From contig CAIWHK010000058.1 of assembly GCA_903912525.1 (NCBI GenBank), positions 1-47,375 of the forward strand: DNA of 47,375 bases, read 5' to 3'. Every line of letters starts with the position of its first letter. The first letter of the stretch is position 1. The notes under the pieces were generated by a model. The model had not been told where the DNA came from, made no database searches, and saw nothing but the letters and a program-made list of their open reading frames with translations. This DNA is from an uncultured bacterium. GTDB taxonomy: Bacteria; Krumholzibacteriota; Krumholzibacteriia; LZORAL124-64-63. Position numbers and translations under genes: made by a program. This document shows, in pieces, positions 1-47,375 of the stretch.

Positions 1-157
1 AGTCCTCGTCGCTTCGCTCCTGCGGATAGTTCCCGACAACACCCTCAGCACATCCTGAGGCGACTTAGCGAGCCAGACCGGCACTCGCAGACTCGTGCCT
101 TGCGAATGCACTTGCGCCGGCGCAAGTGGGCGGCCTTCGCGGACTCGGCCGGCGGCG
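1..157. other. Intergenic edge region without a recognisable gene
   Basis: No convincing coding sequence is visible here. It holds a small 6-bp stem (CCTCAG/CTGAGG, positions 43-60) and one copy of the 18-bp palindrome described separately. It lies downstream of the minus-strand small membrane protein gene that ends at 158. A gene truncated at the left edge cannot be excluded, but none is recognisable. Confidence 0.5.
109..128. repeat. Palindromic element copy 1 (20-bp perfect)
   Basis: The sequence CACTTGCGCCGGCGCAAGTG is a perfect 20-bp palindrome containing the 18-bp core ACTTGCGCCGGCGCAAGT found six times in the window. This copy lies in non-coding DNA about 30 bp beyond the stop codon of the minus-strand gene ending at 158. 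Confidence 0.9.
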
Positions 158-421
158 CTAGGCCCGGTTGAAGTGGGAGCGGCGCAGGGACCAGAGGAGG
201 CGCACCAGGCCGGCCAGGGTCCAGGCGGCGGCGCCCCAGGGCGGCAGTGTGAGGCCGAAGGTGCCGCAGGTGATCGGGAGCAGGAGCAGGAAGATGCCGT
301 CGCCGGCGGACCGGGGCAGGACCGTATAGCGGCGCGCGGCCAGTTGGATGAGTAGGGTCGCGGCGCCCGCTGTGAGAAGGGGCAGGGCGAGATGGGTCAT
401 GTTTTCCAGGAAGCGATCCAT
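158..421 (-). CDS. Small predicted inner-membrane protein, unknown function
   Basis: This 87-residue protein has two to three hydrophobic stretches (about residues 8-27, 43-60 and 62-78) and ends in a basic tail (RRSHFNRA), so it is probably a small integral membrane protein with a cytoplasmic C-terminus. I do not recognise a family. The start is supported by AAGGA about 8 bases upstream of the ATG. It follows the lipoprotein gene 449-799 on the same strand after a gap of 27 bases, so the two are probably co-transcribed. Its small size leaves some doubt that it is translated. Confidence 0.5.
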   Translation of the reverse strand: MDRFLENMTHLALPLLTAGAATLLIQLAARRYTVLPRSAGDGIFLLLLPITCGTFGLTLPPWGAAAWTLAGLVRLLWSLRRSHFNRA

Positions 422-448
422 GGGCCATCCTTGGTTCAGTTGCGCCGG

Positions 449-799
449 CTAGGGGTGGTCGGGCGCCTCGGACTTCAAGGGGCGGAACTCGCCGCTTTCC
501 TCGATGCGCACGGGGTGGCCCTCCAGAGTGGTGGGCAGTGACGCCTTCAGGGTGTCGGTCAGTTGGACCACGTAGATGATGATGCACGGGGTGTGGTCGT
601 CGGTCTCGCCGATGGCGACGCCGGCCACGCCCTCGGTGGCCATCAGGGCGTCCACGTGGGCGTTCATCACGGTGGTGACGTCGCGCTGCGGCATGTCGGT
701 TTCGTCCTTCCCGTTCGTGCTGCCCGACCGGCAACCGGTGATGGCCACCAGCGCCACGAGCGTCAGGCCCGCTGCCGCCCTCATGATTCGTCCCGCCAT
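449..799 (-). CDS. Small lipoprotein resembling the N-terminal domain of the adjacent NAL1-like protease
   Basis: This 116-residue protein begins with a signal peptide and a lipobox (AITGC), so it is probably lipid-anchored in the envelope. The body follows the spaced pattern VM...ALMA...V.G.A...P...V...P..L.G.PV, which also occurs at residues 55-120 of the protein encoded next door (879-1988). It therefore looks like a stand-alone copy of the N-terminal domain of NAL1-like serine proteases, without the catalytic part. GGAGGTGCGCGC precedes the ATG. A terminator lies upstream (812-848), so it appears to start a separate unit with 158-421. Function is unknown; a propeptide-like or inhibitor role towards the protease is speculation. 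Confidence 0.65.
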   Translation of the reverse strand: MAGRIMRAAAGLTLVALVAITGCRSGSTNGKDETDMPQRDVTTVMNAHVDALMATEGVAGVAIGETDDHTPCIIIYVVQLTDTLKASLPTTLEGHPVRIEESGEFRPLKSEAPDHP

Positions 800-811
800 G
801 CGCGCACCTCC

Positions 812-848
812 ATGAAGAAAACGGGCCCCCGACCTGCGCCGGGGGCCC
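812..848 (-). terminator. Rho-independent terminator of the NAL1-like protease gene
   Basis: A perfect 9-bp stem (GGGCCCCCG at 823-831 with CGGGGGCCC at 840-848) and an 8-base loop is followed on the minus strand by GTTTTCTTC. It lies 30 bp beyond the stop codon of 879-1988 and just before the next start codon at 799. Confidence 0.85.
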
Positions 849-878
849 TGCTATCGACTGACGCTTCCGAGGCGAGGG

Positions 879-1988
879 CTAGTTGCCCACCATCGTGGCG
901 CCGAAGTACGACAGGACCTGGCCGATCGGGTTGGCGATCGCCGTCGTCGTGCTGCCGGCGAACAGGAGGCCGACCGCGCGCGGGTTCGTCGTAACGTCCT
1001 CGACCAGCAGCGAACCGGAGTCGCCGCCCGCCAGGAACTTGCTGCGGCTGTTGGCGATCACGATCTGGCCCGTGTAGGTCTTCGTGAAGGCCGCGCCGCC
1101 GGCGCACTCGTTCTCGTAGGCGACGCTGATCGTCGCGTTCAGCGCCGAGATCGAACTGCGCGTCAGGCCCGTCGTGCGGCCACTCTTCTTGACGGCCTTG
1201 CCGACCGAAGCAGCCACCGTCGAGGCCGAGATCGTGCCGATCTCCAGGATGTTGCCGGTCGCGTCCACCATACCCGTGATGATGTTCGCCGTCGAGGCGT
1301 CGACGTTCGCGTTCGGCAGCGCGCGGCTGGCCACCAACGTCGCCACGTTCTGGCCGCTGGCGGCACTGCAGTTGATGTCGATCAGGCCCGGCTGGATGAT
1401 GAAGTCGCCGGTCGCCGACACGCGGCTGTTGCCGCCGCTGACGATGTCGGCTTCGAACACGTGGTAGTTGCTCAGGATGCGCTTCTGGCCGCCGACCGAG
1501 ATCAGCGAACCCAGCGTGCCGGCGCAGCAGTAGCCGTTGGCCAGGTCATAGCGCCAGCCGCCCGAGGTGCCCAGCTTGATGGGCGGCGTCTGCTTGGCGG
1601 TGTGGCTCACGCCGGTGGTCGTGCTCTTCATGGCGACGATGCGGTCGGTCAGCAGGACCTGCACCGGCGTGCCGTCGAGCATCTTCGGGGCGCCGCCGCG
1701 GGCGCGCTCGCTGGTGACCAGCAGCAGCACGACGGGCTGGCCGTTGGCGTCGATCGTCGTGGCCGTGCCGATGACGTCGGGATCGGCCATCAGGGCGGGC
1801 GTGTACCGTTCCTGCACGTTCATGACGCCGCGGATCGAGGGATTGGAGGCACTCCTGTCGACCGACACGTTGGCCGCCTCGGGCGCGACGGGCGTGGCCG
1901 GCTCGCGCGAGCAGCCCCACAGGCCGACGCTCACGGCGAGAGCCAGCAGCAGCATGGCGACGGTGCTTACCCGAAACAACTTCTTCAT
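879..1988 (-). CDS. NAL1-like trypsin-fold serine protease, lipoprotein
   Basis: This 369-residue exported protein is probably a serine protease of the NAL1-like (trypsin-fold) group. A signal peptide with lipobox (GLWGC, Cys26) suggests a lipid anchor. Residues about 55-120 form the small N-terminal domain of this group. The catalytic domain follows: ILSNYHV (His176), GDFIIQPG (about 194-201), NVDAST (Asp230 candidate), KKSGRTTG (about 267-274) and GGDSGSLLV with the likely nucleophile Ser324. A strong Shine-Dalgarno (AGGAGGA) precedes the ATG. A candidate promoter lies at 2046-2075 and a terminator at 812-848, so it is probably monocistronic. The substrate is unknown. Family and triad are recognised from motif order and spacing. 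Confidence 0.8.
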   Translation of the reverse strand: MKKLFRVSTVAMLLLALAVSVGLWGCSREPATPVAPEAANVSVDRSASNPSIRGVMNVQERYTPALMADPDVIGTATTIDANGQPVVLLLVTSERARGGAPKMLDGTPVQVLLTDRIVAMKSTTTGVSHTAKQTPPIKLGTSGGWRYDLANGYCCAGTLGSLISVGGQKRILSNYHVFEADIVSGGNSRVSATGDFIIQPGLIDINCSAASGQNVATLVASRALPNANVDASTANIITGMVDATGNILEIGTISASTVAASVGKAVKKSGRTTGLTRSSISALNATISVAYENECAGGAAFTKTYTGQIVIANSRSKFLAGGDSGSLLVEDVTTNPRAVGLLFAGSTTTAIANPIGQVLSYFGATMVGN

Positions 1989-2045
1989 GGGGGAGTCCTC
2001 CTGCGAGGGAAAGGGGACTGGCGAGCCCGGTTCGACGGGGAGATG

Positions 2046-2075
2046 ATCCTAGCCCAGTGTGAATTTCAAGGTCAA
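2046..2075 (-). promoter_or_regulatory. Candidate sigma70-type promoter for the NAL1-like protease gene
   Basis: On the minus strand TTGACC (2070-2075) and TAGGAT (2046-2051) are separated by 18 bp, in a locally AT-rich stretch. They lie about 60 bases upstream of the start codon at 1988. Confidence 0.45.
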
Positions 2076-2149
2076 CAAAGAAGCGGGATAGTTTTGCGAT
2101 TCTTATCACGAGGTTGTTCACAAATTCACATTTGGAGCACGCGAATGTC

Positions 2150-3157
2150 CTACCGCCAGCCCGTAACCATCGCCGATACACGCCAATAGCCGAAGTTACC
2201 CTCGGCATTCGCGGGGCGGATATCCTCGACGCGCCAGGCCACCTCGTGTGGCCCGGGCGTCAGCCACGGCGTCAGGTCGACGATGTTCGGCGGCGAGACG
2301 TCGCCTGGGCACCAGCCGCTGCGCTCGTAGTCGCAGCTCCACGAACCGTCCGACCACCGCGCGCAGTACGGGTTCAGCGGGCGCAGCTTCTCGCAGTCGT
2401 CGCGCCACGGGCGCCAGCGCAGCACCTCGCGGCCGTCGATGGTGATGACGTTGTCCTTCGTGATGAACTCGTCGGCGTCGGTGCCGTCGGTGCAGTGGCC
2501 GGTCGAGATGGCGGCCAGCTCCAGGCGCCGCAGGCCGGCCGGCACGGTGATGGTCTTGCCGGCCACGGGCGCCTTCGCCGTCAGGTTGCCCGGCGGCAGC
2601 AGCACGCCGGCAGCCCACGTCGGCGCCGTCACGCTGCCGTCGGTGGCGGTCGTGAAGACCAGCGAGGCGTCCACGGTCCACGCGGGGGAGACCCACGTGT
2701 CGATGAACACCTCGAACGCGCAGTGCCCCTGCAGCAGCGGGGCCGCGCGAGTGATGTCGACCTCGTGGGTGATGGGACCGCCGTACGCCGTCATGAACCG
2801 GCACAGTTCCACCGGCGCCATCCCCGGCTTCACCAGCCGCACCGAGCCGGCGCGGTCCCAGCGGTCGACCACGCTGCGGATGTCGGCGCGGATCGGGCGC
2901 ACGGCCAGCCGCAGCGTCACGCGCGTCGGGCCCTGCAGGGGCGGCAGTTCGCGGTAGGTGGCCATGATGCGCCCGTTGTCGCGGGCCGAGGCCACCGGGG
3001 TGTCGTACTTCGTGCTGTCGGCGGGGGTGAAGTGCACCGTCACGTTCTCGTACAGCGGCACCACGCGCGCCGGGGGCGCCACGACCCGCTCGCCGCAGCC
3101 GATCGTCGCCACCGCCACGACAAGGAGCGCCGCCGCCATCATCCCACGTGTCTTCAT
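2150..3157 (-). CDS. PNGase F-like (peptide-N-glycosidase F superfamily) lipoprotein
   Basis: This 335-residue lipoprotein (lipobox TIGC, Cys21) has the jelly-roll pattern of peptide-N4-(N-acetyl-beta-glucosaminyl)asparagine amidase F-like proteins. The C-terminal half carries the family hallmark: a Trp-rich stretch GSWSCDYERSGWCPGD (about 271-286), then PPNIVDLTPWLTPG and a strand-rich end. Cysteines are abundant, as expected for an exported disulfide-bonded protein. Known members remove N-glycans from glycoproteins; whether this one is active cannot be told, because the catalytic acids were not aligned. GGGAGCGGACGGG precedes the ATG. The gene is divergent from the acyltransferase at 3275. 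It could be only a structural relative of PNGase F with another role. Confidence 0.7.
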   Translation of the reverse strand: MKTRGMMAAALLVVAVATIGCGERVVAPPARVVPLYENVTVHFTPADSTKYDTPVASARDNGRIMATYRELPPLQGPTRVTLRLAVRPIRADIRSVVDRWDRAGSVRLVKPGMAPVELCRFMTAYGGPITHEVDITRAAPLLQGHCAFEVFIDTWVSPAWTVDASLVFTTATDGSVTAPTWAAGVLLPPGNLTAKAPVAGKTITVPAGLRRLELAAISTGHCTDGTDADEFITKDNVITIDGREVLRWRPWRDDCEKLRPLNPYCARWSDGSWSCDYERSGWCPGDVSPPNIVDLTPWLTPGPHEVAWRVEDIRPANAEGNFGYWRVSAMVTGWR

Positions 3158-3274
3158 CCCGTCCGCTCCCGTGCCGTCGGCCCCCGGTTGGCGTTACCAT
3201 GACGGCTCCCAGCATACAGGCCGCGTGCGGGGATTTCACTGGCAATCATCAGGCGAAGGGTCCACGATCAAGCC

Positions 3275-4444
3275 ATGCGCCAACGACTCGTCTGTCTGGA
3301 TGTCCTGCGCGGGGCCACCGTCGCGTTGATGATCCTGGTGAACAACCACGGGTCATGGGCCCACGTGCCCGCCCCGCTGCGCCACGCCGAGTGGAACGGC
3401 TGCACGCCCACCGACCTGGTCTTCCCGTTCTTCCTGTTCATCGTCGGCGGCGCCATGGCGCTCAGCCTCGCGCCCGCGCGCGCCGCCGGCGCCCCGCGCG
3501 GCCCGCTGATGAAGAAGGTCGTGCGCCGCGGCGTGCTGATCATCCTGCTGGGCCTGGCGCTGAACCTGTTCCCGGCCGGCCTGCCGCTCGACCCGACCGC
3601 CGTCCAGGCCTTCAAGCCCTACTTCGTCACCAGCGCCGTCGAGCACCTGCGCCTGCCCGGCGTGCTGCAGCGCATCGGCGCCTGCTGGCTGATCGCAGCC
3701 TCGCTCATCGTGCTGGTCCCGCAGGCGCGCCGGCGCATCGCCATCGCGGCCGGCCTGCTGGTCATCTACGAGGCGGCCATGCGCCTGCCGCTGGTGCCCG
3801 GCTGGGGCGCCGGCAGCTTCGGCCCGACCGACAATTTCGCGCACTGGATCGACCTGCACGTCCTGGGCGCCGTCCACCTGCTCAGTGGCGCACAGAACAC
3901 CGATCCCGAGGGACTGCTGCCCAACCTCTCGGCCACCCTTGGCACGCTGCTCGGTTTCGCGTCCGTGTCGTGGTTGACCAAGGGGCCGATGGCGACGCCG
4001 CGCCTGGCGAAGCTGCTGGGCGTTGGCGCCGCATTGGCCGCGCTGGCGCTGCTGCTGCAGCCGCTCGAGCCCATCAACAAGCACCTGTGGACCCCGACCT
4101 ACGTGATGTTCACCGGCGGCCTGGCGATGGTCTTCCTGGCGTTCTTCGCCTGGACCATCGACGTGCGCGGCTGGCGCGCCGGCCTGCGCCCGTTCGAGGC
4201 CTACGGATTCAACCCGCTGCTCGTGTTCTGGGGCTCGGGCCTGCTGGCGCGGCTGCTGTCGCACTCGCGCTGGTCGATCGGCGACGCCGCTCCGGTCTCG
4301 CTCTACACGCTCATCTACCGGAACTTCTACGCCTCGTGGGCCGGCCCGCTGACCGGCTCGGTGCTCTTCGCCGTCGGCATGGTGCTGTTCTGGCTGGCCG
4401 TGTCGTGGGTGCTGTACCGGCGCGGCTGGGCCTGGCGGGTGTAG
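3275..4444 (+). CDS. HGSNAT-like membrane acyltransferase (DUF5009/DUF1624 family)
   Basis: This 389-residue polytopic membrane protein resembles the membrane domain of heparan-alpha-glucosaminide N-acetyltransferase and bacterial NagX-like proteins. The N-terminus RLVCLDVLRGATV.LMILVNN followed by W.GCTPTDLVFPFFLFIVG is the family signature, with the conserved His in PLRHAEWNG. About ten hydrophobic segments follow, including NPLLVFWGSGLLAR near the C-terminus. Known members transfer acetyl groups from acetyl-CoA across the membrane to amino sugars; the substrate here is not determined. It lies 3 bp upstream of the endonuclease I gene and is probably co-transcribed with it. No strong Shine-Dalgarno is visible, but the signature at the N-terminus fixes the start. 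Confidence 0.8.
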   Translation: MRQRLVCLDVLRGATVALMILVNNHGSWAHVPAPLRHAEWNGCTPTDLVFPFFLFIVGGAMALSLAPARAAGAPRGPLMKKVVRRGVLIILLGLALNLFPAGLPLDPTAVQAFKPYFVTSAVEHLRLPGVLQRIGACWLIAASLIVLVPQARRRIAIAAGLLVIYEAAMRLPLVPGWGAGSFGPTDNFAHWIDLHVLGAVHLLSGAQNTDPEGLLPNLSATLGTLLGFASVSWLTKGPMATPRLAKLLGVGAALAALALLLQPLEPINKHLWTPTYVMFTGGLAMVFLAFFAWTIDVRGWRAGLRPFEAYGFNPLLVFWGSGLLARLLSHSRWSIGDAAPVSLYTLIYRNFYASWAGPLTGSVLFAVGMVLFWLAVSWVLYRRGWAWRV

Positions 4445-4447
4445 GGC

Positions 4448-5329
4448 ATGGATGTGAGGCAGAGGCTTCGCTCGACGATCACGCTCGCGTGCCTGCTGCT
4501 CGTGCTGGCGTGCGCCGCCGGCGCAGAGATCCCGGACGGCTACTACGCCCACGTCGACACGTCTTCGGCGGATCGTCTGCGCGCCACGGTGCACGCGGTC
4601 ATCAGGTCCGGCCACGTGAAGATCCCGTACACGGCCGCCAGCATCGACACCTGGAACGTCCTCGAGGCGGCCGACCAGGACCCCGCCGACTCGACGCGCG
4701 TGCTCGACCTCTACCGCAACGCCTCGTTCCCCAAGTTCGGCGCCGGCAACAACTACTACCAGCGCGAGCACACCTGGCCCAAGAGCTTCGGCTTCCCGAA
4801 GAACGAGGCCGCCAACTTCTGCTACACCGACTGCCACATGCTCTTTTTGGCCGACGGCGGCTACAATGCAGCGCGCAGCAACAACGTCTACGACGACATC
4901 GCCACGCCCCACGAGACCTACCCCGTCGAGGGCACCGGCTGCGTCGACGAACGCGAAGCCGGTTTCCCCGAAGGCCGCTGGGAAGTGTGGGAGGGCCGGC
5001 GCGGCGATGTCGCCCGCGCGCTGCTCTACATGGACGTCCGCTACGAGGGCGAGGGCGCCGAGCCCGACCTGATCCTGACCGACGACATCGACCGCATCGT
5101 CGCCTCGAATGTCGGCCGCAACCTCGATGTGGCCTACATGGGCCTGCGCAAGGCGCTGCTGCAGTGGCACCAGCAGGATCCGGTCGATGATGGCGAGCGC
5201 CGCCGCAACGATGTGGTGTACCGCTACCAGGGCAACCGCAACCCGTTTGTGGACCATCCGGAGTGGGTGGGGACGATCTTCAGCGGGGCCGCGGCACTTG
5301 CGCCGGCGCAAGTCCACGACCGCCATTGA
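4448..5329 (+). CDS. Secreted endonuclease I family nuclease, with the palindromic element in its 3' end
   Basis: This 293-residue exported nuclease belongs to the endonuclease I family (EndA/Vvn type, beta-beta-alpha metal fold). A signal peptide ending near ACAAGA (residues 20-26) precedes the mature protein. The catalytic region has QREHTWPKS (about 105-113, His108 the likely general base), then DCHMLF (His130), and YNAARSNNVY, where Asn140 and Asn145 match the metal-binding pattern. Such enzymes degrade extracellular or periplasmic DNA non-specifically. The last ten residues (LAPAQVHDRH) are encoded partly by an exact copy of the 18-bp palindrome at 5296-5313, so the natural C-terminus has probably been extended or replaced. 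The gene follows the acyltransferase by 3 bp. Confidence 0.85.
   Translation: MDVRQRLRSTITLACLLLVLACAAGAEIPDGYYAHVDTSSADRLRATVHAVIRSGHVKIPYTAASIDTWNVLEAADQDPADSTRVLDLYRNASFPKFGAGNNYYQREHTWPKSFGFPKNEAANFCYTDCHMLFLADGGYNAARSNNVYDDIATPHETYPVEGTGCVDEREAGFPEGRWEVWEGRRGDVARALLYMDVRYEGEGAEPDLILTDDIDRIVASNVGRNLDVAYMGLRKALLQWHQQDPVDDGERRRNDVVYRYQGNRNPFVDHPEWVGTIFSGAAALAPAQVHDRH
5296..5313. repeat. Palindromic element copy 2, in the 3' end of the endonuclease I gene
   Basis: An exact 18-bp copy of ACTTGCGCCGGCGCAAGT lies inside the coding sequence 16 bp before the end of the stop codon. It is read in the frame giving LAPAQV (residues 284-289). Confidence 0.95.
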
Positions 5330-5385
5330 GCCCGCGGCCGCCAGCGGTTATGCTCCGGCAAACCCGGCGGAAGGAATCTCCCGAC

Positions 5386-7497
5386 ATGCCCGCGACCCGA
5401 ATCGTCCTGGCCCTGGCGGCCGCCATCGCCCTGGCCCTCCTGGCGAAGCCCGCCCACGCCGAGCCCGTCGGCCAGTCCCTGCCCGCCCCCGTTCCCGGCA
5501 CCAGCGCCGTCGTCTTCCACGCCTCGGCCGCCGCGCGTGACGAAGCGCCGCCGTCGCTCTGCCTGAAGGAACCGCTGCGCCCGGACGGCCCGCCGCCCTC
5601 AGGCTGGAAAGACACGCCCGTCTTCTCGCGCCCCCAGGGCCGCGCCGCCGCCTGGCTGCCCACGGCAGACGGCACCGACCTCTACGGCACCGGCGAGGTG
5701 GCCGGCGACCTGCGCCGCAACCGCACGCGCACCGTCGCCTGGAACACCGATGCGTACGGCTGGCAGCGCGCCGAACTCAGCCTCTACCAGTCGCACCCGT
5801 GGGTGCTGGCCGTGCGCCGCGACGGCACCGCCTACGGCGTCATCGCCGACACGCCCGAGCGCTGCCTCATCGACCTGAATCAGGGCATCCGCTTCGAGGC
5901 CGCCGGCCCCGAGTTTCCCGTCATCGTCATCGAGGGGCCCACGCCGCAGCACGTCGTGCGCGCGCTGGGCGCACTGACCGGCACGGCCAACCTGCCGCCG
6001 CGCTGGGCGCTGGGTTACCACCAGTGCCGCTACTCGTACACGCCCGACACGCGCGTGCTCGAAATCGCCGACGGCTTCCGCAAGCGGCACATCCCGTGCG
6101 ATGTGCTCTGGCTGGACATCGACTACATGGACGGCTTCCGTTGCTTCACCGTCGACAAGAACGCGTTCCCCGACCTGCGCGCGTTGAACGGCGAGCTGCA
6201 GGGGCAGGGCTTCCGCACCGTGACGATCATCGACCCGGGCATCAAGCTCGAGGACGGCTACCACGTCTACGACACCGGCGACGCGCTGGACGCCTGGGTG
6301 CAGAACAGCGCCGGCGCGCCCTACCAGGGTTCGGTCTGGCCCGGCAACTGCGTGTTCCCCGATTTCACGATGGAGCGCGTGCGACAGTGGTGGGGCGGCC
6401 TCTACGGCCAGTTCCTCAGCCTGGGCGTGGACGGCATCTGGAACGACATGAACGAGCCCGCCGTCTTCAATGTCGACGGCCACACGATGCCGACCAGCAA
6501 TATCCACCGCGCCGACCCCGAACTGGGCGGCACCGGCACGCAGGCCCGCTTCCACAACGTCTACGGGATGCTGATGGCCCGGGCCACGTACGAAGGCTGC
6601 GCCGTCGCGCGCCCCGACACGCGCCCGTTCGTGCTGACGCGCGCCGGCCATCTCGGCGCCCAGCGCTGGGCCGCCACCTGGACCGGCGACAACACGGCCA
6701 GCTGGGACCACCTCGACATGTCGCTGAGCATGGTGCTGAACCTGGGCCTGTCGGGCCAGCCGCTGAGCGGCCCGGACATCGGCGGCTTCGTCGGCGCCGG
6801 CGACGGCCCGATGTTCGCCCGCTGGATGGGCGTCGGCGCGCTGCTGCCCTTCGCGCGCGGCCACACGGGCAAGGGCAACATCGACAAGGAGCCCTGGTCC
6901 TTCGGCAGCAAAGTGGAAGACACCTGCCGCCTGGCGCTGCAGCGCCGCTACCGCCTGCTGCCGTACCTCTACACGCTGGCGCGCGAGGCCGCAGAGACCG
7001 GCCTGCCCATCGCGCGGCCGGTGTTCTTCGCCGACCCGGCGGACACGACGTTGCGCGCTGTCGACGACGCGTTCCTGCTGGGCGATGACCTGCTGGTGGT
7101 GGCCAACACGAAGCCCGGCCCGCGCGATCCCGCCGCCAAGCTGCCGCCGTTCCCGCGCGGGAAGTGGCGCGAGGTGTCGCTGGTGCCCGGCGACCAGGCC
7201 GACCCCGACCTGCCGCGCCTGTTCCTGCGCGAGGGCGCGGCGCTGCCGCTGGGCCCGATGATTGAGTGGTCGGACGAGAAGCCGCTCGATGAGATCGAGT
7301 TGCTGGTGAATCCGGATGCTGCGGGCCGCGCCGTGGGTACGCTGTATGAAGATGCCGGCGATGGTCCTGGTTATCGCGACCGCGCCTATCGGCTCACGAA
7401 GTTCACGTTCAGCGGGGGCAAAGCCAGCGCGACGGTCGCCGATGGCGACTGGCCGGCGGGCACGTGGCGCGTGACGCCGCGCGTCGTGGGAAAGTAA
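5386..7497 (+). CDS. Exported GH31 alpha-glucosidase-type glycoside hydrolase
   Basis: This 703-residue secreted enzyme belongs to glycoside hydrolase family 31, retaining hydrolases that mostly cleave alpha-glucosidic bonds. A signal peptide ends at AHA (about residue 24). An N-terminal beta-sandwich (about 60-210) precedes the TIM barrel, which shows WLDIDYMDG, WNDMNEP with nucleophile Asp354, and WTGDNTASWDHL with acid/base Asp435. The C-terminal beta domains finish near residue 700. AAGGA lies about 10 bases before the chosen ATG, and this start gives an immediate signal peptide. A sodium/solute symporter (11294-12904) and a CBM20-esterase (13006-14178) nearby fit a role in alpha-glucan or oligosaccharide use, but this is inference. 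A palindromic element follows the stop codon by 8 bp. Confidence 0.92.
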   Translation: MPATRIVLALAAAIALALLAKPAHAEPVGQSLPAPVPGTSAVVFHASAAARDEAPPSLCLKEPLRPDGPPPSGWKDTPVFSRPQGRAAAWLPTADGTDLYGTGEVAGDLRRNRTRTVAWNTDAYGWQRAELSLYQSHPWVLAVRRDGTAYGVIADTPERCLIDLNQGIRFEAAGPEFPVIVIEGPTPQHVVRALGALTGTANLPPRWALGYHQCRYSYTPDTRVLEIADGFRKRHIPCDVLWLDIDYMDGFRCFTVDKNAFPDLRALNGELQGQGFRTVTIIDPGIKLEDGYHVYDTGDALDAWVQNSAGAPYQGSVWPGNCVFPDFTMERVRQWWGGLYGQFLSLGVDGIWNDMNEPAVFNVDGHTMPTSNIHRADPELGGTGTQARFHNVYGMLMARATYEGCAVARPDTRPFVLTRAGHLGAQRWAATWTGDNTASWDHLDMSLSMVLNLGLSGQPLSGPDIGGFVGAGDGPMFARWMGVGALLPFARGHTGKGNIDKEPWSFGSKVEDTCRLALQRRYRLLPYLYTLAREAAETGLPIARPVFFADPADTTLRAVDDAFLLGDDLLVVANTKPGPRDPAAKLPPFPRGKWREVSLVPGDQADPDLPRLFLREGAALPLGPMIEWSDEKPLDEIELLVNPDAAGRAVGTLYEDAGDGPGYRDRAYRLTKFTFSGGKASATVADGDWPAGTWRVTPRVVGK

Positions 7498-7505
7498 CCG
7501 CTCGG

Positions 7506-7525
7506 GACTTGCGCCGGCGCAAGTC
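7506..7525. repeat. Palindromic element copy 3, between the GH31 and HNH genes
   Basis: GACTTGCGCCGGCGCAAGTC is a perfect 20-bp palindrome containing the 18-bp core. It lies 8 bp after the GH31 stop and about 60 bp upstream of the candidate promoter of the HNH gene. Without a T-tract it is not a typical intrinsic terminator. Confidence 0.95.
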
Positions 7526-7586
7526 GATGGAGTGCTGATCGGCGTCGAGTTGCGCAGATTTTCAAACAAATATCTCGTTTGACCCC

Positions 7587-7615
7587 TTGCGGTTCGCCGT
7601 GTTATTCGCTATATT
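7587..7615 (+). promoter_or_regulatory. Candidate promoter of the HNH endonuclease gene
   Basis: TTGCGG (7587-7592) and TATATT (7610-7615) are spaced by exactly 17 bp within the most AT-rich stretch of the neighbourhood, 46 bp upstream of the ATG at 7662. An alternative -35, TTGACC, lies at 7579-7584. The AT-rich composition stands out from the surrounding GC-rich genes. Confidence 0.5.
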
Positions 7616-7661
7616 TTCGCCATCCTCCCAACCATGATTCCGCCTGCCCGAAAGGTGCGCC

Positions 7662-8663
7662 ATGACCGCCACCATCACCCTCCCTGTGTTCACCGCCGGC
7701 CGGCCCGCCGCGCAGGTCGACGCCTCCCTGCGCCAGGCCCTCAACGCCTGCGACCGCGCCCGTGAGTGCGCCGTGCTCTGGTTCGCCGAGGTCCAGCGAC
7801 GCGAGCTGCATCGCCAGCTCGGCCACGCCAGCCTGCAGCTCTACGCCACGCAGGCGCTCGGCTTCTCGGACAACCGCTACTGGCAGTTCAAGCGCCTGGC
7901 CGACGACCTCGATCGCCTCCCCGTGCTGCGCGAGGCGGTGGCATCAGGCGAAGTCGGCTGGACGAAGGCGCAGCAGGTCGCGCGTGTGGCGACGCCCGAG
8001 ACGCAGCAGCTGTGGGTGGCGAAGGCGGCGACGTGCGGGCGGCGCGAGCTGGCGGTGGCGGTGAAGGAGGCGCGGACCACCGCACCCGTGGCCGATCTGC
8101 CGACCACCATCACCCTGCGCGCGGACGGCCTGCAACTGGCGCGCTTCGAGGCGCTGTTCGAGAAGGTGCGCAAACTGAACGCCGCGCCGGGCGACGCCGA
8201 CCGCATGGACACGGTGCTGGCCGGCCTCGAGGCGCTGGTCGAGGCGGCGCGGGGTGATCGATCGCAACGGGCCGCCGCGCCCGCCATCCAGGTGGTCGTC
8301 CAGCAATGCCCCGATTGCCAAGCTGCCGCCGCCGTGACCAGCCGCGGCGAGAAGCGACTTGCTCCGGCGCAAGTCGAGGCGCTTGCCTGCGACGCCCGCG
8401 TGCGCGAACCAGGCCAGCCCAACCGCGCGACGATTCCGCCCTCGGTGCGCGCCGCCGTGCTGGCGCGCGACCGGCATCGCTGTGCCACGCCGGGCTGTCG
8501 TTCAACGCATTTCCTTGAAGTGCATCATGTCGTGGCGCGCAGCAAAGGCGGGTCCAACCAAGCGGAGAACCTGGTGACGTTGTGCAGTCGTTGCCACGGA
8601 TTCGTGCATGAATGCGGACTTGCGCCGGCGCAAGTGGAGCGGGAATGCCAAGGCGTCCGTTGA
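7662..8663 (+). CDS. DUF222-type HNH endonuclease with two in-frame palindromic elements
   Basis: This 333-residue protein has a helical DUF222/13E12-like region (about residues 15-200) followed by a C-terminal HNH nuclease. The nuclease shows a zinc knuckle CATPGC (Cys274, Cys279), EVHHVV (His288-His289), a conserved NLVTLC segment and CSRCH (Cys308, Cys311, His312). HNH domains of this type bind zinc and a catalytic divalent metal and cut DNA; the cellular target of DUF222-HNH proteins is unknown. Two copies of the dispersed palindrome lie inside the gene and both encode LAPAQV: at residues 233-238, in the linker before the HNH domain (one base changed), and at 320-325, just after it. A further copy lies upstream. 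The gene has its own AT-rich promoter region. It ends 4 bp from the convergent glycosyltransferase gene. Confidence 0.85.
   Translation: MTATITLPVFTAGRPAAQVDASLRQALNACDRARECAVLWFAEVQRRELHRQLGHASLQLYATQALGFSDNRYWQFKRLADDLDRLPVLREAVASGEVGWTKAQQVARVATPETQQLWVAKAATCGRRELAVAVKEARTTAPVADLPTTITLRADGLQLARFEALFEKVRKLNAAPGDADRMDTVLAGLEALVEAARGDRSQRAAAPAIQVVVQQCPDCQAAAAVTSRGEKRLAPAQVEALACDARVREPGQPNRATIPPSVRAAVLARDRHRCATPGCRSTHFLEVHHVVARSKGGSNQAENLVTLCSRCHGFVHECGLAPAQVERECQGVR
8356..8375. repeat. Palindromic element copy 4, inside the HNH gene linker (one mismatch)
   Basis: This copy reads gACTTGCTCCGGCGCAAGTc, differing from the consensus by one base (G to T). The change is synonymous in the LAPAQV frame (GCG to GCT, Ala), so the peptide is kept while the perfect palindrome is lost. 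Confidence 0.9.
8618..8635. repeat. Palindromic element copy 5, in the 3' end of the HNH gene
   Basis: An exact 18-bp copy lies 28 bp before the end of the gene and is read as LAPAQV (residues 320-325), directly after the last HNH zinc/catalytic segment. Confidence 0.95.
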
Positions 8664-8667
8664 CCCG

Positions 8668-10659
8668 TCAGTTGCGCAGGCGCGCGACGAGACCCTGGAC
8701 GGCGTTGACGTCGTTCTGCATCCCCAGCTGCCGGTAGAGCGCCAGGGCGCGATCAAGCCAGGCCAGGGCTGCCGCGCGGTCGCCGCGGGCGGTGTGGAGT
8801 TGGCCGACGATCACGCAGCCCTTTGCGACCTGCTCGGGGCGGTTGCCCGGGTGGCTGGCCGTGAGGTAGTTCTCGAGCATGCCCAGGCCCCGTGTGCTGT
8901 CGCCCAGCTTCAGGCAGGCCAGACCGAGGTACAGCCGTACCACGAGTTCTTCCTGCGGCCGCGCGTGGTCCAGCATGAGCGTCCCGATCTCGAGCGCTTC
9001 GCGGACCCGGCCGTCACGATCCAGGGCCTGCACAAGGGGAGTGCCGGCGGCTGCAATCCTGTCGGCATCGTTCGCGGCCAGCGCGGCGCGCCAGGTCTCC
9101 TTCAATAGGGCGATGGCGCTGTTCGACTCCGCCTGCGGCGCGGCGGCGACCGCGCCCAGCCTGTAGACGATGTTGCCGTCGGCCTCGAACACGCGCGACA
9201 CGCCATCGTAGGCGTCGAGTTTGTCGAGGAACTCGCTCCCCACGTAGGAAGCGCGCTCGATCGTCCCCACGTCCAGGAAGTCGGCGCCCGTCTTGCGCGC
9301 CTGCTCGAGCAGGCCGGGCGCGCCGTCGAGCCGACCGGGATACGGGACGTAGTCCATGCGGCCGTACCAGGCGACGTGCGGCTTGCGCGCCATGATCCGC
9401 GGCCGCCCCGGCCCCGGCCAGTTCGCGGCCTGCGCTTCCAGGTACGTGAAGGTGCGGCGCAGGTATTCCGGCTGCTGGCCGCGATAGTAGGCGACAGAGG
9501 CGCGCGACAGGTCCGCCTGCTGGAACAGGGCGAGAAGCAGGAATGGCACAACGACCAGCGGCAGCCGGCGCGGCAGGCGATCCAGCAGCGAGGCGCCGAG
9601 CAGCGCATACACCGGCACCAGCGGCAGGGAGAAGCGGGCCATGTGGAACACGAGGCCGCAGGCGGCGGCGTACACCACGCCCCAGCCCATGATCGCAAGC
9701 CGCCGCCGGTCGTCGACCGGGCGCATCAGTGCCGCCACCAGCCCCGCGAGCGCCAGTGCGACCAATGGCCAACCCAGGACCTGGACGGTGTCGTGGCGCG
9801 CGTTCGAGAACAGGTTCATGACGTAGCGCCCGACCAGGCCGAAACCGTCGCGCGCCACGAGGTCGGCCACCGAGCCGCCTTCGGCGTGGAAGGCCTGCAC
9901 GATGTTCTGCCCGTTCCGCGTGGCGAGCAGCGATCCTGTCTGCGCGAGGTTCAGGGCGAACCAGGGCCCGGCCACAACAGCGAATCCGCAGGCCAGCCAG
10001 CCGATCGCGCGCAGCGGGCGCGGCGTGCGCAGCAGGACCACGGCGCCGACCAGCCACAGCGGCACCGTCGCGCCGATGTAGCGGGTCAGGAAGGCCAGTC
10101 CGCCCAGGGCGCCCAGCAGCAGCAGGCGCCGCCGATCCAGCGGGCCGCGCAGCGCGAGCCACGCGGCGCAAAGGGCCAGCGCCAGGAAGAGATGGTCCGA
10201 GGCGGCCTTGTGGGCGTTGATGAAGAAGACGTTGTTCGCGGCCGCCAGCAGCGTGGCGCCGACGGCTGTCCGGCGTCCCCACAGGTCCAACCCCAGGCGG
10301 TAGACCAGGAACAGCGACACGCAGGCCGCGGCCAGGCTGAGCAGGTTGCCGGTGCGGAACAGTCCCATGCCGAAGAGGCCGGTGATCACATGGAGCAGGG
10401 CCAGCGCCACGGCCGACACCGGACCCTTGAACGGATAGTCGGCGACGTCCAGGTCGCCGGCGGCCAGGTGCCGCGCCGCGGGGGCGATCTCGGCGAGGAA
10501 ATCCGCTTCGACGGCGAGGTCGCCCAGGGTGCTGGTGCCGAGCAGGACGACCAGTTGGATGGCGCAGCTGGCCGCGATGATGACCGCCAGCACGGCGACA
10601 TCGAGCCGCTGCCACGAGCGCTCACCGGGCGCGAAGCGGTCGGTCCACCGTGCAGGCAC
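8668..10659 (-). CDS. GT39/ArnT-like membrane glycosyltransferase with C-terminal TPR-like region
   Basis: This 663-residue protein has about 10-12 transmembrane segments (about residues 20-400) of the dolichyl-phosphate-mannose/ArnT-like family (GT39, PMT_2 type). An acidic loop after the first helix (EADFLAEIAPAARHL) and YPFKGP match the catalytic loop of that group. Such enzymes transfer sugars from polyprenyl-phosphate donors on the periplasmic side. A soluble part follows. From about residue 540 to the end, repeated helical hairpins with A/L/G spacing look like tetratricopeptide repeats, an uncommon attachment. The start is GTG with GGAGGG six bases upstream. It lies 20 bp downstream of the HD-domain gene and is probably co-transcribed with it. 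Sugar and acceptor are unknown. Confidence 0.8.
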   Translation of the reverse strand: MPARWTDRFAPGERSWQRLDVAVLAVIIAASCAIQLVVLLGTSTLGDLAVEADFLAEIAPAARHLAAGDLDVADYPFKGPVSAVALALLHVITGLFGMGLFRTGNLLSLAAACVSLFLVYRLGLDLWGRRTAVGATLLAAANNVFFINAHKAASDHLFLALALCAAWLALRGPLDRRRLLLLGALGGLAFLTRYIGATVPLWLVGAVVLLRTPRPLRAIGWLACGFAVVAGPWFALNLAQTGSLLATRNGQNIVQAFHAEGGSVADLVARDGFGLVGRYVMNLFSNARHDTVQVLGWPLVALALAGLVAALMRPVDDRRRLAIMGWGVVYAAACGLVFHMARFSLPLVPVYALLGASLLDRLPRRLPLVVVPFLLLALFQQADLSRASVAYYRGQQPEYLRRTFTYLEAQAANWPGPGRPRIMARKPHVAWYGRMDYVPYPGRLDGAPGLLEQARKTGADFLDVGTIERASYVGSEFLDKLDAYDGVSRVFEADGNIVYRLGAVAAAPQAESNSAIALLKETWRAALAANDADRIAAAGTPLVQALDRDGRVREALEIGTLMLDHARPQEELVVRLYLGLACLKLGDSTRGLGMLENYLTASHPGNRPEQVAKGCVIVGQLHTARGDRAAALAWLDRALALYRQLGMQNDVNAVQGLVARLRN

Positions 10660-10679
10660 TTCGGCCCTCCGCCCAACGC

Positions 10680-11267
10680 CTATGCGTGGTGATCGGTCGT
10701 CCCCGGCCGCCGCTCGTGCAGCGCCCGCACCAGCGAGCGGCTGACCTCATACGCAAACCCCGACTCCGGCGCGAACCGCCAGAACTCCTCGAGCTCGCGC
10801 GTGCCGCACCCGCGCTCGTACGACAGGGCCGTCGCCAGCAGGTCCAGCCGGTCGGCATCGCGCACCAGCTTGGCCTCGGCGGTCTCCTGTTCCTCGAACT
10901 CCTGCCACAGCGCCTGCCACTCGCCGCGGAACGGCAGGTCAACCAGCAGTTCGTCCAGCGCCGCTTCCTCGGCCACCGCTTTCGCGCCCGCCGGCAGGAA
11001 CCGCGAACCGCCCAGCGACAAATCGCCCGTCACGCTCTCGGCCAAATCGTGCGCGATCGCCAACGCCAGCACGCGCGCACGGTCCAGCGCCACGTCCTCG
11101 ATCGATCCCAGCAGCGCCAGCGAGATCAACGCCACGCCGTGGCTGTGGTCGGCCACGCTTTCAGGGGAGGGCACGCCGCGCTGGTGCCAACCCGTGCGCG
11201 GGGTGGTCTTCAGGCGGCCGGCCTGCAGCAGCATGTCCAGCAGGCGTGTCGTCGAGGCGTCGTCCAT
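10680..11267 (-). CDS. HD-domain 5'-deoxynucleotidase-like protein (YfbR/HDDC2 type)
   Basis: This 195-residue cytosolic protein has the HD phosphohydrolase fold of the YfbR/HDDC2 group, whose members dephosphorylate deoxynucleoside 5'-monophosphates. The metal-binding signature is clear: W.Q.GV..PESVADHSHG (His41), AIAHDLAE (His73-Asp74) and VRDADRLDLL (Asp137). The N-terminal GRLK..PRTGW matches the substrate-binding segment of that family. Length is normal. The start is chosen at the ATG 27 bp after the symporter stop codon; longer upstream reading frames are only antisense or frame shadows of the symporter. It sits between symporter and glycosyltransferase genes on the same strand, so it is likely part of one transcript without an obvious functional link. 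Confidence 0.85.
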   Translation of the reverse strand: MDDASTTRLLDMLLQAGRLKTTPRTGWHQRGVPSPESVADHSHGVALISLALLGSIEDVALDRARVLALAIAHDLAESVTGDLSLGGSRFLPAGAKAVAEEAALDELLVDLPFRGEWQALWQEFEEQETAEAKLVRDADRLDLLATALSYERGCGTRELEEFWRFAPESGFAYEVSRSLVRALHERRPGTTDHHA

Positions 11268-11293
11268 CGTCGATCCTTTCAGCCGCGCAATTC

Positions 11294-12904
11294 TCAGCCG
11301 CGGAAGATCCACCAGGTGATCGCCACACCCAGCACCACCAGCCAACTCAAACCGATCATGAGCTTGGCGTGGCGCATTGGCAGCTTCGGCCCGGCAGTGG
11401 CGTAGGTCAACCCGGCCAGTTGCTCGCGCGAGGGCGCCGGCGCCGTCAGGCTGGCCAGCACCAGCACCACGGCGCAGATGCCGAACAGCATCGCCGCGAA
11501 GTGCAGGAAGTTCATGGTCGCGAACACGTGCATCGGCCCGCTCGCACCGCCGCCGCCCGTCAGTTCCAGCACCAGGCGCAGCGCGCCCAGCACGAAGCCG
11601 GTCAGCAGCGAGGCCATCGCGCCGCGCGCATTGACGCGCGCCCAGAACAGGCCCAGCAGGAACACCGCCGCAATCGGCGGCGAGATGTACGCCTGCACGC
11701 TCTGCAGGTACTGGTACAGCTGGCCCGAGATGCGCGCCATCAGCGGGATCCACAGCAGCGCCAGCACGACCAGGCCGGCGGTGCTCACCTGGCCGGCGAC
11801 GACCAGCTGCTTGTCCGAGGCGGTGGGCTTCAGCTTGCGGTAGATGTCGAACGTCATCAGTGTCGAGCACGAGTTGAACACCGACGACAGCGAGCTCATC
11901 AGCGCGGCCAGCAGGCCAGCCACGACCACGCCGCGCAGGCCGGTCGGCAGCAGGGACGTGACCAGCGTGGGCAGCGCCTGGTCGGGGCTGTCCAGGTGCA
12001 GCTTGCCCTGCAGCACCAGGCTGTGTGCGGCCACACCAGGGATCACGAACAGGACCACCGGCAGCAGCTTCAGGAAGGCGGCGAAGATGGTGCCGCCGCG
12101 CGCCTGGTCGATGTTGCGCGCCGCCAGCACGCGCTGGACGATGAACTGGTCGGTGCACCAGTACCACACGCCCAGGATGGGGGCGCCCAGCAGGATGCCG
12201 GTCCAGGGGAAGTTCTTGTCCGTCGCCGGCAGCCACATGTCGAAGAACGTCGGGCCGGCCAGGGCCTTCATCTCGTGCCAGCCGCCCACCGCGTGCACGC
12301 CGGCCCAGGTCAGCACCAGCGAGCCCAGCAGCAGCACGAACAGCTGCATCGTGTCGGTGATGAGCACGGCGCGCAGGCCGCCCAGCACGGTGTAGAGGCC
12401 GGTGGCGACGATGACGACCAGGGCGCCCACCCAGAAGTCGATGCCCATCAAGGCGCTGAAGACGATGCCGCCGGCGACGATCGTCACCGAGATCTTCGTC
12501 AGCACGTAGGCGATCACCGAGATGATGGCCAGGTACCAGCGGGCGGCGGGCGAGTAGCGGCGCTCGAGGAACTCCGGCATCGTCGTGACGCCGCTGCGCA
12601 GGTAGAAGGGCACGAAGACCCAGCCCAGCAGCAGCAGGATCAGCGAGGCCAGCACCTCGAACTGGCCCACGGCGACGCCGCTGGCGGCGCCGGTGCCGGC
12701 CAGGCCGACCAGGTGCTCCGAGCCGATGTTCGAGGCGAACAGCGAGGCGCCGACCACGAACCAGCCGACATTGCGGTTGGCCAGGAAGTACCCGCTGCTG
12801 CTCTCGCGCACGCGCTCGCGGCGCGTGTACCACCAGGCGACCCCGAACGTGAGCGCGAAATACGCGACGATCACTGACCAGTCGAGCATGTCCAGGCGGT
12901 TCAT
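11294..12904 (-). CDS. Sodium/solute symporter (SSS family, SGLT-like)
   Basis: This 536-residue transporter of the solute:sodium symporter family has about 14 transmembrane segments. Diagnostic segments are an N-terminal helix followed by SSGYFLANRNVGWFVVGASLFASNIGSEHLVG, G.PEFLERRY, the Na+-site region YTVLGGLRAVLITDTMQ, and WYWCTDQF.VQRVLAARN, which resembles SGLT-type sugar carriers. It imports an organic solute, most likely a sugar or polyol, driven by sodium. The ATG is preceded by GGAGAGG. The gene is divergent from the CBM20-esterase and heads a probable unit with the HD protein and the glycosyltransferase. The presence of GH31 and CBM20 proteins nearby supports a sugar substrate, but this is inference. 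Confidence 0.9.
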   Translation of the reverse strand: MNRLDMLDWSVIVAYFALTFGVAWWYTRRERVRESSSGYFLANRNVGWFVVGASLFASNIGSEHLVGLAGTGAASGVAVGQFEVLASLILLLLGWVFVPFYLRSGVTTMPEFLERRYSPAARWYLAIISVIAYVLTKISVTIVAGGIVFSALMGIDFWVGALVVIVATGLYTVLGGLRAVLITDTMQLFVLLLGSLVLTWAGVHAVGGWHEMKALAGPTFFDMWLPATDKNFPWTGILLGAPILGVWYWCTDQFIVQRVLAARNIDQARGGTIFAAFLKLLPVVLFVIPGVAAHSLVLQGKLHLDSPDQALPTLVTSLLPTGLRGVVVAGLLAALMSSLSSVFNSCSTLMTFDIYRKLKPTASDKQLVVAGQVSTAGLVVLALLWIPLMARISGQLYQYLQSVQAYISPPIAAVFLLGLFWARVNARGAMASLLTGFVLGALRLVLELTGGGGASGPMHVFATMNFLHFAAMLFGICAVVLVLASLTAPAPSREQLAGLTYATAGPKLPMRHAKLMIGLSWLVVLGVAITWWIFRG

Positions 12905-13005
12905 GGTATCCTCTCCGCGGCATGGGGCGGTGGCGGCCTGCGTCCCCCATTGTCACCCATCCGGCAGGGAACTGTCAGCGGAAAACGCGATTGCGAGGAC
13001 CTTTC

Positions 13006-14178
13006 ATGCGGCTCCTGATCCTGCTTCTGTTCGTCGCCCTGGCGGTCCCCACCACGGCCGCTGTCGTGACCTTCGACGTGACCGTGCCCGCGAAGACCCC
13101 GACGGGCGCCGTCCTGCATCTTGCCGGCGATTTCCAGGGCTGGAACCCGGGTGCCCCCGACTGGGCGCTGGCCCGCGGGGCCGACGGACACTGGCAACGA
13201 CAAGCCACCTTCGCCGACGGGCAGTCGCTGCAGTTCAAGTTCACGCTGGGCAGCTGGGGCAGCGTGGAAAAGGGGCCGCTGGGCGAGGAAATGCAGAACC
13301 GCCTGCTTACGGTGCGCGCCGACACCACGCTGCAACTGGTCGTGGCGAACTGGGCCGACGGCGCCCCGCCGCGCGACACCACCACCGGCGATGTACGCAA
13401 GCTGGACCTGCCCGGCTTTCTCGAAGGCCGCAACGTGTGGGTCTGGTTGCCCGAAGGCTACGAGCGCGAGCCGCAGCGCCGCTACCCGGTCCTCTACATG
13501 CTCGACGGCCAGAACGCCTTCAACGCCGCCACAAGCTTCGCCGGCGAGTGGGAGGCCGACGAGTCGCTGGCCCGTCTGGTCGCCGCGAACGAGGTCGAAC
13601 CGTTGATCATCGTCGCGGTCGCCAACGGCGGCGGCAAGCGCGCGCTCGAGTACACGCCGTGGCCGCTGGCGCGGTTCGGCGAGCCGACCGGCGGCGGTGC
13701 GCAACACCTGGAGACCATCATCGAGGTGCTCATGCCCGCCATCGACAAGGCCTACCGCACGCAGCAGGGTCCTGAACACACCGGGCTGTGCGGTTCGTCG
13801 TTCGGCGGATTGATGGCGCTGCACGCGGCCTGGGTGCGGCCCGACGTCTTCGGCCGGCTGGCGGCGCTGTCGCCGAGCCTGGATTGGGCGGACCATGCGC
13901 CGCTGCAGATGGTCACCGCGCACCCGCGCCCGGGTGTGCGCCTGTACACGGACATGGGCACGCGCGAGCGGGGGAACCTCAAGGATGCCGACGGCAACGG
14001 CGTGGATGACTCGATCGACGAACTGCGCGCGCTGCGGCAGGCGCTCTTGCAGAAGGGCTTTACCGAGGGCAAGGACCTGCTGGTGATCGAGGACGACGGC
14101 GCCCGCCACAACGAGGCGTTCTGGGCGCGCCGGTTCCCCGGGGCGATGCGCTTCCTGTTCCCGGCGGCCGCCCGCTAG
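13006..14178 (+). CDS. Exported esterase (EstD/Fes-like alpha/beta hydrolase) with N-terminal CBM20-like domain
   Basis: This 390-residue secreted protein starts with a signal peptide (cleavage near TTAA, residue 19). Residues about 20-115 form a CBM20-like starch-binding domain (HLAGDFQGWNPG..W.L.RG.DG.W, then FKFTLGSW..VEKG). An esterase domain of the PF00756 type follows: NVWVWLPEGY, VLYMLDGQNAF, nucleophile elbow GSSFGG (Ser265) and a likely catalytic His368 in ARHNEAFW. Such enzymes cleave ester bonds; with a CBM20 the substrate may be carbohydrate-linked. The chosen ATG has GAGGA seven bases upstream and gives a signal peptide. The 3' end overlaps the convergent lipoprotein gene by 4 bp. 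The sequence DADGNGVDDSID inside the domain is a possible calcium-binding loop. Confidence 0.82.
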   Translation: MRLLILLLFVALAVPTTAAVVTFDVTVPAKTPTGAVLHLAGDFQGWNPGAPDWALARGADGHWQRQATFADGQSLQFKFTLGSWGSVEKGPLGEEMQNRLLTVRADTTLQLVVANWADGAPPRDTTTGDVRKLDLPGFLEGRNVWVWLPEGYEREPQRRYPVLYMLDGQNAFNAATSFAGEWEADESLARLVAANEVEPLIIVAVANGGGKRALEYTPWPLARFGEPTGGGAQHLETIIEVLMPAIDKAYRTQQGPEHTGLCGSSFGGLMALHAAWVRPDVFGRLAALSPSLDWADHAPLQMVTAHPRPGVRLYTDMGTRERGNLKDADGNGVDDSIDELRALRQALLQKGFTEGKDLLVIEDDGARHNEAFWARRFPGAMRFLFPAAAR

Positions 14179-15263
14179 CGCTCCAGCAGCAGCGGCTGGC
14201 GCAGGCCCGTGCCTTCAGTCAGGCTCCAGCCCACGGCGCAGAGCGTGCCGTCGGTTGAGCGCGCCAGCTGCTCGATGGTGCCGATGAACGGCTTGAGGTC
14301 GCGCTTGATCGTGCCGCCCTCCAGCCGCAGGATCGTCCCCAGCCCGCTGCCGCCTTCGCCGCCGCAGGCCAGGTACCACACGCCGCCCGGGGCCGGCAGC
14401 ACATCGTTGACGCCGCCGATCATGTCGCCGTCCGGCAACGTCAGGGCGCGCCAGACGCCGTCGACGCCGCGCAGCCAGGCGAACGCGCGCGGCGCGGTCC
14501 CTCCGGCGCCGGCGATCCCGCCCAGCATCATCGTCCCGTCGTCACCTGCGGCCACGCACTGCAGTGTCTTGCCCGCGGTGCCGGCGCCCAGCGGCACCAG
14601 ATGCCAGGTGTTGTCGCTCGCCTGCAGTCGCAAAACGACCTGCGGCGTCGCTGCGCCGTCGTCGAACCCGCAGGCCAGTGCCTCGCCGTTGCCGACGAAC
14701 ACGTCCGTGAAGCCGCCCTCGTGCAGCGGGTCCAGCGGTGTAATTGCGATCTCCCAGAACTGCGGCGTCCGGCTCGTCCACAGCACGCCGCCGATGCCCG
14801 CGCCGCCGGCCACCATCAGTGCGTCGTCGCCGTCGATCGCGGCAATACCCAACCCGGGTCGCACGATGTTCGCCGGCGCGAACCCGCGCTCGTCGTAGAC
14901 CAGGCAGGTGTCCGATCCCTGGCGCAGCGTGCCGCCGATGACGATGCCCTCGGCCGACAACGCCGCATCCAGCAACACGGCCGCCGACGGGGGATCTTCG
15001 AGGCTGATGTGCGTCCAGGCGCCGGTGGCCCCGCGCGACAGCAGCATGTAGCTGGCGCCTGCCTTGCCCGACGCCAGCCCCAGCGCAACGCCACGGTTGC
15101 CCGCGAAAACGACGGACGACAGGCTCGACCCCAGCGTCATCGTCGGGGTGTTGGCGGGGCGCCAGGGGTCGGCGTCCCCGGGCATGGTCGGGGGGGCGTT
15201 GCGGCAACCAGCCAGCAGCAGGCCGACGAGGCAGCAGCCGAGGCTCAGGCGGATGGTGGTCAC
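14175..15263 (-). CDS. Predicted beta-propeller lipoprotein, unknown function
   Basis: This 362-residue lipoprotein has a lipobox LLAGC (Cys20). The rest is rich in short beta-strands with recurring patterns such as SVVFAGNRGVALG, VLLDAALSAEGIVIGG, GNGEALACGFDDG, GDDGTMMLGG and STDGTLCAVG. They suggest a six- or seven-bladed beta-propeller of the BNR/Kelch type. No catalytic residues are recognisable, and propellers of this type often mediate binding. The start is GTG with GGGGAG upstream. The gene is divergent from the MarR regulator across a 312-bp region holding paired GACAAT repeats, so it is a candidate member of the MarR regulon. Confidence 0.7.
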   Translation of the reverse strand: MTTIRLSLGCCLVGLLLAGCRNAPPTMPGDADPWRPANTPTMTLGSSLSSVVFAGNRGVALGLASGKAGASYMLLSRGATGAWTHISLEDPPSAAVLLDAALSAEGIVIGGTLRQGSDTCLVYDERGFAPANIVRPGLGIAAIDGDDALMVAGGAGIGGVLWTSRTPQFWEIAITPLDPLHEGGFTDVFVGNGEALACGFDDGAATPQVVLRLQASDNTWHLVPLGAGTAGKTLQCVAAGDDGTMMLGGIAGAGGTAPRAFAWLRGVDGVWRALTLPDGDMIGGVNDVLPAPGGVWYLACGGEGGSGLGTILRLEGGTIKRDLKPFIGTIEQLARSTDGTLCAVGWSLTEGTGLRQPLLLER

Positions 15264-15425
15264 GGCGGTTACTCCCCGGTTCGCTGTTGCGGTGGTGACT
15301 CTTCTAGATCATAGGGATTGCCGCCAGGCGCGGCAACGGCGCGGCGGCGGCTGGTTGATGTGTCAATGATGTTGACGAGTGACGCCAGTGTTGTCCGCAG
15401 TCGGTCGCCGAGGGCATTTTTGGAA

Positions 15426-15444
15426 TGACAATAATATAGACAAT
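15426..15444. promoter_or_regulatory. Candidate operator 1: paired GACAAT repeat
   Basis: TGACAATAATATAGACAAT contains two GACAAT hexamers exactly 12 bp apart. The same arrangement recurs 68 bp downstream, upstream of the MarR gene. This suggests a repeated binding site for a dimeric or tandem regulator. Confidence 0.5.
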
Positions 15445-15493
15445 ATGCGCCGCGGCCATCCAAGTTCTTTCTTCATAAACGCTTGCCGCAAGG

Positions 15494-15512
15494 TGACAAT
15501 AGTCTTGACAAT
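15494..15512. promoter_or_regulatory. Candidate operator 2: paired GACAAT repeat
   Basis: TGACAATAGTCTTGACAAT repeats the pattern of operator 1 with the same 12-bp spacing. It also contains a consensus -35 hexamer (TTGACA, 15506-15511) directed towards the MarR gene, although no good -10 follows at 17 bp. Binding here could block transcription. Confidence 0.5.
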
Positions 15513-15575
15513 GCCGCAGCCCCCCGCCAGCCTGCATACAGAACACCGTCTTCACCCGACCATGGAGGGTCGTCG

Positions 15576-16115
15576 ATGTCCGAACCCCGGCTGCAGCCCG
15601 TCGCCACGCCCGACCCGCAGGCGGTCTTCGCCATCGGCAACCTGGTCGCCGTGGTGCGCCGCCTGGCCGACGACCTGGAGGAGACCGCGCGCCTCCTGCA
15701 CCATGGCGACAACCTGACCGTCGCCGAGCGTCGGCTGCTCCTGCAGTTGCGCCAGGGTGGGCCGCAGGCCATCCCGCAATTGGCGCGCAAGCGCGAGGCC
15801 ACACGGCAGTACATCCAGCAGACCCTGGCCCCGCTGGTCGCCCGCGGGCTGGTGGCCTGGCAGGACAACCCGCGCCACCGGCGGTCGCGCCTTGCCGTGC
15901 TTACCGAAGAGGGGGCGGGGATGACGCGCCGGGTGATGCAGCGCGAGGGCGAGCTGGTGCGGTGCCTGGCCGCCGGGACCGACCTGAAGCGCATCACGGC
16001 CACTGTAGAGACGCTGAAGGAGCTGGACGACCAACTGCGCGCCGCTAACCGGCCGCCGCTTCCGCCAGCGCCAGCCCCGCCAGCCGGCCCGTCGTCCAGC
16101 AGTTCTGGAAGTTGA
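15576..16115 (+). CDS. MarR-family transcriptional regulator
   Basis: This 179-residue protein has the winged helix-turn-helix arrangement of MarR regulators. Residues about 20-50 form the dimerisation helix, LTVAERRLLLQL and AIPQLARKREATRQYIQQTLAPLVARGLVAWQDN form the recognition helices, and RHRRSRLAVLTEEG forms the wing. The final 25 residues are Pro/Ala/Ser-rich low complexity and are encoded across the 3' end of the convergent flavoprotein gene (71-bp overlap), so they are probably a read-on tail. The chosen ATG has GGAGG upstream; a longer TTG-started frame would run through the repeats. The paired GACAAT repeats just upstream suggest autoregulation, as is common in this family. The ligand is unknown. 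Confidence 0.8.
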   Translation: MSEPRLQPVATPDPQAVFAIGNLVAVVRRLADDLEETARLLHHGDNLTVAERRLLLQLRQGGPQAIPQLARKREATRQYIQQTLAPLVARGLVAWQDNPRHRRSRLAVLTEEGAGMTRRVMQREGELVRCLAAGTDLKRITATVETLKELDDQLRAANRPPLPPAPAPPAGPSSSSSGS

Positions 16116-17280
16116 AGCCGCCGGTCACACCGTCGATGTCCAGCACCTCGCCCGCCAGGTAGAGGCCCGGGCGCACGCGGCTTTCCATCGTGCGGAAGTC
16201 CACCTCGCGCAGGTCGACGCCGCCGCAGGTGACGAACTCCTCCTTGTGCACGCTCTGGCCGGTGGTCTCCAGGCGTGTCGCGCACAACGCGGCGCACAGT
16301 TCATCGCGCGCGGCGCGGCCGAGGTCGCCCCAGCGCTGCGGCTCGGCGGCGCCCGCATGCTCGGCCAGCGCGGTCCACAGGCGCTTCGGCAGCCCGCCCG
16401 GCCCGCCAAGTGCGACAGCCTGCTTGCCGTGCGCATGCGCGAATTCCTGCAGTAAGACAGCGATCTTCGTCGGCCCGATGTTCGGCAGCCAGTTGATGCG
16501 CAGCTCGGTGCGGTAGTCGCAGTCGTGCATCACGCGCGCCGCCCACGCCGAGAGCACCAGCACCGCCGGGCCGCTGACGCCGCGGTGCGTGACCAGCACG
16601 GGGCCGCGCCGGGTGATCGCATCGCGACCCTCGCCCACGGACACCTCAGCATCGGGCACAGCCACGCCGGCCAGCGCCGTCAGCCACTTCGCCTCGCAGT
16701 CGAGGCTGAACAGCGACGGCACCGGCGGCACGATCGCGTGGCCCAGCGAGGCGGCCAGCGCGTAGCCGTCGCTGCTCGTGGTGCGGCCGCCGGTCGCCAC
16801 CAGCACGTGGTCGGCGTGCAGCGCTTCGCCGTCGATCAAGACCACCGTGAACCCGCCCCCCTCGCACGGCGCGACCTCGCGCACCCCGCACCCCAGCCGC
16901 AGGTCCACGCCCAGGTCGCGCGCCGCGTCCAGCAGCGCGCCGGCGATGGTGCGCGCGTCGTTGCTCACCGGGAACATGCGCCCGTCCGGCTCGGTCTTCA
17001 GCTCGACGCCGCGCGCGACGAACCACTGCACGACCTCGGCCGGGCCGAAGCGCGTCAGCGGCCCGCGCAACTCGCGTCCGCCGCGCGGGTAGCGCGTGAC
17101 CAGCTCGCGGGGGTCGAAGCAGGCGTGGGTGACGTTGCAGCGGCCGCCGCCCGACACCAGCACCTTGGCCAGCGCCTTCGCCGACTTCTCCAGCACGACC
17201 ACGGGCACATCGGGGGCCGCCTCGCGGGCCGTGATGGCCGCGAACAGTCCTGCCGGTCCGGCGCCGATGACCACGATCAT
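16045..17280 (-). CDS. BaiN/YhiN-type FAD-dependent oxidoreductase (HI0933 family)
   Basis: This 411-residue flavoprotein begins with the dinucleotide-binding fold VIGAGPAGLFAAI and has the family motif VLVSGGGRCNVTH (about residues 40-53). It continues with ATGG and TTSSDGYALAASLGH in the middle and ends with the FAD-binding LAGEVLDIDGVTGGFNFQNCWTTGRLAG. These mark the HI0933/YhiN/BaiN family of cytosolic FAD-dependent oxidoreductases, of which BaiN acts in bile acid dehydroxylation; the native substrate of most members is unknown. Its length is typical. GGAGG lies eight bases upstream of the ATG at 17280. It converges on, and overlaps by 71 bp, the 3' end of the MarR gene. Confidence 0.88.
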   Translation of the reverse strand: MIVVIGAGPAGLFAAITAREAAPDVPVVVLEKSAKALAKVLVSGGGRCNVTHACFDPRELVTRYPRGGRELRGPLTRFGPAEVVQWFVARGVELKTEPDGRMFPVSNDARTIAGALLDAARDLGVDLRLGCGVREVAPCEGGGFTVVLIDGEALHADHVLVATGGRTTSSDGYALAASLGHAIVPPVPSLFSLDCEAKWLTALAGVAVPDAEVSVGEGRDAITRRGPVLVTHRGVSGPAVLVLSAWAARVMHDCDYRTELRINWLPNIGPTKIAVLLQEFAHAHGKQAVALGGPGGLPKRLWTALAEHAGAAEPQRWGDLGRAARDELCAALCATRLETTGQSVHKEEFVTCGGVDLREVDFRTMESRVRPGLYLAGEVLDIDGVTGGFNFQNCWTTGRLAGLALAEAAAG

Positions 17281-17393
17281 GGGGAACTGCCTCCAAAAGG
17301 GTGTGCGGGTGGCGCCGGGCGCCGCTACCATGCCAAGGATGCCCCAACCCGCCGCGTCGAACCAGCGGCGATTTCCGTGAAAGGAAGATCCGC

Positions 17394-17921
17394 ATGATGC
17401 GTCCGTCCTTCATTGCCGCGCTCGCTCTGACGGCTACCCTGGCGGCCCTGCCCGCCGCCGCCGAGCTCGAGGCCCACCTGGCCCCGCTGGCGCCGTTCGT
17501 CGGCCGCGCCTACACAGCGCACATGAGCCCCCCGGGCGCCGAGCCGGCGGTGGTCGATGTGCAGCTATGGGAAGAGATCCTCGGCGGCAAGGGCGTGCGC
17601 GTCACGCACTCGATCAACGGGGGCGATTACGGCGGCCAGTCTCTGTTCACCTGGGACGAGACGAAGCAGTCGATCATCTACTTCTACGCCACGACGGCGT
17701 CGTTCCACACGGTGGGCACGCTGACGGCGGCCGGCGATTCGGTCATGACCCTCGAGCAGGTGGTCGGCGAGGCCGGCGACATCACCGAGGTGCGCGGCGT
17801 CACGCACCGCACCGCCGACAGCATGGTCGTGCGGACCCAGCGCAAGGTGCGCGACCAGTGGCTGCCCGACCGGTCCACGACCTACGTCGAGACCCCGGGC
17901 GCCGTGCCGACGTTCCGCTAG
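17394..17921 (+). CDS. Small exported protein, unknown function
   Basis: This 175-residue protein has a clear signal peptide (cleavage near PAAAE, residue 23). The mature part is predicted to be mostly beta-strand, with HLAPLAPFVGRAYTAH, LWEEILGGKGVRVTHS and GGDYGGQSLFTWDETKQS. This arrangement is reminiscent of small lipocalin-like or DUF1579-like barrels, but I cannot assign a family. AAGGA precedes two consecutive ATG codons; the first is used. It is divergent from the flavoprotein gene and its stop overlaps the convergent CysQ-like gene by 4 bp. Confidence 0.65.
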   Translation: MMRPSFIAALALTATLAALPAAAELEAHLAPLAPFVGRAYTAHMSPPGAEPAVVDVQLWEEILGGKGVRVTHSINGGDYGGQSLFTWDETKQSIIYFYATTASFHTVGTLTAAGDSVMTLEQVVGEAGDITEVRGVTHRTADSMVVRTQRKVRDQWLPDRSTTYVETPGAVPTFR

Positions 17922-18931
17922 CCGGCCAACCCGAGCGCCCTGATGGCCCCGATCACGGCGTCGTGCGCCGGCCCGCAGGTCGCCACGACGCCGGCATCCA
18001 TCACGAGCTTGGCGCCGCGCGAGAAATCGAGCGGCCGCCCGGCGATGTCCGTCACCGTTCCGCCGGCCTCGGTCACCACCAGCGCGCCGGCGGCATGATC
18101 CCAGATGTTCTCCGCGTAACCCCGGCGATTCGGCATGCGCAGGTAGGCGTCGGCCTCGCCGCGCGCGACCACGCCGTACTTCGCCTGGCTGTCCATGCGC
18201 ACGGGGGTTGCCGTTACTGCCAGGTGCGCCGTCACGCGCGCGGCGTTGTCGTGCGACGAGTGCGCCGCCTCCACCGATTCGCAGAACCGCAACTCCGTCG
18301 GGTCGGCCCGGCCGCTGGTGCGCAACGCAACCGGCGCGCCCTCGGCGAGCAGCGGCATCTGCCAGGCGCCGCCGCCGGCCAGCGCCGCGAACAGCGTGCC
18401 GTCGCCGGGATCGCCGTTGGCCGCCGGGCCCAGGCTGGGACAGCCCATCACCGCCGCGGCCAGCTTGCCGTCGATGAGCAGCGCCAGCGCGATCGCGTAC
18501 TGCCCGCCGCGCAGGAAGCCCTTCGTGCCGTCGACCGGGTCCAGGGTCCAGTAGCGGGGCGCGTGCTCGTGGAGGTGGCCGCGATCGATCCACGCGCAGA
18601 CATCTTCCGCCGTGGCGCCCGGCTGCCGCTCAGCCACCAGCCCCGTCACGCGAGCGAGCAGATGCTCGGCCCCGGGCGCGGCCAGCATCGCCGAGTCCTC
18701 TTCCCCCATCACCGGGTCGGCCGGGAAGGCTTCGTGCAGCGAACGGCAGATCAGTGCCTGGGCGCCGAGGTCGGCCACGGTCACGGGACTGCGGTCGGGC
18801 TTGGCGACGGCGCCGTGGTCGACGGCGGCGCCGACCTCGCGGGTCAGCGTGGCGGCTTCGCGCACGGCGCTCAGGGCGATATCCAGTTCCCGGGCAAGGG
18901 GATGGGCGGCCCAGGGGCGGTTGGCGGTCAT
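17918..18931 (-). CDS. Inositol monophosphatase-superfamily phosphatase, CysQ/Hal2-like
   Basis: This 337-residue protein belongs to the inositol monophosphatase superfamily of Mg2+-dependent phosphatases. It shows SPVTVADLGAQ (Asp54), GEED (76-79), the core metal site DPVDGTKGF (131-139) and the C-terminal WDHAAGALVVTEAGG. The DPVDGTKGF form and the overall length fit 3'(2'),5'-bisphosphate nucleotidases (Hal2/CysQ), which hydrolyse adenosine 3',5'-bisphosphate from sulfur assimilation. A histidinol- or inositol-phosphate substrate cannot be excluded. GGAGG lies before the ATG at 18931. No sulfur-assimilation genes are visible nearby. Confidence 0.8.
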   Translation of the reverse strand: MTANRPWAAHPLARELDIALSAVREAATLTREVGAAVDHGAVAKPDRSPVTVADLGAQALICRSLHEAFPADPVMGEEDSAMLAAPGAEHLLARVTGLVAERQPGATAEDVCAWIDRGHLHEHAPRYWTLDPVDGTKGFLRGGQYAIALALLIDGKLAAAVMGCPSLGPAANGDPGDGTLFAALAGGGAWQMPLLAEGAPVALRTSGRADPTELRFCESVEAAHSSHDNAARVTAHLAVTATPVRMDSQAKYGVVARGEADAYLRMPNRRGYAENIWDHAAGALVVTEAGGTVTDIAGRPLDFSRGAKLVMDAGVVATCGPAHDAVIGAIRALGLAG

Positions 18932-19124
18932 GGGTCCTCCGGGACGGGTTGCGGGCCAAGGGGCCACCTTAGCCACGGCGTGGCCGGCAGGCAACCGACA
19001 TCGGGCGGTGGAAATAGGACTGGACCCCTGCGCCGTCGTTGGTTACGGATTGGAGATCAATCCTGTCGATGCTCTGGCGTCCCTGCCGCCGCGCGGCCCG
19101 TTCCGCGCAGGAGGACCTCTTTAT

Positions 19125-20588
19125 ATGAAGCGTTTGGTCGCCCACCTGGCCCTCGTGTTCCTGCTCCCGGCGTCGCTGGCCCTGGCCGCTGACCCGTCCC
19201 CAACGCCCGACATGACCTCGCGCTGGGGATTCGGTGGCCAGCTCGGCTTCCAGAAGCCGATGGGCGGCGAGCGCGACTACGCCAACGTCGACCAGGCGGC
19301 GACGATCTGGCTGCGGCGAGGCATCAAGCCGAACTGGTCGCTCGACGCGGGCCTGCACTACGGCTACAACCGGCCCGGCGCGCTGCAGGGCCAGGATGCG
19401 GGCCTGACCTTCGACAGCGTCCTGCCGTACTACTCGACCACGTTCCACGCGATGGCCGGCCCGCGCTGGCGCGCGTCGTCGCGCGGTCCCATCGCGCCCT
19501 ACGTCGGCGTCTATGGCGGCGTGCTCGACTGGCACGTCCTGGACATGGACGGCATCACCGGGTTCGGGATCTTCCCCGACGGCCCCATCGCCGTCGGGTA
19601 CGGCAGCGACGGCGCGCGGCACAAGCTGCAGGACCGCGTGCTGACCGGCACCATCGACGTGGGCGCCGAGTGGTCGCTGGGCCGCGTCGTGGCCTTCAAC
19701 GCCGGCCTGCGCTGGACGCGCCTGCTCGGCAACAAGCTCGACAACGTCGGCAGCAGCGCCGCGTGGGGCGCGGCCGAGGCCGACATCAACTCGCAGCTGT
19801 TCGAGGCCTACGGCGGCATGACGCTGTACTTCGGGGGCAGCGACGACAAGGACAAGGACGGCATCCGCAACGACGACGACCTGTGCCCGGCCGTGGCCGA
19901 GGATCGCGACGGCTGGCAGGACACCGACGGCTGTCCCGACCTGGACAATGACAACGACGGCGTCGCCGACACGAAGGATGCCTGCCCGAACGATGCCGAG
20001 GATCGCGATGGCTTCCGCGACGACGACGGCTGTCCCGACGTCGACAACGACAACGACGGCGTGATCGATGCGCAGGACAAGTGCCCGACCGAGCTGGAGG
20101 ACCGCGACGGCTGGAAGGACGACGACGGCTGTCCCGACCCGGACAACGACGGCGACGGCGTCCTCGACGCGGCCGACAAGTGCCCGGACACGGCTGCCGG
20201 CACGGTCGTCGAGGCCAACGGCTGCGTGGCGGTCGCCGAACTCAAGGCTTCGATGGTGCTCAAGGGCGTGTCCTTCAAGCCCGCCTCGGCGGTGCTCGAG
20301 CCGACGTCGGCCGCGGTGCTCGACCAGGTCGTCGCCACGCTGAACGCATGGCCGTTCGCGCGCGTCGAGATCCAGGGGCACACCGACGACAACGGCTCGG
20401 CCGAGGCCAACCGCCAACTGGCGACGCTGCGGGCCGAGGCCGTGCGCGCCTACCTGGTCAGGGCGGGGATCGACGGCAAGCGGCTGACGGCGGTCGGCTA
20501 CGGCGAGGACCTGCCTGTGGCGGATAACTCGACCGAGGCGGGACGCGCGCTCAACCGGCGGGTGGAGATGGTGCGGACGGATCGGTAG
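19125..20588 (+). CDS. OmpA-family outer-membrane protein with thrombospondin type 3 repeats
   Basis: This 487-residue protein links outer membrane and peptidoglycan. A signal peptide ends at LALAA (about residue 22). Residues about 30-235 form a beta-barrel with alternating aromatic strands, ending in YGGMTLYFGG. Residues about 240-355 hold thrombospondin type 3 calcium repeats (D.D.DG...D.C..., four to five units). An OmpA C-terminal domain follows (about 370-487) with VEIQGHTDDNGSAEANRQLA..RA..VR.YL and LNRRVEM, the peptidoglycan-binding signature. GCAGGAGGACC precedes the ATG. A terminator at 20612-20645 follows, so it is probably monocistronic. It resembles OprF-like proteins of FCB and delta-type bacteria. 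Confidence 0.92.
   Translation: MKRLVAHLALVFLLPASLALAADPSPTPDMTSRWGFGGQLGFQKPMGGERDYANVDQAATIWLRRGIKPNWSLDAGLHYGYNRPGALQGQDAGLTFDSVLPYYSTTFHAMAGPRWRASSRGPIAPYVGVYGGVLDWHVLDMDGITGFGIFPDGPIAVGYGSDGARHKLQDRVLTGTIDVGAEWSLGRVVAFNAGLRWTRLLGNKLDNVGSSAAWGAAEADINSQLFEAYGGMTLYFGGSDDKDKDGIRNDDDLCPAVAEDRDGWQDTDGCPDLDNDNDGVADTKDACPNDAEDRDGFRDDDGCPDVDNDNDGVIDAQDKCPTELEDRDGWKDDDGCPDPDNDGDGVLDAADKCPDTAAGTVVEANGCVAVAELKASMVLKGVSFKPASAVLEPTSAAVLDQVVATLNAWPFARVEIQGHTDDNGSAEANRQLATLRAEAVRAYLVRAGIDGKRLTAVGYGEDLPVADNSTEAGRALNRRVEMVRTDR
19846..20190 (+). repeat. Internal repeats encoding thrombospondin type 3 calcium-binding units
   Basis: Units of about 100-108 bp recur with near-identical segments, such as GACGACGGCTGTCCCGAC and GACAACGACGG, encoding Asp/Asn-rich calcium loops between the OmpA barrel and its peptidoglycan-binding domain. 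The DNA similarity would allow slippage or recombination to change repeat number. Confidence 0.8.
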
Positions 20589-20611
20589 GTTCCGATTCGC
20601 GAGGGATCTGG

Positions 20612-20645
20612 GAGGCCCCGCTCTGCGTGGATGCAGCGGGGCCTC
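20612..20645 (+). terminator. Terminator after the OmpA/TSP3 gene
   Basis: A perfect 11-bp stem (GAGGCCCCGCT at 20612-20622 with AGCGGGGCCTC at 20635-20645) and a 12-base loop follows the stop codon by 23 bp. The downstream T content is modest (TGCTTGGTGTTCC). Confidence 0.75.
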
Positions 20646-20770
20646 TGCTTGGTGTTCCTCGTCCGCGCGTCAGATGTCCCGCTCGATCATAACACCTGAT
20701 TTTCCCCCCGAATTGTGCTTTCTTAGTCCTATAGCCGTCCCCCGTCCCTCGCCGCAGTTCGGAGCCACCC

Positions 20771-22651
20771 ATGACCCACTCCTCTTCGGGCTTCAGCGAA
20801 CTGAACCTCGCCGCCCCCCTGGTCAAGGCCGTCACCGAACTGGGCTACGAAACGGTCCTGCCCATCCAGGCCGCCTGCATCCCGCCCCTGCTGGCCGGCC
20901 GCGACGTGCTGGGCCTGGCGCAGACGGGCACCGGCAAGACGGGCGCCTTCGCGCTGCCCCTGCTTTCGCGCATCGACCTGTCGGTCAAGGCGCCCCAGGT
21001 GCTGGTGCTGACTCCGACGCGCGAGCTGGCCATCCAGGTCGCCGAGGCCTTCCAGGCCTACGCCCGCCACATGAAGGAATTCCACGTGCTGCCCATCTAC
21101 GGCGGCCAGAGCTACGCCTTCCAGTTCAACCAGCTGCGGCGCGGGCCCCACGTGGTGGTCGGCACGCCTGGCCGCGTCCAGGACCACCTCGACCGCGGCA
21201 CGCTCGACCTGGGCGGCATCATCAGCGTGGTGCTGGACGAGGCCGACGAGATGCTGCGCATGGGCTTCGTCGAGGCCGTGGAGTCGATCCTCGGCAACAC
21301 GCCCGACAAGCGCCAGATGGCCCTGTTCTCGGCCACCATGCCGGCGCAGATCAAGCGCATCTCCAAGCGGCACCTGAAAGACCCGGTCGAGATCCGCATC
21401 GAGACGAAGACGATGACCGCCGAGAACATCGAGCAGGTGTATCTGGTGGTGCCGCAGCCGGGCAAGTTCGAGGCGCTGGTGCGCGTCCTGGAGACGGAGT
21501 CCTACGACGGCGTCATCATCTTCGCGCGCACGCGGCTGGCCACCACCGACCTGGCCGAGAAGCTGTCGGCCCGCGGCTACGACGTGGCGGCGCTGAGCGG
21601 CGAGGTGACGCAGATCGGGCGCGAGCGCATCGTCAAGCGCCTCAAGAGCGGCAAGCTGGACATGATCGTGGCCACCGATGTGGCGGCCCGCGGCCTGGAC
21701 GTCGAGCGCATCTCGCTGGTCATCAACTACGACATCCCCGGCGATTCGGAGGCGTACATCCACCGCATCGGCCGCACGGGACGGGTGGGGCGCTACGGCA
21801 AGGCGATCCTGTTCGCCAACCCGCGCGAGCGCCGGCTGCTCGACTCCATCGAGCGGTTGACGCGGCAGCCCCTCAAGCGCATGGAAGTGCCCAGCCACGA
21901 CGCGGTGACCCGCAAGCGCGTGCTCAAGTTCCGCGAGGAACTGACCGAGCTGATGGCGACGCAGCCCATGTCGTTCTTCGAGGAACTGGGCCTCGAACTC
22001 ATGGAATCGATGAAGATCGACGTGATGCAGCTGGCCGCCGGCGCGCTGTGTTATGCGCAGAAGGACCAGCCGCTGCAGGCGAAGGACTCCGGCGCCATCG
22101 CTGAAGGGCGTTGGGACGAACCGCGGCGGGGGCCCCGTGACCGCGATGCCGGCCCGCGAGACCGCGGCCCGGGCCCGGGCCCTGCGCCCGGCCGCCACGG
22201 CCGGAACATGATCCTGTACCGCATCGATGCCGGCAGCTCCGACGGAGTGGAGGTGCGCAACATCGTGGGCGCCGTCACCAACGAAAGCGGGCTGCGCAAC
22301 CGGTTCATCGGCCAGATCCGCATCCACCCGGACCACTCGACCATCGAACTGCCCGACGACTTGCCGCCGGCGATGATCGAGCACCTGAGGAAGGTCTATG
22401 TCGGGGGCAAGGCCATGATGATGACGGCGGCCTCCGAAGATCATCACGGTCGGCCGGCGCCTGTGCCTGCGCCTGCGCCTGACCAGGCGGAGACAGACAC
22501 GCCGAAGCCCCGCAAATCGCGCCCGGACCAGCCGAAGCCCGACCGGCGCAATCCCGAGAAGCGCACGACCGGCAAGCCGAAGCCGGGCAAACTCAAGGTC
22601 AAAGCCAAGTCCAAGGCGTCCAAAGACAAGGGAAAGCCGAAGCGCGACTAG
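20771..22651 (+). CDS. DEAD-box RNA helicase with DbpA-type RNA-binding domain and basic tail
   Basis: This 626-residue ATP-dependent RNA helicase resembles DeaD/CsdA. It has a Q-motif (GFSELNL...GYETVLPIQ), motif I AQTGTGKT (50-57), PTRELA, DEAD (156-159), SAT and HRIGRTGRVG. A DbpA-type RNA-binding domain follows at about 477-552 (LYRIDAGSSDGVEVRNIVGAVTNE...IGQIRI). The last 65 residues are Lys/Pro/Arg-rich and disordered, likely adding unspecific RNA affinity. Members act in ribosome assembly, cold adaptation and mRNA turnover. The next gene, RNase H1, starts 43 bp downstream on the same strand and may be co-transcribed, pairing two RNA-handling enzymes. The start fits the position of the Q-motif. 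Confidence 0.93.
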   Translation: MTHSSSGFSELNLAAPLVKAVTELGYETVLPIQAACIPPLLAGRDVLGLAQTGTGKTGAFALPLLSRIDLSVKAPQVLVLTPTRELAIQVAEAFQAYARHMKEFHVLPIYGGQSYAFQFNQLRRGPHVVVGTPGRVQDHLDRGTLDLGGIISVVLDEADEMLRMGFVEAVESILGNTPDKRQMALFSATMPAQIKRISKRHLKDPVEIRIETKTMTAENIEQVYLVVPQPGKFEALVRVLETESYDGVIIFARTRLATTDLAEKLSARGYDVAALSGEVTQIGRERIVKRLKSGKLDMIVATDVAARGLDVERISLVINYDIPGDSEAYIHRIGRTGRVGRYGKAILFANPRERRLLDSIERLTRQPLKRMEVPSHDAVTRKRVLKFREELTELMATQPMSFFEELGLELMESMKIDVMQLAAGALCYAQKDQPLQAKDSGAIAEGRWDEPRRGPRDRDAGPRDRGPGPGPAPGRHGRNMILYRIDAGSSDGVEVRNIVGAVTNESGLRNRFIGQIRIHPDHSTIELPDDLPPAMIEHLRKVYVGGKAMMMTAASEDHHGRPAPVPAPAPDQAETDTPKPRKSRPDQPKPDRRNPEKRTTGKPKPGKLKVKAKSKASKDKGKPKRD

Positions 22652-22694
22652 TGTCCTGACCACGCGACAACCAACCGAACGACGGAGCACACCG

Positions 22695-23459
22695 GTGGCG
22701 CAGAAATTCTACGTGGTCTGGGAAGGACGCGAGCGCGGGATCTTCACCGACTGGAACCACTGCAAGGCGCAGATCGACAAGTTCGCCGGCGCCCGCTACA
22801 AGTCGTACCCGACCCGGAGCGAGGCCGAGGCCGCGTTCCGCGGCAGCAGCGAGGCCGCGGTCCGCAAGGCGGCGTCAGCACCCCGGAAATCGTCCGGCAA
22901 GGGGCCGCGCACGCACACGGCCGCCGAGGTCGTCGCGTTGCCCGCGCAGACCAAGATTTTCGCCGACGGTGGCTGCGAGCCCAATCCCGGCAAGGCGGGC
23001 TCGGGCGTGGCGGTCTATCGCGACGGGCAGGTCGCCGAGCTCTGGTACGGCCTCTACAATCCGAAGGGCACCAACAACACCGCCGAGCTGCACGCCCTGC
23101 ACCAGGCCCTGCTGATGGCCGAAGGGGAGATCGCCCGGAAAGCGACTGTCGCCATCTTCTGCGACTCGAAGTACGCCATCCAGTGCGTCACGCAGTGGGC
23201 GGCCAACTGGGAGAAGAAGGGCTGGAAGAAGCCCGGCGGCGACATCAAGAACCTCGACCTCATCCAGCCGGCGTACGCGCTCTACACGAAGCTGAAGAAG
23301 TCGGTGCAGGTGCTGCACGTCAACGGCCACGCCGGGGTCGAGGGCAACGAGCTGGCCGACCGTATGTCGATCCACGGCATTGAGACCAGGGAAGAGACCT
23401 TCGCGCGTTTCGAGACGCCGGAGAGCCTGGACGCGGTCCTGGCGATGCGCAAAGGCTGA
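22695..23459 (+). CDS. rnhA: Ribonuclease H1 with N-terminal viroplasmin-like hybrid-binding domain
   Basis: This 254-residue enzyme hydrolyses the RNA strand of RNA/DNA hybrids. An N-terminal viroplasmin/HBD-like domain (residues 4-48, FYVVW.GR..GIFTDW..C..Q...F.GA.YKSY) precedes a linker and the RNase H domain from about 83. All catalytic acids are present: Asp91 (FADGGC), Glu131 (NNTAELHAL), Asp157 (FCDSKY) and Asp222 (GNELAD), with the loop His212 (VNGHAG). The start is GTG with GGAG upstream. Domain order and length match the eukaryote-like RNase HI found in several bacterial phyla. It is probably co-transcribed with the upstream helicase. Confidence 0.93.
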   Translation: MAQKFYVVWEGRERGIFTDWNHCKAQIDKFAGARYKSYPTRSEAEAAFRGSSEAAVRKAASAPRKSSGKGPRTHTAAEVVALPAQTKIFADGGCEPNPGKAGSGVAVYRDGQVAELWYGLYNPKGTNNTAELHALHQALLMAEGEIARKATVAIFCDSKYAIQCVTQWAANWEKKGWKKPGGDIKNLDLIQPAYALYTKLKKSVQVLHVNGHAGVEGNELADRMSIHGIETREETFARFETPESLDAVLAMRKG

Positions 23460-23648
23460 GTTGCCATGCGGTTGCGCCCTCCCGCGTTGAGAGCTTCCGG
23501 TCGAAAACAGCACGGGATTCCCCATCCGGACGTCAGGCGCTTTCCGGACTAATCGCCCCATTACAAATCATGATCAAAACAGTCGGCTTTTCGTGCTAAG
23601 CTGGATGTTCGTCCCTGAATGTCTCGCCATTTCCACGGAGGAGTCGAC

Positions 23649-24188
23649 ATGAAGCGTTTTGCGAACGTCCGCCCGACCGTGTTCATCGTTTCCCTGGCTC
23701 TGACCGCCGCCCTGGGCGCGGTCCCGGCACTGGCCCAGCTCGAGGGCGACACCATCAACTGCGCGATGGGATTCGCGCCCGGCAGCCTGTTCTTCACGCC
23801 CGGCACCTCGGCGGTCGTCGGCGCCGGCGTCGAGTTCACGCTCGAACAGCCGAGCACGCCGCTGTTCTCCTTCAACTTCACCGGCAACTCGCTGACGATC
23901 ACGTCGCTCGCCTCGATCAACTCCATCTCGCAGGCGGCGCCGATCATCTTCTCGAGCATCGACTGGCCCGCCGACCCGTCCGCCTACATCGCGGGCGTCT
24001 ACGTCAGCCAGAGCTCGGGCATCATCGGCGCCGGCAACGTCACCTTCACGGGCCACACCCTGACGGTGAACCTGTGCTGCGGCCTGTGGCACTACGGGGA
24101 CAGCGCCACCATCGACCTGTACCCCGAGAGCGGCCTGATCCCGGCCGAGACGCAGTCCTGGGGCGCGATCAAGGCGCACTACCGCTAG
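23649..24188 (+). CDS. Exported protein with C-terminal W-G-x-x-K-A tail, unknown function
   Basis: This 179-residue secreted protein has a signal peptide (cleavage near ALAQ, residue 29) and a mature part of repeated beta-strands rich in Ser, Thr and Gly (FTPGTSAVVGAGVEFTLEQ, FSFNFTGNSLTITSL). It contains a cysteine pair (LCC) near the end. The last residues ETQSWGAIKAHYR closely match the end of an otherwise unrelated exported protein at 31454-32107 (EPTTWGGVKALFK), which suggests a shared C-terminal sorting or anchoring signal. A Shine-Dalgarno (GGAGGAG) lies just before the ATG. A strong hairpin terminator follows, so it is probably monocistronic. Confidence 0.75.
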   Translation: MKRFANVRPTVFIVSLALTAALGAVPALAQLEGDTINCAMGFAPGSLFFTPGTSAVVGAGVEFTLEQPSTPLFSFNFTGNSLTITSLASINSISQAAPIIFSSIDWPADPSAYIAGVYVSQSSGIIGAGNVTFTGHTLTVNLCCGLWHYGDSATIDLYPESGLIPAETQSWGAIKAHYR

Positions 24189-24209
24189 TCCGGCAGGGCC
24201 CTGACACAC

Positions 24210-24244
24210 AAGCCGGCCACCGCTTCACGAGCGATGGCCGGCTT
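24210..24244 (+). terminator. Terminator after the tagged exported protein gene
   Basis: A perfect 10-bp stem (AAGCCGGCCA at 24210-24219 with TGGCCGGCTT at 24235-24244) and a 15-base loop is followed by CTTCATCCTC. It lies between convergent genes, 22 bp after the stop at 24188. Confidence 0.75.
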
Positions 24245-24294
24245 CTTCATCCTCGTCGAGCAGCAACGGCGTCCCGCGACGCCTCGCCTTGCCC

Positions 24295-41405: not shown

Positions 41406-43253
41406 CTATTCCCACTCGATCGTGCCCGGCGGCTTGCTGGTCAGGTCATAGGCGACGGCACTGATCTCCGTCAGCGCGATGGTCTGAGCCCGCACCTCGT
41501 CCAGCAGCCGACGTGGCAATCGCGCCGCAGTCGCCGTCATCGCGCGCTCGCTCAGGATGGGCCGCACGATGCAGAGCTCGCGCCCGCGCCCATCCACTTC
41601 CAGCGGCACCAGCACTGTCGGGCACTGCCACACCTGATCGTACAGGCCGTGGCGACGCAGCGCCGACATCATGATGTCGTCGCACTCGCGCAGCAGCTCC
41701 AACCGATCGCGCGTCATCTGGGCGGCCAGCGTGCGGCACTGCTTCGGCAGCCCCTCGCCCAGCAGCAGCAGCGAGCGGTTCAGGCCGCCCACCGTCTTGA
41801 AGATGGTGCCCGACGCCTCGGCCAGCGCGTCCCAGTCGTACTCGCCGCCGTCGGTCGCGGCGGGCGCGTGCAGCAGCACCGGATGCTCGTACGTGCGCAG
41901 GTCCGCCTTCACGCCCACCGAGCGGATCGGCAGCGGCATCGCCTGAAGCCCGTAGGGCGCGGCCGCAGCCTGCACCGCGGGCGTGATCTTCCCCAGCGCG
42001 TCGGCATCGCCCGCCGACCCGTCGCTGCACAGCAGCCGCACACCCAGCCCGGGGCCGGGGAAGGGGTGCCGCCAGATCATGTCGTGCGGGATGCCCAGCT
42101 TCTCGCCGAGTTCGCGCACCTCGACCTTGTAGAGGTCGGCCAGCGGCTCGATCACCTTGCCGGCCTTGATCATTTCTTCGATGATCGGCACGCGGTTGTG
42201 GTGCGTCTTGATGGTGTCGGCGCGCTTGGTGCCGCCGGTCTCGATGGTGTCGGGATAGATGGTGCCCTGGCCCAGCAGGTGGCCGGTGATGCCCAGCCGC
42301 CGCGCCTCGGACTCGAACACGGAGATGAACGTGTCGCCGATCGCGCGCCGCTTCGCCTCGGGCTCGATCTTCCCCGCGAGCGACGCCAGGAACGTGTCGG
42401 TGGCGTCGATGAAGTGCAGGTGCTCGCCCAGGCCCATGTCACGGAACATCTCCACGACCAGCCGCGATTCGTCCTTCCGCATCAGCCCGTTGTCGACGTG
42501 CAGCAGTTCCAGCCGTTCGGGCCCGAGCGCCTCGACGAACAGCCGCGCGGCCACCGTCGAGTCGACGCCGCCCGACGCCAGCAGGAACACCGAGCGGTCG
42601 CCCACTTGCGCGCGGATCTTCTCGACCTGCTCCTCGACGTAGCGCTCCATCGTCCAGGTGGGCCGGCAGCCGCAGATCTCGAGCACGAAATTCGCGATCA
42701 TCTCGTCGCCGTGCACCGAGTCGTCCACCTCGGGGTGGTACTGGAAGCCGTAGCGACGGCGCGTGTCGTCGGCGATGGCGGCGAAGCGGTGCGGCTCGGC
42801 ATTCGCGCCGAGCACCGACCAGCCCAGCTCACGGAAGCCCGGCCCCACCGCGGTCACCGAGTCGAAGTGGCTCATCCACACCGTCTCGACCGGTCCCAGC
42901 CCCTTGAACAGCGGATGCTCTTCGGTCAGGTGCAGGTCGGCGCGACCCCACTCCTGCCTGCCGTGGATGACGGTGCCGCCGTAGTGCTTGGCGATCTCCT
43001 GGTGCCCGAAGCAGAAGCCGAGGATGGGCACGTCCAGGTCGAGGATCGCCTTGTTCCAGTCCGAGTCCTCGCCGAACGACGCCAGCGACGGGCTGCCGCT
43101 CATGATGACGCCCTTGCAGCCGGCGAACGCCGAGACCGGGTCCTCGGGCTGGCGGATCTCGGCCAGCACCTTCGCGGCGCGGCGGACCTTCGTGGCGATG
43201 AGATGGGCGTATTGGCCGCCGAAGTCGATGACGGCGATCACGTCGTGCTTCAT
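41406..43253 (-). CDS. guaA: GMP synthase (glutamine-hydrolysing), long eukaryote-like architecture
   Basis: This 615-residue enzyme converts XMP to GMP using ATP and glutamine, the last step of guanine nucleotide synthesis. The glutaminase domain (about 1-195) has GFCFGHQEIAKHYGG with the nucleophilic Cys and YHPEVDDS with the His. The ATP-pyrophosphatase domain follows with the P-loop LLASGGVDSTVAARL. The C-terminal part is about 90 residues longer than in E. coli-type GuaA and has the additional segment LPIRSVGVKADLRTYEH...YDWDAL...NRSLLLLGE, as in the human enzyme, before ending YDLTSKPPGTIEWE. The chosen ATG gives the normal MKHDVIAVIDFGGQY start; an upstream extension would include the palindromic element. 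It is flanked by its own terminator. Confidence 0.95.
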   Translation of the reverse strand: MKHDVIAVIDFGGQYAHLIATKVRRAAKVLAEIRQPEDPVSAFAGCKGVIMSGSPSLASFGEDSDWNKAILDLDVPILGFCFGHQEIAKHYGGTVIHGRQEWGRADLHLTEEHPLFKGLGPVETVWMSHFDSVTAVGPGFRELGWSVLGANAEPHRFAAIADDTRRRYGFQYHPEVDDSVHGDEMIANFVLEICGCRPTWTMERYVEEQVEKIRAQVGDRSVFLLASGGVDSTVAARLFVEALGPERLELLHVDNGLMRKDESRLVVEMFRDMGLGEHLHFIDATDTFLASLAGKIEPEAKRRAIGDTFISVFESEARRLGITGHLLGQGTIYPDTIETGGTKRADTIKTHHNRVPIIEEMIKAGKVIEPLADLYKVEVRELGEKLGIPHDMIWRHPFPGPGLGVRLLCSDGSAGDADALGKITPAVQAAAAPYGLQAMPLPIRSVGVKADLRTYEHPVLLHAPAATDGGEYDWDALAEASGTIFKTVGGLNRSLLLLGEGLPKQCRTLAAQMTRDRLELLRECDDIMMSALRRHGLYDQVWQCPTVLVPLEVDGRGRELCIVRPILSERAMTATAARLPRRLLDEVRAQTIALTEISAVAYDLTSKPPGTIEWE

Positions 43254-43504
43254 GGTCCGTCCTGTGGGCTGGAAGGCGGGAGCGGGGGCCGTGCACGGCA
43301 TATTTAGCAGAGGTCGGGCGGATCCACAACCGGGCATCGGCGCCGGCGCCGCCCGGGCCAGACTTGCGCCGGCGCAAGTGACCAATGCGCAAGAAATCGC
43401 GCCAGCGCGGAAATGGTTGCCCCGGCGCGGGGGGGATGGCATGGTGCCGGTGCGATTCCGTCGGAAATCACAGCCGTCCCACTCTCCGCAGAAAGCAGGT
43501 CTGC
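43254..43504. other. Intergenic region between guaA and the esterase lipoprotein gene
   Basis: This 251-bp divergent region holds a 14-bp palindrome CGGCGCCGGCGCCG (43338-43351) and, 11 bp further, copy 6 of the 18-bp palindromic element. I see no clear promoter hexamers and no riboswitch-like structure for guaA. Confidence 0.5.
43362..43379. repeat. Palindromic element copy 6, between guaA and the esterase gene
   Basis: An exact 18-bp copy of ACTTGCGCCGGCGCAAGT lies in the divergent intergenic region, about 110 bp upstream of guaA and 125 bp upstream of the esterase. It is isolated from the cluster of five copies at the left end of the window. Confidence 0.95.
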
Positions 43505-44323
43505 ATGCGCACGCCCGGATTGCTCCTGGCCCTGGTGGTCCTTGCCGTCGTCCCCGCCTGCCGCACGGCGCCGCCGGCCGACCCGATCCCGGCCCACGAG
43601 ACGTTTCGGCTGACGTCGCGCTTCCTGGCGGAGGAACGGGTGGTCAATGTCTACCTGCCGCCCGCCTACGCGGCCTCGCCCGACCAGTCGTTCCGGATCG
43701 TGTACATGCCCGACGGCGGCATCGGCGAGGACTTCCCGCACATCGTCAACACGCTCGCTGCCCTGGACGCCGAGGGTGCGATCGATCCGGCAATCGTCGT
43801 CGGCATCGAGAACACGCAGCGCCGTCGCGACATGACCGGGCCCACAACGGTTGCCAAGGACCGCGAGATCGCGCCGGTGGTGGGCGGTTCGGCGGCGTTC
43901 CGCTCGTTCATCCGCGACGAACTCATGCCCGAAGTGGCGAAACGCTATCGCGGCAACGGCGACACCGCGATCGTGGGGGAATCGGCTGCCGGCCTGTTCA
44001 TCATGGAGACGTTCTTCCTGGAGCCGACCCTGTTCGACACCTACATCGCGCTGAGCCCGAGCCTGTGGTGGAACGACCACGCCCTCGTCCGCGACGCCGC
44101 AGCGTCGATCCGGAAGACCGCGGGGCTGGGCCTGACACTCTACCTGGGCTCGGCCGACGAGGCCGACGTCTACCCGCATACCGACGCCCTGGCCGCGATC
44201 CTGGAAAAGGAGGCCCCGTCCGACCTCGCCTGGAACTATCAGCTGCGTCGCGACCTCAAGCATGCCACGATCTATCGTGCGGTGTCGGGCCCTGCGTTTT
44301 GCCAGGTGTTTGCCGTGAAGTAG
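43505..44323 (+). CDS. Esterase lipoprotein (EstD/Fes-like alpha/beta hydrolase)
   Basis: This 272-residue protein has a signal peptide with a lipobox-like VPAC (Cys18). The alpha/beta hydrolase core has ERVVNVYLPPAY, FRIVYMPDGGIGEDFPHI and the nucleophile elbow VGESAAG (Ser160), followed by FDTYIALSPSLWWND, the usual sequence of PF00756-type esterases such as siderophore or S-formylglutathione esterases. The C-terminus is short after LKHATIYRAV, with His in the expected region. A cell-envelope esterase is likely; the substrate is unknown. It is the second member of this superfamily in the window but has no CBM20. It is followed after 77 bp by msrA. Confidence 0.8.
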   Translation: MRTPGLLLALVVLAVVPACRTAPPADPIPAHETFRLTSRFLAEERVVNVYLPPAYAASPDQSFRIVYMPDGGIGEDFPHIVNTLAALDAEGAIDPAIVVGIENTQRRRDMTGPTTVAKDREIAPVVGGSAAFRSFIRDELMPEVAKRYRGNGDTAIVGESAAGLFIMETFFLEPTLFDTYIALSPSLWWNDHALVRDAAASIRKTAGLGLTLYLGSADEADVYPHTDALAAILEKEAPSDLAWNYQLRRDLKHATIYRAVSGPAFCQVFAVK

Positions 44324-44400
44324 CCGGCCGCCTGGTGGCGACCCAGTCCCGTCGCCGCGATGTTGTGGCCCGACACATTCGCAGCCAGCGAGGTCAACAC

Positions 44401-45009
44401 ATGAAAAAGACAACCATCACGGCCGCCCTGCTTGCGCTGGCGGTCGTTTGCGGAGGGACGGGCGCCATGGCCGGGACAGCGAATCAACAGGCGGTGCTGG
44501 GCGGCGGGTGCTTCTGGTGCCTGGACGCGACGTTCCTGCGCCTGAAGGGCGTCGAGAAGGTCGAGTCCGGCTACGCCGGCGGCGACGGACCGACCACCTA
44601 CAAGGAAGTGTGCACGGGCGAGACGGGGCACGCCGAAGTGGTGCGCGTCACGTTCGACCCGGCGGTCATCACGTTCAAGGACATCCTGACGGTGTTCTTC
44701 GCGATGCACGACCCGACCACGCTCAACCGGCAGGGCGCCGATGTGGGCACGCAGTACCGCTCGGTCATCTTCTGCCGCGACGCCGCGCAGCGCGCCGAAG
44801 CCGAGGCGATGATCGCCGAACTGACCCGCGAGAAGATCTTCAAGAGCCGCATCGTCACCGAACTGGCGGCCGACGTACCCTTCTATGTCGCCGAGGACTA
44901 CCACCAGGGCTACTTCGACAACAACCGCACGCAGGGGTATTGTCAGGTTGTGATCAACCCGAAGATCCAGAAGCTGCGCGAAAAGTTCGCCGACAAACTC
45001 AAGGACTGA
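44401..45009 (+). CDS. msrA: Exported peptide methionine sulfoxide reductase MsrA
   Basis: This 202-residue enzyme reduces methionine-S-sulfoxide in proteins. A signal peptide (cleavage near AMAG, residue 24) places it in the periplasm or envelope, where it would repair oxidised exported proteins. The catalytic motif GGGCFWC has nucleophile Cys37, with Cys40 nearby. GYAGGDGPTTYKEVCTGETGHAEVVRV, HDPTTLNRQGADVGTQYRS and EDYHQGYF..N complete the family signature. A further cysteine in QGYCQVV near the C-terminus is a candidate resolving Cys. The left end of an insertion sequence starts 2 bp after the stop codon. Confidence 0.95.
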   Translation: MKKTTITAALLALAVVCGGTGAMAGTANQQAVLGGGCFWCLDATFLRLKGVEKVESGYAGGDGPTTYKEVCTGETGHAEVVRVTFDPAVITFKDILTVFFAMHDPTTLNRQGADVGTQYRSVIFCRDAAQRAEAEAMIAELTREKIFKSRIVTELAADVPFYVAEDYHQGYFDNNRTQGYCQVVINPKIQKLREKFADKLKD

Positions 45010-45010
45010 G

Positions 45011-45029
45011 TTGTGCCGCTGAAAATGTG
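45011..45029. repeat. Left terminal inverted repeat of the insertion sequence
   Basis: TTGTGCCGCTGAAAATGTG, 19 bp, a perfect inverted match to 46225-46243. Confidence 0.9.
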
Positions 45030-45030
45030 T

Positions 45031-45059
45031 CCAGCCGCGCCGCAGGTAGGCGCGGCTGG
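45031..45059 (+). terminator. Terminator inside the left end of the insertion sequence
   Basis: A perfect 11-bp stem (CCAGCCGCGCC at 45031-45041 with GGCGCGGCTGG at 45049-45059) and a 7-base loop is followed by TTCTCTTTC. It would stop transcription entering from msrA and so may insulate the transposase from antisense reading. Confidence 0.75.
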
Positions 45060-45074
45060 TTCTCTTTCACCCGC

Positions 45075-46175
45075 TTACGCCGCGTAGCTCAACTCATGCC
45101 GCCGCTGCCGCGGCAGCGCCCGCGTGCTGATCGCCCGCCAGTAGTAATCCACCCATCTGGCCGGCAGGCTGGTGCGACTGACGAACCACCGCCGCCCCAG
45201 CAACTCCTCGACTGTCACGCGATGGTCGACGGTGCCTCGCGCCTCGGCCGGCGTCGGCCCACGGGGCCGCTTCTCTCGCCGGCTCTTCATGTAGTTCCGC
45301 CACACCAGGAACACAGCCAGCCGCTCCGCGCTCGCCTGCCGGCGTTTCGACCACGCGATCGTCTCTCGCTTGTGGTTCGCGCTGCTGTGGCGAAGCAGCA
45401 TGTCCGCCAGGTTCACCGGGAACAGCGGGTTGTCGGCGTCGCGGCGTTCCTTGCTCGAGGTCACCAGGTGCGTCACTTCGCAGAGAAGCCCCTTGATCGC
45501 CTGCGGATAGGCCCGGTGATCATCACTCAGCACCGTCAAATGCGGCTGACTGCCGGCCACCACCTCGAGCAGGTGCTTCACGTCCCCGTACACCGCCTTC
45601 GGGTCCGGACGGCCGAGAGCGGCCTCGAGACGTTCGCGTTTGCGCTTCTGGGCCGGGGTCATCGTGCCGGACCGACGGACCTCGCTGTCGGTGAAGTAGA
45701 CGATGAAATCGGACTCGGGCTCGATGGCCAGATGATGGTGGAACGGCCAGTACTGGGAATGCTCGAAGGAGACGAAGCCGTCGATGGCGACTCGCCGGGC
45801 CGGTTCGGCGGACTGCATCGTGGCGGCGTGATAGAGCAGACAATGGCGGCCGAGGCGGCTGAGCTGGCGGTCGATAGTGGACGGCGCCACCTTCAGATCG
45901 CGGGCGATCTGTCGGTTGGCCATGCAACCGGTGGTCTTGGTCAGGAGCTGCGGCAGGATGTCGGGGCGCTTGAGCCAGTAGGTTGTCGAGAAAGTCTGAG
46001 TGCTGAACGATCTGCGACAGTGCAGGCAGAGGAACCGCTGGATACGGTGCGGGGCCACCTGTCTACCGAAGGTGCCGATGCACTTGAAGCGCCAGCCGGC
46101 ATCCAACTGCAGGTGGTACTTGCAGTTGGGATTGGGGCAGTGGGGCGGGACGAATGAATTGTTGGAGTGTCGCAT
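45075..46175 (-). CDS. Transposase with N-terminal zinc ribbon and DDE-like domain
   Basis: This 366-residue transposase has a zinc-ribbon region (CPNPNCKYH...CLHCRRSF, about residues 13-60) and then a helix-turn-helix segment (MANRQIARDLKVAPSTIDRQLSRLGRH, about 84-110). The catalytic core has candidate acids in VAIDGFVSF, TVLSDDHRAYPQAIKG and KRRQASAERLAVFLVWRNYMK, consistent with a DDE nuclease. The zinc ribbon plus DDE order recalls IS1/IS1595-like enzymes, but I do not assign a family. GGGTAGGC precedes the chosen ATG; ATG at 46190 is an alternative. The frame is intact and both inverted repeats are present, so the element may still be mobile. Confidence 0.85.
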   Translation of the reverse strand: MRHSNNSFVPPHCPNPNCKYHLQLDAGWRFKCIGTFGRQVAPHRIQRFLCLHCRRSFSTQTFSTTYWLKRPDILPQLLTKTTGCMANRQIARDLKVAPSTIDRQLSRLGRHCLLYHAATMQSAEPARRVAIDGFVSFEHSQYWPFHHHLAIEPESDFIVYFTDSEVRRSGTMTPAQKRKRERLEAALGRPDPKAVYGDVKHLLEVVAGSQPHLTVLSDDHRAYPQAIKGLLCEVTHLVTSSKERRDADNPLFPVNLADMLLRHSSANHKRETIAWSKRRQASAERLAVFLVWRNYMKSRREKRPRGPTPAEARGTVDHRVTVEELLGRRWFVSRTSLPARWVDYYWRAISTRALPRQRRHELSYAA

Positions 46176-46203
46176 GCCTACCCGGGGCATGGCCCGGGCC
46201 AGA

Positions 46204-46243
46204 CACAATTTCAGCGGCACAACCCACATTTTCAGCGGCACAA
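46204..46243. repeat. Right end of the insertion sequence: two tandem inverted-repeat copies
   Basis: CACAATTTCAGCGGCACAA (46204-46222) and CACATTTTCAGCGGCACAA (46225-46243) are 21 bp apart and differ at one position. Only the outer copy is a perfect match to the left end. Confidence 0.9.
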
Positions 46244-46255
46244 CCCTCAGTTGGC

Positions 46256-47374
46256 CTAACCCGTCAGAATTGCACGCAGCTTGTCCCTAAGCTCCCCCAT
46301 CGAATAAGGCTTCTGAAGGAACCCAGCCAACCCCTTGCCCGAAAATCGCTCTATTGTATCCTGCTCATTGTAACCGCTGCACAGGAGCACCTTCACGCCG
46401 GGACGCAGACGCCGCATTTCGCGGAATGTCTCTTCGCCGTCCATATGGGGCATGGTCAGGTCAAGGAGCACGCAGACGATCTCATCGGCGTGTTCACGGA
46501 AGCGCTCCAGGGCTTCACGCCCGTGGGACGCTGTCAGCACGTGAAATCCCATGTGCCCAAGTATTTGCTGGCCCACGGCGCAGACCGACTCCTCGTCGTC
46601 AGCGATCAGAATGGTTCCCGAGCCGCGCCAATCAATTTCAGCCGCCTCGTCGGGCCTCCGGATGGGAAAGCCATTTTCGGGCAGCTTGTTCGCAGGGAAC
46701 AGCACCTTGAAAGTCGTGCCTTTGCCGACTTCACTGTAGATGTTGAACGTGCCCCGATGGCCGCGCACGATGCCGAGCACCGCGGACATGCCCAGGCCGC
46801 GCCCCGTGAACTTGGTTGTAAAGAACGGGTCAAGAATCTTCGCCACAGTCGCCGCATCCATGCCACAACCCGTATCGGCCACTTCAAAGTACGTGTAAAC
46901 GCCTTCGGGCAACGGTGCTTCCGGAACAGCCCGGGAATTCCCACTGACGCCGTCGAGGTAGGCGCGGTCGCAGTGCATCGCTCCGGTGGACAGGGCGATG
47001 ACGCCACTCTTTTCGCCGACGGCTTCCGAGGCGTTGGTGATCAGGTTCATGATGATCTGGCGGATTTGCGTCGCGTCGCCATCGAAAGTGGGCAAGTTGC
47101 TGGCTAAGTTGTATTTGATCACGGCGTTCTTGGCGATCGAGACTTCGAGCAGGTGCGCCATCTCCTCAATCAGTGTTCCTGCATTGATCGGCTCAATGAC
47201 AAAGTGGCCCTTGCCCGAATAGGCCAGCATCTGATTGGCCAGTTCAGCGGCGCGTTTGGACGCTTTCTCGATTTCCTGGATGTTGTCGCGTGCCGGTGAC
47301 ATGGGCGAAAGCTCGTGCAGCGCCTGTCCCGCGTTGCCCAGGATGGCCATGAGCAGGTTGTTGAAGTCATGAGC
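46256..47374 (-). CDS. Hybrid sensor histidine kinase, C-terminal part (truncated by the window edge)
   Basis: Only the last 372 residues are present. The visible part starts in the phospho-acceptor helix with AHDFNNLLMAILGN, whose His is the autophosphorylation site of the HDFNN-type kinases. The HATPase domain follows with LITNASEAVG (N box), VADTGCGM and FTGRGLGMSAVLGIV. A canonical receiver (about the last 120 residues) has the acidic pair in IADDEES, acceptor Asp in LLDLTMPHMDG and the FLQKPY lysine. This arrangement fits hybrid kinases with PAS-type sensors upstream, outside the window. Its stop codon lies 12 bp from the right end of the insertion sequence. Confidence 0.92.
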   Translation of the reverse strand, partial: AHDFNNLLMAILGNAGQALHELSPMSPARDNIQEIEKASKRAAELANQMLAYSGKGHFVIEPINAGTLIEEMAHLLEVSIAKNAVIKYNLASNLPTFDGDATQIRQIIMNLITNASEAVGEKSGVIALSTGAMHCDRAYLDGVSGNSRAVPEAPLPEGVYTYFEVADTGCGMDAATVAKILDPFFTTKFTGRGLGMSAVLGIVRGHRGTFNIYSEVGKGTTFKVLFPANKLPENGFPIRRPDEAAEIDWRGSGTILIADDEESVCAVGQQILGHMGFHVLTASHGREALERFREHADEIVCVLLDLTMPHMDGEETFREMRRLRPGVKVLLCSGYNEQDTIERFSGKGLAGFLQKPYSMGELRDKLRAILTG

Positions 47375-47375
47375 G

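Follow-up and report, generated by a model that had tools for sequence, protein, structure and literature searches.

An 18-bp palindrome, ACTTGCGCCGGCGCAAGT, accompanies an HNH endonuclease gene of an uncultured Krumholzibacteriota bacterium from upstream of the promoter to the C-terminal codons, and it is dispersed in many further copies over the genomes of this genus. Taken as a whole, our observations are best explained, with moderate confidence, if the protein is a sequence-specific nuclease in which a ParB/Noc-type domain reads the palindrome as its cognate site, and if the gene spreads in a homing-like manner.

Palindromes in and around the HNH gene

The window, that is, the whole stretch of DNA analysed (47,375 nucleotides), contains six matches to the palindrome, against 0.02 expected from dinucleotide shuffles. 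These matches and the features of the gene are as follows.

110-127, no strand: dispersed palindrome copy (sequence match)
5296-5313, no strand: dispersed palindrome copy adjoining the start of a GH31 gene (sequence match)
7507-7524, no strand: upstream palindrome copy, exact, 155 bp 5′ of the start codon
7570-8635, + strand: unit common to dispersed paralogues, comprising promoter and gene body, with its right end at palindrome C and the stop codon outside (blast matches)
7587-7615, + strand: putative promoter common to paralogues, -35 TTGCGG, 17-bp spacer, -10 TATATT (alignment of the upstream regions of genus paralogues)
7662-8663, + strand: HNH endonuclease gene of a multicopy family, 333 aa (ORF; Pfam HNH, E=5e-10; 17 matches in its own genome)
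7707-8081, + strand: predicted N-terminal ParB/Noc-like helix-turn-helix DNA-binding domain, about aa 16-140 (AlphaFold2 and Foldseek)
8357-8374, no strand: palindrome B, one mismatch (ACTTGCTCCGGCGCAAGT), situated in the linker ahead of the HNH domain, frame LAPAQV
8478-8600, + strand: HNH nuclease domain, aa 273-313 (PF01844, E=5e-10; alignment A1)
8618-8635, no strand: palindrome C, in the C-terminus of the ORF and at the right boundary of the shared unit, exact, frame LAPAQV
43362-43379, no strand: dispersed palindrome copy near the start of a GMP synthase-like ORF (sequence match)

The initial annotation had assigned three palindrome copies to the gene, one upstream of the promoter region and one in the linker that precedes the HNH domain, and all of this holds. 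The last of its copies does lie behind the HNH domain, yet not outside the gene, because the ORF extends over 7662-8663; palindromes B and C thus bracket the HNH domain from within the reading frame. The gene had also been called DUF222-HNH. Its HNH half is matched in Pfam, but Pfam DUF222 (PF02720) was not detected in the window protein, and a 47%-identical homologue (L069) matches it weakly, just under the cut-off (E=5e-5).

The C, H and N residues of the HNH domain, which are the metal and catalytic residues, are invariant in 24 divergent homologues (alignment A1). An AlphaFold2 model of the window protein built with 24 homologues has a mean pLDDT of 82.8, and in Foldseek its C-terminus matches the HNH enzymes EcoKMcrA and ScoMcrA. 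Matches to the gene were found in 51 of the 58 genomes searched, with 11, 8 and 21 of them in the three congeners. Carriage of the gene by phages or plasmids was rejected, as only the HNH domain finds matches there. The -35 box of the promoter, read as CTTGCGG, resembles a half-site of the palindrome. Within the 519 kb of its own genome that were examined, the promoter motif occurs only at HNH genes, and no solo promoter remnants were found beside dispersed palindromes.

Elsewhere in the window, 30-nt inverted repeats (87%) lie 1.16 kb apart at 45007-46226 in an insertion-sequence-like arrangement, whose long ORFs gave no Pfam match when tested. A second repeated sequence occupies the left edge (1-46) and recurs widely in this genome and in its congeners. 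At 19841-20189, an OmpA-family gene holds three 99-bp tandem repeats with a weak match to the thrombospondin type 3 repeat.

The linker palindrome in paralogues of the genus

The 11 HNH loci of this genome (15.2 kb) hold 44 palindrome copies where 1.2 are expected at genome density, an enrichment of about 37-fold. In genus paralogues, site B occupies the linker that leads to the HNH part, and site C follows it by about 267 bp at the C-terminus. Often site A, read as LRRRKS, is present as well and separates the first two domains, and several paralogues have an upstream palindrome at -138 to -254 bp. Most of the paralogues keep two intact sites inside the ORF.

Site B was located in 31 genus paralogues, to which the following values refer. 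It stands in the same frame in all 31, and its identity is 97.2%, versus 65% and 68% in the 36 bases on either side. Its Leu codon is always CTT and its Gln codon always CAA (31/31 each), codons that make up 3.3% of the Leu and 8.8% of the Gln codons of the genome. This contrast with the flanks and the fixation of rare codons therefore argue for a constraint on DNA and not on protein: as judged from these alignments, the linker palindrome is under selection as DNA.

Two local rearrangements were noticed among these genes. At positions 3154-3818 of L061 (G003:C122), part of the HNH cassette is duplicated in tandem, and palindromes lie at 3154, 3368, 3534 and 3801. Past palindrome C, short half-site tandem arrays (CAAGT every 12-15 bp) lengthen the C-terminal frame in L054, L061, L062, L063 and L068.

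Other genera carry other palindromes at the same place

HNH homologues from outside the genus lack ACTTGCGCCGGCGCAAGT; the linker that leads to their Zn/HNH part has perfect palindromes of other sequence. Such a palindrome of at least 14 bp is present in 31 of 41 genes, mostly with its centre between nt 628 and 691 of the padded gene, and absent from the other 10. Palindromes of at least 16 bp occur in 21 of the 41, versus 2.0% when synonymous codons are shuffled inside each gene, the null used for this region. Among 20 further homologues, fetched once the pattern was known, the palindrome reaches 14 bp or more in 15 and 16 bp or more in 9, mostly in the position seen before. A coincidence with a conserved peptide (PRG as CCCCGGGG) was rejected: the palindromes have no mismatch over 16-22 bp, the shuffles give at least 16 bp in only 2%, and the peptides differ (KCPRGH, KSRRLD, TASRLAV, KSARAD, ELRRRNS).

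The centres are CCCGGG (21 genes), GCCGGC (6), CACGTG (3) and GACGTC (1), with a central CG in 31/31. Nine of these 31 genes have their internal word again in their own flank, always upstream, versus 117 of 1867 pairings of a gene with a flank from another genus (Fisher p=1e-4). In several lineages the word stands again 120-240 bp before the gene and at further places, only within that genome. Whole-genome counts gave seven copies of AGTCCAGACGTCTGGACT in G005, with the variant AGTCCACACGTGTGGACT in G013 and G022; 19 copies of GTCCACCCGGGTGGAC in G045 and one each in G022 and G029; and four copies of TACCCGCCGGCGGGTA in G012 and none elsewhere. Six of the seven copies in G005, and several in G045, lie away from any HNH gene; the upstream copies that adjoin HNH genes in G045 are all (7/7) at 119-177 bp from the gene. 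Two different perfect palindromes share one HNH gene in L025 (G022) and in L272 (G049), possibly the record of a site switch.

A ParB/Noc-like domain as candidate reader of the palindrome

The N-terminus of the window protein matches in Foldseek the complex of the Noc DNA-binding domain with its NBS (6y93; target TM 0.74, rmsd 2.5, probability 1.00), and also ParB/Spo0J. When the N-domain of a homologue from another family was modelled alone (pLDDT 94.5), its best 29 Foldseek matches were all ParB, Noc or Spo0J, and the two AlphaFold models have a TM of 0.73-0.74 to 6y93_A. The assignment rests on the fold, because the Foldseek E-values of the ParB/Noc matches are modest (0.06-0.2, at a probability of about 1) and Pfam HTH_ParB gives weak matches only (best E=0.0034). 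The models thus support a ParB/Noc DNA-binding fold for this domain. The Pfam ParB N-terminal (CTP-binding) domain has no match, and the model begins at the HTH domain.

ParB reads parS (TGTTTCAC-GTGAAACA, centre CACGTG) and Noc reads NBS (TATTTCCC-GGGAAATA, centre CCCGGG) (PMC7383237), and both centres recur among the gene palindromes of other genera. The agreement between the predicted reading domain and the type of site played no part in finding either. When recognition-helix residues were compared with half-sites, covariation was high at residues 72 and 99-100, which lie in the predicted reading elements, and at residues elsewhere too, in a signal dominated by phylogeny. The suggestion of the initial annotation that the enzyme may recognise the element gains support from this predicted domain.

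Dispersal, gain and loss

The genome of the window (4.29 Mb) contains 159 exact copies of the palindrome and 337 copies at up to three mismatches, versus 16 for the reversed control. The three congeners have 113, 70 and 88 exact copies, and none occurs in 54 genomes from other genera of the family and class; the palindrome is confined to the genus (70-159 copies in 4 genomes). Among the matches listed in a scan of GTDB genomes, it is repeated in the MAGs LaPlata-b_bin-2430, LJ_bin-5039 and bin_118 and is otherwise found as single matches, and in IMG/VR it occurs once. Most genomic copies are intergenic and lie at a distance from HNH genes, and the word can be read through in each of its three frames. 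A longer repeat around it was rejected, the flanks not being conserved beyond 18-20 bp. Orthologous intergenic palindromes are 92% identical between congeners (98% without two apparently misaligned sites), versus 83% in their flanks. A tandem array of four palindromes with a 38-bp period, in which the spacers are conserved too, lies at 6557-6688 of L116 (G000:C5).

The initial annotation had expected the palindrome and the HNH gene to go together. No palindrome-rich genome was found to lack the gene: each has 8-21 HNH matches for its 70-159 sites, with no clear proportionality. Neither did we encounter HNH orthologues that are never associated with a palindrome, homologues elsewhere carrying lineage-specific ones.

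Blast matches among paralogues extend from about 7565-7586, 80-95 bp before the start codon, to about 8633-8643; past palindrome C, the C-terminal tail and the stop codon are locus-specific sequence. At the L059 locus, where this genome has an HNH gene, G001 has a short HNH-leader-like stretch and then a palindrome beside the corresponding flank; in G003 a palindrome is present but the HNH gene is not. Either a deletion that removed the gene or its insertion at the palindrome would fit this pattern. At the L056 locus G003 has neither. On the evidence of these comparisons, species differ through gain and loss of HNH loci.

Where congeners differ by gene-sized segments, these often end at palindromes. 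The single copy at 5296-5313 of the window corresponds in G001 (L094, 10214-12575) to two copies flanking an extra 2.3-kb gene for a 728-aa LVIVD-repeat protein, and to none in G003; G003 also lacks a stretch of 3 kb that has a palindrome at either end. Synteny ends within 40 bp of a palindrome copy in 20 of 68 cases versus 2.4 expected uniformly, an enrichment that is inflated because ends and copies are both intergenic. Between congeners we saw no precise gain of the 18 bp opposite an intact empty site, and where they are devoid of the word, whole intergenic stretches differ. A cluster of related genes with a palindrome before each is found in both L115 (G000:C7:64901-80000) and L144 (G001:C134); the gene order differs, with breaks at palindromes.

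Proposed mechanism and alternatives

We propose that the HNH protein is a sequence-specific nuclease, in which a ParB/Noc-type DNA-binding domain is joined by a linker to the HNH nuclease domain, and that the palindrome is its cognate site, which would be bound by a dimer as parS is by ParB and NBS by Noc. Binding, autorepression, cleavage and homing are the steps that we infer for this protein, whereas its pairing with the palindrome through the ParB/Noc-like domain is supported by the data, and the fold of that domain by the models. With a site in its own linker and another upstream of its promoter, the gene would carry its address along, and from genus to genus the site would have changed in step with the domain that reads it. 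By way of the upstream site, the protein probably acts as a repressor of its own promoter: autoregulation is suggested by that site and the half-site-like -35 box, and regulation of the enzyme by the element, as the initial annotation had it, is plausible from the upstream copy. The invariant HNH residues suggest cutting or nicking. The protein most likely acts at dispersed sites too, where this step would be followed by repair that copies the unit from the promoter to palindrome C into other loci in a homing-like fashion, and solitary palindromes would be left behind where copies of the unit were lost. The multicopy dispersal makes such a spread of the HNH unit plausible. As intact sites persist within the gene, classical homing, where the insertion destroys the site, does not apply unchanged.

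A palindrome placed 120-240 bp upstream of the gene, together with a -35 box that resembles a half-site, would also be expected if the HNH proteins bound the palindromes without cutting, as autoregulators or as Noc-like chromosome markers that organise DNA, and multiplied by ordinary duplication. Indeed, the hundreds of intergenic palindromes, conserved between congeners, recall the sites of Noc, which are dispersed at about 70 per chromosome (PMC4331003). However, the invariance of the metal and catalytic residues in divergent homologues and the gain and loss of HNH loci between species make this reading unlikely.

A palindrome that is itself mobile and is copied by the HNH enzyme into new intergenic sites, as in REP/RAYT pairs, would account for a mainly intergenic word, open in all three frames, whose sites are gained and lost between species. 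We nevertheless judge it quite improbable, given the lack of clean insertions facing an intact empty site, the absence of any conserved flank beyond the word and an enzyme unrelated to the HUH/Y1 transposases. No better placed is the idea that the palindrome belongs to a host factor, as a regulator, terminator, recombination or nucleoid signal, and serves the HNH family as a safe insertion site. The many copies away from HNH genes and the clustering of synteny breaks at copies, inflated as it is, fit this idea, but it explains neither the different linker palindrome of each lineage nor the ParB/Noc fold of the protein. Finally, although a perfect palindrome in the inter-domain linker can fold in the mRNA, a hairpin acting on translation pausing, stability or termination is very improbable in view of the upstream and intergenic copies, the constant central CG expected of ParB/Noc sites (31/31 internal palindromes outside the genus) and the lack of an Rfam match in the window.

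Comparison with known systems and significance

The nuclease that we propose would recognise DNA as in ParB-parS and Noc-NBS and be paired with a repeat as in RAYT/REP, but a defining feature of either system was not found in it (the CTPase domain and the HUH transposase, respectively). With ParB and Noc it shares the predicted DNA-binding fold and the type of site, palindromes of 14-16 bp with a CACGTG or CCCGGG centre and a central CG (PMC7383237). It differs in its HNH nuclease domain, in the absence of a Pfam ParB N-terminal CTPase match, and in having multicopy genes with sites embedded in their own linker, whose sequence varies from genus to genus. As in RAYT/REP, to which the initial annotation had likened it, an enzyme gene is linked to a lineage-specific, dispersed and mainly intergenic palindrome; the analogy of pairing stands, but the proteins are unrelated, Pfam and fold matches being to HNH and ParB-like domains only, with no Y1/HUH transposase. 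Furthermore, the palindrome of the HNH genes is perfect, gapless, 16-24 bp long and inside the gene.

HNH homing endonucleases have in common with our gene the HNH domain, a sequence-specific reading head (predicted here) and multicopy spread. Our gene is not a classical member of that group: it resides in neither an intron nor an intein, it keeps intact sites in its own frame, and disruption of the target site by insertion was not seen in the genus paralogues. The DUF222/13E12 (REP13E12) genes are likewise multicopy HNH genes with a DUF222-like N-terminus, which one homologue matches weakly and the window protein does not. The logic of an enzyme paired with a palindrome thus has precedents. 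In the literature searched, we found no published account of HNH/DUF222 genes with palindromes; the subscription literature may differ.

More tentatively, and with somewhat less than even confidence, we suggest that these genes form a class of self-addressed nucleases, which would carry their own palindrome in the gene and the promoter region, spread in a homing-like way to dispersed copies, and switch site and domain lineage by lineage, with one pair per genus. Such multicopy HNH genes are common, with matches in 51/58 genomes searched, and in the literature covered we met no function assigned to them. With a presumed cognate site that can be read off, their function becomes directly testable, as the gene itself names the word that its protein should bind. 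If our proposal is true, the dozens of natural enzyme-palindrome pairs would be a test bed for the evolution of DNA-binding specificity in the ParB/Noc fold and a new set of sequence-specific nucleases, and they would give an origin to dispersed palindromes that are otherwise unexplained.
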